In this document: positions 1 through 64,000 of the stretch, piece by piece
How the letters are laid out: every line of letters begins with the position of its first letter
Numbering within the stretch: the first letter of the stretch is position 1
NCBI RefSeq assembly: GCF_003449015.1
Contig: NZ_QRGD01000002.1
Coordinates: 496,001 to 560,000 of the forward strand
Direction: 5' to 3'
Length of the DNA: 64,000 bases
Source of the DNA: Aureibaculum luteum
GTDB taxonomy: Bacteria > Bacteroidota > Bacteroidia > Flavobacteriales > Flavobacteriaceae
Notes under the pieces: generated by a model
Databases searched by the model: none
Told to the model about the DNA's origin: nothing
Seen by the model: the letters and a program-made list of their open reading frames with translations, nothing else
Translations under genes and position numbers: made by a program

Positions 1-1
1 A

Positions 2-262
2 CGTGGATTAGGATTTGACAAACCGTCTATAGGTAATGACACCTTAACGTTGAAAGATGCGTACCCTGCACCAGAAGTAAGTGCTGAAAGTTTTGGGCAT
101 TCTGGTTTTACAGGTACTTTTATATGGGCAGACCCAAAAGAAAAATTGGTTTATATTTTCTTGTCAAATAGAGTAAATCCGACAAGAAAAAGTAGAGGCA
201 TTTACACATTCAATATTAGAAGTGCAATTCAAGAGGTCTTTTATAAAGCAAAGAAAGAGTAA
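2..262 (+). CDS. Serine hydrolase (beta-lactamase-like), C-terminal fragment
   Basis: This is the 3' end of a gene that starts outside the window; the frame is open from base 2. The visible 86 residues contain HSGFTGT, which matches the third active-site motif (HxG, equivalent to KTG) of class C beta-lactamase-like serine hydrolases, followed by the usual 'xxxFLSNRVxP' strand and a C-terminal helix. In Flavobacteriaceae this tail is common in secreted esterase/peptidase homologues and in proteins fusing a GH3 NagZ domain to a beta-lactamase domain; which one applies cannot be told here. The TAA stop abuts the convergent stop of the TonB receptor with no gap. Confidence 0.75.
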   Translation, partial: RGLGFDKPSIGNDTLTLKDAYPAPEVSAESFGHSGFTGTFIWADPKEKLVYIFLSNRVNPTRKSRGIYTFNIRSAIQEVFYKAKKE

Positions 263-3112
263 TTAAAAACTATAATTCAATTCTAGTAATACGCTTCTTC
301 GCAACACTGGAAATACAACAAAACTCTCATCAGGATTCGCATTAATATAGTCTTTAGTTGCCCCATTAGCACTTGCTCCAAAACTATTAGCACCATAGAA
401 ATTGGCAAGTCCTTTAGAATTAAATAGATTCGAAACTAAAATATTGGCAGATAAGTGAGTACTTATTTGATACCCAGCACCCATATTAAATATACTATAA
501 GAATCAAGTTCAAAACCATTGGCTACGTTTCCAAAACGTTTCCCCATATATTGCCATTTAATAAATGCTGAAATTTTATTTTTCTGATATTCGCTACTCA
601 AATTAGTCATCAATTTAGGAGTAAAGGCTAATGTGTTACCAGAAAAGTCTAACGTTTGATCGTCACCAGTATCAACAGAACCTGCTGCATCATAGATTTT
701 CCATTTTGTAGCTTTCGGATCTTGAACAACGCCGTTAAAACGGAATGTAATATTTTTGATAGGTTCATAAACACTTTCCCATTCTAAGCCAATAGTTCTA
801 GAGGTATTAAATAGTATAGGGGTATAGAAAATACTGTTATTATCTGAATCAAATTCAAAATTGGCAGTACCGATATTTTTTAATTCACTCCAGAATAACG
901 TGCTTGTAAATGAAAAGTTACTGTGGGTATATTTAACACCTATTTCAGCTTGATTTATTTTTTGAACTTCTCCTTTTTTGTTGATGGGTACATTAGAAAA
1001 ATTATTAAAGTAATAATTTAATTCAGGAGCTTTATTTCCCTGTGAAAATCTAAAGAATACCGATGATTTCGTATTCATTTTATAGTTAATACCTGCAGAA
1101 AAAGAAAGATAATTGTAGCTGAAATTAAAATGATCTTTTTCACTAGTTGGTTTTAAAATACCATTATCATAAGCTGTATTGTTATTTCCATCAAGCCCAC
1201 CATCTTGAATATTTGGGGCAAAACGATCTTTACTACCTTTATGATTTATGGTTTCATAACGTAACCCTAAATCTAAATTAAAATCTTCTGATATTTCCCA
1301 GTTATCATTCAAAAAAGTAGCTATTTGACTTACATTGGCTTTTGAGTTTACAAAAAACAATCCTCCATAATTACTAATTCCATCATCATCAGACAATTCA
1401 ATTATAGGTTCATTGGGATTTTCAAGTGTTACTTGAAGCATTCTGGGATTGGGTTCATAAGTGACATAACCAAAACTGCCTTGGTTAAAAAATGAGTTAT
1501 CAGAAAACCCCAATGCAATACCACCCGTAATATTGTGATGGTCTATTTTTTTACTTAATGTTAACTGATCCATCCACTCATCAGCTTTATTTTCGATATA
1601 CCACGCCGATGTACCCATAATAGCATCGTTTGGCAATGTACCATCAGTAAGATATTGAATGGGTTGTCCTGCTAAAATACCACTATTATCTATACGAGCT
1701 ACTTCAGCACCTGATTGAGCATCTTTAAAAACAACTTGTCCAATAGGGAAATCAGCACCACTTATAAAATAGGCGAGGGGATCATTTAATGAAACAAAGG
1801 CATTACTTATTGAGGTCTGCCAATTGGCACTTTTGGCAGAAAATTTAAGATTATTTTTTAAGGTCCAGTTATGCCCTAAATTTTGAGAAATATCAAACCC
1901 AAAAGAAAGATCTTTCGCATGTACACCTTGTGATGGATTAAAACTATTGGTTGCACCTTGTGCTAAGTTTCTTCCATCAGGAATGTTAGCATTAAAACTA
2001 GGCATTAATAACGAAGTAGAACTAAAGTCTTGTCCAAAAGCAGGAGTAGGGTCATTCCAATTTACGGCAGCAACACCTGTATATCTGTTGGTGAAATCAT
2101 CTAATAGTTTACCATAGAATTTTAGAGTACCATTTTTATTTTGTTTAATTAAATTAAATTTAAACTGTCCACCTTTACTAAAAGTAAAATTAGTATTACG
2201 AGCACCATCATCAATTCTATAATGTCCACCTGCATTTAAAAACCAGTTATTACCTAAAGGACTTCCTAAAAATGCGTCAATTTTACGGAGGTAATTATTT
2301 TCACCTTGAAAGCCACTGGATATTTTAATGTCACCACTAAATTTATTTTGAATCCCTTTAGAAATGAAATTATAAATTCCTCCAGGAGCATTTAAAGCCG
2401 TAATAGAAGCACTTCCACCTCTTAAAGCTTCTACTTTTTCAGTTGTTAAATCCAAGCGATGAAATAAATCAGGACTAAAGTAAGAATACTGAGCAAGACT
2501 TACAGGAAGTCCATCTTCTTGAAGTGAAACATAATACCATCCCATATCATCTTCTGCTGAAGCTGAAACACCGCGTGTATAAACTTTAGTAAAAACTTCA
2601 CCAGCGGAAGCATCTACAAATGTTCCAGGAATACTTGAAAGTAAATTGGCTGTACCTTGTGGATAAACCTGTTGGATCATATCAGCGTTAAGAACACTCA
2701 TTGAAGTGCTTGATTCTAACTGCACTTTAGGTTCAAAAGTTCCCGTAATAACAACATTTTGTAAATTGAGTAAATCCTCTTCCAAGACAAAATTTTGTAA
2801 GATTTCTTTTTCAGATACATAGATACTATCATGTATTGTTTTATAACCAATATATGATAATGTTAAGCTATAGTTACCTGATGGAATATTTTGAAATTTG
2901 AATTGTCCCTCAACATTGGTAGTAGTCCCAGAATAAGAGGGATTCAAGACAACATTAACACCTTCTAAAAGGATACCGTTAGTATCTTTTACTTCACCAT
3001 GAATGGTTGTTTGAGCAATTATATAACTATTAAATAAGCCAAATAATAGCAGTGTAAATAATAGCTGTTTATTTCGGAAACGGTTCGTTTCAATGATTGT
3101 AAATAATTCCAA
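263..3112 (-). CDS. TonB-dependent outer-membrane receptor with CarboxypepD_reg-like domain
   Basis: The 949-residue protein starts with a basic stretch and a hydrophobic signal peptide (about residues 12-34, ending IIAQ). A carboxypeptidase-regulatory-like beta-sandwich follows (about 36-115), then a plug (about 130-260, with 'VEALRGGSASITALNAPGG') and a long beta-barrel that ends in the C-terminal F typical of outer-membrane proteins. It imports a substrate across the outer membrane with energy from TonB-ExbBD. No SusD partner lies next to it, so it is not an obvious polysaccharide locus; an iron chelate or similar small ligand is as likely. It lies 20 nt downstream of the DUF4258 gene and may be the last gene of the tsaE-ald-DUF4258 run. 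Confidence 0.93.
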   Translation of the reverse strand: MELFTIIETNRFRNKQLLFTLLLFGLFNSYIIAQTTIHGEVKDTNGILLEGVNVVLNPSYSGTTTNVEGQFKFQNIPSGNYSLTLSYIGYKTIHDSIYVSEKEILQNFVLEEDLLNLQNVVITGTFEPKVQLESSTSMSVLNADMIQQVYPQGTANLLSSIPGTFVDASAGEVFTKVYTRGVSASAEDDMGWYYVSLQEDGLPVSLAQYSYFSPDLFHRLDLTTEKVEALRGGSASITALNAPGGIYNFISKGIQNKFSGDIKISSGFQGENNYLRKIDAFLGSPLGNNWFLNAGGHYRIDDGARNTNFTFSKGGQFKFNLIKQNKNGTLKFYGKLLDDFTNRYTGVAAVNWNDPTPAFGQDFSSTSLLMPSFNANIPDGRNLAQGATNSFNPSQGVHAKDLSFGFDISQNLGHNWTLKNNLKFSAKSANWQTSISNAFVSLNDPLAYFISGADFPIGQVVFKDAQSGAEVARIDNSGILAGQPIQYLTDGTLPNDAIMGTSAWYIENKADEWMDQLTLSKKIDHHNITGGIALGFSDNSFFNQGSFGYVTYEPNPRMLQVTLENPNEPIIELSDDDGISNYGGLFFVNSKANVSQIATFLNDNWEISEDFNLDLGLRYETINHKGSKDRFAPNIQDGGLDGNNNTAYDNGILKPTSEKDHFNFSYNYLSFSAGINYKMNTKSSVFFRFSQGNKAPELNYYFNNFSNVPINKKGEVQKINQAEIGVKYTHSNFSFTSTLFWSELKNIGTANFEFDSDNNSIFYTPILFNTSRTIGLEWESVYEPIKNITFRFNGVVQDPKATKWKIYDAAGSVDTGDDQTLDFSGNTLAFTPKLMTNLSSEYQKNKISAFIKWQYMGKRFGNVANGFELDSYSIFNMGAGYQISTHLSANILVSNLFNSKGLANFYGANSFGASANGATKDYINANPDESFVVFPVLRRSVLLELNYSF

Positions 3113-3132
3113 ATAAGTAGGTTGTTTAAGGT

Positions 3133-3507
3133 TTACTCGGTAAAAGTAAGCCGTTGAATAGTAATAATAGTATCACAGTTTTCAACATAAATAGAAGCTT
3201 CTTTTTCTTTAACATAGCCATCAATCCAATAATAACGACATGGTTCTTGACGGACTTTGCTTTTAGAAAAATCAATATCTCCATTGAGTAACATTTGAAC
3301 AATGACGGTAGAATCAATATTTTTATCGGTCATGAGTTGAATTACATCATCATCATAAACCCTGTGTTTACTTCTTAGAATTTCTAACATTCTTGCATTA
3401 GGTAAGTAATTACAAGAAGCTTCTTTTCCGTTTAATATGATCAACAATAAAATTATTCCTATTGTAAATCCGAATCCAAAAAAGATAAATCGGCGTTTTA
3501 TTTCCAT
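3133..3507 (-). CDS. DUF4258 domain-containing membrane-anchored protein
   Basis: A small flavobacterial protein with one N-terminal transmembrane helix (FFGFGFTIGIILLLIIL) followed by a soluble domain of about 90 residues that matches DUF4258 by its pattern: CNYLPNARMLEILRSK, then 'VIVQMLLNGDIDFSKSK', PCRYYWIDG, and a terminal CDTIITIQRLTF strand. The start is placed at the internal ATG (MEIKRRF), eight codons after the first ATG of the frame, because that leaves a 13-nt gap after the alanine dehydrogenase-like gene instead of an overlap. Its function is unknown. It is probably cotranscribed with ald and tsaE. Confidence 0.7.
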   Translation of the reverse strand: MEIKRRFIFFGFGFTIGIILLLIILNGKEASCNYLPNARMLEILRSKHRVYDDDVIQLMTDKNIDSTVIVQMLLNGDIDFSKSKVRQEPCRYYWIDGYVKEKEASIYVENCDTIITIQRLTFTE

Positions 3508-3520
3508 TAATAGTTTAAAA

Positions 3521-4720
3521 TTAAAAAACAAGTAAATTAATGTCGTTATAAGGTAAGCTAAACCAATCGGCTACCGCTCTATTTGTTAAAATACCATGAT
3601 AAAAGTACATACCTCTTTGTAAACTTTTATCAAAACGTGCAGCATTTTCAATACCACCTTCATCTCCAATTTCTAAGAGATAAGGTGTAAATATATTACT
3701 AATGGACAAGGATGCTGTTCTTGAATAACGTGAAGGAATATTTGGTACGGCATAATGAATTACACCATGTTTAACAAATGTAGGATTGTCATGTGTGGTT
3801 ACCTCAGAAGTTTCAAAACAACCACCACTATCTATACTCACATCTACAATTATAGCACCATCTTTCATTATTTGAACCATTTCGTCACTCACTAATATGG
3901 GGGTTCTTGTTCTACCTCTTACTGCACCAATAGCCACATCGCAACGCATTAAAGCTTTTTGTAATGTTTTCGGTTGTATTGTTGATGTATATATAGGAGT
4001 ACCTAAATTATGCTGTAATCTTCTTAATTTGGTTACAGAATTATCAAACACCTTAACTTGAGCTCCTAGACCAATTGCAGATCGTGCTGCGAATTCTCCA
4101 ACAGTTCCAGCACCAAGAATAACAACATCAGGAGGAGCAACACCTCCAATATTACCTAATAATAGTCCATTACCAACACTACTGTTATTCATTAATTCAG
4201 CTGCAATTAGAATGGAAGAAATTCCTGCAATTTCACTTAGTGATTTTACCACCGGAAAAATTCCATGTTCATCTGAAATAAAATCAAACGCTATAGCTGT
4301 AATTCGCTTTTTAGCTAATGCTTCAAAGTATTTTTTGTTTTGTGTTTTTAATTGTAATGCAGAAAATAATACGCTTTGCGGATTTATATATTCAATTTCT
4401 TTAAGTGAAGGTGGCTCCACTTTTAAAATTAAATTACATCCAAATACTTCTTCCGCATCGTACGATATCTGTGCACCTGCTTCTGAATATTCAGAATCTG
4501 TATAATTAGCACCGTCACCGGCTGTAGATTCAATAATTATCCGATGACCTTGATTGGTCAAAGCAGCAACAGCATCTGGTGTAAGACAAATTCGTTTTTC
4601 TTGTAAATGTGTTTCTTTAGGAATACCGATAAACAATTCTCCTTTTTGCTTTCTAATTTCAAGCATTTCAGGTTTCGGCATTAATTGTTCTTTACTAAAC
4701 GGCGAATATTGTTTACTCAT
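3521..4720 (-). CDS. ald: Alanine dehydrogenase-like NAD-dependent enzyme
   Basis: A 399-residue member of the alanine dehydrogenase/PntA-alpha family, which interconverts L-alanine and pyruvate with NAD. The N-terminal substrate domain has GIPKE, ENR-like 'EKRICLTPDAV' and the substrate lysine in KVEPPS (about K100). The Rossmann motif GAGTVG lies at about 203-208, and VDVSIDSGGCFETS holds the conserved aspartate. It is longer than Bacillus Ald because of a roughly 28-residue N-terminal extension. The segment that carries the catalytic His96 of classical Ald (LHLA) reads FSALQLKTQ here, so the histidine is absent. The start overlaps the tsaE stop by four bases (ATGA), which suggests coupling. 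Confidence 0.82.
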   Translation of the reverse strand: MSKQYSPFSKEQLMPKPEMLEIRKQKGELFIGIPKETHLQEKRICLTPDAVAALTNQGHRIIIESTAGDGANYTDSEYSEAGAQISYDAEEVFGCNLILKVEPPSLKEIEYINPQSVLFSALQLKTQNKKYFEALAKKRITAIAFDFISDEHGIFPVVKSLSEIAGISSILIAAELMNNSSVGNGLLLGNIGGVAPPDVVILGAGTVGEFAARSAIGLGAQVKVFDNSVTKLRRLQHNLGTPIYTSTIQPKTLQKALMRCDVAIGAVRGRTRTPILVSDEMVQIMKDGAIIVDVSIDSGGCFETSEVTTHDNPTFVKHGVIHYAVPNIPSRYSRTASLSISNIFTPYLLEIGDEGGIENAARFDKSLQRGMYFYHGILTNRAVADWFSLPYNDINLLVF

Positions 4721-5148
4721 GTTGTTGAGTTATTAGATAATTGGTTAACTTTTAAACTTCTAACTCCATCTTCATTTGCTGATAATGAAATTTTATCAGC
4801 TTTTAAAGGTAACAAATTTTTAATATTCTCTGGCCATTCAATTAAGCACCAGTTATTACTATCAAAATATTCTTCTACCCCCATATCTAATGCTTCTTCT
4901 TCATCATTTATTCTATAGAAATCAAAATGATAAATGCTTTCACCTTCATTAGAAACATATTCATTAACTAATGAAAATGTAGGAGAACTTACTACGTCGT
5001 CAACCCCTAATTGTTTTACAATTTCCTTAATCAAGGTTGTTTTGCCAACTCCCATTTCTCCATAAAAAAGTAGGATTTTACTTGAAGCCGAATCGATAAT
5101 TTCACTTGCTACCTCTTGTAGTTGATCTATGGTGTAATTTTTATTCAT
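4717..5148 (-). CDS. tsaE: tRNA threonylcarbamoyladenosine biosynthesis ATPase TsaE
   Basis: A 143-residue P-loop protein with Walker A GEMGVGKTT near residue 30, switch-like 'VVSSPTFSLVNEY' and the HFDFYR block that identify TsaE. TsaE works with TsaB and TsaD to put threonylcarbamoyl on A37 of ANN-decoding tRNAs. Length is normal. It is the first gene of a leftward run (tsaE, ald-like, DUF4258). The same tsaE-ald neighbourhood is, from memory, common in Flavobacteriaceae, so the pairing looks conserved even though the functions are not obviously linked. Confidence 0.93.
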   Translation of the reverse strand: MNKNYTIDQLQEVASEIIDSASSKILLFYGEMGVGKTTLIKEIVKQLGVDDVVSSPTFSLVNEYVSNEGESIYHFDFYRINDEEEALDMGVEEYFDSNNWCLIEWPENIKNLLPLKADKISLSANEDGVRSLKVNQLSNNSTT

Positions 5149-5175
5149 TATATACTATAAATACTATTGATATGA

Positions 5176-5248
5176 CTGTCATTACGAGGAGCTCCATAGA
5201 ATTTATGCGATAAATTCCAATTCTTAACGCGACGTGGCAATCTCATTA
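5176..5248. repeat. REP-like dispersed palindromic element
   Basis: The ends read GTCATTACGAGGAGC and GCGACGTGGCAATCTC. They resemble the widespread bacterial intergenic repeat of the form GTCATTGCGAGGAG...ACGTGGCAATCTC. The centre holds a perfect 7-bp inverted repeat, GAATTTA/TAAATTC (5199-5205 and 5211-5217), with a five-base loop. The element lies between the start of tsaE and the end of the YebC gene, both leftward. No full second copy was found in the window. Confidence 0.6.
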
Positions 5249-5341
5249 TTATAATCTGAATGTTCATTAAGTAGTTTTGTTTTTCACGCACAGATTGCAG
5301 CGTTTTACTGCTAATTACTACTGAACATTACCATTTAATTT

Positions 5342-6058
5342 TCACTCCTCCATAGAATGATATACATTTTGTACATCATCTTCTTCTTCTAATTTTTCTA
5401 ATAATTTATCAACATCAGCTTTTTCTTCTTCTGTTAATTTTTTAGTAGTGGTTGGAATTCTTTCAAAATCTGAAGATAAAATTTCAACATTTTTCTCATC
5501 TAAATAGCTTTGAATAGCACCAAATGATTCAAAAGGAGCATAAATCATCAGTCCATCTTCATCTTCAAAAATTTCTTCAACTTCAAAATCTATCAATTCA
5601 AGTTCTAGTTCTTCTAAATCCATATTTAATTCCTCTGTAGAAACTCTAAAGTTACACGTATGATCAAACATAAAAACAACGGAACCTGATGTACCTAAAT
5701 TACCATCACACTTAGTAAATGCCGCACGAACATTAGCTACCGTTCTGTTATTGTTATCCGTCGCTGTTTCAACTAACACAGCAATACCATGTGGAGCATA
5801 ACCTTCAAAAAGAACTTCCTTGTAATCTGCTGTATTTTTATCAGATGCTTTTTTAATAGCACGTTCTACATTTTCCTTCGGCATATTAGCAGCCTTGGCA
5901 TTCTGAATAACGACGCGTAACCGTGAGTTCGATTCAGGATTTGGACCACCTTCTTTTACGGCCATTACAATGTCTTTACCAATACGTGTAAAGGTTTTGG
6001 CCATCGCTGACCAACGCTTCATTTTTCTTGCTTTTCTAAATTCAAATGCTCTTCCCAT
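5342..6058 (-). CDS. YebC/PmpR family DNA-binding regulator / translation factor
   Basis: A 238-residue protein of normal length for the family. The N-terminus MGRAFEFRKARKMKRW, the 'IRxAKAANMPKENVERAIKKA' block and 'YEGYAPHGIAVLVETATDN' (here FEGYAPHG) are diagnostic of YebC/TACO1. The family was first described as DNA-binding regulators (PmpR), and some members are now known to relieve ribosome stalling. The acidic C-terminus (KLTEEEKADVDKLLEKLEEED) is typical. It is a single gene flanked by intergenic DNA, with no clear promoter box. Confidence 0.93.
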   Translation of the reverse strand: MGRAFEFRKARKMKRWSAMAKTFTRIGKDIVMAVKEGGPNPESNSRLRVVIQNAKAANMPKENVERAIKKASDKNTADYKEVLFEGYAPHGIAVLVETATDNNNRTVANVRAAFTKCDGNLGTSGSVVFMFDHTCNFRVSTEELNMDLEELELELIDFEVEEIFEDEDGLMIYAPFESFGAIQSYLDEKNVEILSSDFERIPTTTKKLTEEEKADVDKLLEKLEEEDDVQNVYHSMEE

Positions 6059-6121
6059 GTTTTATTTTATTGGGTTATTTATTCTGTTTCTAATTCTAAT
6101 TATCGTTTTTTTTTAATTTCT

Positions 6122-7183
6122 TTAATCTACATGTATAAAATATAATGGTCTACCTGTTTGTGAAAATGTTTGTTTTGCTTTTTCATGATTATCTTCAAAT
6201 GTTTCTAACGGTGTTCTTTTACAGATACCATAAGAATAATGATATTTAAGAAGTTTTAAATCTGTCTCTCCAAAGGTGATTTTTTTACCATTGCAATTTG
6301 AAAAGACACTTTCACATGGCACTTTTGAAGTTGTATAAAAATGACCTAATGAGCGTATAAAACTTTTCATTAAATATTTTTTATTTACCTCTGCGTTTTT
6401 GAACGTAGTTGTATTTATTTCCAATTTGGTATCATATATTTTTCCCTTATTCCAATAACTATGAAAATTAATATATTTATTAGCACTCATATTTTTTGAA
6501 TACTTATGGCTATGATTTTCATCTATCTGATAAATGACATAATTTGACTCCTCTAAATTTGATACAAAGGAGATGTTTAAAGAATCAATCTCATTTGAAA
6601 TTTTCATTGACAAATTTCGTATTACTTGTTCATATTCTTTATCTACTGATTCGCTAAAATATAATTTTATTGGTTCTGTCCATAAGACCATATATTCCTT
6701 CCTTTTGTCACTTTTTTTTGAGTGATATTTCCTGTAAACTACATCTTTATATATTTCTAATAAAGTAGAGTCAACTTTTTCATAGGGTACCGAAACGCCT
6801 CTTGGTTTATAATCTTTAACTAATACTAATGTATCATTGTTATTAAATTTAAAACTTAAAGAATCAACTTTAGTTAATGGTCTTTTATAATGTTGTTTAA
6901 ATGATTTTAAGGTCATGTAAGTTCTACGTTCGCTAATGACTCTACGTTTTACACCAATTTTATTTCCTTTTTTTATTAAGCCATGGACTAAAATTAACGT
7001 GTCATTACCATTGATTTTTAATTTATTCAGATCCTCTTTAGTAATCTCCTTTTTATAGATACTTCTATATATTTTTAATGGAATATATGTTGGTCCATCT
7101 TCTTTATTTACAATTTGTTTTTGAGAAAAACTATTTGGAATTGTTATTAATAAAATAATTATAAAGTAAATATATTTTTTCAT
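6122..7183 (-). CDS. Secreted protein of unknown function, possibly DUF2927-like
   Basis: A 353-residue protein with a signal peptide (MKKYIYFIIILLITIPNSFSQ). The first 150 residues hold two similar segments, 'YIPLKIYRSIYKKEITKEDLNKLKINGNDTLILV' and 'YMTLKSFKQHYKRPLTKVDSLSFKFNNNDTLVLV', an internal repeat of about 35 residues. The C-terminal half resembles DUF2927 Zn-peptidase-like domains in layout (an 'RNLSMKISNEIDSLNI' helix, a 'YVIYQID' strand, 'LMKSFIRSLGHF', 'GETDLKLLKYHYS'), but no HExxH is present, so it would be catalytically dead if related. The codon use is very AT-rich. The family call is a weak inference. Confidence 0.55.
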   Translation of the reverse strand: MKKYIYFIIILLITIPNSFSQKQIVNKEDGPTYIPLKIYRSIYKKEITKEDLNKLKINGNDTLILVHGLIKKGNKIGVKRRVISERRTYMTLKSFKQHYKRPLTKVDSLSFKFNNNDTLVLVKDYKPRGVSVPYEKVDSTLLEIYKDVVYRKYHSKKSDKRKEYMVLWTEPIKLYFSESVDKEYEQVIRNLSMKISNEIDSLNISFVSNLEESNYVIYQIDENHSHKYSKNMSANKYINFHSYWNKGKIYDTKLEINTTTFKNAEVNKKYLMKSFIRSLGHFYTTSKVPCESVFSNCNGKKITFGETDLKLLKYHYSYGICKRTPLETFEDNHEKAKQTFSQTGRPLYFIHVD

Positions 7184-7274
7184 GTAATATTATTTTGATA
7201 TCACCAGGTTTTAAATAAAATAATCATTAATTCTAATTTAACATATCTGAATGTAAATTTGACTCCTGATAATT

Positions 7275-8903
7275 TTAAACCTGCAAAATCCCCAAATTAA
7301 ATTTCTTTTCAATAGGAGCGTGGTTAGCGGCTTCAATCCCCATACTAATCCAAGTTCTAGTATCTAAAGGATCTATAACCGCATCTGTCCAAATTCTAGA
7401 GGCGGCATAATAGGGAGAAACCTGATTATCGTATCTGTTTTTTATTTTGTTAAAAAGTTCATCTTCTTTTTCTTTGGTAATTTTCTCTCCTTTTTTCTCT
7501 AAAGATGCTTTTTCAATTTGTAGTAATACTTTGGCTGCAGAATTACCACTCATAACGGCCAATTCAGCACTTGGCCAAGCAAAAATAAGGCGTGGGTCAT
7601 AGGCTTTTCCACACATGGCGTAATTACCAGCACCATAACTATTCCCAATAATTACGGTGAATTTAGGTACTACTGAATTACTAACAGCATTCACCATTTT
7701 GGCTCCGTCTTTTATAATGCCTCCATGCTCTGATTTACTACCTACCATAAAGCCTGTTACATCTTGTAAAAATACTAACGGAATTTTCTTTTGGTTACAA
7801 TTGGCAATAAAACGTGTGGCTTTATCAGCACTGTCAGAATAAATAACCCCTCCAAATTGCATTTCTCCTTTGGCAGTTTTTACAACTTTCCGCTGATTGG
7901 CTACAATACCCACGGCCCAACCATCAATACGTGCATACGCCGTAATTAATGATTTACCATAACCGGCTTTATATTCATCATATTCAGAATTATCTACCAA
8001 TCGCTTTATAATTTCGAACATGTCATATTGTTCAGCTCTTGATTTAGGTAAGATACCGTAAATTTCTTCGGGGTTTTCCTTTGGATCTAGAACTTTTGCA
8101 CGATTATAACCTGCTTTATCAAAATCGCCAATTTTATCAACAATATTCTTAATCGTATCTAAAGCATCTTTGTCATCTTTTGCTTTATAATCTGTTACTC
8201 CAGAAATTTCGCAATGGGTTGTTGCTCCTCCTAGTGTTTCATTATCAATACTTTCTCCAATGGCAGCTTTTACCAAATAACTACCGGCAAGGAAAATACT
8301 TCCTGTTTTATCAACAATTAAGGCCTCATCACTCATAATAGGTAAGTAGGCCCCTCCTGCAACACAACTGCCCATAACGGCAGCTATTTGGGTAATACCC
8401 ATGCTACTCATTATAGCATTATTTCTAAAAATGCGACCGAAATGTTCTTTATCAGGAAAAATTTCATCCTGCAAAGGCAAATAAACACCCGCAGAATCTA
8501 CCAAATAAATGATAGGAAGTCTATTCTCAATAGCAATTTCTTGTGCTCTTAAATTCTTTTTACCTGTAATGGGAAACCAAGCTCCAGCTTTAACCGTAGC
8601 ATCGTTTGCAACGACAATACATTGTTTGCCTTTAACATAACCAATTTTCACCACTACACCACCCGAAGGACAACCACCATGTTCTGCATACATTCCTTCT
8701 CCAGCAAATGCTGCTATTTCAATACGATTAGACTTATTATCTAACAAATAATCTATACGTTCTCTAGCCGTTAGTTTGCCCTTAGCATGTTGCTTTTCAA
8801 TCCGTTTTTTACCACCACCATTATAAACATCACGTAATTTATCTCTGAGAGCTCCAACTTGTAATTTGTTGTGGTCTTCGTTTTTATTAAAATTTATATC
8901 CAT
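7275..8903 (-). CDS. Acyl-CoA carboxylase carboxyltransferase (beta) subunit
   Basis: A 542-residue biotin-dependent carboxyltransferase of the propionyl-/methylcrotonyl-CoA carboxylase type. The N-terminal half has 'GKLTARERIDYLLD', 'GGCPSGGVVVKIGYVKGK' and the acyl-CoA oxyanion 'MGSCVAGGAYLPIM'. The C-terminal half has 'PLVFLQDVTGFMVG' and 'IIGNSYGAGNYAMCG'. It transfers carboxyl from carboxybiotin to an acyl-CoA; the biotin-carrying alpha subunit is not in this window. The start at MDINFN is preferred over an upstream in-frame ATG at 8981 because a TAnnTTTG box (8935-8942, minus strand) lies inside the longer frame and 542 residues is the usual length. Confidence 0.92.
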   Translation of the reverse strand: MDINFNKNEDHNKLQVGALRDKLRDVYNGGGKKRIEKQHAKGKLTARERIDYLLDNKSNRIEIAAFAGEGMYAEHGGCPSGGVVVKIGYVKGKQCIVVANDATVKAGAWFPITGKKNLRAQEIAIENRLPIIYLVDSAGVYLPLQDEIFPDKEHFGRIFRNNAIMSSMGITQIAAVMGSCVAGGAYLPIMSDEALIVDKTGSIFLAGSYLVKAAIGESIDNETLGGATTHCEISGVTDYKAKDDKDALDTIKNIVDKIGDFDKAGYNRAKVLDPKENPEEIYGILPKSRAEQYDMFEIIKRLVDNSEYDEYKAGYGKSLITAYARIDGWAVGIVANQRKVVKTAKGEMQFGGVIYSDSADKATRFIANCNQKKIPLVFLQDVTGFMVGSKSEHGGIIKDGAKMVNAVSNSVVPKFTVIIGNSYGAGNYAMCGKAYDPRLIFAWPSAELAVMSGNSAAKVLLQIEKASLEKKGEKITKEKEDELFNKIKNRYDNQVSPYYAASRIWTDAVIDPLDTRTWISMGIEAANHAPIEKKFNLGILQV

Positions 8904-8934
8904 AAAATTGATTTCGATAGCATTGGCTAAAATA

Positions 8935-8942
8935 CAAAAATA
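8935..8942 (-). promoter_or_regulatory. Putative -7 box (TATTTTTG) of the acyl-CoA carboxylase gene
   Basis: TATTTTTG on the minus strand fits the Bacteroidetes -7 consensus TAnnTTTG. It leaves a leader of about 25 nt to the ATG at 8903. No good -33 TTTG is visible. Confidence 0.4.
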
Positions 8943-8985
8943 AACGATTTTTAATCTATAATATTTCTGGATTTTTACCATTTCA

Positions 8986-9036
8986 CCTCTCCTTTAGAGA
9001 GGTCATAACTTTGTTTTTTTAAAGTTATGGGTTAGG
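8986..9036. repeat. Tandem hairpin element
   Basis: Two adjacent perfect inverted repeats sit in the divergent region between the carboxylase and the FMN reductase genes. The first is CCTCTC/GAGAGG (8986-8991, 8997-9002) with a five-base loop. The second is CATAACTTT/AAAGTTATG (9004-9012, 9021-9029) with a T-rich eight-base loop. Neither is followed by the usual terminator tail for a gene ending here, so a dispersed repeat or a leader structure is more likely. Confidence 0.5.
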
Positions 9037-9103
9037 AAAAATAAAAAGTTTTTAAAACAATATCAGCCTATCATTAGATACCTTTAAAAAGAACTTTTTA
9101 TCG

Positions 9104-9111
9104 TATCTTTG
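9104..9111 (+). promoter_or_regulatory. Putative -7 box (TATCTTTG) of the FMN reductase gene
   Basis: TATCTTTG fits TAnnTTTG exactly and lies 34 nt before the ATG at 9146. No clear -33 element is seen. Confidence 0.45.
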
Positions 9112-9145
9112 ATAAAATCTTAATATATAAACCTTATTTTATTAA

Positions 9146-9682
9146 ATGCCTAAAAAGGAAATTATTGCATTTGCAGGAAGTAACAGCAAACAATCTATAA
9201 ATAAAAAACTGGTTGTTTTGGCATCGGAAGAATTAAAGAAGATAAAGGTGAATATATTAGATTTAAATGATTTTGAGTTACCTTTATATTCTATTGATGA
9301 AGAAAACGAAAATGGATACCCAGAAGCTGCCCAACGATTTAATGAATTATTAAATAATTCGGACGGTATTATTCTTTCATTGGCGGAGCATAATGGAGCC
9401 TATTCGGTGGCTTTTAAGAATGTTTTTGATTGGGTATCTCGAATTGATAAAGTTGTTTGGAAAAATAAACCTATGTTGCTTTTGTCAACATCACCAGGTG
9501 GTAGAGGAGGAGCCTCAGTTATGGAAATAGCACTGGGCAAATTTCCAAGAATGGGTGCTGATATTATAGCTAATTTTTCATTGCCTTTTTTTAATGATAA
9601 TTATAGCGAAGCAGGCATTACTGATAAACAAATGAATATTGAATTTTTAAAAGGAATTAACGATTTTGAAATGGCTTTATAA
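9146..9682 (+). CDS. NADPH-dependent FMN reductase-family oxidoreductase
   Basis: A 178-residue flavodoxin-fold protein. The N-terminal phosphate loop GSNSKQSINKKLV binds FMN phosphate. 'ADGIILSLAEHNGAYSVAFKNVFDWVSR' matches the family's 'P.YNgs.p..lKn.iDw' block, with SLAEHNGAY in place of the usual TPEYNGS. 'SPGGRGGASVME' is the third conserved loop. Such enzymes pass electrons from NAD(P)H to FMN, quinones or chromate. It is followed after two bases by a decayed 4Fe-4S gene and then a CDGSH gene, so the three may once have formed a small redox operon. Confidence 0.88.
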   Translation: MPKKEIIAFAGSNSKQSINKKLVVLASEELKKIKVNILDLNDFELPLYSIDEENENGYPEAAQRFNELLNNSDGIILSLAEHNGAYSVAFKNVFDWVSRIDKVVWKNKPMLLLSTSPGGRGGASVMEIALGKFPRMGADIIANFSLPFFNDNYSEAGITDKQMNIEFLKGINDFEMAL

Positions 9683-9684
9683 AA

Positions 9685-9918
9685 ATGGAAGCTTCAAAAG
9701 AAATAATAAAGGAGTATAGTAATCAAGAATTATAAACCTGATGTTTGTATCCATTCTAAGTTATGTTGGATAGGTTTATTACAAGTTTTTAATCCCCAAA
9801 ACAGACCTTGGGTAAATATGAATGGAGCTGCTCAGAGCGTATTGAAAATTAAGTAAATGCATGTCTTTCAGGTGCACTAACCATTAAAAAAGATTTAAAT
9901 AAAGAAATAAAGAAATAA
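9685..9918 (+). pseudogene. Decayed Fer4_19 (YjdI-like) 4Fe-4S mono-cluster protein
   Basis: Three consecutive pieces of one protein can be read in shifted frames. 9685-9735 gives MEASKEIIKEYSNQEL and a stop. 9734-9853 gives KPDVCIHSKLCWIGLL, then 'FNPQNRPWVNMNGAAQSV' and a stop. 9859-9918 gives ACLSGALTIKKDLN and a stop. Joined, they match the small YjdI/Fer4_19 family, including the cysteines of DVC, KLC and ACLSGAL. The loss near 9733 removes a few residues as well as the frame; a second shift lies near 9853. The last TAA overlaps the ATG of the CDGSH gene (TAATG), which suggests former translational coupling. Confidence 0.8.
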
Positions 9919-10109
9919 TGAAAAGTGAAAACATTAAAATTACTGTAGCGGAAAACGGACCACTATTAGTTAATGGAACTTGTGCAGTTACCAACACAGA
10001 TGGTTCAATTGATATAAAAGAGAAAATAACCGCTTTTTGTAGATGTGGTGCATCAAACAATAAACCATATTGCGATGGGGAACATAAAAAAATTAATTTT
10101 ATAAGTTAA
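9918..10109 (+). CDS. CDGSH iron-sulfur domain protein
   Basis: A 63-residue protein whose C-terminal half carries CRCGASNNKPYCDGEH, the CxCxx(S/T)xxxPxCDGxH pattern that binds a labile 2Fe-2S cluster with three cysteines and one histidine. The residue before the histidine is E where S, A or T is usual. The N-terminal half (about residues 5-37) forms the short beta-strand module seen in small bacterial CDGSH proteins. In other Bacteroidetes such proteins sit behind, or are fused to, a Fer4_19 protein; here that partner is a pseudogene immediately upstream, so this gene may have lost its normal translation signal. Confidence 0.88.
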   Translation: MKSENIKITVAENGPLLVNGTCAVTNTDGSIDIKEKITAFCRCGASNNKPYCDGEHKKINFIS

Positions 10110-10305
10110 ACTTAATGTAATAGAAATTATTTGCAGGGATATTGACATAAAAGATCAGTGCGATGTTGTAGTCACTGTTAGTTTTCAAGTAAAAAAGGAA
10201 TCGTAATTATACCGCTTTGTTCGTTCAAATAATCTGTAATTGATAAAACAGTAACGTATTTAGAGGCATTAGCTTGATTTTGTTTTAATAACTAAAAATT
10301 AGAAA

Positions 10306-10554
10306 ATGGAAATAATCATTTATGGTAAAAAGGAAGATGCTCACACGGTGGCATTCAAAAACTTTTTAAGAATGGCTGAAATTGATTTCATTTACAAAAA
10401 TTTAGCTATTGACGAAGAAGCGGCAAAGCATACAAAAGAATTATATGATGGAGCTATTAAATACCCAACACTAATTGTAGATGGTGAAGTGTATTTGACC
10501 CCAACTTCAGATACTTTTAATAAAGTGATGAAAGAATTGCACTTAAGAGGCTAA
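10306..10554 (+). CDS. Glutaredoxin-like protein without active-site cysteines
   Basis: An 82-residue protein with a thioredoxin-fold outline: an initial MEIIIYGKK strand, an alpha helix 'HTVAFKNFLRMAEIDFIYKNL', and a KYPTLIVDGEVYLTPT segment that has the cis-proline and following strand of glutaredoxins. The position of the CxxC motif reads KKEDAH, and the protein has no cysteine at all. It therefore cannot do thiol-disulfide exchange; a binding or structural role is possible. It stands alone between small redox genes and a small membrane protein. Confidence 0.6.
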   Translation: MEIIIYGKKEDAHTVAFKNFLRMAEIDFIYKNLAIDEEAAKHTKELYDGAIKYPTLIVDGEVYLTPTSDTFNKVMKELHLRG

Positions 10555-10650
10555 AATTTGGCGTTTTCTAATTGTATGTGCCTTTTATTGGCATTTCTAA
10601 ATATTTGTAACGATATTTGCTCTACCAACTAAACTTCTAATATTATGATA

Positions 10651-10827
10651 ATGAATAAAAATACCGTATTGGGTTATGCCACGTTAATTATGATTGCAAT
10701 GGGTGTAATATTAATTGCTCTAGGAGCTTTTAGATATGATGATGTTGCGGGATGGGGTTTTGCTGCTGTAGGTATCGGTTTCTTCGCAAATGCATGGGTG
10801 TTTAATGCACTTAAAGGACGTGTGTAA
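10651..10827 (+). CDS. CAL67264-family small membrane protein
   Basis: A tiny hydrophobic protein of 58-60 residues with two predicted transmembrane helices (about TLIMIAMGVILIALGAF and WGFAAVGIGFFANAWVF) joined by the charged loop RYDDVAG. The sequence is recognisable as the CAL67264 family, named from a Gramella locus and almost invariant in Flavobacteriaceae. Its function is unknown. The start at the second ATG (MNKNTVLG) is preferred because family members begin there; the first ATG is six bases upstream. Confidence 0.8.
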   Translation: MNKNTVLGYATLIMIAMGVILIALGAFRYDDVAGWGFAAVGIGFFANAWVFNALKGRV

Positions 10828-10954
10828 AAAGAGCACATTCCTTGTCATTCCTTAAGGTAAGAGAATTTTGATACTTAAAATAGTCAATTATACTGCCTAG
10901 ACCTCGTAGTAAAGATTTCAAAAATTAATAATAAAATAAATAATTAGTAAAATA

Positions 10955-12646
10955 ATGGCTGACGATAAAAAAGTTATTTTTTCAATGAATAAGGTTTCAA
11001 AAACCTTTCAAAGCACAAATAAACAGGTATTAAAAGATATCTATCTAAGCTTCTTTTATGGGGCCAAAATTGGAATATTGGGATTAAACGGTTCTGGTAA
11101 ATCTACCTTGCTGAAAATAATTGCTGGAATTGAAAAAAATTACCAAGGAGATGTTGTTTTTGCTCCAGGTTATAAGGTTGGTTATTTAGAACAAGAACCG
11201 AAATTAGATGAAACTAAAACTGTAATTGATATTGTTAAAGAAGGTGTAGCAGAGACAGTTGCAATTCTAGACGAATACAATAAAATTAATGACATGTTTG
11301 GGTTGGAAGAAGTATATTCTGATGCAGATAAGATGGAAAAATTAATGGCTCAACAGGCAGAACTTCAAGATAAAATTGATGCTTCCAATGCATGGGAATT
11401 AGATACCAAGTTAGAGATTGCAATGGATGCCTTAAGAACTCCTGAAGGTGATACGCCTATTAAGAATTTATCTGGTGGTGAAAGACGACGTGTTGCGTTA
11501 TGTAGATTATTATTACAAGAACCTGAAGTTTTATTATTAGATGAGCCAACAAACCATTTAGATGCAGAATCTGTTCATTGGTTAGAGCATCATTTAGCAC
11601 AATATAAAGGAACTGTAATTGCAGTAACGCATGATAGGTATTTTCTAGATAATGTAGCGGGTTGGATTTTGGAATTGGATAGAGGTGAAGGTATTCCTTG
11701 GAAAGGGAATTATTCTTCTTGGTTAGATCAAAAGTCAAAACGATTGGCACAAGAAAGTAAAACAGCTTCTAAACGTCAAAAGACATTAGAACGTGAGTTA
11801 GACTGGGTACGACAAGGAGCGAAAGGAAGACAAACTAAGCAGAAAGCAAGGTTAAAGAATTATGATAAACTGTTGAGCCAAGACCAAAAACAATTGGATG
11901 AAAAGTTAGAAATTTACATTCCTAATGGTCCACGATTGGGGACAAATGTTATAGAAGCCAAAGGGGTGAGCAAAGCATTTGGTGATAAATTATTATATGA
12001 AAATTTAAACTTTAACTTACCTCAAGCAGGTATCGTAGGAATTATTGGTCCTAACGGTGCTGGTAAAACCACTATTTTTAAAATGATAATGGGCGAGGAA
12101 AAACCAGATAAAGGAGAATTTATTGTTGGAGACACTGCAAAAATTGCCTATGTAGATCAGGCACATTCAAACATTGATCCAGACAAGAGTATTTGGCAAA
12201 ACTTTTCCGATGAGCAAGATTTAATTTTAATGGGAGGAAAGCAAGTTAATTCTAGAGCTTATTTAAGCCGATTTAACTTTTCTGGTAGTGAGCAAAACAA
12301 AAAAGTAAATACCCTTTCAGGAGGTGAGCGTAACAGATTACATTTAGCCATGACGCTAAAAGAAGAGGGTAATGTTTTACTTTTAGATGAGCCAACTAAT
12401 GATTTGGATGTAAACACATTAAGAGCTTTGGAAGAAGGTCTAGAAAACTTTGCGGGTTGTGCAGTTGTTATTAGTCACGACCGTTGGTTTTTAGATAGAA
12501 TTTGTACACATATTTTAGCTTTTGAAGGTGACAGTGAAGTGTATTTCTTTGAAGGAGGATTTAGTGAGTATGAAGAAAATAAGAAGCAACGTTTGGGTGG
12601 TGATTTAATGCCAAAACGTATTAAATATAAAAAGTTGATTCGTTAA
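10955..12646 (+). CDS. ettA: Energy-dependent translational throttle protein EttA (ABC-F)
   Basis: A 563-residue ABC-F ATPase with two nucleotide-binding domains and no membrane part. Domain 1 has Walker A GLNGSGKST, signature LSGGERRRVALC and Walker B LLLDEPTNHLD. The linker that reaches the P-site tRNA is charged and helical ('KRLAQESKTASKRQKTLERELDWVRQ'). Domain 2 has GPNGAGKTT, LSGGERNRLHLA and LLLDEPTNDLD. EttA binds the ribosomal E site and gates entry into elongation according to the ATP/ADP ratio. Length and the conserved C-terminus (GGDLMPKRIKYKKLI) match EttA. The phosphatase gene follows after 27 nt and may be cotranscribed. Confidence 0.95.
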   Translation: MADDKKVIFSMNKVSKTFQSTNKQVLKDIYLSFFYGAKIGILGLNGSGKSTLLKIIAGIEKNYQGDVVFAPGYKVGYLEQEPKLDETKTVIDIVKEGVAETVAILDEYNKINDMFGLEEVYSDADKMEKLMAQQAELQDKIDASNAWELDTKLEIAMDALRTPEGDTPIKNLSGGERRRVALCRLLLQEPEVLLLDEPTNHLDAESVHWLEHHLAQYKGTVIAVTHDRYFLDNVAGWILELDRGEGIPWKGNYSSWLDQKSKRLAQESKTASKRQKTLERELDWVRQGAKGRQTKQKARLKNYDKLLSQDQKQLDEKLEIYIPNGPRLGTNVIEAKGVSKAFGDKLLYENLNFNLPQAGIVGIIGPNGAGKTTIFKMIMGEEKPDKGEFIVGDTAKIAYVDQAHSNIDPDKSIWQNFSDEQDLILMGGKQVNSRAYLSRFNFSGSEQNKKVNTLSGGERNRLHLAMTLKEEGNVLLLDEPTNDLDVNTLRALEEGLENFAGCAVVISHDRWFLDRICTHILAFEGDSEVYFFEGGFSEYEENKKQRLGGDLMPKRIKYKKLIR

Positions 12647-12673
12647 TTTTTGTTCTAAAACTTTTTCATTAAA

Positions 12674-13768
12674 ATGAAGACATCAGTAAAATTATTTTTT
12701 TTAATTGCTTTTCTGATTATTCCATTGGCATTATGTGCACAAGATAAAGAGCCAAATGTGTTTTTAATTACACTTGATGGAGTGAGATGGCAAGAAGTAT
12801 TTACGGGAATAGATTCTAAATTAATAGAAAATGAAAGTTATACAGAAAATAAGGAACAATTAACAAGTTTATTTGAAGGGAATACGCCAGAAGAAAAAAG
12901 AAAAAAATTAATGCCTTTTTTCTGGAATACAATTGCTAACAAAGGGCAATTGTATGGTAACAGAAATGCAGGTAGTAAAGTAGATGTAATTAACAAAATG
13001 GTCTTTTCATATCCTGGCTATAATGAGATTTTAAGTGGTTTTTCTGATGATGAAAATATCGATAGTAATAATAAAGAGTATAATAAAAACACAACAATCT
13101 TAGAGAAAGTAAATAATTTACCTGCTTACAAAGGTAAAGTTGCTGCATTTGCCAGTTGGGATGTCTTTCCTTATATAATTAATGATAAGCGAAGTGGAAT
13201 TCCAGTAAATGCAGGTTATATGGATGCTTCTGAAAATTTAAATGCTCAAGAAGTTTTATTAAATGAAATGCAATGGCTAGCACCAATAATATGGAAAAAT
13301 GTTCGATTAGATGTGTTTACACATCATTTTGCAAAAGAATATATTAAGAAGAATAATCCGAAATTAGTATATATCGCATATGGTGAAACAGATGATTTTG
13401 CACATGACGGTTCGTTTAATTCCTATATAAAATCTTTAAAAAATACGGATGCTTTAATTGAAGATTTATGGGACTATGTTCAGGAAAATGAATTTTATAA
13501 AAACAACACCTATTTTATAATTACGACTGATCATGGTAGAGGGGTGGGAGTAGAAAAGAGTAGTAGCTGGACTAGTCATGGAAAAGAGGTCATTGGTGCC
13601 ACTCAAACTTGGTTAGCGGTGTTAGGTCCAAAAATAGAGGCTAAAGGTGAAATTAAAGAGGATACACAATTCTATAACAATCAAGTAGCGGCTACGGTAC
13701 TTGAGTTATTGAAAGTTTCTGTTTCAAAAGAAAAAATGGGTGAACCCGTTCCAACTATTTTAAAATAG
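12674..13768 (+). CDS. Secreted alkaline-phosphatase-superfamily protein
   Basis: A 364-residue protein with a cleavable signal peptide (ending LALCAQ). 'NVFLITLDGVRWQEVFTG' carries the first metal-binding aspartate of the alkaline phosphatase/phosphoglyceromutase superfamily. 'FSYPGYNEILSG' stands where the nucleophile segment is expected, and ITTDHGRG supplies the late Asp-His metal pair; 'ETDDFAHDG' supplies another. These periplasmic proteins hydrolyse phosphomonoesters, phosphodiesters or sulfates; the substrate here is unknown. It follows ettA closely and precedes an SGNH hydrolase in the same direction. Confidence 0.83.
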   Translation: MKTSVKLFFLIAFLIIPLALCAQDKEPNVFLITLDGVRWQEVFTGIDSKLIENESYTENKEQLTSLFEGNTPEEKRKKLMPFFWNTIANKGQLYGNRNAGSKVDVINKMVFSYPGYNEILSGFSDDENIDSNNKEYNKNTTILEKVNNLPAYKGKVAAFASWDVFPYIINDKRSGIPVNAGYMDASENLNAQEVLLNEMQWLAPIIWKNVRLDVFTHHFAKEYIKKNNPKLVYIAYGETDDFAHDGSFNSYIKSLKNTDALIEDLWDYVQENEFYKNNTYFIITTDHGRGVGVEKSSSWTSHGKEVIGATQTWLAVLGPKIEAKGEIKEDTQFYNNQVAATVLELLKVSVSKEKMGEPVPTILK

Positions 13769-13859
13769 TTGAGGACATGATAACCGATGTTTTCCAGTTT
13801 TATGTGATTCTTTAAAACTGCTCTTCCTATTTTTACGTAAATAGTATAAAAAGCAAACT

Positions 13860-14627
13860 ATGCATATTTTAAAAGCTTTCATTATCCTAATTGCTTTAAC
13901 AAGTTGTATGTCTAATAATACAGTTCTGCCTGTAACAGAAAATGAAATTATAGATAATGATTCCATAATTGTGGTATCAGACACCACAAACATAGCAACA
14001 GACACCGTTTCTGTACCTGTTAACACCATAAAACACTATTTAGCCTTAGGCGATAGTTACACCATTGGGCAGAGTGTTTCTTCAGAAAACAGTTTCCCTG
14101 TACAATTGGCCAAATGTATTGAAGACACCTCTAAAACTGAATTAAATGTAGAAATTATTGCCACCACAGGTTGGACTACAAGTAATTTAATAGACGGCAT
14201 AGATTATGGAACGAAGCGAATTTCTTATGATTTAGTGACGTTACTTATCGGCGTAAACAATCAATATCAAGGGAAGTTATTTAGTGTTTATGAAAAAGAA
14301 TTTGTCATTTTATTAGAGCAGTCAATCAAACTTGCTAATAACATTAAGAAGAATGTAATTGTTGTTTCAATTCCGGATTATGCGTATACACCTTTTGGAC
14401 AAAGTGGTAACCCAGGTAAAATTTCTAGTGAAATTGATACGTATAATAAGTTTGCTGAGGATACCGCTAAAAAAAATGGTGTACTCTTTGTAAACATAAC
14501 AGATATTACCAGACAAGGTTTAAATGATCCTAATTTGGTGGCCAGTGATAATTTACATCCTTCAGGTAAAGCGTACCAGAAATTTTCAGAAAGAATCTGC
14601 CCCAAAGCAGTTGCTATAATTAACTAA
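13860..14627 (+). CDS. SGNH/GDSL-family hydrolase lipoprotein
   Basis: A 255-residue lipoprotein; the signal peptide ends in the lipobox LTSC. A Ser/Thr/Asp-rich linker precedes the catalytic domain, which starts near residue 60. Block I is LALGDSYTIG with the nucleophile serine, block III is LIGVNNQYQG, and block V is DNLHPSGKAY with the catalytic Asp and His. Such enzymes are esterases, lipases or acetyl-hydrolases of cell-surface glycans. The gene converges with the VOC gene 12 nt away. Confidence 0.87.
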   Translation: MHILKAFIILIALTSCMSNNTVLPVTENEIIDNDSIIVVSDTTNIATDTVSVPVNTIKHYLALGDSYTIGQSVSSENSFPVQLAKCIEDTSKTELNVEIIATTGWTTSNLIDGIDYGTKRISYDLVTLLIGVNNQYQGKLFSVYEKEFVILLEQSIKLANNIKKNVIVVSIPDYAYTPFGQSGNPGKISSEIDTYNKFAEDTAKKNGVLFVNITDITRQGLNDPNLVASDNLHPSGKAYQKFSERICPKAVAIIN

Positions 14628-14639
14628 TATAAATAGCTA

Positions 14640-14987
14640 TTATTTATCTGACCAAACGGCCAATTCGTTTCCGGATGGGTCTAAAAACTGAAACCGTTTT
14701 CCTCCAGGAAAAGAGAAAATATCTTTGGTAATTCTGCCACCACATACAATTATTTTCGTTTTTATGTCGCTAAGATTTTGATGAAACAAAACGACCAATG
14801 CTCCATTCACTATTTCATCTATAGTAAATTCAAAACCACCATCTAGTCCACTTTCAGAAAATGCGGTATAAGTAGTTCCATAATCAATAAATGACCAACC
14901 AAAAGCATCTGAGTAAAAGTCCTTAATTTCTTCCAAATTATAAGCTCTGAATTCAATATAATTAATATGATTACTTTTATTTTCCAT
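14640..14987 (-). CDS. VOC-family (glyoxalase/bleomycin-resistance-like) protein
   Basis: A 115-residue single vicinal-oxygen-chelate module pair: 'INYIEFRAYNLEEIKDFYSDAFGWSFIDYG' opens the first beta-alpha-beta-beta-beta unit. 'FQFLDPSGNELAVWSDK' closes the second, where the E of NELAVW is a typical metal ligand. Members include glyoxalase I, dioxygenases and antibiotic-binding proteins; the substrate cannot be assigned. It reads leftward, 44 nt after the YdcF-like gene, so the three small enzyme genes MBL, YdcF-like and VOC may form one unit. Confidence 0.82.
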   Translation of the reverse strand: MENKSNHINYIEFRAYNLEEIKDFYSDAFGWSFIDYGTTYTAFSESGLDGGFEFTIDEIVNGALVVLFHQNLSDIKTKIIVCGGRITKDIFSFPGGKRFQFLDPSGNELAVWSDK

Positions 14988-15031
14988 TTATTAAATCCTA
15001 ATTGTTATAATTATAATCAACATTACAAATA

Positions 15032-15523
15032 TTAATAGTAAAGTCCGTTTTTTTCAATTGAATGTATTGCTTTCTTTTCATGTTCTATGATAGCATCAAA
15101 ACTGTCCTTAGGTAAATTACTTTCCACACTTAAATAAGTGATTGTAAACCCTTTTAATATTTCATTAAAAATCAGCTTTACTCTTTCTAAATGATAATCA
15201 GAAGTTATAACTGTCAACTTTATATGGTTTAAATTTTTGATGATAGGTCTAATTTTAACAGCATCATCAACAGTGTTTGATGATAATGCACATTCTAGAA
15301 AAGCATTTTCTGGAATTCCTTCATTAATTAAATAATTTTTGGCAATAGAAGCATGCGATTGAGCTGAAGTATTAAAGTGTGGCCCCCAACCACCAGTGCA
15401 AAGAATTAAAGTATTCTTTTTATAATGATTCAAACAACCGTTTAATCTGCTGATAGAAATTGTACCTAAATCTCCATTTGGAGAATTAGGAGAACCTAAG
15501 ATAATGAGAATTTCTTGAGACAT
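15032..15523 (-). CDS. YdcF/SanA-like DUF218 protein
   Basis: A 163-residue DUF218 protein. It begins directly with the first beta strand (EILIILGSPNSPNG), keeps the 'LILCTGGWG' and 'SSNTVDDAV' motifs and has 'LTVITSDYHLERVKLIF' as the conserved C-terminal block. Family members have a Rossmann-like fold and are linked to envelope maintenance or S-adenosylmethionine binding, mostly by indirect evidence. Unlike SanA and ElyC it has no transmembrane anchor, so it is probably cytoplasmic. The gap to the upstream MBL gene is 12 nt. Confidence 0.8.
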   Translation of the reverse strand: MSQEILIILGSPNSPNGDLGTISISRLNGCLNHYKKNTLILCTGGWGPHFNTSAQSHASIAKNYLINEGIPENAFLECALSSNTVDDAVKIRPIIKNLNHIKLTVITSDYHLERVKLIFNEILKGFTITYLSVESNLPKDSFDAIIEHEKKAIHSIEKNGLYY

Positions 15524-15535
15524 GGGATGTTGTAA

Positions 15536-16294
15536 TTATTTCTTATACCAATCTCTAAGCCTTACTTCAATCTTACTATTTTTATCATTTACCAACTTCT
15601 TAAAAACCTCGGTATCACTCATATCAGGATTACCTCTATAATGATAAGGATAAACAATTTTAGGTTTAAATTCTAGAACAGCACTTGCGGCTTGATTAAT
15701 ATCCATGGTATAGGGTAAATTCATACAAACAAAAGCAATATCGATATCTTTTAAAGCCCGCATTTCTTTTATATCCTCCGTATCTCCACTAATATAAAGG
15801 GCTTTACCACCAAGATTTATAAAATAACCATTGCCTCGCCCTTTTGGGTGCTTTGAATTTTCCTCTTCAGGTAAATTATACATAGGAATAGTATTTATAA
15901 AAATTTCTCCATGAACAGCCATTTCTCCATTCTTAACTATTTCCAATTGACTCTCATAATCCGTTTTAAGCATTTCAGCTACAGCAGGTGGCACAATGAA
16001 TTTTGCTTTTTGGGTATCAATTCCCGCTAATGTTTTTAAATCAGTATGATCACCATGAATGTCAGTAATTAAAATAAGGTCAGGTGCAGTAATTCCTTTG
16101 TATAATTCAGATCCACCATACGGATCTACATAAATAGTAGTATTATTCCATTGAAGTACTAAAGCCCCATGTGTTATAGGCTGAATGATAATAGCACCAT
16201 CATTAGTTTTTATAGTGTCTGCAGGAACTCGCTGTGCAAAATTGAAACCAATGCTTAGCATACAAAAAACGAAGGATAAGATAATTTTATTCAT
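15536..16294 (-). CDS. Secreted MBL-fold metallohydrolase (UlaG-like)
   Basis: A 252-residue beta-lactamase-fold hydrolase with a signal peptide (ending NFAQ). 'GALVLQWNNTTIYVDPYGG' is the UlaG-like opening strand pair. The main metal motif reads TDIHGDHTD, that is DxHxDH instead of HxHxDH. 'LYISGDTED' and 'VYPYHYRGNPD' supply the later metal ligands. The export signal places it in the periplasm. It is the first gene of a leftward group with the YdcF-like and VOC genes. Confidence 0.85.
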   Translation of the reverse strand: MNKIILSFVFCMLSIGFNFAQRVPADTIKTNDGAIIIQPITHGALVLQWNNTTIYVDPYGGSELYKGITAPDLILITDIHGDHTDLKTLAGIDTQKAKFIVPPAVAEMLKTDYESQLEIVKNGEMAVHGEIFINTIPMYNLPEEENSKHPKGRGNGYFINLGGKALYISGDTEDIKEMRALKDIDIAFVCMNLPYTMDINQAASAVLEFKPKIVYPYHYRGNPDMSDTEVFKKLVNDKNSKIEVRLRDWYKK

Positions 16295-16387
16295 AATTTT
16301 ATAGGAGTATTAAAGTATTGGTATTAATTGAATTCTATTTTAAAAGAAATTAATTATTTCTTTAATGCCTTCATAAAAAATTTGTTA

Positions 16388-16909
16388 CTACATTATTTTT
16401 TTTACCTCATGTTTTACAACTTCAATTGCTGTTTGGGTAGGTGATTCTTCATTTAAAAGTTTTTGTAATACAGCTTCTCTCATTTTGTTAGCCGTACTTA
16501 CTTCACCCTCTAACATAGTTTCTTTTAATAAATTTAGGGTGTTGTTTTTTGCAGTTACAATAGTTTTCCAACAATTGCTACTTATATAAATTTGTTGAGC
16601 TAGGTTATGTTCATACTCTTGTTCTATGTTGGCTAGTAATTTTTTGAAATAAGCAGGTTTATCTTCACTAGAAGGTACTACTCTCACTAATAAATTGTTA
16701 GGAGAAATTCGTTCTAAAAAAAGAACCATTCGCTCATAAGCTTGTAATCTAAGGGGTAATGCTGTTTTTTGATTTTCTTTTAACAGTGTAAACGTACGTC
16801 TGTTAGATTCGTTTTTACTTACTTGTTTAAAGAAAAAAAGGGCTACCAAGCCTGTAACAATAGCAGGTAATGTGTAGCTTAACAGTTCAATAATTTTAGT
16901 TGTATCCAT
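16388..16909 (-). CDS. Conserved membrane-anchored protein of unknown function (possibly DUF7935)
   Basis: A 173-residue protein with one N-terminal helix (LLSYTLPAIVTGLVALFFF) and a cytoplasmic, helical, charged domain. The stretch 'LKENQKTALPLRLQAYERMVLFLERISPNNLLVR' is strongly reminiscent of a conserved flavobacterial family. The start MDTTK is chosen over an in-frame ATG 93 nt upstream because a TAAATTTG box (16933-16940, minus strand) lies between the two and the extra residues are not protein-like. No enzyme motif is visible, and the function is unknown. Confidence 0.65.
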   Translation of the reverse strand: MDTTKIIELLSYTLPAIVTGLVALFFFKQVSKNESNRRTFTLLKENQKTALPLRLQAYERMVLFLERISPNNLLVRVVPSSEDKPAYFKKLLANIEQEYEHNLAQQIYISSNCWKTIVTAKNNTLNLLKETMLEGEVSTANKMREAVLQKLLNEESPTQTAIEVVKHEVKKIM

Positions 16910-16932
16910 GGGGTGGGTTAAAAATTGAATTT

Positions 16933-16940
16933 CAAATTTA
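16933..16940 (-). promoter_or_regulatory. Putative -7 box (TAAATTTG) of the membrane-anchored protein gene
   Basis: TAAATTTG on the minus strand fits TAnnTTTG and leaves about 17 nt of leader to the ATG at 16909. This supports the shorter start. Confidence 0.4.
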
Positions 16941-17121
16941 TATATTTTTTCATGTAATTTGGGTAAAAATAAAGAATTATAAATAGAGAAAAGTTGAATC
17001 AAATAAAAAAAATAAAAAAAACTTTGAGATAGGGGTAGGAATTTTTAATAGTTAGTTGTTTAATATATAAATAGGAATATCAACGGCGATTTTTTCGCTA
17101 TTCTAATTAAAGCTAAACACC

Positions 17122-18735
17122 ATGAAAAAAAATTATTTATCAGAACTATTTGTGCTGGTTTTATTGCTATCACAATTAACAGCCTTCGCTAATGAAGGTT
17201 TAATAGTCACTTCAAAAGAAGTACCTATCAAATCGAATACCTTTACCAGTACTACAGACCCAGGATGGTCGTATACCTGTGATGATGGTATCGAAGTTGA
17301 ATTACTAAGTTTAGGATTAAAAAATAACGTGCCTGTTTCTTTAAGTATTGGGGATACTAAAGATATTGAGCGTGTTGTTGTTGAAATCGTATACAAAGGG
17401 AATAACCCTGGAAGTACTATTGAAATTGAAGATGCTGACGGTAATAAGTACTCAGCTTCTAGAGTTGTACCAACGGGAGGAAGTACCAATGTTTGGTATT
17501 ATAGAACTGAATTACCAGCTACTTCAGCGGTAAATTATAACAATACGACACAAGCGAGCCATGCACAATCAATATTGGCTTATGTATTTAGAAAGAAAAA
17601 TAATGGAACTTCTAGTTCAGGAGTTTTTACTGCGTTAAGTGGATATAATAATATAGAAACAACTACAATTCCTATTCAAACGGATTCAGGTCCTAGAACG
17701 GTAACTGTAGAATTACCTATTTCAGAATTAACACCAGACGGTAGATATATTCATATAGAAGTTTCTGCAGCTGACGGCAGTTTTGCTGAATTAACAGAAA
17801 CAATTAACAGTTTTCCTTCAGGACAATGTTGTATTAAAGTTTTTGAACTTAAAATGACGAATGTTGCTGGTAATGTAGATGAAATTGATATAAAAATTGA
17901 TACACGAACTAAAAAGAATGGTCAAACCGTGAATGGGCAATCATGGGTTATGGGTGGTGCCATTAAAACCAATGTAAGATGTAGTTGTGTTGAGAATGAT
18001 ACAGAATTGCCAACAGCAAATAATTTTCAAGATTATATTTTATTAGAAGACCTATCTCAAATGCCAGTGGTTACTTTTTCTGACAACTGTTCAGCAGTAA
18101 CTATAGAATATCAAGAATATAAAAGCAGAGAATCTTGTGATATTGATTTTAATACAACCAATACAGATTCAAATGTAACTTTTAATGGAATGGCAGGCGA
18201 TACAGAGCATTCTTGGAGTAATGGACATTATGTTCAAGTACTTGATGGTTCGGCTAAAATTTTAGGAAGAATACGAAATAATACAGATACTAATTCTGGT
18301 TGGGATGTTAATTTATACTTCGAGAAAGTTATGGGATATGCACTGTGGATCAATGCAGGTGGACAAGCACCAACCGCAGCTGATAAAGACAGACATAAAT
18401 ATGGAAACGTAGATTTTACGAAAACAAATGACTTTACCGGTTTTGGAGCAAATGCAACTGATAACCTAGCATTAGTAAATAGTAATCCACATTATTTAGA
18501 TATTGGACCAAGAGATCAATTTGGCTACCCAAGTGTTGCATTCTATTTAGCATATTCAGGTAATGTAAATGGACAAGCCATACCAAGTGGACAACATATA
18601 GAAATGGATGGAGCCTTTACAAAATGTGTAAGAGCCAGAGATGGAGCCGATTTATGGGTAAGAGAATGGACGGTTACGGATGCAGCGGGTAATACTGCAG
18701 TTTTTGTTCAACGAGTAGAAGTAGAAGTTTATTAA
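17122..18735 (+). CDS. Large secreted protein with C-terminal HYR-like module
   Basis: A 537-residue exported protein with a signal peptide (LFVLVLLLSQLTAFA). It is all-beta in appearance. Residues about 40-290 form one or two sandwich domains ending in a cysteine cluster (QCCIKVF, then 'RCSCVENDTELP'). A HYR-like beginning, 'PVVTFSDNCSAVTIEYQEYK', is then interrupted by about 150 residues and completed by 'REWTVTDAAGNTAVFVQRVEV' at the C-terminus. It lacks a T9SS tail, but the next gene, 28 nt downstream, has one. Function is unknown; a surface or adhesive role is an inference. Confidence 0.7.
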   Translation: MKKNYLSELFVLVLLLSQLTAFANEGLIVTSKEVPIKSNTFTSTTDPGWSYTCDDGIEVELLSLGLKNNVPVSLSIGDTKDIERVVVEIVYKGNNPGSTIEIEDADGNKYSASRVVPTGGSTNVWYYRTELPATSAVNYNNTTQASHAQSILAYVFRKKNNGTSSSGVFTALSGYNNIETTTIPIQTDSGPRTVTVELPISELTPDGRYIHIEVSAADGSFAELTETINSFPSGQCCIKVFELKMTNVAGNVDEIDIKIDTRTKKNGQTVNGQSWVMGGAIKTNVRCSCVENDTELPTANNFQDYILLEDLSQMPVVTFSDNCSAVTIEYQEYKSRESCDIDFNTTNTDSNVTFNGMAGDTEHSWSNGHYVQVLDGSAKILGRIRNNTDTNSGWDVNLYFEKVMGYALWINAGGQAPTAADKDRHKYGNVDFTKTNDFTGFGANATDNLALVNSNPHYLDIGPRDQFGYPSVAFYLAYSGNVNGQAIPSGQHIEMDGAFTKCVRARDGADLWVREWTVTDAAGNTAVFVQRVEVEVY

Positions 18736-18763
18736 GCTAGTATTAAATAAAAAATTTAGAAAG

Positions 18764-19588
18764 ATGAAAAAATTAAGTTTTATATATATTTTAGTTTGTG
18801 TTGGCTTTATAGCAAATGCTCAGTTGCAACACGAGGGTTTTAATTCAACAAGTATGCCTGACGGATGGTCGGCTACTAATTCAGCCAGTGGTCATAATTG
18901 GACCTTTGGTGATACAAACGCTTTAAAAGGGAGTGGTATGGAAAACCCAGCTTCTTTTCAATCAGGTGGCGTGGTTTTTAATGATTATAATGCGGGTAGC
19001 TTTAACCATAATGTGGTAGGCTTAACAAGTCCTTCAATTAATTTAATAGAAAAAGGTGTTGTTGAAGCTTCTATAGAAATTACCTATAATCTAAGATCTT
19101 TTGCTAGTGACGGAACATTTAAAGTAAATGTTTGGGATGGTGAAATTTGGCAAAATGTATTAAACACAGCTGCTGATTCAGGTGAAAAAAATAGTGGAGA
19201 ACATACTTCTAGTGTTTTGGATGTAACTCCATATATAAATAGTGATTTTAAAGTTGAATTTGTATTTGATGATGGAAATTCTTTAACATGGGGTGTAGGT
19301 ATTGATGATTACAAATTAATGGGTGTACAAGGATCAAGTATTAAAGGACTTGAAAGTATTGGTTTTAGATACTATCCTAACCCTGTTGTAGACGGTGAAT
19401 TAACCTTAGAATCTAGTGAAGAAATCTCATCGATTAATGTATATAATAGTATCGGACAAGTAATAATGACAAAAGAAGCTGTTAATTTAGAATCTAAACT
19501 TAACATGCAACATTTGGCATCTGGTGCTTATGTAGTAAAGGTTAATATTGGCGAAAACACTGGTGTTTTTAAGGTGATTAAGCCATAA
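18764..19588 (+). CDS. Secreted protein with choice-of-anchor/cleaved-adhesin domain and T9SS type A tail
   Basis: A 274-residue protein: signal peptide (VGFIANAQ), then a jelly-roll domain with 'EGFNSTSMPDGWSATNS' and 'TWGVGIDDYKLMG', typical of the choice-of-anchor J/cleaved adhesin group. A C-terminal type IX sorting domain of about 75 residues starts at FRYYPNPVVDGEL and ends 'LASGAYVVKVNIGENTGVFKVIKP'. It is exported across the outer membrane by the gliding/PorSS machinery. It is very probably cotranscribed with the preceding HYR-like gene; a strong terminator follows. Confidence 0.88.
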   Translation: MKKLSFIYILVCVGFIANAQLQHEGFNSTSMPDGWSATNSASGHNWTFGDTNALKGSGMENPASFQSGGVVFNDYNAGSFNHNVVGLTSPSINLIEKGVVEASIEITYNLRSFASDGTFKVNVWDGEIWQNVLNTAADSGEKNSGEHTSSVLDVTPYINSDFKVEFVFDDGNSLTWGVGIDDYKLMGVQGSSIKGLESIGFRYYPNPVVDGELTLESSEEISSINVYNSIGQVIMTKEAVNLESKLNMQHLASGAYVVKVNIGENTGVFKVIKP

Positions 19589-19611
19589 TTAATAATAGTT
19601 GGTTAATTGAA

Positions 19612-19640
19612 AAAGGCTCCAATATGGAGCCTTTTTTTTT
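19612..19640 (+). terminator. Rho-independent terminator, probably bidirectional
   Basis: GGCTCC (19615-19620) pairs with GGAGCC (19626-19631) around a five-base loop, extended by A/T pairs and followed by nine to ten T. A run of A before the stem gives T on the other strand, so it can also stop the convergent TonB-domain gene. Confidence 0.9.
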
Positions 19641-19666
19641 GTTTTAGTATGGTGAAGAAAATTGTT

Positions 19667-20425
19667 TTATTGAACCTTAAAACTAATAGGTAGTATATAT
19701 TTCACATCTATATTTTCACCGTCTCTAGAACCAGGTTTCCAATTTTTCATTAAACGAACAACACGTATTGCTTCCTCTTTAAAAAGTTTACTTTTACTTT
19801 TATTTACGCTTATATTTTTTAGTCCCCCTTCTTTAGAGATTGTAAACCGAACATACACTTTGTCCGAAATACCTTGCTGTTGCAATATTTCAGGATATCT
19901 TATTTGTTTTCTTATATGACTATAAATAGCATTAACACCGCCTTCATATTCAGGTTGAATAAAATAATTAAAATGCTCAATTTCATTACCCTTTTCGTCA
20001 AAACAATGGCCTTCAACAAAAGTGTTATTTTTAAAAATGTCTTTCCGCTTTACCGTTTTGTCATTATAATAGGTAATCAGTTCACCATCTAATTTATCGT
20101 CTTTGTAATTTTCTATGATTTGAAGATATCCGGAAGCATTAAAAATTTTACTAGTACCATGTCTTGTCCAAAGTTCAATACTAGAATTCTTTTTATTCAT
20201 ATTTGAATAATTAGTTTCGCTAATCAGTTTACCAGATTTATCAAACTTTTTTGACTTTCCACTTCCAGTGAGAGTATCTGAAAAAATATAATGTGAAATA
20301 GTGACTGCATTTTCACTATCCGTTTTAGCACCAAAGGCATCAAAGTAGTATTTTTCAATTTTTTGTTGAGCAAAAATATTGCTCATTATAAAAAATGAAA
20401 CACTCAATAGTAATATTTTTTTCAT
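19667..20425 (-). CDS. TonB-C-terminal-domain protein with MORN-like repeats
   Basis: A 252-residue protein with an export signal (MKKILLLSVSFFIMSNIFAQ). The middle holds YwqK/MORN-like repeats such as 'KKFDKSGKLISETNYS' and 'YLQIIENYKDDKLDGELITYYN'. The C-terminal 80 residues are a TonB C-terminal domain ('IRKQIRYPEILQQQGI', 'VYVRFTISKEGG', ending 'YILPISFKVQ'). With a signal peptide and no ExbB/D next to it, it is more likely a periplasmic TonB-like protein than the main energy transducer. The start MKKILLL is chosen because it leaves 10 nt after the prfC stop; the longer frame would overlap prfC. Confidence 0.82.
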   Translation of the reverse strand: MKKILLLSVSFFIMSNIFAQQKIEKYYFDAFGAKTDSENAVTISHYIFSDTLTGSGKSKKFDKSGKLISETNYSNMNKKNSSIELWTRHGTSKIFNASGYLQIIENYKDDKLDGELITYYNDKTVKRKDIFKNNTFVEGHCFDEKGNEIEHFNYFIQPEYEGGVNAIYSHIRKQIRYPEILQQQGISDKVYVRFTISKEGGLKNISVNKSKSKLFKEEAIRVVRLMKNWKPGSRDGENIDVKYILPISFKVQ

Positions 20426-20435
20426 AAATATTACT

Positions 20436-22022
20436 TTAGTACTCACTTGTAAAATGTAATTTAACACTTGGGTATTTACTTTGTGTCATTTGCATTGTAA
20501 AGGCAGAATCTGCTAAAAACACCAATTGCCCTTGTTTGTCTTTTGCTAAATAACGTTGTTTTACACGTTTAAAATCTGCAAATTCATCATTTTTATGGTC
20601 TGTAGGTTCTACCCAGCATGCTTTATGAACATTTAAGTTTTCATAAGTACATTTTGCACCATATTCATGTTCCAATCGGTATTGAATTACTTCATATTGT
20701 AATGCACCAACGGTTCCAATTACTTTTCTACCGTTCATCTCTAGTGTAAACAATTGAGCAACACCTTCATCCATCAATTGGTCTAAACCTTTCGTTAACT
20801 GTTTAGATTTCATAGGGTCCGCATTATTTACATAACGGAAATGCTCTGGAGAAAAACTCGGCACACCTTTAAAGTGCAATACTTCGCCCTCTGTTAAGGT
20901 ATCTCCAATTTTAAAATGTCCAGTATCATGCAATCCTACGATATCTCCAGGAAAGGACTCATCTACAATTTCTTTTTTCTCTGCAAAAAAAGCATTGGGA
21001 CTAGAAAATTTTAATTTTTTATTATGACGAACATGCAAGTATGGAGCATTTCGCTTAAAAGTACCTGATACAATTTTTACAAATGCTAAACGATCTCGGT
21101 GTTTAGGATCCATATTGGCGTGAATTTTAAATACAAACCCCGTTAATTCCTTTTCTTTAGAATCAACCAAACGTTCCTCCGCTTTTTTCGGTTGTGGGGA
21201 AGGAGCAATATCAATAAAACAATCTAACAATTCTTTTACACCAAAATTATTTAAGGCAGAACCAAAAAAAACAGGTTGCTGATGTCCCGCTCTATATGCT
21301 TCCAAATCAAAATCAGGATATACTTCTATGGCTAATTCTAACTCTTCACGCAATACATTGGCTGCTTTTTGGCCAATCATGATATCTAATTCAGGGTTGT
21401 TAATGTCATCAAATTCAACACCTTCAGAAACAACTTGCTTTTTGTCTCCTGAAAATAAGTTTAATGTCTTATCCCAAATATTGTAAATACCTTTAAAATC
21501 ATACCCCATACCAATAGGGAAACTTAAAGGAGTTACGGTTAAGCCTAATTTCTGTTCAACTTCATCTAATAAATCAAAGGCATCTTTACCTTCACGGTCT
21601 AATTTATTTATAAAAACAATGATGGGTATGTTTCGCATACGGCAAACTTCCACCAATTTTTCCGTTTGCTCTTCAACCCCTTTGGCAACATCAATTACCA
21701 CAATAACACTATCTACAGCGGTTAACGTTCTAAAGGTATCTTCAGCAAAATCTTTATGCCCAGGGGTATCTAAAATATTAATCTTTTTGTCTTTATAAAT
21801 AAAAGCCAATACTGATGTAGCTACAGAAATACCACGCTGACGCTCAATTTCCATAAAGTCAGATGTAGCTCCTTTTTTTATTTTATTATTTTTTACAGCA
21901 CCGGCTTCTTGAATGGCACCACCAAAAAGTAATAATTTTTCTGTTAATGTTGTTTTACCCGCATCTGGATGCGATATAATTCCGAAAGTTCTTCGGCGTT
22001 CAATTTCTTTTAAAAAGGACAT
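20436..22022 (-). CDS. prfC: Peptide chain release factor 3
   Basis: A 528-residue translational GTPase. G1 SHPDAGKTT, G2-like RGISVATS, G3 DTPGHKDF and G4 NKLDRE are intact. Domains II and III carry 'FRYVNNADPMKSKQL' and 'VIGTVGALQYEVIQYRLEHEYG', which separate RF3 from EF-G. RF3 removes RF1 and RF2 from the ribosome after termination. Length is normal. The downstream TonB-domain gene lies 10 nt away on the same strand. Confidence 0.96.
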   Translation of the reverse strand: MSFLKEIERRRTFGIISHPDAGKTTLTEKLLLFGGAIQEAGAVKNNKIKKGATSDFMEIERQRGISVATSVLAFIYKDKKINILDTPGHKDFAEDTFRTLTAVDSVIVVIDVAKGVEEQTEKLVEVCRMRNIPIIVFINKLDREGKDAFDLLDEVEQKLGLTVTPLSFPIGMGYDFKGIYNIWDKTLNLFSGDKKQVVSEGVEFDDINNPELDIMIGQKAANVLREELELAIEVYPDFDLEAYRAGHQQPVFFGSALNNFGVKELLDCFIDIAPSPQPKKAEERLVDSKEKELTGFVFKIHANMDPKHRDRLAFVKIVSGTFKRNAPYLHVRHNKKLKFSSPNAFFAEKKEIVDESFPGDIVGLHDTGHFKIGDTLTEGEVLHFKGVPSFSPEHFRYVNNADPMKSKQLTKGLDQLMDEGVAQLFTLEMNGRKVIGTVGALQYEVIQYRLEHEYGAKCTYENLNVHKACWVEPTDHKNDEFADFKRVKQRYLAKDKQGQLVFLADSAFTMQMTQSKYPSVKLHFTSEY

Positions 22023-22041
22023 GTTTATTTTTTATGGATGG

Positions 22042-22049
22042 CAAAGATA
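22042..22049 (-). promoter_or_regulatory. Putative -7 box (TATCTTTG) of prfC
   Basis: TATCTTTG on the minus strand fits TAnnTTTG and lies 19 nt before the prfC ATG, which implies a leader of about 12 nt. No -33 box at the usual spacing. Confidence 0.45.
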
Positions 22050-22131
22050 GTGTTAAGTTTCAAGATTAAAAATTAAAAAGCTAAGCATAACTATAAGGAT
22101 AATACAAAACCAATTAATTTAACATTTTACA

Positions 22132-22149
22132 TTCTAATGGAATTCTAAC
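22132..22149 (+). promoter_or_regulatory. Two TTCTAAY heptamers at 11-bp period (candidate operator of the response regulator)
   Basis: TTCTAAT (22132-22138) and TTCTAAC (22143-22149) start exactly 11 bp apart. Their first bases lie 49 and 38 bp upstream of the -7 box at 22181. The same heptamer occurs four times at 11-bp period before the UspA-like gene, where the two distal copies lie 50 and 39 bp from that -7 box. This matches direct-repeat operators of OmpR/PhoB-type regulators. Confidence 0.6.
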
Positions 22150-22180
22150 CTTACAATGTATCCTCTTTCATACAATATTT

Positions 22181-22188
22181 TATCTTTG
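22181..22188 (+). promoter_or_regulatory. Putative -7 box (TATCTTTG) of the two-component operon
   Basis: TATCTTTG fits TAnnTTTG. Transcription would start near 22195, which leaves only a short leader (about 6-18 nt) before the reading frame of the response regulator opens at 22201. Confidence 0.5.
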
Positions 22189-22212
22189 TTGATTATCTAA
22201 ATTTTATATAAA

Positions 22213-22893
22213 ATCGTAAAACAAATATTAGTAATAGAAGACGAGCCCAATGTTGCGGCGTTTATAAGTCAAGGACTTCAAGAATCGGGATATAAAGTAT
22301 TTTTAGCCTACAATGGTTCTAATGGATTAGATTTGTTGCAACAAATGCAAATAGATTTAGTGGTACTTGATGTTATTTTACCAAAGATGGATGGACGAGA
22401 GGTTGCAAAAAGAATTAGAGAAATGGGGTATACCTATCTACCTATAATAATGTTAACGGCCTTAGGTACAACTGAAAATATAGTAAAAGGGTTAGATTCT
22501 GGTGCAGATGACTACCTTATAAAACCGTTTAAGTTCAAAGAGCTATTAGCTAGAATTCGTGCTCGTACTAGAAATAAAGGTGTACCTGTTGTTAACAACC
22601 CCAAATTAACCTTAAAAGATTTAGAATTAGATACAGAGGCTAAATTGGTAACACGAGCAGGCGAGGAGATTAGTTTGACTTCAACAGAATTTCGACTTCT
22701 GCAATACTTATTATTAAATAAAAATAAGGTATTGAATCGTGTAGATATACTCGAAAAAGTATGGGATATTAATTTTAATATGGGTACCAATGTGGTAGAT
22801 GTATATGTCAATTATTTACGAAATAAAATTGATAAAAATTTTGAAGTAAAACTTATACATACAGTAATTGGAATGGGGTATATACTTAAATAA
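22213..22893 (+). CDS. OmpR-family response regulator with non-canonical start
   Basis: The frame opens at 22201 after a TAA and encodes a full OmpR-type regulator of about 226 residues. The receiver domain has acidic pair ED (about 9-10), phospho-acceptor D53 in VVLDVILP, T in 'MLTALG' and K in LIKPF. A winged-helix DNA-binding domain follows (about 125-226, with 'LTSTEFRLLQYLL' and 'VVDVYVNYLRNKID'). No ATG, GTG or TTG precedes residue 41 (TTG at 22333), and starting there would remove the first strand and the acidic pair. ATC at 22213 aligns with the expected initiator (xVKQILVIEDEP); ATT at 22201 is the alternative. The histidine kinase follows after 8 nt. Confidence 0.8.
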   Translation: MVKQILVIEDEPNVAAFISQGLQESGYKVFLAYNGSNGLDLLQQMQIDLVVLDVILPKMDGREVAKRIREMGYTYLPIIMLTALGTTENIVKGLDSGADDYLIKPFKFKELLARIRARTRNKGVPVVNNPKLTLKDLELDTEAKLVTRAGEEISLTSTEFRLLQYLLLNKNKVLNRVDILEKVWDINFNMGTNVVDVYVNYLRNKIDKNFEVKLIHTVIGMGYILK

Positions 22894-22901
22894 TAATATA
22901 A

Positions 22902-24281
22902 ATGCAGATAAGAACAAAAATAACATCCGTTTTTATAGTATTGACAAGCTTGTTTTTAACGGCCGTTTTTATCATTATTTATTTAGTATCTAAAGATTAT
23001 ACAGAGCGTGAATTTTACCTACGTTTAAGTCAACGAGCAACCATTGCTGCAGAAGGTTATTTGGAAGAGGATGAATTAAACAGTGATATTTATGAAGATA
23101 TACGGGTTAAACATTTACAAACATTACCCAACGAAAAAGAGGTTATATATCCTGTAGATGCTAAGCTTAAAAAGCCACTTAAAGCCTTAGATAATAGTCT
23201 TCCAGACAGTTTTTATGATAAAATATTTAGAAATGGGTATGCAGAACTAAAACAAAACGAGTATTACTATACAGGTTTATTATATCACGATAATCAAGGA
23301 GATTTTATCGTTGTATTATCAGCAACTGACCTTTATGGTTTTGGTAAACTTGATAATTTAAGAGACACACTAATTTTTGCATTTCTAATCAGTATTGCTT
23401 TTATTTCCATATTTGGTACCTATTACGCAAAACAAGCATTAAGTCCTATTTCAAAAATTATAAAGGAAGTAAACACCATACGAGCCGAAAATTTATCATT
23501 ACGTTTAAATACGGCTGATGGAAAAGACGAATTGGCAGAGCTTTCAACTACTTTTAATAAGATGTTGGATAGGTTGCAAATATCTTTCGATTTACAAAGT
23601 AATTTTATCAATAATGCTTCTCATGAACTTCGTAATCCGCTTACAGCGATATTAGGACAAATAGAAATAGCACTTTATAAGCCAAGAAGTGCAGATTATT
23701 ACCTTAATATTTTGAATAAAATAGATAGAGAAGCATCGCGTCTCGATTTCTTGGTTAACGGATTACTTAAATTGGCGAAAACTGATTTTGATTCTAAGGG
23801 TTTTGTAATAGACGCCATACGAATTGATGAATTGGTATTAGATATAAAAAAGAATCTTGACGTTTCAATTCCTGATAACAAAATAAAAATAGATTTTGAA
23901 GGGTTACCAGAAAATGAAGATGCTATAACCGTTTTAGGAAGTGACTCTTTATTAAGAGTAGCTCTAAGTAATATTTTAGAAAATGCGTGTAAGTTTTCTG
24001 ATTATAAAAAAGTAACCTTAAAATTAATATCAGAGACGGGCAACATTATTGTTCTTATAAATGATGAAGGTGTTGGTATTCCAGATGATGAATTAAAAAA
24101 TATTTTTGAACCTTTTTTCAGAGCCTCTAATGTAAGAGAAATAGATGGTTTTGGTTTTGGCCTTCCTTTAGCATACCGTATTATAAAAATGCATTCAGGT
24201 GAAATCAGGGTAGTTTCACAAATAAATAGGGGTACAATGGTTAAAATTACACTTCAAAGTAAATCTACCTATACATATTAA
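22902..24281 (+). CDS. Sensor histidine kinase
   Basis: A 459-residue membrane kinase. Transmembrane helix 1 spans about 7-30 and helix 2 about 155-178, enclosing a periplasmic sensor of about 120 residues. A HAMP domain follows (about 179-231). The HisKA motif ASHELRNPLTAI has the phospho-accepting H241. The HATPase domain has N-box 'NILENACKFSDY' (N361), G1 DEGVGIPDD and G2 FGFGLPLAYRI. It pairs with the response regulator 8 nt upstream. The stimulus is unknown; the adjacent SulP transporter makes an anion or bicarbonate-related signal a reasonable guess. Confidence 0.94.
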   Translation: MQIRTKITSVFIVLTSLFLTAVFIIIYLVSKDYTEREFYLRLSQRATIAAEGYLEEDELNSDIYEDIRVKHLQTLPNEKEVIYPVDAKLKKPLKALDNSLPDSFYDKIFRNGYAELKQNEYYYTGLLYHDNQGDFIVVLSATDLYGFGKLDNLRDTLIFAFLISIAFISIFGTYYAKQALSPISKIIKEVNTIRAENLSLRLNTADGKDELAELSTTFNKMLDRLQISFDLQSNFINNASHELRNPLTAILGQIEIALYKPRSADYYLNILNKIDREASRLDFLVNGLLKLAKTDFDSKGFVIDAIRIDELVLDIKKNLDVSIPDNKIKIDFEGLPENEDAITVLGSDSLLRVALSNILENACKFSDYKKVTLKLISETGNIIVLINDEGVGIPDDELKNIFEPFFRASNVREIDGFGFGLPLAYRIIKMHSGEIRVVSQINRGTMVKITLQSKSTYTY

Positions 24282-24292
24282 GGGGTTTTAAA

Positions 24293-24332
24293 TTCTAATC
24301 TCATTCTAATTTGGTTCTTATACGGTTCTAAC
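24293..24332 (+). promoter_or_regulatory. Four TTCTWAY heptamers at exact 11-bp period (candidate operator)
   Basis: TTCTAAT (24293), TTCTAAT (24304), TTCTTAT (24315) and TTCTAAC (24326) start exactly 11 bp apart, so all face the same side of the helix. The array ends 10 bp before the -7 box of the UspA-like gene and covers the -33 region, as expected for an activator site. Two copies of the same heptamer, also 11 bp apart, precede the response regulator gene. Confidence 0.7.
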
Positions 24333-24342
24333 TTTAGGCAAT

Positions 24343-24350
24343 TAGTTTTG
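24343..24350 (+). promoter_or_regulatory. Putative -7 box (TAGTTTTG) of the UspA-like/SulP unit
   Basis: TAGTTTTG fits TAnnTTTG and lies 16 nt before the ATG at 24367. The usual -33 position is occupied by the heptamer array, which fits an activator-dependent promoter. Confidence 0.55.
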
Positions 24351-24366
24351 TCCAAAAGTTAAAAAC

Positions 24367-24846
24367 ATGAAAAAAATATTAATTCCAACTGATTTTACAA
24401 CAGGGTCATTACAGCTTGTAGAATATGTTATTTTAAATTATCCAGATAGTTGCATAGATATTATTTTGCTCGCAGGTTACAAATTACCAGATAACCGCAT
24501 CACGTTAATGCACTTTAATGGACGTGAGCAAATTAACAAACAACTTAACGATGACTTTATTTCAGCTAAGAAAAGTCTTGTTCATCAACATAAAAAGAAT
24601 ATCAATAGTATAAGTATTCAATTATTTACGGGTGTAAATTCATACGCATTTAAAAATTTCTTAATCAAGTTAAATGCAAATGATGCTATTGTACCAAAAG
24701 AAAAATCTCTTTGTTACCATGGTAAAAGATGGTTTGATCCTACAAAATACCTTAGAAAGAATGTAACTAACATTGTTGAAGTTCCTTATAAAGTTTCAAC
24801 AGAACTACCACAACAAAAATTTTCATTAATAAACATTTTTAACTAG
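24367..24846 (+). CDS. UspA-like protein
   Basis: A 159-residue protein that begins KILIPTDFTTGSLQLVEYV, the first strand and helix of the universal stress protein fold. 'NINSISIQLFTGVNSYAFKNFL' fits the middle of the fold. The ATP-binding GxxGx9GS motif expected near the end is absent; the C-terminal third (GKRWFDPTKYLRKN, NIVEVPY) keeps only the outline. It may be a degenerate, non-ATP-binding Usp. It sits behind the heptamer array and 37 nt ahead of the SulP gene, which suggests a joint unit controlled by the upstream two-component system. Confidence 0.62.
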   Translation: MKKILIPTDFTTGSLQLVEYVILNYPDSCIDIILLAGYKLPDNRITLMHFNGREQINKQLNDDFISAKKSLVHQHKKNINSISIQLFTGVNSYAFKNFLIKLNANDAIVPKEKSLCYHGKRWFDPTKYLRKNVTNIVEVPYKVSTELPQQKFSLINIFN

Positions 24847-24883
24847 TAGCATTTATAAAATAGATTCAATAAAAAAAATAAAT

Positions 24884-26566
24884 ATGAAAAATTTTTCGAC
24901 AAAATATTTAAAATCAGATATAAAATCAGGATTAGTAGTTTTTTTAGTGGCCTTACCCTTGTGTTTGGGGATTGCATTGGCAAGTGGAGCCCCATTATTT
25001 GCGGGTATTATATCAGGTGTAGTGGCTGGTATTGTAGTGGGTATGCTTAGTGATTCGCAACTGAGTGTTTCTGGTCCAGCAGCTGGGTTAACGGCTATAG
25101 TACTTGCAGCTATTGCAAGTTTAGGTTCCTTTGAAGCCTTTTTACTTGCAGGTTTTTTAGCAGGTGCAATGCAAATCATTTTTGGCTTTTTAAAAGCAGG
25201 GGTATTGTCTAATTATTTACCATCTAACGTAATTGAAGGTATGTTAGCCGCTATCGGTATTATTATCATATTATCTCAATTACCACATGCTGTTGGTTTC
25301 GATGAAATGCATGAAGGTGACTATTTTTATATCAATGCAACAGGTGAGCATCAAATCTTTCAAACCCTAAGCAATATGGTTAATTATATACATCCAGGAG
25401 CTTTAATTGTCGTATTAGCCTCTTTAGCCATTTTAATAGCTTTTATGAAAGTACCCTTTTTAATGAAAATGAAATCTTTACCTGGTGCTTTGATAGCGGT
25501 TTTAGCAGGTATCGCAATCAACGAAGTTTTTAAATTAACAGGTTCTTCATTGGCAATTGGACAAGACCATTTGGTAAGTCTGCCAATACCGGAATCTATG
25601 AATCAATTTTGGAGTCAATTTAGTCTTCCTGATTTTTCACAAATAGGGAATTCTGAAATTTGGGTGGTGGCCATTACCATTGCTACTGTAGCAAGTATTG
25701 AAACTTTATTATGTATTGAAGCAGCTGATAAAATGGATCCGTTAAAAAGATATACAAGAACAAATAGAGAATTAAAAGCACAAGGCATTGGAAATATGAT
25801 AAGTTCTCTGATTGGAGGAATACCTATTACTTCTGTAATTGTGAGAACCTCTGCCAATGTAGCCTCTGGTGGTAGAACTAAAATTGCTGCCATTTCACAT
25901 GGTGTCTTTTTAATGATAGCAGTGATTACTATTCCATTCTTTCTAAACAAAATTCCGTTGGCATCATTAGCTGCTGTTCTATTAGTAGTAGGGTATAAGT
26001 TGGCGAGTCCTAGAATATTTGTACACATGTGGAAAAATAGTAGAAAATTTCAATTTATACCGTTTGTAATCACAGTAGTTGCCATAGTGATGACCGATTT
26101 ATTAGTAGGTGTTGGTATTGGTTTAGCCGTTAGTATTTACTTTATTTTACGTGGTAATGTAAAATTAGCTTACTTCTTTAAGAAAGATAAGCATACCGCA
26201 GGTGAAACTATTAATATGGAATTAGCACAAGAAGTATCATTTTTAAATAAAGCGGCAATCAAACAAACTTTTGCACACTTACCAGAAAATAGTGAAGTAG
26301 TAATTGATGCTTCTAATACAATCTATATTGACTATGATGTATTGCAATTGATAAAAGAATTTGCAAATGATGGTTCTAGAGATAAAAATATTTCTATACA
26401 ACTTGTAGGGTTTCGAAAAGAATATAAGATAGATAACTCAACAACGCATGTTACATCGGTTGTATCAGATAATGAGGGGCCTGTTTCTCCAGATAAAGTT
26501 GTAAATGGAACCAAAGTTCCGTCTAATATTTTAAAAGTTACAGAACTGGCTCTTTCAACAATATAG
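24884..26566 (+). CDS. SulP-family inorganic anion transporter
   Basis: A 560-residue transporter with about 10-14 membrane segments in the first 430 residues and a C-terminal STAS domain (about 440-555). The start 'DIKSGLVVFLVALPLCLGIALASGAPL' and 'LSVSGPAAGLTAIV' are characteristic of the SulP core. The family moves sulfate, bicarbonate or other anions; bacterial members of this subtype (BicA-like) often serve bicarbonate uptake, but no carbonic anhydrase is adjacent. It is probably expressed with the UspA-like gene from the heptamer-containing promoter. Confidence 0.92.
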   Translation: MKNFSTKYLKSDIKSGLVVFLVALPLCLGIALASGAPLFAGIISGVVAGIVVGMLSDSQLSVSGPAAGLTAIVLAAIASLGSFEAFLLAGFLAGAMQIIFGFLKAGVLSNYLPSNVIEGMLAAIGIIIILSQLPHAVGFDEMHEGDYFYINATGEHQIFQTLSNMVNYIHPGALIVVLASLAILIAFMKVPFLMKMKSLPGALIAVLAGIAINEVFKLTGSSLAIGQDHLVSLPIPESMNQFWSQFSLPDFSQIGNSEIWVVAITIATVASIETLLCIEAADKMDPLKRYTRTNRELKAQGIGNMISSLIGGIPITSVIVRTSANVASGGRTKIAAISHGVFLMIAVITIPFFLNKIPLASLAAVLLVVGYKLASPRIFVHMWKNSRKFQFIPFVITVVAIVMTDLLVGVGIGLAVSIYFILRGNVKLAYFFKKDKHTAGETINMELAQEVSFLNKAAIKQTFAHLPENSEVVIDASNTIYIDYDVLQLIKEFANDGSRDKNISIQLVGFRKEYKIDNSTTHVTSVVSDNEGPVSPDKVVNGTKVPSNILKVTELALSTI

Positions 26567-26589
26567 TGGTTAGTAATTATTGTTAATTT

Positions 26590-26646
26590 AAGTACTTTTG
26601 TTATTTTGAAAATGCACTTTCAATTTACTCAAAAGTACTTTTTTTG
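26590..26646 (+). terminator. Putative terminator after the SulP gene
   Basis: AAGTACTTTTG (26590-26600) is perfectly complementary to CAAAAGTACTT (26630-26640), which is followed directly by a T run. The 29-nt loop is long, but the position 24 nt after the SulP stop fits a terminator. Confidence 0.65.
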
Positions 26647-26686
26647 ATTTTATAAACAATTATAATTTAACTACTGTTTAGCTGTT

Positions 26687-26905
26687 TTAATCTGGTAATG
26701 TTTTTATATAAAAACCATTTAACTGAACCAAATCGATAATTTCATTTTCTGATAGATTATCAGTAGCTTCAATTCTTAGTACATTGTCAATATCCTCTAA
26801 ATCAACTGACCATTGTAAAATATCAGAATGCTTTTTAAATATTGGTCTTAAAGATTTTACCTTTTTTCTAGATTTTATATCGGTTTTAAATATGAGTAGT
26901 TCCAT
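26687..26905 (-). CDS. Small ferredoxin-fold (HMA-like) protein without metal cysteines
   Basis: A 72-residue protein, 'MELLIFKTDI' then 'LRPIFKKHSDILQWSVDLED', 'NVLRIEATDN' and 'IIDLVQLNGFYIKTL'. The beta-alpha-beta-beta-alpha-beta order fits the heavy-metal-associated (HMA) fold, but the CxxC metal site is replaced by 'KSRKKV'. It is the third gene of a leftward unit after an ECF-type sigma factor and a membrane protein (gap 9 nt). A regulatory or signalling role in that unit is an inference. Confidence 0.65.
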   Translation of the reverse strand: MELLIFKTDIKSRKKVKSLRPIFKKHSDILQWSVDLEDIDNVLRIEATDNLSENEIIDLVQLNGFYIKTLPD

Positions 26906-26914
26906 TATAGTATT

Positions 26915-27331
26915 TTAATGTGATTCTGATTGAGTACTATTATCCTCATTTTGAGAATTTTGTTTGTCAACAAATTGCTTAAAAAAAGCATCACCTTCTT
27001 CTTTCCAAAACTTATCATAATGTTTCCATTTTGAAAAATCGGTTTTCGAATCATCTTTACATTCATTTTTTGAATTCTTAGATGATTTACTACTGCCTCC
27101 GGTTCCACATCCACCAATAAGAATTTTAAGTAAAATAAATAACCCAACAGCTTGCCAATAGTTGAGTAGTGGCAGACCAAAAATCAGTGGCATTAACCAA
27201 TTCCATAACCACATGATTACAAAACCAAATAATATAGCCAGCCCTGTAATGGCAGTAGCACCAAAAATGATTATTCCAACAATCTCTAAGGGTGATCTTT
27301 TTCTAAATTTATGAGTGAAAAAAATTTTCAT
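26915..27331 (-). CDS. Two-helix membrane protein in the sigma-factor unit
   Basis: A 138-residue protein with a basic start (FFTHKFRKRSP), two transmembrane helices (about 17-42 and 48-74), a Gly/Ser/Lys linker (GGCGTGGSSKSSKNSKNE) and an acidic, helical tail. No classical anti-sigma domain (zinc HxxxCxxC) is visible. Its place between a sigma factor (11 nt upstream) and a small HMA-like protein (9 nt downstream) makes it a candidate membrane partner or anti-sigma factor. This is inferred from position only. Confidence 0.6.
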   Translation of the reverse strand: MKIFFTHKFRKRSPLEIVGIIIFGATAITGLAILFGFVIMWLWNWLMPLIFGLPLLNYWQAVGLFILLKILIGGCGTGGSSKSSKNSKNECKDDSKTDFSKWKHYDKFWKEEGDAFFKQFVDKQNSQNEDNSTQSESH

Positions 27332-27342
27332 GATTTCTATAT

Positions 27343-27876
27343 TTAATAATTGTTAATTTCTAATTCTATTTTTTTATATAATATTCCTATGGCTCTATGC
27401 CTTCTAGACATTAATGTTCCTTCTGGTATGCCCGTTTCATTTGAAATCTCTTTATAAGTATAACCTTCAAAATCTACGGCAACAATAATATCTTTGTATG
27501 CAGGTTTTAATTGTTGAATGCATTCTTTTAATATCAATATCATTTTTTCAGAAGTGTAATCGTCAGAAGTGTTGTTAAATACTTCCGCTAATTCTAATAA
27601 ATTATTATCAATAGCAACAGAACGCGTGGGCTTAGAAGTACGCAATACGTCAATTATCTTATTTCTAATTGACCTATAAACAAAACCTGCTACATTGTTT
27701 ATAGGAGCATATCTATCTGCCCCAGAAAATAACTTTAAAGCTACATCTTGAATAATATCTTCGGCATCTCTATTGGCGGTGTCACTGATTTTTGTGTTCA
27801 CATACCTCTTGAGTGATTGATATTCTCTTCCGAAAAAATCTTTAAGTTTTTTGTTGTTTTCTGATTCCAAATTCAT
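27343..27876 (-). CDS. ECF-type RNA polymerase sigma factor
   Basis: A 177-residue sigma-70-like protein with regions 2 and 4 only. Region 2 is 'YVNTKISDTANRDAEDIIQDVALKLFS' followed by 'NNVAGFVYRSIRNKIIDVLR'. Region 4 is 'QLKPAYKDIIVAVDFEGYTYKEISNETGIPEGTLMSRRHRAI', with a helix-turn-helix. It probably directs its own operon and others. No -7 TAnnTTTG box precedes it, which fits autoregulation from a different promoter type. The next two genes follow at 11 and 9 nt. Confidence 0.9.
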   Translation of the reverse strand: MNLESENNKKLKDFFGREYQSLKRYVNTKISDTANRDAEDIIQDVALKLFSGADRYAPINNVAGFVYRSIRNKIIDVLRTSKPTRSVAIDNNLLELAEVFNNTSDDYTSEKMILILKECIQQLKPAYKDIIVAVDFEGYTYKEISNETGIPEGTLMSRRHRAIGILYKKIELEINNY

Positions 27877-27980
27877 TTAAAAAACCATTTTGAAGGTTCT
27901 TTGATAGTAAAGACGACACTTTTTTAATCTATTGCATTTTTTTTATAAAAGAATAAAAAATATAGAATACGAAGGTTGTT

Positions 27981-28616
27981 TTATAATTGTTTATGAGAAC
28001 CGTCGCAATTGGGCATTCGTTTTGAAAGCCCACAAGTACAATCATTTAAGCCTTTACCCTCTAAAACTTTAGCCGTGTTCTTTTCTATTCGAGATGTTCG
28101 TGTTTTTGATTGTTTGGGTTGTGAGAAATGCAATAGATATCCTCGTTGTCTACCAGGTGATAGTTGGTTAAAGGCCTTTTTAAAATTCAAATCTTCTTCA
28201 AATTTTTTGTTTAATTCTTCTGGTACATCAAAATCTGAAGTCTTTTTTCTATTTATTTTAAGTCCTGACTTTTCAATTACAATCGCTTCTAGAATATAGG
28301 CTTTGAGAACAGCTTCCTGTTTTTCAATTTCTGTTATATCTGTAAATCGAATTTGTCTTGCCGATTGAGTATTCTCTGTTTGCTGAATCAATATATTTAC
28401 AGGGTCTTTTAATAAAGCCCCTCTATTAAAGAGAAGGGCACAATAATCTTTAAATCCATGGATTAATAAAACATTTTTTCCATTAATTGTATAACACGGA
28501 TGCATCCATTTAAAATCTTCTGTTAATCCGCAATCGAGAATTATTTCACGAAGTTTCGTCAGTTCCTCTTTCCATTGGTCAAGATTATTTAAATAGACAT
28601 CAACTTTTTCATTCAT
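27981..28616 (-). CDS. DUF1801/YdeI-OmdA protein fused to a C-terminal CDGSH motif
   Basis: A 211-residue protein. Residues about 1-115 form a DUF1801 (YdhG-like) domain ('LREIILDCGLTEDFKWMHPCYTINGKNVLLIHGFKDYCALLF'). Residues about 125-185 are the YdeI/OmdA helical domain ('FDVPEELNKKFEEDL', 'FNQLSPGRQRGYLLHF', 'QSKTRTSRIEKN'). The C-terminus adds GLNDCTCGLSKRMPNCDGSH, a complete CxCxxSxxxPxCDGSH signature for a 2Fe-2S cluster. OmdA domains are linked to protection against bacteriocins in Salmonella (YdeI). The fusion suggests an iron-sulfur-dependent version of that protein; the role is unknown. Confidence 0.85.
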   Translation of the reverse strand: MNEKVDVYLNNLDQWKEELTKLREIILDCGLTEDFKWMHPCYTINGKNVLLIHGFKDYCALLFNRGALLKDPVNILIQQTENTQSARQIRFTDITEIEKQEAVLKAYILEAIVIEKSGLKINRKKTSDFDVPEELNKKFEEDLNFKKAFNQLSPGRQRGYLLHFSQPKQSKTRTSRIEKNTAKVLEGKGLNDCTCGLSKRMPNCDGSHKQL

Positions 28617-28866
28617 GAGTAATTTATATTTAATAAATATAGCAAAAAGAATGGAACCACATTTATAATAAATCTTATAATATGAGTGTAAGCTGTTGGA
28701 ATTCTTTGAGATATGCTTTAATGAAAGTTTTGAATTGAGGTGTTAGATTCATTCTCCATTTTTAATATAAATTTCTATTAAATGAAGAATTTTTATATTT
28801 TCATTAGCTTTCTAGTTCTGATGAAGTTCTACTATTTTATTATTTTGGTGATGTGCAGGCTTTCCT

Positions 28867-29583
28867 TTACTCAATCACTTCAATCTCCGTAAAAACATCT
28901 TTTAAAGGCCATTCATCTCTTCCTGTTTTTTGTTTCGCAATTTTATTCAATACATTAAACCCACTAATAACTTCACCAAAAACGGTATGTTCTCCATCAA
29001 TATGATGGGCACCATTTTTAGCTTGAATAAAATAAAACTCAAACGGATTTGATTTTTTACTGATGTTATTTTCCCATTCTCTAGCCGCAGCTAACGCCCC
29101 AAATTTATGTTTATGGTTTTTTCTGAACTCAGGTGGAATTGTGTAGTTTTCGTATTTATTTTTAATTTTTACGGTTGAATAGTTTTCTGAATTACCACCT
29201 TGCACTATAAAACCGGGCACAACCCTATGAAAACAAGTTGTATTAAAATATCCTGCATTTACCAAAAACAAAAAACTAGCTCGGTGCAATGGAGTATCAT
29301 CGTACAATTGAACAATCATATCTCCCAAACGGGTTTTAACACGTAATTTATTTTCTTTATGCTCTTTGCCATAGGCAATTAAAAAATCAATGGCGTTATC
29401 ATGAGTAATAGAGTCCCATGGTTTGGAGGCAACAATTTCAACTTCTTGAGGTTGCACTTGTTTTATTTTTTCAACAGCCTTCGGTTTGCTAATTTCGGTT
29501 GACGTTTCTTTTTTGCAATTTATAATGCTAAAAGCAATACAAATTAGCATAAATAATTTTAAAATTCTTCCCTTCATGTCCAT
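28867..29583 (-). CDS. Cyclophilin-type peptidyl-prolyl isomerase lipoprotein
   Basis: A 238-residue lipoprotein (lipobox IINC, followed by KKETS). The cyclophilin domain begins near residue 75 with 'VKTRLGDMIVQLYDDTPLHRASFLFLV'. It keeps 'FHRVVPGFIVQGG', 'GALAAAREWENN' and 'HTVFGEVISGFNVLNKIA'. It isomerises Xaa-Pro bonds in envelope proteins. The CsA-site tryptophan is not obvious, as in many bacterial periplasmic cyclophilins. It is divergently arranged with the TlpA gene; a TATATTTG box (minus strand, 29597-29604) is close to the start. Confidence 0.92.
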   Translation of the reverse strand: MDMKGRILKLFMLICIAFSIINCKKETSTEISKPKAVEKIKQVQPQEVEIVASKPWDSITHDNAIDFLIAYGKEHKENKLRVKTRLGDMIVQLYDDTPLHRASFLFLVNAGYFNTTCFHRVVPGFIVQGGNSENYSTVKIKNKYENYTIPPEFRKNHKHKFGALAAAREWENNISKKSNPFEFYFIQAKNGAHHIDGEHTVFGEVISGFNVLNKIAKQKTGRDEWPLKDVFTEIEVIE

Positions 29584-29652
29584 TGTTAATCTCTTACAAA
29601 TATATAAGTATTCAAGTAAATCTTTGTAAATTTGATTCTTATATATGTATAA

Positions 29653-30114
29653 ATGTCGTTAAAACACACTATTTCCAGTTTACTTTTTATAATAATTATA
29701 GGTTGTGCTCATAAAACTGAATCTACAGCGGACTTTAAAGATTTAGAAGGTAATTCCGTATTACTATCTGATTTTAAAGGGAAAAGAATTTTGATAAATT
29801 TTTGGGCTACTTGGTGTGTTCCTTGCATTGATGAAATGCCATCTATGGCTGAGGCTCATGAATTGTTGGCCTCAGAAAACTATGTTTTCTTATTTGCCAC
29901 TACAGATGAAATGAGTAAAATTGATAAGTTTAAAGAAAAACATCAATTTCCTTTTCAGTATTTACGCTACCAGACCTCATTAGACAAATTAAACATTCAT
30001 GCATTGCCAGCCACTTTTATTTATAATACAGAAGGAGAATTGGTAAAACGATTGGATGGAGCACAAGAATGGAATTCTGCCGAAATGATAAAACAATTAA
30101 AAAGTATAGAATGA
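29653..30114 (+). CDS. TlpA-family thiol-disulfide oxidoreductase lipoprotein
   Basis: A 153-residue thioredoxin-fold lipoprotein (lipobox IIGC). The active site is WATWCVPC near residue 57. 'DLEGNSVLLSDFKGKRILINFWATWC' is the usual TlpA/ResA lead-in, and 'HALPATFIYNTEG' contains the cis-proline. Its function is thiol reduction or redox repair on the envelope. Its stop overlaps the start of the propeller lipoprotein gene by four bases (ATGA). The next protein has a CECC motif, so it may be a client. Confidence 0.9.
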   Translation: MSLKHTISSLLFIIIIGCAHKTESTADFKDLEGNSVLLSDFKGKRILINFWATWCVPCIDEMPSMAEAHELLASENYVFLFATTDEMSKIDKFKEKHQFPFQYLRYQTSLDKLNIHALPATFIYNTEGELVKRLDGAQEWNSAEMIKQLKSIE

Positions 30115-31330
30115 AAAGAATTGTTATTATTTACCTAGTTGTTGTTAGTGTCTTTATTTCTTGTAAAAAAGATAAAACAGATATTGTAATATCAGACGTT
30201 CCTATTGTTTTACCTGAAAACAGTAAACATCCATTTTTATTTGCTAATGGTGATGAATTATTACTTTCATTTACACAACAAATAAACGATTCTTTAGCTT
30301 CTGTAAATTATGCGGAATATATTGATGGAAAATGGACAAGTCCTATTAAATTAACCGAAGAGTATAATTTATTTGTCAATTGGGCTGATTTCCCAGCAAC
30401 AGCAAAAAATAATGATAACATACTTATCCAATATTTAAAAAAATCAGCACCAGCTACTTATGCATACAATGTTCATTTAATGGTTTCAAGCACTAATGGC
30501 GATACGTTTGGCAATGATTTTTTACTACATAATGATAATACTGCCACGGAACATGGTTTTGTGACCCTTTTACCCTATAAAGACCATTTCTTTGCCACTT
30601 GGTTAGATGGCAGAAATACAAGTGGAGGAGAACATGGCGAGGAACATGAGAGTAATGGAGCCATGAATATAAGAGCAGCTACGGTACTGTCTACCGGAGA
30701 TGTTATTGATGATTTTTTATTAGATACTAAAACATGTGAATGTTGCCAAACGAGTGCAGCAATTACAAATAACGGACCCATTGTAGTGTATAGAGATCGG
30801 TCAGATGAAGAAGTAAGAGATATTTCTATTTCCAGATTTGTAGATGGTAGTTGGACAATCCCTAAAATCATCCATAATGATAATTGGGCTATAAAAGGTT
30901 GCCCAGTAAATGGACCAAAAGCCGCTGCGATTGATTCTACATTAGTAGTTTCTTGGTTTACCGCAGCCAATTCTGTGCCTAAAGTAAATTTAATTTTTCT
31001 AGTAATAACGGTCGAAATTTTGATAGCCCCATTCAAATCGATAATGGAAAACCGATAGGTAGGGTGGATGTAGCCTTGTTAGATAAAGATAATGCTTTGG
31101 TAAGTTGGATGGAATCTACTAAGGATGAAGCTGAGATAAAAGTATTAAAAGTACATAAAGACGGAACAAAATCTAAACCCATAACGATAGCAAATATATC
31201 GGCTGCAAGAGCTAGTGGTTTTCCTCAATTAGAATTGGTAAATGGTATTATCTATGTAGCTTGGACTGACCTAAATGGAGAAACTACTTCTATTAAAATA
31301 AAAAGTGTTGATTCAACTATTTTTATTTAG
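30111..31330 (+). pseudogene. Sialidase-like beta-propeller lipoprotein, split by a one-base frameshift
   Basis: The gene starts at ATG 30111 with a lipoprotein signal (lipobox FISC, then KKDKTD) and runs in one frame until about 30998. There a run of five T (30994-30998) needs one more T to continue 'KVNLIFSSNNGRNFDSP' in the downstream frame. That frame then carries 'GRVDVALLDKDNALVSW' and 'FPQLELVNGIIYVAWTD' to a TAG at 31328-31330. Restored, it encodes about 406 residues with BNR-like blades (repeated 'ATWLDGR', 'VSWFTA', 'VSWMES', 'VAWTD') and a TCECCQT motif. A sequencing error in the T tract cannot be excluded. The start overlaps the TlpA stop. Confidence 0.82.
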
Positions 31331-31348
31331 TAAATTGCGGCATATATT

Positions 31349-31876
31349 ATGGTAGAAGAACAAGTAATTTTAGTAAATGAAAAGGATGAGCAAATTGGTA
31401 CTATGGCCAAGATGGAGGCTCATGAAAAAGCGGTGTTGCACAGAGCTTTTTCAGTATTTGTATTTAATGATACCAATCAGTTGTTATTGCAACAACGTGC
31501 TGCTACTAAGTACCATTCTCCGTTGTTGTGGACGAACACCTGTTGCAGCCATCAACGTGTAGGTGAAACAAATATTGAAGCGGGTAAACGTCGTTTATTT
31601 GAAGAAATGGGTTTTGTAACCGAATTAAAAGATGTGTTGTCTTTTATTTATAAAGCACCTTTTGATAATGGCTTAACAGAACACGAACTTGATCATGTTT
31701 TGGTTGGTAGTTATGATGATAACCCCAACATTAATTCAGAAGAAGTGGAAGCCTTTAAATGGATGACATTGGAGGAAGTGAAATCAGATATGCAAAAACG
31801 ACCTGAACTATATACGGAATGGTTTAAAATTATTTTCGATAGGTTTTATACGCATATAAATAAAGCAAAAGTATGA
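31349..31876 (+). CDS. idi: Isopentenyl-diphosphate delta-isomerase, type I
   Basis: A 175-residue Nudix-fold enzyme that interconverts isopentenyl and dimethylallyl diphosphate. The catalytic cysteine lies in TNTCCSHQR (about residue 64) and the Nudix-like helix is 'AGKRRLFEEMGF'. The second catalytic glutamate lies in 'TEHELDHVLVG'. Length fits bacterial Idi. The stop overlaps the ATG of the next gene (queD-like) by four bases. Confidence 0.95.
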   Translation: MVEEQVILVNEKDEQIGTMAKMEAHEKAVLHRAFSVFVFNDTNQLLLQQRAATKYHSPLLWTNTCCSHQRVGETNIEAGKRRLFEEMGFVTELKDVLSFIYKAPFDNGLTEHELDHVLVGSYDDNPNINSEEVEAFKWMTLEEVKSDMQKRPELYTEWFKIIFDRFYTHINKAKV

Positions 31877-32292
31877 AGGTAACTGTAAATAGAAAGGCCC
31901 ATTTTAATGCCGCACATCGGTTATTTAAACCAGATTGGTCTGACGAAAAAAATCTAGAAGTTTTTGGGTTATGTAGCAATCCTAATTACCATGGACATAA
32001 TTATGATTTAACAGTAGCTGTTACTGGAAAAATTGATCCTGATACTGGTTTTGTAATGGATATGAAGGTGTTAAAAAATTTAATTAAAACAGAAATTGAA
32101 GACACTTTTGATCATAAAAACCTAAATAAAGAAGTTGCTGAATTTAATGATATTGATGGGCTAAACCCAACTGCAGAAAATATAGTGGTTGTTATTTGGA
32201 ATAAATTACGTGCACATATCAATAAGAATCATGAGCTTTCGGTTACGTTATACGAAACACCAAGAAATTTTGTAAATTATAGTGGAAATTAA
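31873..32292 (+). CDS. queD: 6-carboxytetrahydropterin synthase / 6-pyruvoyltetrahydropterin synthase family
   Basis: A 139-residue tunnelling-fold protein. The zinc ligands are in AAHRL and YHGHNY, and the catalytic cysteine in '[16 protein letters not shown]'. The C-terminal glutamate is in '[14 protein letters not shown]'. It converts dihydroneopterin triphosphate to 6-carboxytetrahydropterin for queuosine; a pterin-synthase role cannot be excluded without its partner genes. It overlaps idi by four bases. Its TAA overlaps the convergent acetyltransferase stop within a TTAA palindrome. Confidence 0.88.
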
Positions 32293-32849
32293 TTATCAAT
32301 TTTCTTAATAATTTTAGCAGGATTTCCCCCCACAACAACATTGGCTTCTACATCTTTTGTAACTACAGCACCGGCTGCAATTACAGCTCCGTTGCCAATG
32401 GTAACTCCAGGACACACAATTGCACCACCACCAATCCATACATCATCACCAATAGTAATAGGTTTGGCAAATTCTAACCATGACGCTCGAGTTTTGGCAT
32501 CGAGTGGGTGAGTGGCCGTATAGATTTGAACATTTGGACCAAACATTACTCTATTGCCAATAGTAACTTCTGCTACATCTAAAATACAGCAGTTGTAATT
32601 CATAAAAACCTGATTTCCAAGTTTTATATTGTAGCCATAATCACAATAAAAAGGAGGTTCAATAAATAAACCTTTTCCAGTTTTTCCAAAAAGTTCACGA
32701 AATAAATTATTCGTTAATTTGGTATCATTATTTGATATTGTGTTAATTTTTCTAAATATCAAACGTGCTTCATGCCTATCTTTAACCAACGTTTTATCAT
32801 TTGGATTGTAGAGTTCACCCAACAACATTTTTTCTTTTTCACTTTTCAT
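32289..32849 (-). CDS. Sugar O-acetyltransferase (maltose/galactoside acetyltransferase type)
   Basis: A 186-residue left-handed beta-helix acetyltransferase. The N-terminal Mac domain is '[29 protein letters not shown]'. Hexapeptide repeats follow from about residue 70 ('[41 protein letters not shown]'), with the catalytic His of ATHPLD. The coil closes with '[33 protein letters not shown]'. It moves acetyl from acetyl-CoA to sugars such as maltose or galactosides. The gene is alone on this strand; its stop is shared in part with queD. Confidence 0.92.
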
Positions 32850-32907
32850 AAATAGGTTGTAATCTGAAATTAAATTGCAAAATAATTAAAATTTAAAATT
32901 AAGACAT

Positions 32908-32936
32908 AAAAAAAGCCTATCAAATTTTGATAGGCC
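32908..32936 (-). terminator. Terminator of the small cold shock gene
   Basis: On the minus strand a perfect 10-bp stem (GCCTATCAAA with TTTGATAGGC) is followed by seven T. It lies 31 nt after the stop of the cold shock gene at 32967. Confidence 0.88.
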
Positions 32937-32966
32937 TTTGTAAGTAAAAAAATTAAAAGATATATA

Positions 32967-33158
32967 TTATAATACTTTTACATTTACTGCGTTTAGTCCT
33001 TTTCTACCTTCCTGTAAATCGAATTCAACCTCATCACCTTCGCGTACTTCGTCGATTAATCCAGAAATGTGTACAAAATGTTCTTTGTTAGAGCCTTCTT
33101 CTGTTATAAAACCGAATCCTTTAGATTCATTGAAGAATTTTACTGTTCCTTTACTCAT
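32967..33158 (-). CDS. Cold shock protein (CspA family)
   Basis: A 63-residue OB-fold protein: 'MSKGTVKFFNESKGFGFITEE' contains the RNP1-like KGFGFI, and 'KEHFVHISGL' contains the RNP2-like FVHIS. It binds single-stranded RNA and helps translation at low temperature. It has its own -7 box (33188-33195, minus strand) and a strong terminator, so it is monocistronic. It resembles the C-terminal domain of the 145-residue protein at 45219. Confidence 0.96.
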   Translation of the reverse strand: MSKGTVKFFNESKGFGFITEEGSNKEHFVHISGLIDEVREGDEVEFDLQEGRKGLNAVNVKVL

Positions 33159-33187
33159 GTTTAAAAATTATAAATTAATATTAGTCG

Positions 33188-33195
33188 CAAATATA
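33188..33195 (-). promoter_or_regulatory. Putative -7 box (TATATTTG) of the cold shock gene
   Basis: TATATTTG on the minus strand fits TAnnTTTG and gives a leader of about 25 nt. A long A/T-only stretch lies upstream. A long structured 5' leader of the E. coli cspA type is not present. Confidence 0.5.
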
Positions 33196-33246
33196 ATGAT
33201 TTTTATTGAATTTTAATAATTTTTTTTATTTTTAATAAAATCGTAT

Positions 33247-34449
33247 TTAATCTCTGAAAACACCTGGTTCTTTTAGGTTAATAATGTTAGCATCTTCTTC
33301 ATTAAGCATCCGTTTAGAGCGTAAATATCTGTTGTAATTATAGGCATCATAATTGGCTGCATTTTTATCAACACTACTAATATGTACTCGGCCTGCAGAA
33401 TGAATAAACTCATTATTCCCTATCCACATACCTACATGAATTACTCTTTCTTTCGAAGTTTCTGTTGCAGGTTTACCAAAGAATAGTAAATCACCAGGTT
33501 CCATATTATCAAAACTTTTATCATCATCAATTAATTTACCCGTATGTATTTGTTGAGAAGCATCACGAGGTATAACCAATCCGTTCAAAAAGAATATCGT
33601 TTTAGTAAAACCACTACAGTCAACACCTTTTGAAGATGTACCACCCCATAAATACGGAAGACCCATTAACGTTTTTGCAGTCTCTACCATCGATTCTTGT
33701 GTTGGGTTTAGACTTGCCAACCAACTATTGTAATTCATAGCTTTGTTTTTTTCGATGTAAGCCATCCGCCCATCTGGATATTTTACTTTGAAAAATAATC
33801 CAACTTCATCAAGTACTTCAAAAATATCACCAGCTACCACATCAGAAACAACAGGACTAAACTTACTCTCACTTTCAAAAGATTCTCCGTAAGTACCCAA
33901 AAATATTATTTTATTTGCCAGTTTCCATGTAGCAAAATCTGATTCTTTCATCAATTGAATTCCGCCACTATCAACCCAAGCTAAATACTTATCAGGCGTT
34001 TGAATTAGGTACCAATTGTCTTTTTTTGTATATACATTTAAGGGCGTACCTAAAGTAGCTTGTGTAGCTAATTCTGCAGAATGTTTAGGATTACTTCTTA
34101 AATTGGCAACTGATATTTTTACAACAGCCTTTATCTTTCCATCTAAAATAGCATCAGGATACATTTGAATACTATCAACAAATGTAATTTCTTCTTTTTT
34201 TAAGTTTTCCTTTAGTGTTTTAACGGCTTCAGGTAAGTTTGAAGTCCCTTTAAGAATAATTTGATTATCATTTTTAACAGAACTTACATCAAATAAGGCA
34301 ACTCTTTTGTCAGGTGCAAACTCAGTTTTAACAAGGGTAATTTGATTTTCTAATGGATTTTCTTGAGTTTTTTCAACATTACTTTCACAAGATGTAAAAA
34401 TAAAAATACTAAATGCTAAAAACGTAAAAATATACTTTCTTCTTTTCAT
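33247..34449 (-). CDS. C40-family (NlpC/P60) peptidase lipoprotein with SH3 domains
   Basis: A 400-residue lipoprotein (lipobox FTSC). About residues 105-240 hold two bacterial SH3-like domains ('VKISVANLRSNPKHSAELATQATLGTPLNV', then a second with 'GDIFEVLDEVGLFFKVKYPDG'). The NlpC/P60 domain follows, with Cys in VDCSGFTKTIFF and His in 'VIHVGMWIGNNEFIHSAG'. It hydrolyses gamma-D-glutamyl-diaminopimelate bonds in peptidoglycan. It is 9 nt downstream of the polyphosphate glucokinase gene and is likely cotranscribed. Confidence 0.92.
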   Translation of the reverse strand: MKRRKYIFTFLAFSIFIFTSCESNVEKTQENPLENQITLVKTEFAPDKRVALFDVSSVKNDNQIILKGTSNLPEAVKTLKENLKKEEITFVDSIQMYPDAILDGKIKAVVKISVANLRSNPKHSAELATQATLGTPLNVYTKKDNWYLIQTPDKYLAWVDSGGIQLMKESDFATWKLANKIIFLGTYGESFESESKFSPVVSDVVAGDIFEVLDEVGLFFKVKYPDGRMAYIEKNKAMNYNSWLASLNPTQESMVETAKTLMGLPYLWGGTSSKGVDCSGFTKTIFFLNGLVIPRDASQQIHTGKLIDDDKSFDNMEPGDLLFFGKPATETSKERVIHVGMWIGNNEFIHSAGRVHISSVDKNAANYDAYNYNRYLRSKRMLNEEDANIINLKEPGVFRD

Positions 34450-34458
34450 ATCATTTAA

Positions 34459-35199
34459 TTACAATTTTCTTGAAGCAGCAATTGCAGCACCAACAATACC
34501 AGCTTCGTTTTCAAATTGAGAAGGCACTACGGGTACATTTACCGTTAATTCATCTTGAAATTTATCTATTTTTTTACTGGCTCCACCACCCAAAATAATT
34601 AAATCTGGAGACGCTAAAAATTTAACAAAGTTCAAAAATTCATTAAAACGTTTCCCCCATTTTTTATAAGATAAATTTTCTCGTTTACGTACAGAATCTG
34701 CGGCGTATTGTTCAAAATTCATGTTTTTTCTAAAAGGGGCCGTCCCTAATTCAATATTTGGTATAAGTACACCATCGTAAAACATTCCAGAACCTAGACC
34801 TGTACCGATAGTTATCATTATTACCGTGCCTTTTTTATCTTTTCCTGCCCCAAATGTCATGGCAGCCAATCCCGCAGCATCGGCATCATTAACTATATGA
34901 AATTCTAAACCTGTACGTTTTGAAAATAATTCGTCCGCATGTACCTCTTTCCAACTATCATGAATATTAGTGGCAGTTAAAACTTGTCCGTGATTAATAA
35001 TTGCCGGAAAACCACAGCCAACTTCTCCTTTCCATTTAAAATGTGCTACTATTTGTGCTATAACATCAGCAATATCATTTGGTTTTGCCCCTTCCGGTGT
35101 AGGAATACGATGTTTTTCAGAAACCAGTTCACCTGTTTCTATATTTACTATTGCTCCTTTGATGCCAGTACCGCCAACATCTATACCTAATATTTCCAT
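34459..35199 (-). CDS. ppgK: Polyphosphate glucokinase-type ROK kinase
   Basis: A 246-residue ROK-family kinase. [11 protein letters not shown] is the phosphate-binding loop, '[11 protein letters not shown]' and '[14 protein letters not shown]' carry the sugar site and catalytic Asp, and '[15 protein letters not shown]' is the second phosphate loop. The zinc motif CxCGxxGCxE of regulators and of bacterial glucokinases is missing, as in PpgK. PpgK-type enzymes phosphorylate glucose with polyphosphate or ATP. A C40 peptidase gene follows 9 nt downstream. Confidence 0.85.
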
Positions 35200-35381
35200 T
35201 TATGTGGATTTAAATTATAGCTTATAAAATTGCTAATAAATGTTGAGTTATGCAACCCTTCCATTAAAAGCTTTTCTTAATTTTGTGAACAGTTAAAAAT
35301 GAGACAGATCATTTTTGGCTAGCTACCTAAAAGCTAAATATCTAGCTGTAACTGACAATAAATATAATTAAGAGAGAACGG

Positions 35382-35951
35382 ATGAAAATAGTATTTGCAA
35401 CACATAATCCTAATAAATTAAAAGAAGTTCAACAATTAATGCCAGAGAGCATCGAATTATTAAGTCTTTCAGATATTAATTGTAACGAAGAAATCTTAGA
35501 AACAGCCAATACCCTATTAGGTAATGCAAAAATTAAGGCAGATTATATTACCAAAACTTATGGTTACGATTGCTTTGCTGATGATACAGGGTTAGAGGTT
35601 ACTGCCTTAAATGGTGATCCTGGTGTGTATTCTGCTAGGTATGCCGGACCAGCAAATGATGCTGTAGCCAATATGGCGAAATTATTATCAAATTTAAAAA
35701 GCAAAAAGGATAGATCAGCTCAATTTAAAACGGTTGTTGTGTTGAATTTAAATGGTGAACAACATGTTTTTGATGGTATTTGTAAAGGTGAAATTCTAAA
35801 AGTACAACAAGGAAAAGATGGTTTTGGTTATGATCCCATTTTTAAACCCAAAGGGTTTGATACTTCTTTTGCTGAAATGTCAATGAAAGAGAAAAGTGCA
35901 ATTAGCCATAGAGGCAAAGCCATTCAAAAATTAGTTGGTTTTTTTAAATAA
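35382..35951 (+). CDS. Non-canonical purine NTP pyrophosphatase (RdgB/HAM1)
   Basis: A 189-residue house-cleaning enzyme that hydrolyses ITP, dITP and XTP to monophosphates. 'IVFATHNPNKLKEVQQLMP' is the N-terminal substrate motif. 'DCFADDTGLEVTALNGDPGVYSARYAG' contains the catalytic DD. 'GFGYDPIFKP' and 'EKSAISHRGKAIQKL' complete the signature. It is a single gene with a terminator shared with the convergent peptidase gene. Confidence 0.96.
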   Translation: MKIVFATHNPNKLKEVQQLMPESIELLSLSDINCNEEILETANTLLGNAKIKADYITKTYGYDCFADDTGLEVTALNGDPGVYSARYAGPANDAVANMAKLLSNLKSKKDRSAQFKTVVVLNLNGEQHVFDGICKGEILKVQQGKDGFGYDPIFKPKGFDTSFAEMSMKEKSAISHRGKAIQKLVGFFK

Positions 35952-36055
35952 GTAATAATCATTTATAAAATATAGATAAGTTTTGAACCGCCTGGTAAAA
36001 GCATATTTTTATCTAGTTAAAGGTATATTAAACGATTTAGCATCCTATAGATAAA

Positions 36056-36091
36056 ATAAATTCCCCTTCTTATTCAAGAAGGGGAATTTTA
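36056..36091. terminator. Strong bidirectional terminator
   Basis: A perfect stem TTCCCCTTCTT (36061-36071) with AAGAAGGGGAA (36076-36086), extended by three A/T pairs, has a four-base loop. It is flanked by A-rich and T-rich sequence. It separates the convergent RdgB/HAM1 and DPP-IV genes. Confidence 0.88.
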
Positions 36092-36124
36092 GTATAGTGT
36101 TTAATTATTATTTGAATTCATCTA

Positions 36125-38197
36125 CTAATCCAATACCAAATGTTCAATAAAAAATTCCATCATTCTATCTACATTTAAACGTGTATGTCCTTTATCAGGA
36201 CCAATTTGGACTTCAAAACTTTTACCAGCTTTCTGTAAGGCCTGAATTAATTGCAACGAATTTGCTGGGTGTACATTATTATCACTAGAACCAAAAAATA
36301 TCATTAATTCGCCTTTAAGATTAGGAGCATACGTCATTAAACTAGCCGCATCATAGCCTGCTTTATTATCTTCAAGCGTATTCATAAAACGTTCTGTGTA
36401 AATATTATCATAATTTCTCCAATCGGTTACTGCTGAATTTGCCACAGCTGCATGATATACCTCAGGAAAACGTAATAAACTTGCAGCTGCCGTTGTACCT
36501 CCATAAGAAGTACCGAATACACCAACATTGTCTTTATCAAAATAAGGTCTATCATATAAGGACTTGATACCTTCAGCAAAATCGTCTTGTTCTACAATGG
36601 TTAAATTACCATACAATTGATCTAATAATTTTTTACCACGTCCACGTACATTTCTTCCGTCAATATTTGCTACTAAAAAGCCATATTCCGTTAAGGCATC
36701 AGGAGTTCTAAAAGTTTCTCTAAATGCATTGGTTGCCGGACCACCATAGTTGCTTAATAAAAGAGGATATTTTTTATTTGGATCAAAATTTGAAGGAAAA
36801 TGCAACATACCGTGTAATTGGGTTGTTCCATCAGCTGAAGTAAAAGTAAAGACTTCTACTTTTTTCAATCCTAATTTTTCAAAATCAGTCATGTCACTTT
36901 GATATAACTTTTTAATGATTTTACCTTTTGCATTTAATAAATTAGTAAAAGGAGCAATATCATGTGTTTCAGCCACATCAACAATATATTTACCATTTGG
37001 TGAAATACTTACACTATGATTATATACAGGGTCTGTTAAACGAACATCACCTTTACCATTTAACTTCACTTTATGCAATTGCATTTTCATGAAGTTATCA
37101 CCACTTCTAGCCATATAATATAAGATGCCTTTCTTCTCATCAACATCTACAATACTTGAAACTTCAAAATTATGATTGGTTAAAGTTTTTAGAAGTTTCC
37201 CGTTAAAATCGTACAGATAGTAATTGTTAAAACCATTACGTACTGAAGCCCAAATAAATCGTTTTCCATCTTTTAAAATATGAAATTCGGGTGAGTTCTC
37301 CGTAAAACTCGGTAACCATTCTTCACGCACTACAACACGACTTTTACCAGTAGCTGGGTCAGCCGCTTTAAGTTCCATTATATTTTGCTTTCTATTGGTA
37401 CTATGATACAATAATTCTTTACCATCAGGAGACCACGAGATGTCATATAAATAGGTACCTAAATCACCATCATTAAATAATTTTCCATTGCGAGTGTCAA
37501 GCGTAATCATTTTTTTAGTGGTCAAATCATACATCATCAAATCTACCGGTAAATTTTTAGCTCCAACTTTCGGATATGCTTCTATTTCAACAGAATCTTG
37601 AATTTTAGTTTGATCATATAATACATAGTATTTTTTAGCCTCTTTTTCATCAAAACGATAAAATGCTATTTTTTTATTATCAGGTGACCACCACATCGCA
37701 GTAGTTTGACTTAATTCTTCACCATAAACCCAAGTAGCTATTCCATATTTTATTTGATTGTCATCATTTCCTTCAGTGGTTATCGCTACTACATTATTTC
37801 CATCAATATCACTGATATACATATTTCTATCTTTGGTATAGGCTTTTAATTTACCATCAGGAGAATCAGTAGAAGCATATTGTCTACCACGTTGTGGTCT
37901 GTTAGCATATCTGGCTCTCCAATCAGGAACCACAGCGTCTCCAATTTCATTTGTTTCATCTATAGTAATGTCATATAAGAAACGTTTCCCATCTTTATTA
38001 TATTCGAAATTATTACCATTCTTATGCCAATCTACGCTTATGGCTCCACTTTTCATAGCACCTCTAATTTGAGGAGCAATTTCAGAGTATCGTTCATAGC
38101 CAGGCATACTTTTAAGCTTATCTTGAGCAAAAACAAAAGTTACACTTAGGGTAACAACAAATAATAATAATTTTTTAAAATGTTTTAAAAGAATCAT
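36125..38197 (-). CDS. S9-family peptidase (dipeptidyl peptidase IV type)
   Basis: A 690-residue exported peptidase (signal peptide ending VFAQ). An eight-blade propeller of about 400 residues ('GEELSQTTAMWWSPDNKKIAFYRFDE', 'DISWSPDGKELLYH') precedes an alpha/beta-hydrolase domain. The catalytic Ser is in FGTSYGG, the Asp in 'FGSSDNNVHPANS' and the His in 'DKGHTRL'. The YGEE-like motif in the propeller binds the substrate N-terminus, as in DPP-IV. It removes Xaa-Pro dipeptides in the periplasm. It is a single gene. Confidence 0.95.
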   Translation of the reverse strand: MILLKHFKKLLLFVVTLSVTFVFAQDKLKSMPGYERYSEIAPQIRGAMKSGAISVDWHKNGNNFEYNKDGKRFLYDITIDETNEIGDAVVPDWRARYANRPQRGRQYASTDSPDGKLKAYTKDRNMYISDIDGNNVVAITTEGNDDNQIKYGIATWVYGEELSQTTAMWWSPDNKKIAFYRFDEKEAKKYYVLYDQTKIQDSVEIEAYPKVGAKNLPVDLMMYDLTTKKMITLDTRNGKLFNDGDLGTYLYDISWSPDGKELLYHSTNRKQNIMELKAADPATGKSRVVVREEWLPSFTENSPEFHILKDGKRFIWASVRNGFNNYYLYDFNGKLLKTLTNHNFEVSSIVDVDEKKGILYYMARSGDNFMKMQLHKVKLNGKGDVRLTDPVYNHSVSISPNGKYIVDVAETHDIAPFTNLLNAKGKIIKKLYQSDMTDFEKLGLKKVEVFTFTSADGTTQLHGMLHFPSNFDPNKKYPLLLSNYGGPATNAFRETFRTPDALTEYGFLVANIDGRNVRGRGKKLLDQLYGNLTIVEQDDFAEGIKSLYDRPYFDKDNVGVFGTSYGGTTAAASLLRFPEVYHAAVANSAVTDWRNYDNIYTERFMNTLEDNKAGYDAASLMTYAPNLKGELMIFFGSSDNNVHPANSLQLIQALQKAGKSFEVQIGPDKGHTRLNVDRMMEFFIEHLVLD

Positions 38198-38388
38198 AAA
38201 ATAAAGATTTTATTAAAAATATAGATTAATAGAATGGTAAAAATAATCAAATTTTTAAAAGTAAGGTACTAAAGTTTAAGTATCATTTATGTAAGTAAAT
38301 ACATCTAAATAATTTTATAAGACATCCATACTTCTATTAAAATTATAGGCAATACTTTTAAAAAAAATAAATAACTAAACATACTAAA

Positions 38389-39144
38389 ATGAAATATTAC
38401 CATTTGATTGCTCTTATCTTTATTTTATATTCTTGTAATAGCGACTCTAAAGTAGATGAGCCTATTAATAGTGATGCAATCCCAATTTATAACCAAGCCT
38501 ATCAAGAGAATTATGCAGAAGATACCATTGATTATATTAAAAATAATGCAGAAAATGGTTATGTTTTACTGGATCCATTTCAAGATGATGTTATAGAACA
38601 TATTGAGGATATAAAAGCTAAGAACAATCAAGTTGGAGCTTATATTAGTATTGGTACGGGTGAAACGTATAGAGATGATTATAATCAAATGCAAGCTTAT
38701 TTAGTTTCGACGCCTTGGGGAGAATGGCCAGATGAGTTTTTTGTAAAATCTACTACCTCAGGTATTTTAGAAGTTATGAAAGCAAGAATAGATAAAATTG
38801 CTGCATGGGGCTTTGATTGGGTAGAGTTTGATAATATGGACTGGTTTTATGATGATGAATTAAGAACTGCTTATGGAGTGGAAGTAACAGAAAATGAAGG
38901 TATTGATTACTATCAAAAACTTTGTAGTTATGTTCATTCTAAAGGAATGAAATGTATGGCAAAAAATAGGGTAGAGAATGCTTCTGATTTTGATGGTGTA
39001 CTATATGAATCTTATAATGACGATAAAAATTGGTGGGATCAATCTGGAGCACAAAGCTTTTTAGATGCAGGAAAACTTGTTATTATCAATCATTATAATG
39101 AATCCAATTGTGGTCAAGTATATTTTGAGTATAAGGGAATTTAA
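38389..39144 (+). CDS. GH114-like (endo-alpha-1,4-polygalactosaminidase type) lipoprotein
   Basis: A 251-residue lipoprotein (lipobox LYSC). The barrel shows 'YVLLDPFQDD', 'VGAYISIGTGETYRDDY' and 'WGFDWVEFDNMDWFYDD', the last with the catalytic-type acids of the GH114/TM1410 family. 'KGMKCMAKNR' and 'DGVLYESYNDD' fit the later strands. Family members cleave galactosaminogalactan or related exopolysaccharides; the target here is unknown. It is a single gene. Confidence 0.8.
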   Translation: MKYYHLIALIFILYSCNSDSKVDEPINSDAIPIYNQAYQENYAEDTIDYIKNNAENGYVLLDPFQDDVIEHIEDIKAKNNQVGAYISIGTGETYRDDYNQMQAYLVSTPWGEWPDEFFVKSTTSGILEVMKARIDKIAAWGFDWVEFDNMDWFYDDELRTAYGVEVTENEGIDYYQKLCSYVHSKGMKCMAKNRVENASDFDGVLYESYNDDKNWWDQSGAQSFLDAGKLVIINHYNESNCGQVYFEYKGI

Positions 39145-39244
39145 AACGAAAACCTTTCCTTTATCTGTGAGGATTCTAATCTTAAAAAGTACGTACATTT
39201 TAATGAGTAAAAACGGATCGGAATTCAATCAAAATTCATTTCTG

Positions 39245-39252
39245 TATTTTTG
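39245..39252 (+). promoter_or_regulatory. Putative -7 box (TATTTTTG) of the CocE/NonD hydrolase gene
   Basis: TATTTTTG fits TAnnTTTG and lies 39 nt before the ATG at 39292. No good -33 element. Confidence 0.35.
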
Positions 39253-39291
39253 ATTACTTTTACAATTAACTAAACTAAACCTCTCCAAATC

Positions 39292-41187
39292 ATGAAAAAA
39301 CAAATTCTAAACACTTTATTTCTAGTTCTTTTCTTTACTGTCGGAAACTTTTTCTTACAAGCACAAGAAGAAAATAGCACCCTAAAAGAACTGGAAGAAA
39401 TAGCAGTCGTTGATCAAAAAGTGATGATGCCTATGCGTGATGGAATTCGGCTAGCAACAGATATTTATCGGCCTAAAGGTGATGGTAAATATCCGATTAT
39501 ATTTTCACGAACACCCTACAATTTTAACTCATGGGGTGATGGAGAACAACGAACAAGAACAGCTAATAATGCATTGTCTGCAATTAAGAGAGGTTACGCT
39601 TATGTAGTACAAAATGAACGAGGAAGATACTATTCTGAAGGTGAATGGGATATTTTAGGTGTACCCTTAACAGATGGTTACGATGCCTTTAGCTGGATGA
39701 AAGATCAAGAATGGTCTAATGGAAAAATAGGAACCATTGGTTGTTCTTCAACTGCAGAATGGCAAATGGCGGTTGCCGCTTTAGATCATCCTTCACATGC
39801 CGCAATGATTCCACAAGGTTATGGTGCAGGTGTTGGTAAAGTTGGGCCTTTTAACGAGCAAGGTAATTGGTATCGAGGCGGCGTAGAGCAAATGCTCTTT
39901 TTTTCTTGGCTATATGGTGTTGAGCACGATAAATTTAAACCTAGAATACCTGCTGGAGCTACACAGGAAGATTTAATTAGAATTTCAAGATTTTATGATT
40001 TAGCTCCTGAAAATCCAAAAGTGGATATGGCGGAAGCGTTAAATCATTTGCCTTTACAAGATATTTTAAAAAACATAAACGGTAAAAAAGAAATTTTTGA
40101 TAAAATGATACGTAGAACCCCTAATCATCCAGATTGGGCTAAAGGCGGTATTTATCAAGCGGATGATAATTTCGGAGTTCCAAGTTTTTGGTTTGCCTCT
40201 TGGTATGATGTTTCTGTTGGGCCAAATATAGCTTTATTTAACCATGTTAGAGAGCACGGTAAAGATGCTGAAGTTAGAGATAATCAATATTTAGTTATTG
40301 CTCCCACAATGCATTGCGGGTATACTAGAGCTAAAGAAAATACGATAGTTGGAGAGCGTTCTGTTGGTGATGCCAGACTAAATTATGAAGAACAAATATA
40401 TGCTTGGTTCGATTTATGGTTGAAAGGAGAAAAAAATGATTTTAAAGAAAAAACGCCTCGAGTTCAGTATTTTACGATGGGTATCAATAAATGGCAGTCT
40501 TCTGAGACTTTTCCGCCTCAAGGAGCTAAACTTTTTACATATTACCTGAATAGTGCAGGTAAGGCAAATACTTTAAATGGAGATGGAGTCTTAGCAACTA
40601 AAAAACCAAGTAGTAAAGATCAGCCTGACGGATTTACATATGACCCAATGAGCCCTGTTAATTCTTATGGAGGTAATGTTTGTTGCACAGGTAATGCTGT
40701 AAAAGGAGGAGCATTTGACCAAAGTGAAATGGAAAAAAAAGACGATATCTTAGTATATACCTCTGACCCTTTAAAAAAAGGTATCGAAGTGAGTGGTTTT
40801 ATAGAATCTACACTTTACGTATCTTCTGATGCAAAGGATACTGATTTTACCATCAAAATTATGGATGTGTATCCTGATGGAAAGGCTTATAATTTAGATG
40901 AAACAATTCAACGTGTTAGATATAGAGAAGGTTATGATAAAGAAGTTTTTATGGAAAATGGTAAAGTTTACAAAGTAAATTTAAGTCCGATGACCACGAG
41001 TAATTATTTTGAAAAAGGACATCGTATTCGCATAGAAATTTCGAGTAGTAATTTTCCTCGTTTTGCAAGAAACTTGAATACGGGTGGTAAAAATTACGAT
41101 GAAACAGAAGGTGTTGTAGCTCATAATAAGATTCATCATTCTAGACAATACCCATCTCATATTAAATTACCTATAGTATTAAAATAA
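39292..41187 (+). CDS. CocE/NonD-family hydrolase (X-Pro dipeptidyl-peptidase S15-like)
   Basis: A 631-residue exported hydrolase (signal peptide ending FLQAQ). '[33 protein letters not shown]' is the S15 opening. The Ser is in [11 protein letters not shown]. The Asp-His pair is likely in '[12 protein letters not shown]' and '[12 protein letters not shown]'. The C-terminal jelly-roll ('[31 protein letters not shown]', '[17 protein letters not shown]') is the usual PepX C-terminal domain. It acts on peptides, esters or amides. It is a single gene. Confidence 0.92.
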
Positions 41188-41297
41188 AGTCTTCGTTTTT
41201 TGAAGTATGAAATTATAGACTTATAGCATTGATTTGTTATTTTTTTAGCAAATTAATTTATTTAATTTAAAAACGTAAAATAGTTAGGCTGTATAGC

Positions 41298-41326
41298 TTT
41301 GCATGTTTTGCGTTTTTTTATCTTTG
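41298..41326 (+). promoter_or_regulatory. Promoter of the first MFS gene
   Basis: TTTG (41298-41301) and TATCTTTG (41319-41326) are separated by 17 bp. This resembles the Bacteroidetes -33/-7 promoter, although 19 bp is more common. The GTG start lies 79 nt downstream. Confidence 0.5.
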
Positions 41327-41405
41327 ATCTCTTCAACGATAATTTTATAATAGCATTACCTATTTGTACTAAAATTTTCGAAATAGAACTAAAACTATAA
41401 TAAAA

Positions 41406-42671
41406 GTGCAAAAAAACGATCCTTACGCAGCATTACGTTTTAAAGAATTTAATATATTTTTAGTAATGCGTTTTGCGATGGTATTTGCTTGGTCCATGCA
41501 ATTTGTAGTTATCGAATGGCAGGTGTATAGTTTAACCAAAGATCCACTTTCGTTGGGGATTATTGGTTTAATGGAAGTGATTCCAGCAGTTTCCTTAGCT
41601 CTCTTTGCAGGACATATTGTAGATCAAAAAGAGAAGAAAGGATTACTAATTAAATGTCTATTAGCTTTTTCAGTGATTAGTTTTGGGTTGTTTTTACTAA
41701 CATGGCCAGAAGTAGTTTCTGGTTGGTCTTCCAATAAAATTCTTTATTCTATATATTTTTTAGTCTTTTTAGGAGGATTTATCCGTGCCTTTTTAGGTCC
41801 AACAATTTTTTCTTTATTTGCGTTAATTGTACCAAAAAAAATATATCCTAATGCAGCAACATGGAGCAGTTCTGTTTGGCAAATGGGAGTTGTTCTAGGT
41901 CCTGCTTTGGCCGGATTTTCTATCAATTGGATTGGTGTACATTGGTCTTTATGTCTAGTTTTTGCTTTTTCAATAATAGCTCTAATCAGTTTATCTTTTA
42001 TTTCTAAAAAACCGATATTAAATCCCAAAATTGGTGAAAATGTGTTCAAAAGCTTAAAAGAAGGAATCAAGTTTGTTTATTCTACCAAAGTTATTTTAGG
42101 AGCCATAACTTTAGACATGATAGCTGTTTTATTTGGTGGAGCAGTAGCCTTATTACCCATATTTGCACAAGATATTTTACATGTTGGTTCAGAAGGGTTT
42201 GGTATTCTTAGAGCGTCTCCAGCAGTTGGGGCACTATTGATAATGTTCACTTCTGCATATTTTCCGCTGAATAAAAATGCAGGTATGAAATTATTAGCCG
42301 CCATATTTGGATTTGGTATTTGTATTATCGTCTTTGGCTTATCTTCTTGGTTTTGGATTTCTGTTGTGGCCCTCTTTTTAAGTGGTGTTACAGATGGAAT
42401 TTCTATGATTATTAGACAAACCATTTTACAATTAAAAACACCCGACCATATGCGTGGTAGAGTAGCATCGGTAAATTCAATGTTTGTTGGGTCTTCTAAT
42501 GAGTTAGGAGCATTTGAAAGTGGACTTACGGCCAAACTTATGGGTACTGTAACTGCGGTTGTATTTGGAGGGGCCATGACCTTACTTACCGTGAGTATGA
42601 CAGGGGTTTTCTTTCCTAAATTAAGAAAATTAGACCTTCGTAAGGATATAGAAGAACATGAAAAGGAATAA
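41406..42671 (+). CDS. MFS transporter (MFS_3/EntS-like)
   Basis: A 421-residue protein with about 12 membrane segments. 'MRFAMVFAWSMQFVVIEWQVYSLTKDPLSLGIIGLMEVIPAV' and 'AGHIVDQKEKKGLLIKCLL' fit the MFS_3 (EntS) family, which exports siderophores and drugs. The start is a GTG (MQKNDPYAALRFKEF); no ATG is found upstream in frame. A second MFS gene of a different subfamily follows after 100 nt, with a stem-loop and a promoter box between them. Confidence 0.9.
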   Translation: MQKNDPYAALRFKEFNIFLVMRFAMVFAWSMQFVVIEWQVYSLTKDPLSLGIIGLMEVIPAVSLALFAGHIVDQKEKKGLLIKCLLAFSVISFGLFLLTWPEVVSGWSSNKILYSIYFLVFLGGFIRAFLGPTIFSLFALIVPKKIYPNAATWSSSVWQMGVVLGPALAGFSINWIGVHWSLCLVFAFSIIALISLSFISKKPILNPKIGENVFKSLKEGIKFVYSTKVILGAITLDMIAVLFGGAVALLPIFAQDILHVGSEGFGILRASPAVGALLIMFTSAYFPLNKNAGMKLLAAIFGFGICIIVFGLSSWFWISVVALFLSGVTDGISMIIRQTILQLKTPDHMRGRVASVNSMFVGSSNELGAFESGLTAKLMGTVTAVVFGGAMTLLTVSMTGVFFPKLRKLDLRKDIEEHEKE

Positions 42672-42679
42672 GAATTAAT

Positions 42680-42717
42680 TTAAATCTAATCTTATAATTT
42701 TTTAAAATTAGATTTAA
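42680..42717. repeat. AT-rich inverted repeat between the two MFS genes
   Basis: TTAAATCTAAT (42680-42690) and ATTAGATTTAA (42707-42717) are perfect complements around a 16-nt loop. There is no T run after the stem, so it is a weak terminator at best, and it lies just before the promoter box of the next gene. Confidence 0.5.
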
Positions 42718-42745
42718 TTAAGACCTTCAAAATTACTTATATCAG

Positions 42746-42753
42746 TACCTTTG
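42746..42753 (+). promoter_or_regulatory. Putative -7 box (TACCTTTG) of the second MFS gene
   Basis: TACCTTTG fits TAnnTTTG and lies 18 nt before the ATG at 42772. It overlaps an upstream in-frame TTG (42751), which rules against that TTG as start. Confidence 0.5.
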
Positions 42754-42771
42754 ACAACTCTAAAATCATTG

Positions 42772-44073
42772 ATGTCAACGACTAATAAATTCTCCTTTGT
42801 AAACCCTAATAAAGTTCCATTTTTTTATGGGTATATCGTTTTGTTTATTGGTACTATTGGTGTTTGGGCTAGTATACCAGGTCAAACGGTTGGAGTATCA
42901 GTATTTACTGATCCGGTTAAAGATGCTTTAGGACTTACCAGAAATCAGTTTAGTAATGCCTATATGATTGGTACTTTTATGAGTTCCTTTTTTGTCGCAA
43001 GGGCAGGAGTACTTTTTGATAAATATGGTGCTCGGTATGTTGCTTTTTTTGCTGCCATAGTCTTAGCTATTTCATTATTATTAGCTTCCGTATCGGTTTC
43101 AATAAGTGAATTCCTTAAAACGTTGTTCAACAATACCTCTTGGATTATTCCATTTTCAGTAATTTCTCTGTTGTTTTTTATGATTAGGTTTTCTGGGCAA
43201 GGTGTATTAACCATGGCTTCTAGAAATATGATAATGATATGGTTTGATAAGAACCGAGGTAAAGTTAATGCTTTAAGTAGCGTTGCGGTTTCTCTCGGCT
43301 TTTCTAGCTCTCCTATATTGCTTAATAGACTTATTGATGATCATGGATGGCAACTCAGTTGGCAACTTATAGCTATTTGTTTGTTGATTTTTAGCTTTTT
43401 CATTTTACAATTCTATAGAAATAACCCTGAAGATTTCAACATGATACCCGATGGTTCTAAAATAATAGAAGATAAGGTTAAAGTAAAAAAAGTAGAACAT
43501 CAATTTACGTTAAAAGAAGCTAAAGAAACACGAGCTTTTTGGGTGTTCGGACTTACATTAGCATTTAATAGTTTTTTTATAACAGGATTTACTTTTCATA
43601 TTGTATCCATATTCGCTAATCACGACTATTCTAAAAGTGAGGCCATTTCCATTTTTTTACCCATATCAATTATAGCTATTTCTGTTGGGACTCTATTTAA
43701 TATTTTAAGCGATTATGTACGTCAAAAATTATTGCTTTACCTGATGTTGTCTAGTGGTTTGTTAGCTACCGTAGGATTATTATTCCTTGGTAATTCAATT
43801 GGAATCTATTTATTAGTTATAGGATTAGGAGGTATGGGTGGTATGTTTTCAGTTATAAATGCAGTGTCTTGGCCGAGATTTTATGGTAGATTACATTTAG
43901 GTGCAATAACGGGTAAAATAATGAGTTTTTTAGTGATTGCAAGTGCTATTGCTCCGAGCTTGTTTAGTTATAGCTATACTACTTTGGGATCTTACAGTTA
44001 TATCAGTTACCTTAATATCATTTTTCTTATAACACTTATCATTGCATCTGTAAAAGCTAAAAATCCTCAGTAA
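42772..44073 (+). CDS. MFS transporter (OFA/monocarboxylate-like)
   Basis: A 433-residue, 12-segment transporter. The N-terminal 'VPFFYGYIVLFIGTIGVWASIPGQTVGVSVFTDPVKDALGL' and the loop 'RAGVLFDKYGARYVAF' fit the oxalate/formate and monocarboxylate group. The central loop ('NMIPDGSKIIEDKVKVKKVEHQ') is charged. The start is taken at ATG (MSTTNKFS) because the upstream in-frame TTG lies in a promoter box. It is followed by lpxD after 65 nt. Confidence 0.88.
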   Translation: MSTTNKFSFVNPNKVPFFYGYIVLFIGTIGVWASIPGQTVGVSVFTDPVKDALGLTRNQFSNAYMIGTFMSSFFVARAGVLFDKYGARYVAFFAAIVLAISLLLASVSVSISEFLKTLFNNTSWIIPFSVISLLFFMIRFSGQGVLTMASRNMIMIWFDKNRGKVNALSSVAVSLGFSSSPILLNRLIDDHGWQLSWQLIAICLLIFSFFILQFYRNNPEDFNMIPDGSKIIEDKVKVKKVEHQFTLKEAKETRAFWVFGLTLAFNSFFITGFTFHIVSIFANHDYSKSEAISIFLPISIIAISVGTLFNILSDYVRQKLLLYLMLSSGLLATVGLLFLGNSIGIYLLVIGLGGMGGMFSVINAVSWPRFYGRLHLGAITGKIMSFLVIASAIAPSLFSYSYTTLGSYSYISYLNIIFLITLIIASVKAKNPQ

Positions 44074-44138
44074 TAAATGTACTGTTATATTAATTAGCAT
44101 TATATTTAACAATCAAACTAAAAAAGTAAAATAGTACT

Positions 44139-45131
44139 ATGCAATCATATTCAATAGAAGAAATTAATAATATATTGGACGGAGAGCTTGTTGGGAATAC
44201 AACTTCTCAAATAACAGGCCCAGAACAATTAGATAAAGCAGAAAATAACCATATAACATTTATTGGGAGTACAAAATATATTAAATATTGGAATTCATCT
44301 AAGGCTTCAGCCGCCATTGTAAATGAAAAATTCACCGTTGAACCCGGAGAGAATCGTGCCTTAATAAAAGTGAAAAATGCAGATTTGGCTATGGCAAAGC
44401 TTTTAGAAGTTTTTAATCCACCACCTCCAGTTTTTGATATTGATATCCATCCTACAGCAGTGGTGCATGAAACTGCAAAATTAGGTAAAGGATGTAAAAT
44501 AGGAGCAGGATGTTATATTGGAAAAGATGTAGTATTGGCAGATGGCGTTATATTATATCCAAATGTTACCATAATGGATGAAACAAGCATAGGTGCACAT
44601 ACTATTGTTTGGTCAGGTACCGTTATTAGAGAACGCACAGAAATTGGTGCTTACTGTATCTTTCATACCAATGTGAGTATTGGAGCTGATGGTTTCGGTT
44701 ACAGACCTAGTGATGATGGTAGAGGATTGGTGAAAATTCCGCAAATTGGTAATGTAATTATTGGCAATGGTGTTGAAATCGGAGCGAATAGCTGTGTAGA
44801 TAGAGGTAAATTTAGCTCAACCATCATTGGTGACGGGTGTAAAATTGATAATTTAGTGCAAATTGCTCATAATTGTATAATGGGAAGGTCATGTATCATG
44901 GCTGGGCATAGTGGATTGGCAGGTTCTGTTACATTAGGAGATGGTGTTATTATAGGAGGTAGTGCTTCTATAAAAGATCATACTACAATTCATTCTGGAG
45001 CCACTATTGGTGCAGGATCTGGTGTGATGGGTGATGTTGCGGCAGGTAAAATAATGCTTGGTTATCCAGCAACAGAATCAAGAGAAATGCTAAAACAATG
45101 GGTGGCTTTACGTAAATTAGCGAAGCAATAA
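44139..45131 (+). CDS. lpxD: UDP-3-O-acylglucosamine N-acyltransferase
   Basis: A 330-residue lipid A enzyme that adds a 3-hydroxyacyl chain to the 2-amine of UDP-3-O-acylglucosamine. The N-terminal uridine-binding domain ('[19 protein letters not shown]'-like, here [20 protein letters not shown]) precedes about ten hexapeptide coils. The catalytic His is in LVQIAHNC, and '[13 protein letters not shown]' and '[16 protein letters not shown]' are typical. The rest of the lipid A genes (lpxC-fabZ, lpxA) are not adjacent, so this may be the separate second LpxD copy often seen in Flavobacteriaceae. Confidence 0.92.
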
Positions 45132-45164
45132 TCAATAATTAAAAATAAATTCCTCAAAATTCAC

Positions 45165-45172
45165 TATCTTTG
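45165..45172 (+). promoter_or_regulatory. Putative -7 box (TATCTTTG) of the lysine-rich cold shock gene
   Basis: TATCTTTG fits TAnnTTTG exactly, 46 nt before the ATG at 45219. It separates this gene from lpxD. Confidence 0.55.
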
Positions 45173-45218
45173 CAGGATAACAGCTTTAAAAAGCATTAAA
45201 ACAGTTTTGAGATAAAGA

Positions 45219-45656
45219 ATGGCAAGAGCACAAGAAACCTTTGGAAAAAAAGAACGAGAAAAAAAGAGATTAAAAAAACGCGAAGATAAAAAAAAGCGTA
45301 AAGAAGCCCGTAAATCTGGTGAAAAGGATGATACATTTGTATATGTTGATGAATTTGGGCAGCTTACAGATACACCGCCAGACCCAGCAAGAAAGTTAAA
45401 AGTTGCCGCTGCGGATATTGTAGTTGGTGTACCTAAGAAAGAGGATTACGAAGAAGAAGATCCAATCAGAAAAGGAAAGGTTAATTTCTATGACGATAAG
45501 AAAGGTTTTGGGTTTATTGTGGATATGGAGAATAATGAAAAATATTTCTGTCACGTAAGTGGTTTAATAGATGACATTCAAGAAAATGATAAAGTAACTT
45601 TTGAACTTGAAAAAGGACAAAAAGGTCTAAATGCAGTAAGAGTAAAACAACAGTAG
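45219..45656 (+). CDS. Cold-shock-domain protein with lysine-rich N-terminal tail
   Basis: A 145-residue protein. Residues 1-38 are extremely basic ('GKKEREKKRLKKREDKKKRK'). A linker ('FVYVDEFGQLTDTPPDPARKLKVAAADIVVGVPKKEDYEEEDP') follows, then a CspA domain (about 83-145) with KKGFGFIVD and YFCHVSGL, where the usual F-V-H is F-C-H. The domain is nearly the same as the free 63-residue protein at 32967. The tail probably adds nonspecific RNA binding. It has its own promoter and terminator. Confidence 0.92.
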   Translation: MARAQETFGKKEREKKRLKKREDKKKRKEARKSGEKDDTFVYVDEFGQLTDTPPDPARKLKVAAADIVVGVPKKEDYEEEDPIRKGKVNFYDDKKGFGFIVDMENNEKYFCHVSGLIDDIQENDKVTFELEKGQKGLNAVRVKQQ

Positions 45657-45673
45657 GCAAATAGTAACCGTAT

Positions 45674-45711
45674 AAAAAAAGCCCAATGAGTTTATCATTG
45701 GGCTTTTTTTT
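45674..45711 (+). terminator. Terminator of the lysine-rich cold shock gene
   Basis: GCCCAATGA (45681-45689) pairs with TCATTGGGC (45695-45703) around GTTTA and is followed by eight T. Seven A before the stem make it symmetric. Confidence 0.93.
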
Positions 45712-45933
45712 ATGCAACTCACTTATATATATAAACAACATTCCACAATTCAAATGGAGTGAGATATACGGCGATCTTTTATTTAGGCAACAAATAAATA
45801 AACCTATTGAAAGTAGCTTTTAAAGCTTATTTAAAAGATATTAAATCTAGCATTCACCTTTCATATAATTTTGCTAATAGAACTGCTTAAGCTAATTGAT
45901 ATATCATTAGAGTAATTTTATAAAAAGTGAAGT
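45712..45933. other. Intergenic stretch between two terminators, no gene seen
   Basis: No reading frame with coding character is seen. The piece at 45755-45780 (GGAGTGAGATATACGGCGATC) is faintly like the end of the repeat at 5176, but is too degenerate to call. The rest is AT-rich without structure. Confidence 0.5.
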
Positions 45934-45970
45934 AAAAAAAAATGCCTGATGAAAATTCATCAGGCATTTT
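45934..45970 (-). terminator. Terminator of the OmpA-family gene
   Basis: ATGCCTGATGAA (45942-45953) pairs with TTCATCAGGCAT (45956-45967). On the minus strand the stem is followed by nine T. It lies 22 nt after the OmpA-family stop. Confidence 0.9.
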
Positions 45971-45992
45971 ATATAAATTATTTATAATGAGC

Positions 45993-46829
45993 TTATTCTT
46001 TGTCAGCCATTAATGCGAAGAATTTATCAATATTAGGCATAATAACGATACGAGTTCTTCTGTTTTTTGCTCTGTTCTCTTTAGAATCATTTTCAACTAA
46101 AGGTTGGTAGCTACTTCTTCCTGAAGCAATTAATCTTGAAGGATCAACTTTAAATTTATCTTGCATTCTTCTTACTAAAGAAGTTGCACGTAATACACTT
46201 AAGTCCCAGTTGTCTTTAATAGCACCTGTATTGATAGTTCTAGAATCTGTATGACCTTCAACCATTAAATCTAAGCTAGGCTCAGAAGCTAACAAATCAG
46301 CAATTTTTTGTAGAACACCATCAGCTTTATTACTCATTCTATAACTAGCTGTTCTAAACAATAAATTGTCAGCAATAGTAATCATTACTACAGTTTCGTT
46401 AATATTGATATCAATTTCGCCATTAGAATCTTCACCTAATTCACTACCAGCCATTGTTTTCTTTAAATTATAAGAAACAGCAAGGTTCATAGAATCTTTT
46501 AATGTTTTCGCACCTTTAACAGCTTCTGAATCCATTTTTGAGATGGTAGCTCTCATTTGTTTTTTTGCATCTGTAGAGATAACACTTCCGTCAGAAGTAG
46601 TTAACTTAGCATCACTTTCTTCTTTAAGGGCATTTATTTTTGAATTATAAGCATCAACTTTTGCTTCAATTGCAGCAAATTTAGATTGTAATTCGTCTTT
46701 TTCAATTGCAGTTTTGTGTAATTCACCTTTAATTTGGTCTCTGTCTTGTTCAAGTGCAACATATTTCTTTTTTGATACACATGCAGACAATAATACCATT
46801 GTCAATAATAATACTGATACTTTTCTCAT
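45993..46829 (-). CDS. OmpA-family peptidoglycan-associated lipoprotein
   Basis: A 278-residue lipoprotein (lipobox LSAC, then VSKKKY). Residues about 25-75 form a coiled coil ('LEQDRDQIKGELHKTAIEKDELQSKFAAIEAKVDAY'). The OmpA domain (about 150-270) has 'LMVEGHTDSRTINTGAIKDNWDLSVLRATSLVRRM' and 'SKENRAKNRRTRIVIMPN', with the Asp and Arg that hold diaminopimelate. It tethers the outer membrane to peptidoglycan. It is a single gene with its own promoter box and terminator. Confidence 0.94.
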   Translation of the reverse strand: MRKVSVLLLTMVLLSACVSKKKYVALEQDRDQIKGELHKTAIEKDELQSKFAAIEAKVDAYNSKINALKEESDAKLTTSDGSVISTDAKKQMRATISKMDSEAVKGAKTLKDSMNLAVSYNLKKTMAGSELGEDSNGEIDININETVVMITIADNLLFRTASYRMSNKADGVLQKIADLLASEPSLDLMVEGHTDSRTINTGAIKDNWDLSVLRATSLVRRMQDKFKVDPSRLIASGRSSYQPLVENDSKENRAKNRRTRIVIMPNIDKFFALMADKE

Positions 46830-46882
46830 AATTTAATGTTTTTAATTTAACTTAGAGTTTAACTAGTGTTTTTTTGTAGCTG

Positions 46883-46890
46883 CAAATTTA
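46883..46890 (-). promoter_or_regulatory. Putative promoter (TAAATTTG) of the OmpA-family gene
   Basis: TAAATTTG on the minus strand fits TAnnTTTG. A TTG lies exactly 19 bp upstream (46910-46912 on the plus strand as CAA), the preferred -33/-7 spacing. The leader is about 47 nt. Confidence 0.55.
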
Positions 46891-47254
46891 TAATAAACTA
46901 TGAATTAAACAATTATAATTAATAAGTTTTATTAAAAACACATCTAAATTTAATGCACTGAAAACTAAATGATTACATAACGTTGTCGTTAATAACAATT
47001 AGCTAATGTCTTGTTATTATCTGCAAACAGTTCAAAAACGGCCTTATTACTGGTTTATTAAATATTTGCATTGGCACTACTATTACAACAATTAATTATG
47101 TTATTTTTGGGTTGACTTCATTTATAATTACTGCTCATCAACTTGTAATACTTTTAATAATGAAGGTTTTGGTAATAAAAAATATTCTATATAAATTGAC
47201 TGAATTATCTTAGTCATATTTTGAGCTAGGATAGGACTTAGGAAATAGAAACTA

Positions 47255-47262
47255 TAAATTTG
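47255..47262 (+). promoter_or_regulatory. Putative -7 box (TAAATTTG) of the papain-like gene
   Basis: TAAATTTG fits TAnnTTTG and lies 21 nt before the ATG at 47284. This supports that start. Confidence 0.45.
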
Positions 47263-47283
47263 TTTAGCATATGATTCCTTTTT

Positions 47284-47955
47284 ATGGTTAAAGACGCAAC
47301 AATAATAGCATTAGCTTGGCCAGACACAAAAGTCATTCATGAAGGTAAGTGGTATGATATCCCTATGAAGTGGGTTGGAATCTGTAAAGACGGGCATTAT
47401 TCAGCAGGGCATGCCGCATTTTTACTCATTAACCATAACAACAAAGATGTCCATTACTTTGATTTTGGAAGATATCATACACCTATAAAATATGGAAGGG
47501 TAAGGAGTAAACTGACCGATCCAGATATACAAGTAAAAATAAAGGCACAAATTGAGAATGGAGAGATTCTTAATTTAGATCAAATATTGTTTGATAGATA
47601 TAGAAATAAAGCTTGTCATGGTGATGGAAGATTATCGGCCTCAATTGTTGAGGGAATTAATTTTGAACGTGCTTTTAAGAAAGTAAAAGCAATGCAAGAT
47701 CGTGAAGCAATAAGCTATGGACCTTTTGAATGGTATGGAACCAACTGTTCACGTTTTGTAGTTCAAGTAGTTTTAGCTTCTACTAAAAATTGGTTCACTA
47801 AATTATTGATAAGAGTACCTTATACCATTTCAGCGACACCAAGGTCAAACACAAAAGTATTGAATGATTTACCTTATTATTATGAGGTGATTAATGGTGA
47901 AATTTATAAAAAGAAAAGCAAATTTTATTTTTTAAAAAAATGGTTTGTTTATTAA
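47284..47955 (+). CDS. Permuted papain-like (YiiX/NlpC-type, DUF6695-like) protein
   Basis: A 223-residue protein without signal peptide. The order of motifs, 'GHYSAGHAAFLLI' (His first) followed much later by 'YGTNCSRFVVQV' (Cys), matches circularly permuted NlpC/P60 or YiiX/LRAT-like folds. 'VHYFDFGRYHTPIKYGRVRSKLTDPD' and 'CHGDGRLSASIVEGINFERA' match, from memory, the flavobacterial DUF6695 family. In that family a C-terminal module like the next gene can be in the same chain. Substrate unknown; an amidase or acyl-transfer activity is possible. Confidence 0.65.
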   Translation: MVKDATIIALAWPDTKVIHEGKWYDIPMKWVGICKDGHYSAGHAAFLLINHNNKDVHYFDFGRYHTPIKYGRVRSKLTDPDIQVKIKAQIENGEILNLDQILFDRYRNKACHGDGRLSASIVEGINFERAFKKVKAMQDREAISYGPFEWYGTNCSRFVVQVVLASTKNWFTKLLIRVPYTISATPRSNTKVLNDLPYYYEVINGEIYKKKSKFYFLKKWFVY

Positions 47956-48018
47956 TAGACTAATTAAGATAATACTTCAATAAAAGAAGTAGAGAATCAT
48001 AACTTTTAAAGACTATCT

Positions 48019-48339
48019 ATGGGATTGATAGGAACACTAATACCACCGAACTTGCCAAAAACTATTCCAGAAAATTCTAAATGGTTATCAGGTCAAGGTA
48101 CGGGGTGTTGGTTTAGTATGGAAACAACTACCATTAGTAATACTTATAGAATAGTAAGATATACACCTCAAGGTATAGTTGATTGTGATCGTATTTTTAA
48201 ATTAGTTGAGAACGACTCTGTTTTTGAAATAGGACAACCCTACGAATTTGTACATGTTTCACATTGTAATAAATGTAGGATTCAACAGAACAATCAACTA
48301 TTTATTTTTAATTATCACATAAATATAGATTCGTTATAG
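48019..48339 (+). CDS. Small DUF6695 C-terminal-module-like protein
   Basis: A 106-residue protein beginning MGLIGTLIPPNLPKTIP. 'SKWLSGQGTGCWFSMETT', 'YRIVRYTPQGIVDCDRIF' and 'QPYEFVHVSHCNKCRIQQ' resemble the C-terminal module of longer DUF6695 proteins. It is in the same frame as the preceding gene, but four in-frame stops lie in the 63 nt between them, so it is a separate gene (or a module separated long ago). Function is unknown; the two products probably act together. Confidence 0.55.
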   Translation: MGLIGTLIPPNLPKTIPENSKWLSGQGTGCWFSMETTTISNTYRIVRYTPQGIVDCDRIFKLVENDSVFEIGQPYEFVHVSHCNKCRIQQNNQLFIFNYHINIDSL

Positions 48340-48375
48340 ATTAATGTATAATTTTATCCCGAATTATTTTAATCA

Positions 48376-49293
48376 ATGACCAAACCCAACAACAAAGTAC
48401 TTATTGTATTAGCTTTTTTTTCAATTTATGTAATTTGGGGTTCTACCTATTTACTTAACAAAATTGCAGTTACAGAGCTTCCTCCATTTAAATTAGCCGC
48501 TATTCGATTTTTAGTTGCAAGCTTACTTATTTTTATAATAGCCAAAATTTTAGGTATTAGCATCGCTATTACCGGAAAGCAGTTTAAAAACACCATTATT
48601 GCTGGTTTTTTATTCTTAACTTTTGGAAACGGAGTAGTGGTGTGGGCTTTAAAATATGTAGATAGTGGCTTTGCAGCTCTTGAAATTTCAGCCCAGCCTC
48701 TTGTGGTACTTCTATTAATGCGATTTTTTGAAGGGAAAAAGATTCAGCCTATGTCTCTTGTAGGCATTGTTTTAGGCATGATAGGAATGTACTTATTAGT
48801 CAGTCAATCAGAAATTATTAGTAATGAAAATACAATGATAGGACTTTTAATGATATTTGCTTGTATGATAAGTTGGGGATACAGTAGCTTATTTGTAGCC
48901 AAAGCCGACTTACCAAGTAATTTTTTTGTGAATACAGGATATCAAATGTTAACAGGTGGAACTATGTTACTCATTGCCAGTTTTCTATTTGGAGAACAAT
49001 GGACTAATCCCATAGAATGGAGTGGTAAAGTCCAATTTTCAATGCTCATTTTAATTACTTTTGGAAGTATCGTGGCATTTACGTCTTTTAATTACCTTTT
49101 AAAAAATGTTTCTCCTGAAAAAGTAGCAACCTCTACGTATGTAAATCCTATAATTGCTTTGGGTTTGGGATGGTATTTTTTAGAAGAGCAAATTACCACT
49201 CAGTCTATTATCGCAGCTGTTGTACTTTTAACAGGTGTATACTTTATTAATACTACAAAGAAATTAACTAAATATTCTAGATTTAAAAAATAG
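48376..49293 (+). CDS. EamA-family (DMT) transporter
   Basis: A 305-residue protein with ten membrane segments in two EamA repeats. 'SIYVIWGSTYLLNKIAVTELPPFKLAAIRFLVASLLI' opens the first repeat, and 'MISWGYSSLFVAKADLP' opens the second. 'LLKNVSPEKVATSTYVNPIIALGLGWYFLEEQIT' is the conserved end. Members export metabolites such as amino acids, drugs or purines. It follows the papain-like pair after 36 nt and may be read through from it. Confidence 0.9.
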   Translation: MTKPNNKVLIVLAFFSIYVIWGSTYLLNKIAVTELPPFKLAAIRFLVASLLIFIIAKILGISIAITGKQFKNTIIAGFLFLTFGNGVVVWALKYVDSGFAALEISAQPLVVLLLMRFFEGKKIQPMSLVGIVLGMIGMYLLVSQSEIISNENTMIGLLMIFACMISWGYSSLFVAKADLPSNFFVNTGYQMLTGGTMLLIASFLFGEQWTNPIEWSGKVQFSMLILITFGSIVAFTSFNYLLKNVSPEKVATSTYVNPIIALGLGWYFLEEQITTQSIIAAVVLLTGVYFINTTKKLTKYSRFKK

Positions 49294-49457
49294 CATTGTC
49301 ATTTTTTTAAGTGAGTCTTATTATAACTCAATAAGTTTAAATTTTTAACTGCTTATTCTTTTGAGCTAAAGTTTTAAGTATTAAAGTTAATTCACTAATT
49401 TTTTATAGAGTAATTTTACCTGTTAAATTAAGGATTACTCAATTAGCACTATTCTAT

Positions 49458-52400
49458 TTGAAAGATAAAAAAAAAAGTATTAAAAGTCGCATACTAAGAG
49501 GTATAGGTAAACTAGGTCTTGGTATTGTGGTACTATTTATTTTGCTTATTTTATTTATTAGAAGTAAATGGGGACAAGAAGTCATCGTAAACAAAGTGGT
49601 GAACTATGTTTCAAAAAAAACCAATACCAAAATAGAAATAGACAAACTATACATTACTTTCGGTGGAAATATAATGCTCAATGGTCTTTATTTGGAAGAC
49701 ACTAAAGGAGATACACTTGTTTATTCTAAATCTCTCGAAGCCAATATGCCGCTTTGGTCAATTATTAATGGAAAAGGGATAGGTATTGATAATTTGTTAT
49801 GGAATGGGCTCAAGGCGAATATTATTCGAAAAGATTCCATTGAAGGGTATAATTTTCAGTTTTTGATAGATGCTTTTACATCAAAAGATACTACTTCAGT
49901 TCAGCAAGACATCAATTCAACTCCAGTAGACTTAATTGTTGATAGCATCGATTTAAATCACTTTGACATTACTTTTAATGATGCTGTTTTAGGAATAAAT
50001 AGCCGCTTTATTATTGGAAATTTATCCTTAGCGATGGATAAAACAGATCTTAATAAGATGGATTATAGAGCCACGGAAATTATACTATCAGATGCTACTA
50101 TTAAATACACGCAAAGTCCTGTTCTTCCATCACTGTCTGACGAGAACGCTGTTTTACCTTTTTTAGCTGTTGACAAATTAAATCTAAATAATGTCGTTGC
50201 AGATTATAATTCAGAAATTGATAATAGTCGTTATCGTGTTAACATTGCTCAACTTCATACAGAAATCCCAAAAATTGATTTAACCAATACTACTTTGGAA
50301 ATTGTAAAATTTGAACTAGATGACTCTAAAATTGTAATAAACACAACGACTGCCAACAAAATTGCCGTTGAAAATGATAGTCTTAAACTTGCAACGACGT
50401 TTGAATGGCCAAATTTTAAAATAAATGTAGGCTATCTCAGTATGAAAAATAATACATTTAGCTATGTAAATAACAATGCTATTCCTCAAAAGGGTATTTT
50501 TAATGGTGATGCGATTGTTCTTAATAATCTTACTTTATTAGGAAAAGATATTTCCTTAAAGGATAAAAAAGTTGGTCTTAATATTGAAAACCTCAATTTT
50601 AATGAAGCTTCTGGAAATCAATTGAAAGTACTTCAATTAAATGCTAATTTGTCGGATAATTCGCTGTTAGTTAAGGGTATTAATTTATCATTAAACGATA
50701 ATAAACTTCAAGGAAACGCCAAATTAAATTATAATAGCTTGGCTTCTTTCATCGAAAAACCAGATGATGCACAGCTTTCCGTTAGTATTCCAACTTTTCA
50801 GTTTGATTTAAAAGATGTTTTCCAGTTTCAACCTGACTTGCGTAAAATTGAGATGTTTCAATCGCTTTCAAAACAATATTTTAAAGGAAATATTGAAGCT
50901 TCTGGGAAGTTATCGTCGATAACTATCTCCAAAATAAAAGTGAACTGGGGTAATGAAACCGAATTATCCCTAAATGGGCATTTAGAAAATGTTACTGACA
51001 TTGATAAGTTGCAATTTGATATTCCACAATTTAACGCACAAACCAATAAAAAAAGTCTTTCGCTTTTTGTCAATGAGGATAGTTTGGGAATCAATTTTCC
51101 TGAATTGGTTAATTTAAAAGGGAATGTAAAAGGCAGTTTAAAAGATATCAACGCCATCGCTGAATTAAATACTTCACAAGGAAAAGCAAACCTTAAGGGG
51201 AATTTCAATAATGAGAATCAATTGGTCTTTGATGCAGATTTTAAAATTGACAATTATGAGATAGGCAAACTTTTAAATAATAATAAATTAGGTGAATTAA
51301 CTTTAAGTGTTACTACTAAAGGAAAAGGAAAGGATATCAATCATCTGAATGGGGAATTATTAGCAACTGTTGAGAATTTTGGGCTAAATAATTATGAAAT
51401 TATAGACTTAATAATTGATGGAAAATTTAAAGACGGAGTTGGGAAAATCAAATCAAATTATAAAGATGACAACTTAAATCTCAATTTACTTGTAGACGTA
51501 AGGTTGGACTCTATTGCATCACAAGTTTCCATGAATTTAGATATCATTGGTGCAGATTTGCAAGCTTTAGGTATTATGCAACGCAATGTGCGAACAGGGT
51601 TAAAACTAAATGCTGATTTTAAAGGAAATTCAGAGAAATTTAAGTTGAAGGCAAGTGTTGAAGATGGTGTAGTGGTCTATGATGACAAATCATATTTGCT
51701 AGGTGGCGTTGATATCAACGCGTTTGTTGACAAAGACACCACTTCGGCTTCCATAAAAAACAAGGTTTTGAATTTTGAATTGCATTCGAATTCGAATCCA
51801 CAAAATTTCACAACCGCCATCGAACGCCATTTGACAAGCTATTTTTATAGAGATACTAAAGTTGCAGATTCGATAAAAAATCCAGTGAATTTGGTATTAA
51901 AAGGTAAGATTAGTCAAGCCCCTGTGCTGAACGAAGTACTGTTGCTCAATCTAATAGAGTTGGACACCATAGATGTGGCCGTTAAATTTAACGAAAACGC
52001 CAGAAAATTAAAAGCCAATATTACTGCACCGCATATCAATTATGATGGAAATGAGATTGATAGCTTAGCTTTAAATATCGATACAGAAATGGATAAGTTT
52101 GTGTTTGATTTGGGTTTTAAAGAAATCAACAGTGGTCAACTTGCCATCAAAAAAACGAGCATTACAGGAAATCAAGCAAATAATGAACTGGCATTAAGTT
52201 TCACTTCTTTCTATGACCAAGAAAAATTAATAAATATAGAATCTACAATTACCGGTCATCGAGATTCCTTACGTTTTCACGTGTTGAACGATAATCTTAT
52301 TTTGAATAAAAATAAATGGGAAACACCTAATTCCAACGAAATTAAAATTACCAATAACAAATTATCCTTCAATGATTTTAACTTTAGCAGAAATGGCGAA

Positions 52401-54461
52401 TCCGTTGCTATTACGGACGCTGTAAGCAGTTCCAACAAGGATAGATTTGACATCAATTTCGACAACTTTAAACTTAACAAAATCATTAATTACCTAAATC
52501 CCGAAAATGAAATAGCTTCTGGGGTTCTAAATGGTGAATTTAGTGTTGAAAATCCCTTTGAAGATTTGGGAATTGTAACAGATTTAAAAATCCAGCAATT
52601 GAAACTTTTAAACGTTGATTTAGGTACTTTATCTTTAGATGCAAAATCGGGCGAGAACAATAATTATGACTTTAATGTAGATTTGAATGGTGGAGCAGTT
52701 GATTTGACATTGAAAGGTGATTTTCTGGCAGATGATATTGCACCTCAAATAAATCTAGATTTGGAAATTAATAAATTCAATATGAAAGCCTTAGAAGGGT
52801 TTACCGAAGGTGAAGTGAGCAGTACTTCGGGCTATTTGTCTGGAAGTTTTAATTTGAAAGGCAATTTAAATAAGCCCGAATATTTTGGAAAAATCGCTTT
52901 TAAAAATGCCAATTTTAAAATCACGCAACTCAACGAAAGTTTTAGCTTGGATAATGATGTAATAAACATCGACAACAAAGGCTTGTCGATGGATAACTTT
53001 ACGATTCAAGATGAAAATAAAAATACTTTCATGTTTTCGGGCTTTATTGGTACTGAAAGTTTTAGCAATCCAACGTTTGATTTAAAAATAAATGCCAAGA
53101 ATTTTCAAGTCATTAACGCAACAAAAGAAGACAACGATTTAGTGTATGGTAAAGCCGTTTTTGATGCCAACGGCACAATTAAAGGCAATTTGGAAATCCC
53201 AAAAATAGATTTGAACCTAAAAGTAGGTTCAGAAACAGACATTACCTATATATTACCATCGGCATCGGTAAATATTGAAGAACAAGACGGTGTGGTTATT
53301 TTTGTAAACCGAGAAAATCCTGATGCCATCTTAACCCGAACCGAAGAGAAGTCAGTTAAAATAACCGGTTTTGATGTCAATGCTAATTTAAAAGTGGATA
53401 AAAGTGCAAGAATAAAGGTAATCATTGATGCCGAAACGAATGATAATTTTCAAGTTTCTGGAACCGGAGATTTTAAGGTGAAAATGAGCCCTAATGGTTC
53501 CATGAACTTAACAGGAGTTTATGAAATTGCTAATGGTCATTATGAAATGAATTTATATAATATCGTAAATAGAAAATTTGAATTAACGTCAGACAGTCGT
53601 ATTAGTTGGTATGGAGATCCATTTGATGCTAAATTAGATGTTAAGGCATTGTATAAAATAGACGCATCAGCATCACCATTAATGGCATCGCAGACAACAA
53701 GTTCCGATGCATCTATAAAAAACCAATATCAGGAAGTATTGCCGTTTTATGTGTATTTGAATGTTGATGGAGAGCTAATGCAACCAGAAATTTCCTTTGA
53801 ATTAGATATGCCAGAGGAAGAACAAGGGGCTATAAGTGGACAAGTATATGCACGTGTTCAACAAGTGAATAAGCAAGAAAACGAACTTAATCAACAAGTA
53901 TTTTCATTATTAGTATTAAGTAGATTCTATCCACAATCTGATAGTGATGGAAGCAGTGGTGGTTTTGCTTCAATTGCTAGAGATAATCTAAATGATGCAC
54001 TTTCTGATCAATTGAATGTATTTTCAGATAAATTATTAGGTGATACAGGTGTTGAACTCAATTTTGGTTTAGATAGTTATACCGATTACCAAGGTGATTC
54101 ACCAGAAGACCGGACACAACTAGAAGTTGCGGCTAAGAAAAAACTATTTAATGATCGATTAATTGTAAGTGTTGGTAGTGATATTGATATAGAAGGAAGT
54201 AGCAGTACAGACGAATCTACTCCAATTATTGGTAATGTAAGTGTAGAATATTTATTAACTGATAATGGAAGATATAGACTTAAGGGCTTTAGAAAAAATG
54301 AATTTGAAAATGTAATTGATGGTCAAACCATTATTAGTGGTATTGCATTAATTTTTACTCAAGAATTTAATAAGTTTGATGAGCTGTGGTATGCTCTATT
54401 ACACGGTCAGACTCAAGTTGAAAAATCAGATAAAAATAAAAAGGAAAAGAAACAAAATTGA
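49458..54461 (+). CDS. tamB: Translocation and assembly module protein TamB
   Basis: A 1667-residue AsmA/TamB-type protein with one N-terminal membrane helix (GLGIVVLFILLILFI) and a very long periplasmic beta-taco of repeated amphipathic strands. The C-terminal DUF490 domain has 'TGVYEIANGHYEMNLYNIVNRKFEL', 'LDVKALYKIDAS' and 'VFSLLVLSRFYPQ'. TamB spans the periplasm and moves phospholipids or outer-membrane proteins with TamA. The start is TTG (49458); no ATG lies before the helix. Its stop overlaps the TTG start of the next gene, the probable TamA partner. Confidence 0.93.
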   Translation: MKDKKKSIKSRILRGIGKLGLGIVVLFILLILFIRSKWGQEVIVNKVVNYVSKKTNTKIEIDKLYITFGGNIMLNGLYLEDTKGDTLVYSKSLEANMPLWSIINGKGIGIDNLLWNGLKANIIRKDSIEGYNFQFLIDAFTSKDTTSVQQDINSTPVDLIVDSIDLNHFDITFNDAVLGINSRFIIGNLSLAMDKTDLNKMDYRATEIILSDATIKYTQSPVLPSLSDENAVLPFLAVDKLNLNNVVADYNSEIDNSRYRVNIAQLHTEIPKIDLTNTTLEIVKFELDDSKIVINTTTANKIAVENDSLKLATTFEWPNFKINVGYLSMKNNTFSYVNNNAIPQKGIFNGDAIVLNNLTLLGKDISLKDKKVGLNIENLNFNEASGNQLKVLQLNANLSDNSLLVKGINLSLNDNKLQGNAKLNYNSLASFIEKPDDAQLSVSIPTFQFDLKDVFQFQPDLRKIEMFQSLSKQYFKGNIEASGKLSSITISKIKVNWGNETELSLNGHLENVTDIDKLQFDIPQFNAQTNKKSLSLFVNEDSLGINFPELVNLKGNVKGSLKDINAIAELNTSQGKANLKGNFNNENQLVFDADFKIDNYEIGKLLNNNKLGELTLSVTTKGKGKDINHLNGELLATVENFGLNNYEIIDLIIDGKFKDGVGKIKSNYKDDNLNLNLLVDVRLDSIASQVSMNLDIIGADLQALGIMQRNVRTGLKLNADFKGNSEKFKLKASVEDGVVVYDDKSYLLGGVDINAFVDKDTTSASIKNKVLNFELHSNSNPQNFTTAIERHLTSYFYRDTKVADSIKNPVNLVLKGKISQAPVLNEVLLLNLIELDTIDVAVKFNENARKLKANITAPHINYDGNEIDSLALNIDTEMDKFVFDLGFKEINSGQLAIKKTSITGNQANNELALSFTSFYDQEKLINIESTITGHRDSLRFHVLNDNLILNKNKWETPNSNEIKITNNKLSFNDFNFSRNGESVAITDAVSSSNKDRFDINFDNFKLNKIINYLNPENEIASGVLNGEFSVENPFEDLGIVTDLKIQQLKLLNVDLGTLSLDAKSGENNNYDFNVDLNGGAVDLTLKGDFLADDIAPQINLDLEINKFNMKALEGFTEGEVSSTSGYLSGSFNLKGNLNKPEYFGKIAFKNANFKITQLNESFSLDNDVINIDNKGLSMDNFTIQDENKNTFMFSGFIGTESFSNPTFDLKINAKNFQVINATKEDNDLVYGKAVFDANGTIKGNLEIPKIDLNLKVGSETDITYILPSASVNIEEQDGVVIFVNRENPDAILTRTEEKSVKITGFDVNANLKVDKSARIKVIIDAETNDNFQVSGTGDFKVKMSPNGSMNLTGVYEIANGHYEMNLYNIVNRKFELTSDSRISWYGDPFDAKLDVKALYKIDASASPLMASQTTSSDASIKNQYQEVLPFYVYLNVDGELMQPEISFELDMPEEEQGAISGQVYARVQQVNKQENELNQQVFSLLVLSRFYPQSDSDGSSGGFASIARDNLNDALSDQLNVFSDKLLGDTGVELNFGLDSYTDYQGDSPEDRTQLEVAAKKKLFNDRLIVSVGSDIDIEGSSSTDESTPIIGNVSVEYLLTDNGRYRLKGFRKNEFENVIDGQTIISGIALIFTQEFNKFDELWYALLHGQTQVEKSDKNKKEKKQN

Positions 54462-56785
54462 GATATAAACATAAAAATATAGCTATAATACGATTTATTA
54501 AAACGAATATTTTAATAAAATACGCTATAGGCTTTATGCTGTCTGTGCTATTGATTCTATTTCAATCATGCAGTATACAAAAATATATTCCCAATAAAGA
54601 ACGACTTTATATAGGTGCTTCCATTGATATAAAATCAGATAGTATCGTTAAAAATGAAAAGGCCTTAGAAGAAAATCTAAAAACTGCTATTCAAAAAAAA
54701 ACAAATAAAAAGATTTTAGGATGGTATTATGGATTGTATTATCATTTCAAATCTCAAAATAAAAGGCAAGGATTTATTAACCGATGGCTAAATAAAAAAA
54801 TAGGGGAGGAGCCTGTATATCAATCAGATATAAAGACTACTGCCGTTAAAGAAGTGCTGATAAACCGGCTAGAAAATAATGGGTTTTATTACAATAACGT
54901 TACCTCTAATTGGACGAGTAATGATAAGAAAAAAACAGCTTCAATCGATTATAATATTACCGTTCAGCAACCATATAGAATGGAAAGTTATCAATTAGAT
55001 ACGCTGCAACCTCCAATTTATAAAGAAATGCAAGGGTACCTATCGGATACGCCTTTTAAAAAGGATATGCGTTTTAATTTATCTTTATTAAAATTAGAAA
55101 GAGACCGTATAGACAATGGTTTGAAAATGAAAGGTTACTACAATTTTAACTCTAATTTTTTAATTTTTGAAGCGGATACAAATAGATATAAAGACAAACG
55201 ATTTGATTTATTTTTAAAATTAAAAAAAGATGTCCCTAAAAAAGCAATAGTCCCCTATAGAATCTCTAAAATTAATATTTTTTCAAATTATGATATCCAA
55301 CAAGATTCATTATCTAATAAAGTTGTTCGGTATAATCATAAAAACTTCATTGAGCAAATACCATATTTTAAAACGAAATATCTTGACCCTTATATTACTT
55401 TAAAAGAAGGGGAGTTTTACAATCCTCAAACATCAAAAAATACGGCGAGACGATTGTCCACCATTGGATCTTATAAATTTGTAAATATTCAGTACAACCA
55501 ATTGGATACTATTGCAAAAAATGATAGCATAGGTTTTTTAGAAACTAATATTTTTCTTTCCCCGTTAAACAAAAGGGCATTTAAAGCCTCATTAGAAGCG
55601 GTATCTAAATCAAATAATTTTGCAGGCCCCACGTTGGCATTAACCTACACGAATAGAAACTTATTCGGTGGTGGAGAAATATTGAATCTTAGTGCAAATA
55701 TTGGTTATGAATGGCAAATTACAGGAGGAAACAGTAATGGAACAAGCATTCTTCAATTAGGGTTATCCTCTGAATTAATCTATCCAAGGATTATTTTTCC
55801 AATAAAAATAAGTAGCAATTACTTTAAATATGCTATTCCTAAGACAAAAATGAGTTTAGGGTTGGATTATTTACAAAGAACGCAATTATACACTTTATTA
55901 TCAGGTACAGCACAATTTGGATATTTATGGAATGCCAATAGATATGTTACGCATGAAATTATTCCAATTTCAACTACGTACACCCAACTGTCCAATACCA
56001 CAGAAGCATTTGACGAAATTCTTTCTGAAAATGAGTATTTGAGTAGTAGTTTTGATCAAGAATTTATTTCTGGACTCAATTATTCATTTACCTATAATGA
56101 AATGGTCGACACTAAGAAAACGCATCAATTTTATATCAATTCCACATTAGAGATTGTGGGTAATTCTTTAAGTTTATTTGGTAAAAATAATGGAGAAGAT
56201 TCTAAAACGATATTCGGTTTTGAGTTTGCACAATATGCCAAAGCTGATTTTGATTTACATTATCACTTTAATTTTGGAAAAGATCAGAAAATTGCAACAC
56301 GGGTGTTTGCGGGTTACGGTTATGCTTATGGAAACTCTGATGTATTACCGTTTACAAAGCAATATAATGCTGGTGGACCCTATAGTGTGCGAGCATTTCA
56401 AATTGGAACCTTAGGGCCTGGTCAATATGATGAAGATGTAGATGGTGGTGATTCTGATTATCTTTTCTATAATTCAGGAAACATAAAATTGGAAGCAAAT
56501 ATCGAATATAGGTTTCCTATCTATTCGTTTGTTAAGGGAGCTGTTTTCGCGGATGCAGGAAATATTTGGACGTCTAATAAAAATGAGACTTTTCCAAATG
56601 GTAAATTCACTGATAATTTTACAAATGAATTAGGAATTGGAGTGGGAATAGGACTTCGTATTGATGTTCAAGGTTTTGTAATTAGATTTGATTTGGCAGC
56701 ACCCTTCCACGATCCCAAAGAAGAAAGTTATAATTTTAAATGGGATGAACCTGTATTCAATTTTGCAATTGGATATCCATTTTAA
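54458..56785 (+). CDS. tamA: BamA/TamA-family outer-membrane protein (TamA partner)
   Basis: A 775-residue protein with a lipobox-like signal (ILFQSC at about 33-38). POTRA-like domains occupy about 40-350 ('LKLKKDVPKKAIVPYRISKINIFSNYDI'). The barrel follows, with 'RNLFGGGEILNLSANIGYEW' and the surface-antigen region 'AGGPYSVRAFQIGTLGPGQ' (RxF/Y motif), and ends in FNFAIGYPF. The TTG start overlaps the tamB TGA (TTGA). An ATG 26 codons later (MLSVLLIL) is possible but leaves a poor signal peptide. Known family members are acylated or not; here an N-terminal lipid is likely. Confidence 0.9.
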   Translation: MRYKHKNIAIIRFIKTNILIKYAIGFMLSVLLILFQSCSIQKYIPNKERLYIGASIDIKSDSIVKNEKALEENLKTAIQKKTNKKILGWYYGLYYHFKSQNKRQGFINRWLNKKIGEEPVYQSDIKTTAVKEVLINRLENNGFYYNNVTSNWTSNDKKKTASIDYNITVQQPYRMESYQLDTLQPPIYKEMQGYLSDTPFKKDMRFNLSLLKLERDRIDNGLKMKGYYNFNSNFLIFEADTNRYKDKRFDLFLKLKKDVPKKAIVPYRISKINIFSNYDIQQDSLSNKVVRYNHKNFIEQIPYFKTKYLDPYITLKEGEFYNPQTSKNTARRLSTIGSYKFVNIQYNQLDTIAKNDSIGFLETNIFLSPLNKRAFKASLEAVSKSNNFAGPTLALTYTNRNLFGGGEILNLSANIGYEWQITGGNSNGTSILQLGLSSELIYPRIIFPIKISSNYFKYAIPKTKMSLGLDYLQRTQLYTLLSGTAQFGYLWNANRYVTHEIIPISTTYTQLSNTTEAFDEILSENEYLSSSFDQEFISGLNYSFTYNEMVDTKKTHQFYINSTLEIVGNSLSLFGKNNGEDSKTIFGFEFAQYAKADFDLHYHFNFGKDQKIATRVFAGYGYAYGNSDVLPFTKQYNAGGPYSVRAFQIGTLGPGQYDEDVDGGDSDYLFYNSGNIKLEANIEYRFPIYSFVKGAVFADAGNIWTSNKNETFPNGKFTDNFTNELGIGVGIGLRIDVQGFVIRFDLAAPFHDPKEESYNFKWDEPVFNFAIGYPF

Positions 56786-56803
56786 CCCATTTTATTAAAA
56801 AGT

Positions 56804-57025
56804 CTATTCAATTTCAATTTGAATGTTGTTTGTATTTATAATATCACCAATTACCAATTTATTTCTTACCCTAGTTTCAACTTGGTTGTTAACTGTAACT
56901 TCCTCATTTTGAATAATAATTTTCGCGTGTCCACCAGTTTGTGCAATTCCCACAACCTGAAGTAGATTGTTTAAGGTAATATAAGGTTGACCTTCTTTTA
57001 ATTTAAAAGTTTTGTTATCCATCAT
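56804..57025 (-). CDS. S4-domain RNA-binding protein (YbcJ/RlbA-like)
   Basis: A 73-residue protein made of one S4 fold: 'YITLNNLLQVVGIAQTGGHAKIIIQNEEVTVNNQVETRVRNKLVIGD'. This is the YbcJ-type small S4 protein, thought to bind rRNA or tRNA. The first two codons are both ATG, so translation may start at either. A TAACTTTG box on the minus strand (57106-57113) may drive it. It converges with tamA 18 nt away. Confidence 0.88.
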   Translation of the reverse strand: MMDNKTFKLKEGQPYITLNNLLQVVGIAQTGGHAKIIIQNEEVTVNNQVETRVRNKLVIGDIINTNNIQIEIE

Positions 57026-57124
57026 TTACTGCTTGATTAGGAGTTAGTTAAAAGAATTTTCTCCAACGTTATTATAATTTTTTTTACGTTTTTTCGTTAT
57101 ATCCACAAAGTTAATGGGTTTGGT

Positions 57125-58591
57125 TTGATTAAAAATTATATTACATATCTATTTTTGGCATTTTCATTAAATATAGTTTCTGCACAAGAGCTATCGAGTT
57201 TACCGTTGTTTAGCATGGATAATCTTGACTATCAAGGTGCCTTCAGAATAGATGCGGGTACTTATGGAGCTTCAAATATGAATTTCGCTCAAGGTCCTTT
57301 GGCTTATAATTCTGAAAATAATTCAATTTTTATTGTTGGTCATAGCCATCATCAAGCTATTGCAGAGTTTAAAATACCCAGTTTAGTAAATAGTACTGTC
57401 ATCGCTGATTTAAACACCGTTGAACAACCCATTCAGATTTTTAAGCAATTTCTAAATGCAACTCCAGACGGTAACCCTGAAGGCATAGATAGAATAGGAG
57501 GATTGTATCCCATACTATATAATGGCAAGCAAAAATTAATTGTTAATGCCTACGAATATTACGATGCTCCAGGAGACAACAAGTTTTCCACCTTACTTAT
57601 TGATAATGCGAATAATTTAGAGAATAGTACTGCAAAAGGCTATTTAAAATTTGAAGGAGGATCAGGGCATACTTCTGGGTGGATTTCGCCCATTCCAGAA
57701 AATTTAAAAAGCATATTCGGAGGAACGCATATTACAGGACAATCGAGTGGTATTCCAATAATTTCAAGAACGAGTGTAGGTCCATCAGCTTTTGTTTTTA
57801 ATATGGATAACTTGCTTAATACAGCAAATACCATCAACACAACAAAATTATTAGATTTTAGTCTGACAAATCCACTTCATTCAGATCTTTCAAATTCAAG
57901 TTTAGCAAATGATATATGGACACATCTTTCAAGAGCAGTTTATGGGTTTATTGTTCCTGGAACAAGGACTTATGTAACTATTGGAAAAAGTGGTGGTCAC
58001 CAAACAGGTGTTTGCTATAAATGTACACAAACGAATGGTAATCTCTGTGGCGGTTATTGCACACCCGATTCAAACGATAATTATAATTACTATTGGTTGT
58101 GGGATTTAAATGATTTGTTAGATGTTAAAAATGGGCAACGTTTACCCTATGATGTACAACCTTATGCTTATGGTAAATTTAATACTCCATTTCAGAGTTC
58201 TGCTCATAGTATTAATGGAGGTAGTTTTGACCCAATTACAGGAAATCTATACCTTTCAATTGAAAATGCCGATAATGAACAAGGAACGTATGCTAATCCG
58301 CCAATAATTGTAGTGTATCAGACAGGAGCTGCACTTGATACTCCAACTAATACTGCGGAAAATATACAAATTTATCCAAATCCCACATTCGGTATTATCA
58401 AAATTGATGCACCTGAGTCAAGTTATACTATTAATGTTGTAAACACTATTGGTGCAACTATCTATTCTTCTAAGAAAAAAGGAAAAAGTTTTGATATAGA
58501 CTTAAGTTCTTTTGCTAACGGAATGTATTTTCTTGTAATTGAAAATTTAGACACCCACTTGATTTCTGTCGAGAAAATATTAAAAAAGTAA
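57125..58591 (+). CDS. Secreted T9SS type A protein of unknown function
   Basis: A 488-residue protein. The signal peptide (YLFLAFSLNIVSAQ) needs the TTG at 57125 as start; the next ATG is 28 codons on, after the signal. The body (about 30-410) has blade-like repeats ('AEFKIPSLVN', 'GYLKFEGGSGHTSGWISP', 'HLSRAVYGFIVPGTRTYVTIGKSGG') and a cysteine cluster 'GVCYKCTQTNGNLCGGYC'. The C-terminal sorting domain starts at IQIYPNPTFG and ends VEKILKK. It is exported by type IX secretion. Confidence 0.85.
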   Translation: MIKNYITYLFLAFSLNIVSAQELSSLPLFSMDNLDYQGAFRIDAGTYGASNMNFAQGPLAYNSENNSIFIVGHSHHQAIAEFKIPSLVNSTVIADLNTVEQPIQIFKQFLNATPDGNPEGIDRIGGLYPILYNGKQKLIVNAYEYYDAPGDNKFSTLLIDNANNLENSTAKGYLKFEGGSGHTSGWISPIPENLKSIFGGTHITGQSSGIPIISRTSVGPSAFVFNMDNLLNTANTINTTKLLDFSLTNPLHSDLSNSSLANDIWTHLSRAVYGFIVPGTRTYVTIGKSGGHQTGVCYKCTQTNGNLCGGYCTPDSNDNYNYYWLWDLNDLLDVKNGQRLPYDVQPYAYGKFNTPFQSSAHSINGGSFDPITGNLYLSIENADNEQGTYANPPIIVVYQTGAALDTPTNTAENIQIYPNPTFGIIKIDAPESSYTINVVNTIGATIYSSKKKGKSFDIDLSSFANGMYFLVIENLDTHLISVEKILKK

Positions 58592-58601
58592 TCTGATTAT
58601 T

Positions 58602-59525
58602 TTAAAAACCAATAATTAACCTTTTACCAGGTTTTAGAATAGTTGTTCTTCTAATTTTATTTGCTTTGCACAAAGCTGAAATCGAAGTACCATACTTATT
58701 TGCTATTCTTGAAAGTGAATCACCCCTTCTAATTCTATGGGTTTTTACTTGCACCACTTTTTGATTTGTAGCTTCTTTAAATGTAGTGGCTACTTGAATA
58801 TCACTCTTCCTTTTAGAACTATGAAGATGAGGGCTTGTCCATTTATTAGTTACCCAAATTTTATCACTTCTAATTTTATTCTTTTCACCAAAATCAAATA
58901 AATACTCAGGGTTAATAAAATTACCTTTAAAACTCGTCTCTAAATGTAAATGGCTCCCTCTTGCATTTCCTGTAACACCACCATTACCTATAATTTGACC
59001 TTTTAAAACTAAGTCATTTTCTTTTACTATTTGATTGGATAAATGTGCATAAAGTAACTCTAAACCATTCGAGTGTCTAACGATTATACATTTACCATAC
59101 CCTCTATTATAACCTACATATCGTACTTTACCACTTAATATGGCCCTTAGACTATCACCAGTTACCAAATCAATATCAATTCCATTATGTGGTCGTCTAT
59201 TTCGCCAACCATAACGTGAAGTGACTACTTTATCTATTAATACTGGAGATGCATAGATACTGTCCTTAAAATCAATTTCAAACGGAACATTTTTAATGGG
59301 AATAGGGTAAGGTTTTAATTTATCATTATCCCAATACTCATTTATGAAAGGGTTTACACTTGAATAATCAACCATTAGATTGAATTCTTCTTTTGATAAA
59401 AAATCAAGATGTGTATTAATTTTTTCTTCTAAACCATGAATGTACATGGGGTCTATGGCTCTATCTTGACCAAATATAGTAGACATTGATATTAAAAAGA
59501 GAATGGAGGAGAAAAATATCTTCAT
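58602..59525 (-). CDS. M23-family peptidoglycan DD-metallopeptidase with C-terminal LysM
   Basis: A 307-residue exported protein (signal peptide ending TIFGQ). The M23 domain (about 100-205) has zinc ligands in 'RPHNGIDIDLVTGDS' and in GSHLHLE, plus 'GYGKCIIVRHSNGLELLYAHLS'. A linker leads to one LysM domain ('HRIRRGDSLSRIANKYGTSISALCKANKI') at the C-terminus. Domain order is peptidase then LysM, common in Bacteroidetes. It cuts peptide crosslinks in peptidoglycan. It converges with the T9SS gene 10 nt away. A possible -7 box (TACTTTTG, minus strand) is at 59610-59617. Confidence 0.94.
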   Translation of the reverse strand: MKIFFSSILFLISMSTIFGQDRAIDPMYIHGLEEKINTHLDFLSKEEFNLMVDYSSVNPFINEYWDNDKLKPYPIPIKNVPFEIDFKDSIYASPVLIDKVVTSRYGWRNRRPHNGIDIDLVTGDSLRAILSGKVRYVGYNRGYGKCIIVRHSNGLELLYAHLSNQIVKENDLVLKGQIIGNGGVTGNARGSHLHLETSFKGNFINPEYLFDFGEKNKIRSDKIWVTNKWTSPHLHSSKRKSDIQVATTFKEATNQKVVQVKTHRIRRGDSLSRIANKYGTSISALCKANKIRRTTILKPGKRLIIGF

Positions 59526-59823
59526 AAAATGTAACTCAATTTTAATTTCTCATTTATTTTATTTTAAGAAGTTTTTACAATTGAATTCTTCCAAAAAATT
59601 TAATTGCAACAAAAGTAAACTTTTTAATTAAATGTTTCTGTTTATAGAGCTCTCGTTTCGATATTAAAAATATCAACTATCACATTTTTAGCTGTTTACG
59701 GTTCGTATTTAACTTATGTTTAACGGATTTCGATCAATTTTTGTTGCTTGTTAAAAACCAGTAAAAAATAAACAGATTGTACCATTTTACATATCTTTAC
59801 AATGAATTATCAAACTTTTTTAT
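59526..59823. other. Divergent intergenic region, no gene seen
   Basis: This AT-rich region separates the leftward M23 gene and the rightward M3 gene. It contains a TAnnTTTG box for the former at 59610-59617 (minus) and TATCTTTA, one base off that consensus, near 59792 for the latter. No frames or RNA structures were found. Confidence 0.5.
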
Positions 59824-61935
59824 ATGAGACCTTTCTACAACTTGTTATTATTAACGGTTTTGATTACCGCTTGTGAAAATGACAAAAAAAACACAATAAA
59901 TACGATGAATACAACTAATAATCCTCTAATGGAAGAGAGTACTTTGCCCTATCACGCTCCTGATTTTGGAAAAATTAAAAATAGTGATTTTAAACCCGCA
60001 TTCTTAAAGGGTATTTCAGAGCAGAAAGAAGCTGTAGAAAAAATAGCCAATTTATATAATGATCCAACTTTTGACAATACCGTTTTGGCTTTAGAAAAAA
60101 GTGGTATATTATTAGAAAGAGTTTCAAATGTATTTTATGGGCTGTCTGGAGCTCATACTAATGATAGTATAAAAGCTATACAAGAAGAAATTGCTCCTAA
60201 ACTTTCCAAATTAGGAGATGCTATTTATTTGAATGACAAATTATTTAACCGAATTAAAATCATTTACAATAAACGAGACAGTTTAGATTTAGATTCTGAA
60301 GCTATAAAACTCATAGAAAATTACTTTGAAGATTTTGAAATTGCTGGGGCCAATTTATCAGCAGAAAAAAAAGAAACCTTAAAAGAATACAATACACAAC
60401 TGGCAACACTTACTACCAAGTTTAATCAAACACTATTAGAAGCTAATAATGCAGGAGCCTTATTATTTACAGATAAGGAAGCTCTTGCTGGGCTCTCTGA
60501 ATCACAACTAAAAGCATTAGAAAATAAAGAGAAAAATGGTTGGATGATCCCTTTACAAAACACAACGCAACAACCTTTATTACAGTCTTTGACAAACCGT
60601 GAGACAAGAGAAAAACTTTTTAAGTCTTCTTGGAACAGAGCAGATGGTTCAAAAAATGACACTAAAGAAATTATTATAAAAATTGCAACGCTAAGAGCTA
60701 AAAAAGCAGGGGTATTAGGTTTTGATAATTATGCTGAATGGAGCTTACAAAAAACAATGGCAAAAAACGCCATAAGTGTATTTGATATGTTTAAAGGGCT
60801 TATACCTGCAGCCACTAAAAAAGCACAGTTAGAATCTGAAGAGATACAGAAAATGATTAATAGTAAAGGTGGTGATTTTACATTAGAACCATGGGACTGG
60901 AACTATTATGCTGAAATGGTACGAAAAGCAAAATACGATTTAGACGAAGATCAAATAAAACCTTATTTTGAATTGAAAACCGTTTTAGAAAAAGGAGTGT
61001 TTTATGCTGCAGAAAAATTATATGGTATTTCATTTAAATCTAGATCAGATATTCCTGTTTATCATAAAGATGTAATGGTATACGAGGTGTTTGAGCAAAA
61101 CGGTGATAAATTAGGCTTGTTTTATGGTGATTTTTTTGCCCGTTCTAGTAAAAGAGGAGGAGCATGGATGAGCAATTTCGTAACCCAATCTAAACTTTAC
61201 AATAAGAAACCAGTAATTTATAATGTGTGTAATTTCTCTAAACCGGCAGAAGGTGAAGCTGCATTATTATCGTTTGATGATGTATCTACTATGTTTCATG
61301 AATTTGGGCATGCGTTACACGGATTTTTCGCAGATCAACAATATCCATCATTATCTGGAACAGCTGTAGCGAGAGATTTTGTTGAATTCCCATCGCAATT
61401 CAATGAAAATTGGGCTTTATATCCTGATGTTTTAAAGAATTATGCCATCCACAATAAAACAAAAGAACAAATTCCACAGGCATTAATTGATAAAATTAAA
61501 AAATCAGGAACCTTTAACCAAGGGTACAGTTTAACTGAAAACTTGGCAGCGTCTAATTTAGATATGCAATGGCACACTATTGCTACTGATAGAAATATTA
61601 CTGATGCCAATGCTTTTGAAAAAGAAGCATTACACAATACAAAATTAGATGTTGTACACGCGGTACCGCCTCGTTATAGATCTACTTATTTTTCACACGT
61701 TTTTGGAAGTGGCTATGCTGCGGGTTATTATTCTTATCTGTGGACAGAAATGTTAGATCATGATACTTATAATTGGTTTAAAAACAATGGTGGTCTTACA
61801 CGTGAAAACGGTCAACGTTTCCGTGACATGGTTCTCTCTCGAGGGAATACATTAAATCTTGAAAAAATGTATAAAGACTGGAGAGGTAGTGATCCTAAAA
61901 TTGAACCAATGTTAAAGGCAAGAGGATTGAAATAG
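59824..61935 (+). CDS. M3-family oligopeptidase / peptidyl-dipeptidase lipoprotein (Dcp-like)
   Basis: A 703-residue lipoprotein (lipobox ITAC, followed by ENDKKN). The zinc motif FHEFGHALHG is near residue 490, with the third ligand in 'QFNENWAL'. The long helical N-terminal half ('LSAEKKETLKEYNTQLATLTTKFNQTLLEANN') and C-terminal 'YYSYLWTEMLDHDTYNWF' are as in Dcp. It splits short peptides in the periplasm. It is a single gene, full length. Confidence 0.95.
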   Translation: MRPFYNLLLLTVLITACENDKKNTINTMNTTNNPLMEESTLPYHAPDFGKIKNSDFKPAFLKGISEQKEAVEKIANLYNDPTFDNTVLALEKSGILLERVSNVFYGLSGAHTNDSIKAIQEEIAPKLSKLGDAIYLNDKLFNRIKIIYNKRDSLDLDSEAIKLIENYFEDFEIAGANLSAEKKETLKEYNTQLATLTTKFNQTLLEANNAGALLFTDKEALAGLSESQLKALENKEKNGWMIPLQNTTQQPLLQSLTNRETREKLFKSSWNRADGSKNDTKEIIIKIATLRAKKAGVLGFDNYAEWSLQKTMAKNAISVFDMFKGLIPAATKKAQLESEEIQKMINSKGGDFTLEPWDWNYYAEMVRKAKYDLDEDQIKPYFELKTVLEKGVFYAAEKLYGISFKSRSDIPVYHKDVMVYEVFEQNGDKLGLFYGDFFARSSKRGGAWMSNFVTQSKLYNKKPVIYNVCNFSKPAEGEAALLSFDDVSTMFHEFGHALHGFFADQQYPSLSGTAVARDFVEFPSQFNENWALYPDVLKNYAIHNKTKEQIPQALIDKIKKSGTFNQGYSLTENLAASNLDMQWHTIATDRNITDANAFEKEALHNTKLDVVHAVPPRYRSTYFSHVFGSGYAAGYYSYLWTEMLDHDTYNWFKNNGGLTRENGQRFRDMVLSRGNTLNLEKMYKDWRGSDPKIEPMLKARGLK

Positions 61936-62038
61936 AGTTAACTTATATTGTTTGTCTTAAAATTTATTAGATCTATTTATAGTTGATATAAATCGGCATA
62001 TTTTTTGTGGTAAAAAACGAAACTTTAATTACGAAAAA

Positions 62039-62581
62039 ATGAAAAATCATCCTATTTATCTTATTTTAGTAATGGCATTTTTTAGTAGTTGTGCAAGTAC
62101 TAAAGTTTTAGATAGCAGTAAAATAAAAGAATTAGTAACACATCAAATGTTTACTATCGAATCAGATATAGCTCAACCTATGGCTACTATAGGTTTGTCT
62201 AAATTACAAAATTCAGGTATATTAGGTGTGGGAAATTCATCAAGTAATATTAGCCTTATAGGTAACAATAACTTTTTAAATATAAAAGGAGACTCAATTT
62301 CTTCATATTTACCATATTATGGTGAGCGACAGTCAAACGTTGGCTATGGTTCAAACAATGGGGGTATTGAATTTGAAGGCCTAATTAAAAATTACGATAC
62401 GGAATGGAACGCTAAAAAGCAATATTACACAATAACCTTTAAAGCAAAAAGTAATAATGAGTGGTTTGATGTTAGAATGAATTTATATCCAAACCTTAAA
62501 AGTTATGTTACACTAAATAGTGCATCGCGAACTGGTATAACATATATTGGTAAAGTGAGTGCTTTACCAGAGGACGAATAA
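62039..62581 (+). CDS. DUF4251 lipoprotein
   Basis: A 180-residue lipoprotein (lipobox FSSC). 'FTIESDIAQPM', 'NFLNIKGDSISSYLPYYGERQSNVGYGSNNGGIEFEG' and 'YYTITFKAKSNNEWFDVRMNLYPN' match DUF4251, a Bacteroidetes family with a beta-rich fold found in the envelope. No enzymatic motif is present and the role is unknown. It follows the M3 gene after 103 nt. Confidence 0.86.
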   Translation: MKNHPIYLILVMAFFSSCASTKVLDSSKIKELVTHQMFTIESDIAQPMATIGLSKLQNSGILGVGNSSSNISLIGNNNFLNIKGDSISSYLPYYGERQSNVGYGSNNGGIEFEGLIKNYDTEWNAKKQYYTITFKAKSNNEWFDVRMNLYPNLKSYVTLNSASRTGITYIGKVSALPEDE

Positions 62582-62608
62582 CCATTTAATAATAAATAAT
62601 CTTAAAAT

Positions 62609-63238
62609 CTAAGAATCTTCTACTGATACTTTATTTGTATTTCGTTTATAATTTCTATTAATAAAAAATTGAAACACAAAAATGAGCACAAATATATAAC
62701 GTGCTACATTTGGTAATATAAATGCTAAAATAGCTGCCAATATCCAAACACTAAGTGCATTTAAACCTGTTAACGTGTGCCATCTAATAGCTAATGGCGT
62801 TAGTTCAGGGTTGTTTTTTTCCTTTTTCATGATATACCTTATCATTATAAAATTTAAAAGTCCAATTGCTGAAAGATTGAAACAATAAAAGACAAACGGA
62901 ATTACATAACCGAAACCACTCACATAAAATCCAGTAGAAAAGGGCATTAAAACGATAAAAAGTAATAGGAAAATATTAATCCATAATAATTTATTATCGA
63001 CGGTTGATACTAACCGCATAGAGCGTAAATGTGCTACCCAATACAAGGCTGTTACCAAAAAACTTACGACCAAACCAATAAAATTAGGGATTCTATTTGT
63101 CAATATATCCCATGAATTAAAGGTTGCAATAGCTTTGCTTGAGGGAATTGCAACTTCTAATACTAGCAAGGTCATTGCTATAGAATATACAGCATCACTA
63201 AAACTAATAATCCGATTTTTATCATAGGTTTGGTTCAT
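62609..63238 (-). CDS. TMEM175-family (DUF1211) potassium-channel-like protein
   Basis: A 209-residue membrane protein with six segments. 'RIISFSDAVYSIAMTLLVLEVAIP' carries the R...FSD motif of helix 1 that defines TMEM175, whose bacterial tetramers conduct K+. One six-helix repeat is present, as expected for bacterial members. It ends in a basic tail (NRNYKRNTNKVS). It is a single gene with no clear partner. Confidence 0.9.
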   Translation of the reverse strand: MNQTYDKNRIISFSDAVYSIAMTLLVLEVAIPSSKAIATFNSWDILTNRIPNFIGLVVSFLVTALYWVAHLRSMRLVSTVDNKLLWINIFLLLFIVLMPFSTGFYVSGFGYVIPFVFYCFNLSAIGLLNFIMIRYIMKKEKNNPELTPLAIRWHTLTGLNALSVWILAAILAFILPNVARYIFVLIFVFQFFINRNYKRNTNKVSVEDS

Positions 63239-63347
63239 TTTCTTTAAATTATAGTTTCTATAAAACGAAAATTACTACATTTTCTACAAATATGTCCTAA
63301 ATGTTCTCGAATATATTTTCGCACCTTATCACTATAGATAGTCAATA

Positions 63348-63355
63348 TATATTTG
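63348..63355 (+). promoter_or_regulatory. Putative -7 box (TATATTTG) of the last gene
   Basis: TATATTTG fits TAnnTTTG and lies 44 nt before the ATG at 63400. Confidence 0.45.
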
Positions 63356-63399
63356 CGGTATTCAATAAATAAAAAAAACAATTATAAAAAACCAACAAA

Positions 63400-64000
63400 A
63401 TGAAGAATTTATTAAAAATCACAAGTATTTGCTTAGTATTTACTTTATTCTCTTGTGGAGGATCAGATGCTCCACAAATGAATACAAAGGACGGGTTAGA
63501 AAAAATTAAGACCATTGCCAATGAGAAATTTGGAAGTGATATGGAAGTTTATTCCATGACCATTTATTCACAAGAAGATTTAAATTCTAGTTTAGGATTA
63601 GTAACCATGAAATATATAAAAGATGGCAAACGCTATTCTAGGATGTATTCTGAAAAAACAGCACACACTGAGGCTAAACTTCAAGATGAAAAAGCAGATT
63701 CTGATTCTTTTCAAAAGAAAATGTTTTTAGACAAGGCACAAGGTAAAATGAAAATTAGTGATATTGATACTGATAAAATCATCGCTAATATTGATAAAGC
63801 ACTTACATTAATGGGCGAAGATGTAGATACACATCAATTAAGAAATTACACAATAAATGTTGATCCTAAAACGAATGCTATAACAAGTGATTTTGAATTG
63901 CATGTAACGCAAAAAGGTGAAGGTACATCAATTGAAGGTCGTAACATCGTTACCAATTTTTATGAAGCAAACTTTGAAGCAGACGCTGAAGGAAATGTTG
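63400..64000 (+). CDS. Lipoprotein of unknown function, cut by the window end
   Basis: The frame starts at ATG 63400 and stays open to the last base, giving 200 visible residues. It begins with a lipoprotein signal (lipobox LFSC, then GGSDAPQ). The rest is a mixed alpha/beta, lysine- and aspartate-rich domain ('DGLEKIKTIANEKFGSDMEVYSM', 'LSLxxNYTINVDP'-like strands). No known domain was recognised. Codon use matches the neighbours. Confidence 0.75.
   Translation, partial: MKNLLKITSICLVFTLFSCGGSDAPQMNTKDGLEKIKTIANEKFGSDMEVYSMTIYSQEDLNSSLGLVTMKYIKDGKRYSRMYSEKTAHTEAKLQDEKADSDSFQKKMFLDKAQGKMKISDIDTDKIIANIDKALTLMGEDVDTHQLRNYTINVDPKTNAITSDFELHVTQKGEGTSIEGRNIVTNFYEANFEADAEGNV

Follow-up and report, generated by a model that had tools for sequence, protein, structure and literature searches.

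A putative heptamer operator at a fixed distance from the -7 element links an OmpR/PhoB-type two-component system to Usp-like and SulP genes in Bacteroidota

The 64,000-nucleotide stretch of Aureibaculum luteum DNA analysed here (the window) sits in a 5.1 Mb genome. Four genes lie in it on the plus strand in the order response regulator, sensor kinase, Usp-like protein and SulP transporter, and heptamer arrays are found in front of the first and the third of them. The features are listed below.

22132 to 22149, plus strand: putative half-operator before the regulator gene, made of two heptamers, TTCTAAT (box start 22132) and TTCTAAC (22143), separated by GGAA
22181 to 22188, plus strand: -7 element TATCTTTG of the regulator promoter, assigned from its sequence, 49 and 38 bp from the two box starts
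22213 to 22893, plus strand: OmpR/PhoB-type response regulator with an apparent ATC start at 22213 (Pfam Response_reg 1.3e-29 and Trans_reg_C 3.7e-24, on 22216-22890)
22902 to 24281, plus strand: sensor histidine kinase (HAMP, HisKA, HATPase_c)
24293 to 24332, plus strand: putative operator, four heptamers 11 bp apart, TTCTAAT (24293), TTCTAAT (24304), TTCTTAT (24315) and TTCTAAC (24326)
24343 to 24350, plus strand: -7 element TAGTTTTG of the Usp-SulP promoter, 10 bp after the last box, with the distal boxes at 50 and 39 bp
24367 to 24846, plus strand: diverged Usp-like protein, 159 aa, recognised by family-profile similarity
24884 to 26566, plus strand: SulP family anion transporter, 560 aa (Pfam Sulfate_transp 1.1e-56)

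An earlier note on this DNA had pointed out the six heptamers, their 11-bp spacing and their distances to the two -7 elements. All of these are present in the sequence as described, and the core interpretation put forward there, a regulator acting on both promoters, is supported by the analysis below, which is comparative throughout. The nearest named relative found was the flavobacterium Aureibaculum flavum, whose Usp-like protein is 99% identical. A gene for an ECF-type sigma factor is located near the operon (27343-27876, minus strand); no link between it and the boxes was seen.

The regulator consists of a receiver domain and a winged-helix Trans_reg_C domain, the architecture of the OmpR/PhoB family. 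Its best NCBIfam match, with 238 bits, is the heavy-metal subfamily TIGR01387 (CusR/CzcR/CopR), below the cut-off of 279.2; scores against the Bacteroidota PhoB model NF053854 (165.3 bits, cut-off 270) and the RprY model NF051850 (135.9 bits, cut-off 370) also stayed below their cut-offs. RprY (PMC3646045) was set aside as belonging to another subfamily. Among solved structures, mycobacterial PhoP is nearest to the DNA-binding domain. The closest NCBIfam model of the kinase is the heavy-metal sensor kinase subfamily TIGR01386 (180.1 bits versus a cut-off of 292.55). Receiver residues D9, D52, T81 and K103 and kinase residues H241, N357, N361, G390 and G392 are conserved in at least 85% of the 47 regulator-kinase pairs described below. 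The Usp label of the 159-aa protein is weak: the window protein had no Pfam match at 0.01, Usp (PF00582) was matched by 6 of 31 aligned family members (best 1.4e-5), and the family profile matches the solved protein PH0823, which we take to have the Usp fold, at 2.9e-4. The transporter reaches 192.7 bits against Sulfate_transp (gathering score 23.2), which places it in the SulP/SLC26 family, and 174.9 bits against the NCBIfam sulP subfamily TIGR00815, below the cut-off of 380.45. Its solved relatives include 5da0 (3.7e-23) and 6ki1 (5.2e-23).

The pattern TTCTWAYN4TTCTWAY was found four times in the window against 0.04 expected from dinucleotide shuffles, an approximately 100-fold excess of strict pairs, and none of 100 shuffles reached four. 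When two mismatches were allowed, the excess disappeared (32 matches versus 26.2 in shuffles), and so it is the strict boxes that carry the signal. The strict pair occurs seven times in the whole genome; four occurrences come from the two arrays, and each of the other three lies within an open frame (164, 470 and 530 codons). A 64-nt operator model retrieved one strong match from the whole genome, the Usp operator (E 5.6e-15). The next match had an E value of 0.004, and no larger regulon was found in this genome by the model; the half-operator of the regulator gene is absent among the model matches listed. The regulon in the window's genome is probably formed by these two promoters alone.

Two overlapping draws of 299 and 397 family genomes, searched at different thresholds, gave relatives of the Usp-like protein in 11 and 16 genomes, respectively, counting the genome of the window. 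In the phylum, 38 of 395 genomes had a match at E 1e-6, with ordinary Usp proteins counted as well. The search additionally gave 38 named loci, from which L064 and L065 were left out, no module being seen in them. From the phylum search, L086-L095 and those matches that had no locus (E 4e-10 or weaker) were excluded on the grounds of weak score and, for most, of open frames well over 200 codons. The resulting 66 loci, collected by protein similarity, contain near-copies (L029 of the window, L042 of L025 and L073 of L058); the 200-220 bases before the Usp-like gene were analysed in each. In all ten other family loci from the 299-genome draw, the Usp-like gene is closely preceded by regulator and kinase genes.

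A four-box array scored by the plain TTCTAAT consensus beat all 100 dinucleotide shuffles in 63 of the 66 loci, the misses being L035, L084 and L085. With weighted boxes, the weights for the period and spacing tests having been chosen after the boxes had been seen, a period of 11 was the best among 8-14 in every locus, the array score exceeded the maximum of 1320 shuffles in 64 loci, and a distance of 10 bp between the last box and the -7 element was the best among 4-18 in 58; shuffles showed no preference for 10. An array with spacing 10 was also found in all five later loci, none of which had been used earlier in the analysis. By greedy count, arrays hold four boxes in 48 loci, six in 10 and eight in one, with three, five or seven in the rest, and the third box leans to CTCTTA or TTCTTA, not TTCTAA. 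L043 has a run of eight boxes before its Usp-like gene, mostly alternating between TTCTAAT and CTCTTAG types, which hints at dimer units of 22 bp.

The comparison with related genomes that the earlier note had proposed as a check thus bears the array out: its period and -7 distance are kept before Usp-like genes in many Bacteroidota. One could still regard the boxes as chance occurrences or low-complexity AT-rich repeats, given that shuffles match the pattern about as often once two mismatches are allowed, but the strict-pair excess and the conservation across genomes, later loci included, bring the probability of this close to nil. The module is dispensable, since no Usp-like match was found in two further species of the genus. 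In the Runella locus L058, an operator, a Usp-like gene and a SulP gene are present, but no regulator or kinase match was found within 5 kb. A separate motif rule for regulators gave none in L035, L038, L041, L058 and L061.

The same check had covered the site before the regulator gene. Of 14 relatives, drawn from the SulP clade and its neighbours, 11 have two boxes there, at 49 or 50 bp from a -7 box. They are present in the window, L019-L022, L029, L030, L032, L033, L149 and L152 and absent from L023, L024 and L031; the regulator promoter of L020 has a third box. Since the first box of the Usp promoter also lies at 50 bp, the half-operator can be viewed as the same register with boxes three and four missing. 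Outside the SulP clade, regulator promoters mostly scored no better than mononucleotide shuffles (the exceptions are L026, L057 and L066), and the putative half-operator belongs mainly to the SulP clade and does not characterise the family as a whole.

The membrane protein behind the Usp-like gene varies. Assigned by similarity to one Pfam-confirmed representative per kind, it is a window-type SulP protein in 11 of the 66 loci, a distant SulP in five, a DUF1275 protein in 21, a bestrophin-like protein in 24 and none of these in five, two of which (L032 and L033) carry another gene. A family of ca. 160-residue proteins, one member of which had no Pfam match, is encoded between the Usp-like and DUF1275 genes in 15 of the 21 DUF1275 loci (L025-L028, L038, L040-L045, L062 and L068-L070). 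A tree was built from 47 regulator-kinase pairs, 44 from the 66 loci and the paralogous pairs L139, L140 and L143; L035, L042, L073, L058 and L067-L085 were left out due to opposite orientation of the pair, duplication, no pair being found or a short flank. On this tree cargo type requires eight changes, compared with a minimum possible of seven, and so pair and cargo tend to be inherited together. The two SulP types fall in separate clades, which is consistent with SulP having been acquired twice. L031 carries the label of a Chitinophagales MAG, but its pair falls within the flavobacterial clade, suggesting mis-binning or transfer.

The operator was also searched for starting from DNA. A sequence-only model derived from 40 operators was run over 34 genomes and recovered the Usp operator at E 2.8e-7 or better in 20 of 22 genomes with a Usp-like gene, many of these sites belonging to the training set and matching by construction; in G172 and G579 the operator scored just E 0.006 and 0.014. 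None of the 12 family genomes without a Usp-like gene had a significant operator match (best E 0.0047). A class-wide search gave a match at 1e-4 in 37 of 295 genomes, and the results that follow cover 20 new loci cut from it, all of which were read. A kinase of this family ends within ca. 130 bp upstream of the operator in 13 of them; no such kinase stands beside the operator in the other seven, among which L166 has a lone regulator-like match. Behind the operator are Usp and DUF1275 genes (L153, L158), Usp and SulP genes (L164, L168), a SulP gene directly (L163, L167), outer-membrane efflux genes recognised by similarity to L139 (L155, L156, L157, L159, L160 and L172) and, by eye, a leucine-rich protein gene (L154). 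Paralogous regulator-kinase pairs of G502 (L139) and G375 (L143) have the same kind of operator before outer-membrane efflux/RND pump genes identified with Pfam, which likely serve metal efflux. Since loci found from DNA alone show kinases and SulP genes, the operator marks a regulator subfamily, with SulP as a recurrent target. Two loci of G479 stand apart: at L141 (2969-3054) a four-box operator is followed immediately by a lone SulP gene, and no regulator pair was seen among the frames of 6.5 kb; at L140 a regulator-kinase pair is followed by three operators within ca. 1.1 kb, before small genes with no assigned function.

Operators without an adjacent pair (the seven new loci, L058 and L141) would be expected if the boxes were targets of a different trans-acting regulator and the pair were adjacent by shared ancestry only. 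We consider this quite improbable, given that significant operators are absent from all 12 genomes lacking the Usp-like gene, that a search starting from the operator recovers family kinases in most new loci, and that paralogous pairs carry the same kind of boxes before efflux genes. No description of this system was found in the literature searched; as only open-licence papers were covered, this suggests only weakly that none exists. Beggiatoaceae and five Bacteroidetes have TAACTGA heptamer repeats (PMC4679880), which were set aside as a counterpart: the heptamer differs, and in the main genome most copies are located just upstream of start codons.

The earlier note had the system drive an anion or bicarbonate transporter. 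The SulP and bestrophin-like cargos fit such a role, but DUF1275 and efflux cargos lend it no support. It is possible, although we would not favour it, that the transporter imports bicarbonate and that the kinase senses inorganic carbon or pH. The top matches of the SulP protein among solved structures include 6ki1, presumably the bicarbonate transporter BicA. In 24 of 66 loci the slot is filled by bestrophin-like proteins, a group with some bicarbonate-conducting members, and L024 has an NhaA-type antiporter gene downstream. However, the SulP protein scored 137.9 bits against the BicA model NF050096, below the cut-off of 880, and higher against the DauA model (207.5 bits, cut-off 614), and the slot is also filled by DUF1275 and efflux proteins, which to our knowledge are not bicarbonate carriers. 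Bicarbonate as the ligand is a guess.

We consider it very probable that the OmpR/PhoB-type regulator binds heptamer-4-heptamer repeats as tandem dimers and activates transcription of the Usp-like and SulP genes. With a half-operator of equal register before the regulator gene, the locus would constitute a self-contained two-component switch. The earlier note's reading of the boxes as OmpR-type direct repeats gains from the nearness of the DNA-binding domain to that of PhoP, a protein that binds 7-4-7 direct repeats. In a flavobacterium, the sigma-A -7 box has the consensus TAnnTTTG and is positioned at -12 to -5 (as given in PMC9723704). If the -7 box is given these positions here, the four boxes extend from ca. 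-62 to ca. -23. In the proposed mechanism, the kinase would phosphorylate the regulator, and two tandem dimers would occupy the four heptamer-4 bp repeats of the Usp-SulP promoter, serve in place of an upstream promoter contact and bring in RNA polymerase. Usp-like protein and SulP transporter would then be switched on together, and one dimer on the half-operator (ca. -61 to -44) may adjust transcription of the regulator and kinase genes.

Alternatively, the array may bind the regulator but repress, boxes extending to ca. -23 blocking polymerase until a signal removes the regulator. The closeness of the last box to the -7 element would suit this, and RprY of Porphyromonas gingivalis, an OmpR-family protein of the same phylum, is proposed to repress and binds its own promoter, as described in PMC3646045. 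We deem repression unlikely: exactly 10 bp to the -7 box is the best distance in 58 of 66 loci although leader length varies, and such a fixed distance would be demanded by contact with polymerase, whereas a repressor site should tolerate more positions.

An unexpected feature is the apparent start of the regulator gene. Its frame has a stop five codons before the ATC at 22213 and no ATG, GTG or TTG until 22333; starting there would drop the first 40 residues, the first acidic ones included. ATC occupies this codon in eight of ten core-clade genomes (the window, its near-copy L029, L019, L020, L021, L030, L031 and L152), and ATG is found in its place in L022, L149 and four outgroup rows. The tree requires two switches between these two codons, and the second codon of the gene varies. 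There is no standard start between the stop and ATC in the window, L029, L031 and L152 and none in the 15 codons before ATC in L030; the only in-frame ATG, GTG or TTG codons of L019, L020 and L021 fall within the -7 element or touch it. The regulator gene thus apparently starts with ATC. Precedents for non-standard start codons, infC and sigR, are given in PMC5472188. According to the same source, Streptomyces sigR, likewise a regulator gene without an ATG, GTG or TTG start, begins with GTC and is held down by IF3; here the codon is ATC, the gene encodes a response regulator, the phylum is another one, and the case is known from sequence alone. No response regulator with such a start codon was found in the limited literature searched. 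If true, the conserved ATC would add a response-regulator gene to the rare instances of non-standard start codons, and gene callers restricted to ATG, GTG and TTG would lose the first 40 residues of the regulator, part of the acidic pocket among them.

A wider picture can be drawn only tentatively. In it, a Bacteroidota-wide cassette of regulator, kinase, four-box operator and cargo, mainly controlling anion flux, would have had its slot refilled repeatedly (by two SulP lineages, bestrophin-like, DUF1275 and efflux proteins), and in one flavobacterial clade the regulator would be throttled by a conserved AUC start under control of initiation factor 3, as a second layer over autoregulation. What appears new here, judged from sequence, is the operator with its fixed position, found in many Bacteroidota, together with the diversity of the cargo and the apparent ATC start. 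The operator can be read directly from DNA as four boxes with an 11-bp period, the last of them 10 bp before the -7 element, and its geometry may predict targets of uncharacterised regulators. Through it, one type of sensor would be connected with both SulP transporters and bestrophin-like channels, and the transported ion and the signal would become testable with one reporter.

Among known systems, the mycobacterial PhoP box is similar in the length and spacing of its direct repeats and in occurring in longer rows; as reported in PMC4832192, the PhoP dimer requires 7-bp direct-repeat motifs with a strict 4-bp spacer, binds cooperatively, and binds three or four motifs in a row more tightly than two. 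Unlike with PhoP, the arrangement here is one of four boxes whose distance to a Bacteroidota -7 box is constant, and in the window's genome the regulon probably comprises just two promoters. Eleven of 15 residues are identical to PhoP in the stretch of the DNA-binding domain that we take to be the recognition helix; the PhoP target sequence differs from the heptamer described here. CusR/CzcR/CopR (TIGR01387) and AgrR are similar in that this subfamily is the best NCBIfam match and in that operators of paralogous pairs precede outer-membrane efflux/RND genes, in two genomes by Pfam and in six more loci by similarity. Unlike in heavy-metal regulators, the score is under the subfamily cut-off and the cargo is a transporter or channel; in addition, the sites of AgrR, CopR and PcoR are inverted repeats, to which some AgrR operators add a direct half-site, whereas only direct repeats are found here. 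The boxes of PmrA/BasR and PhoB differ in half-site sequence and target genes but are, as here, direct repeats with an 11-bp period.
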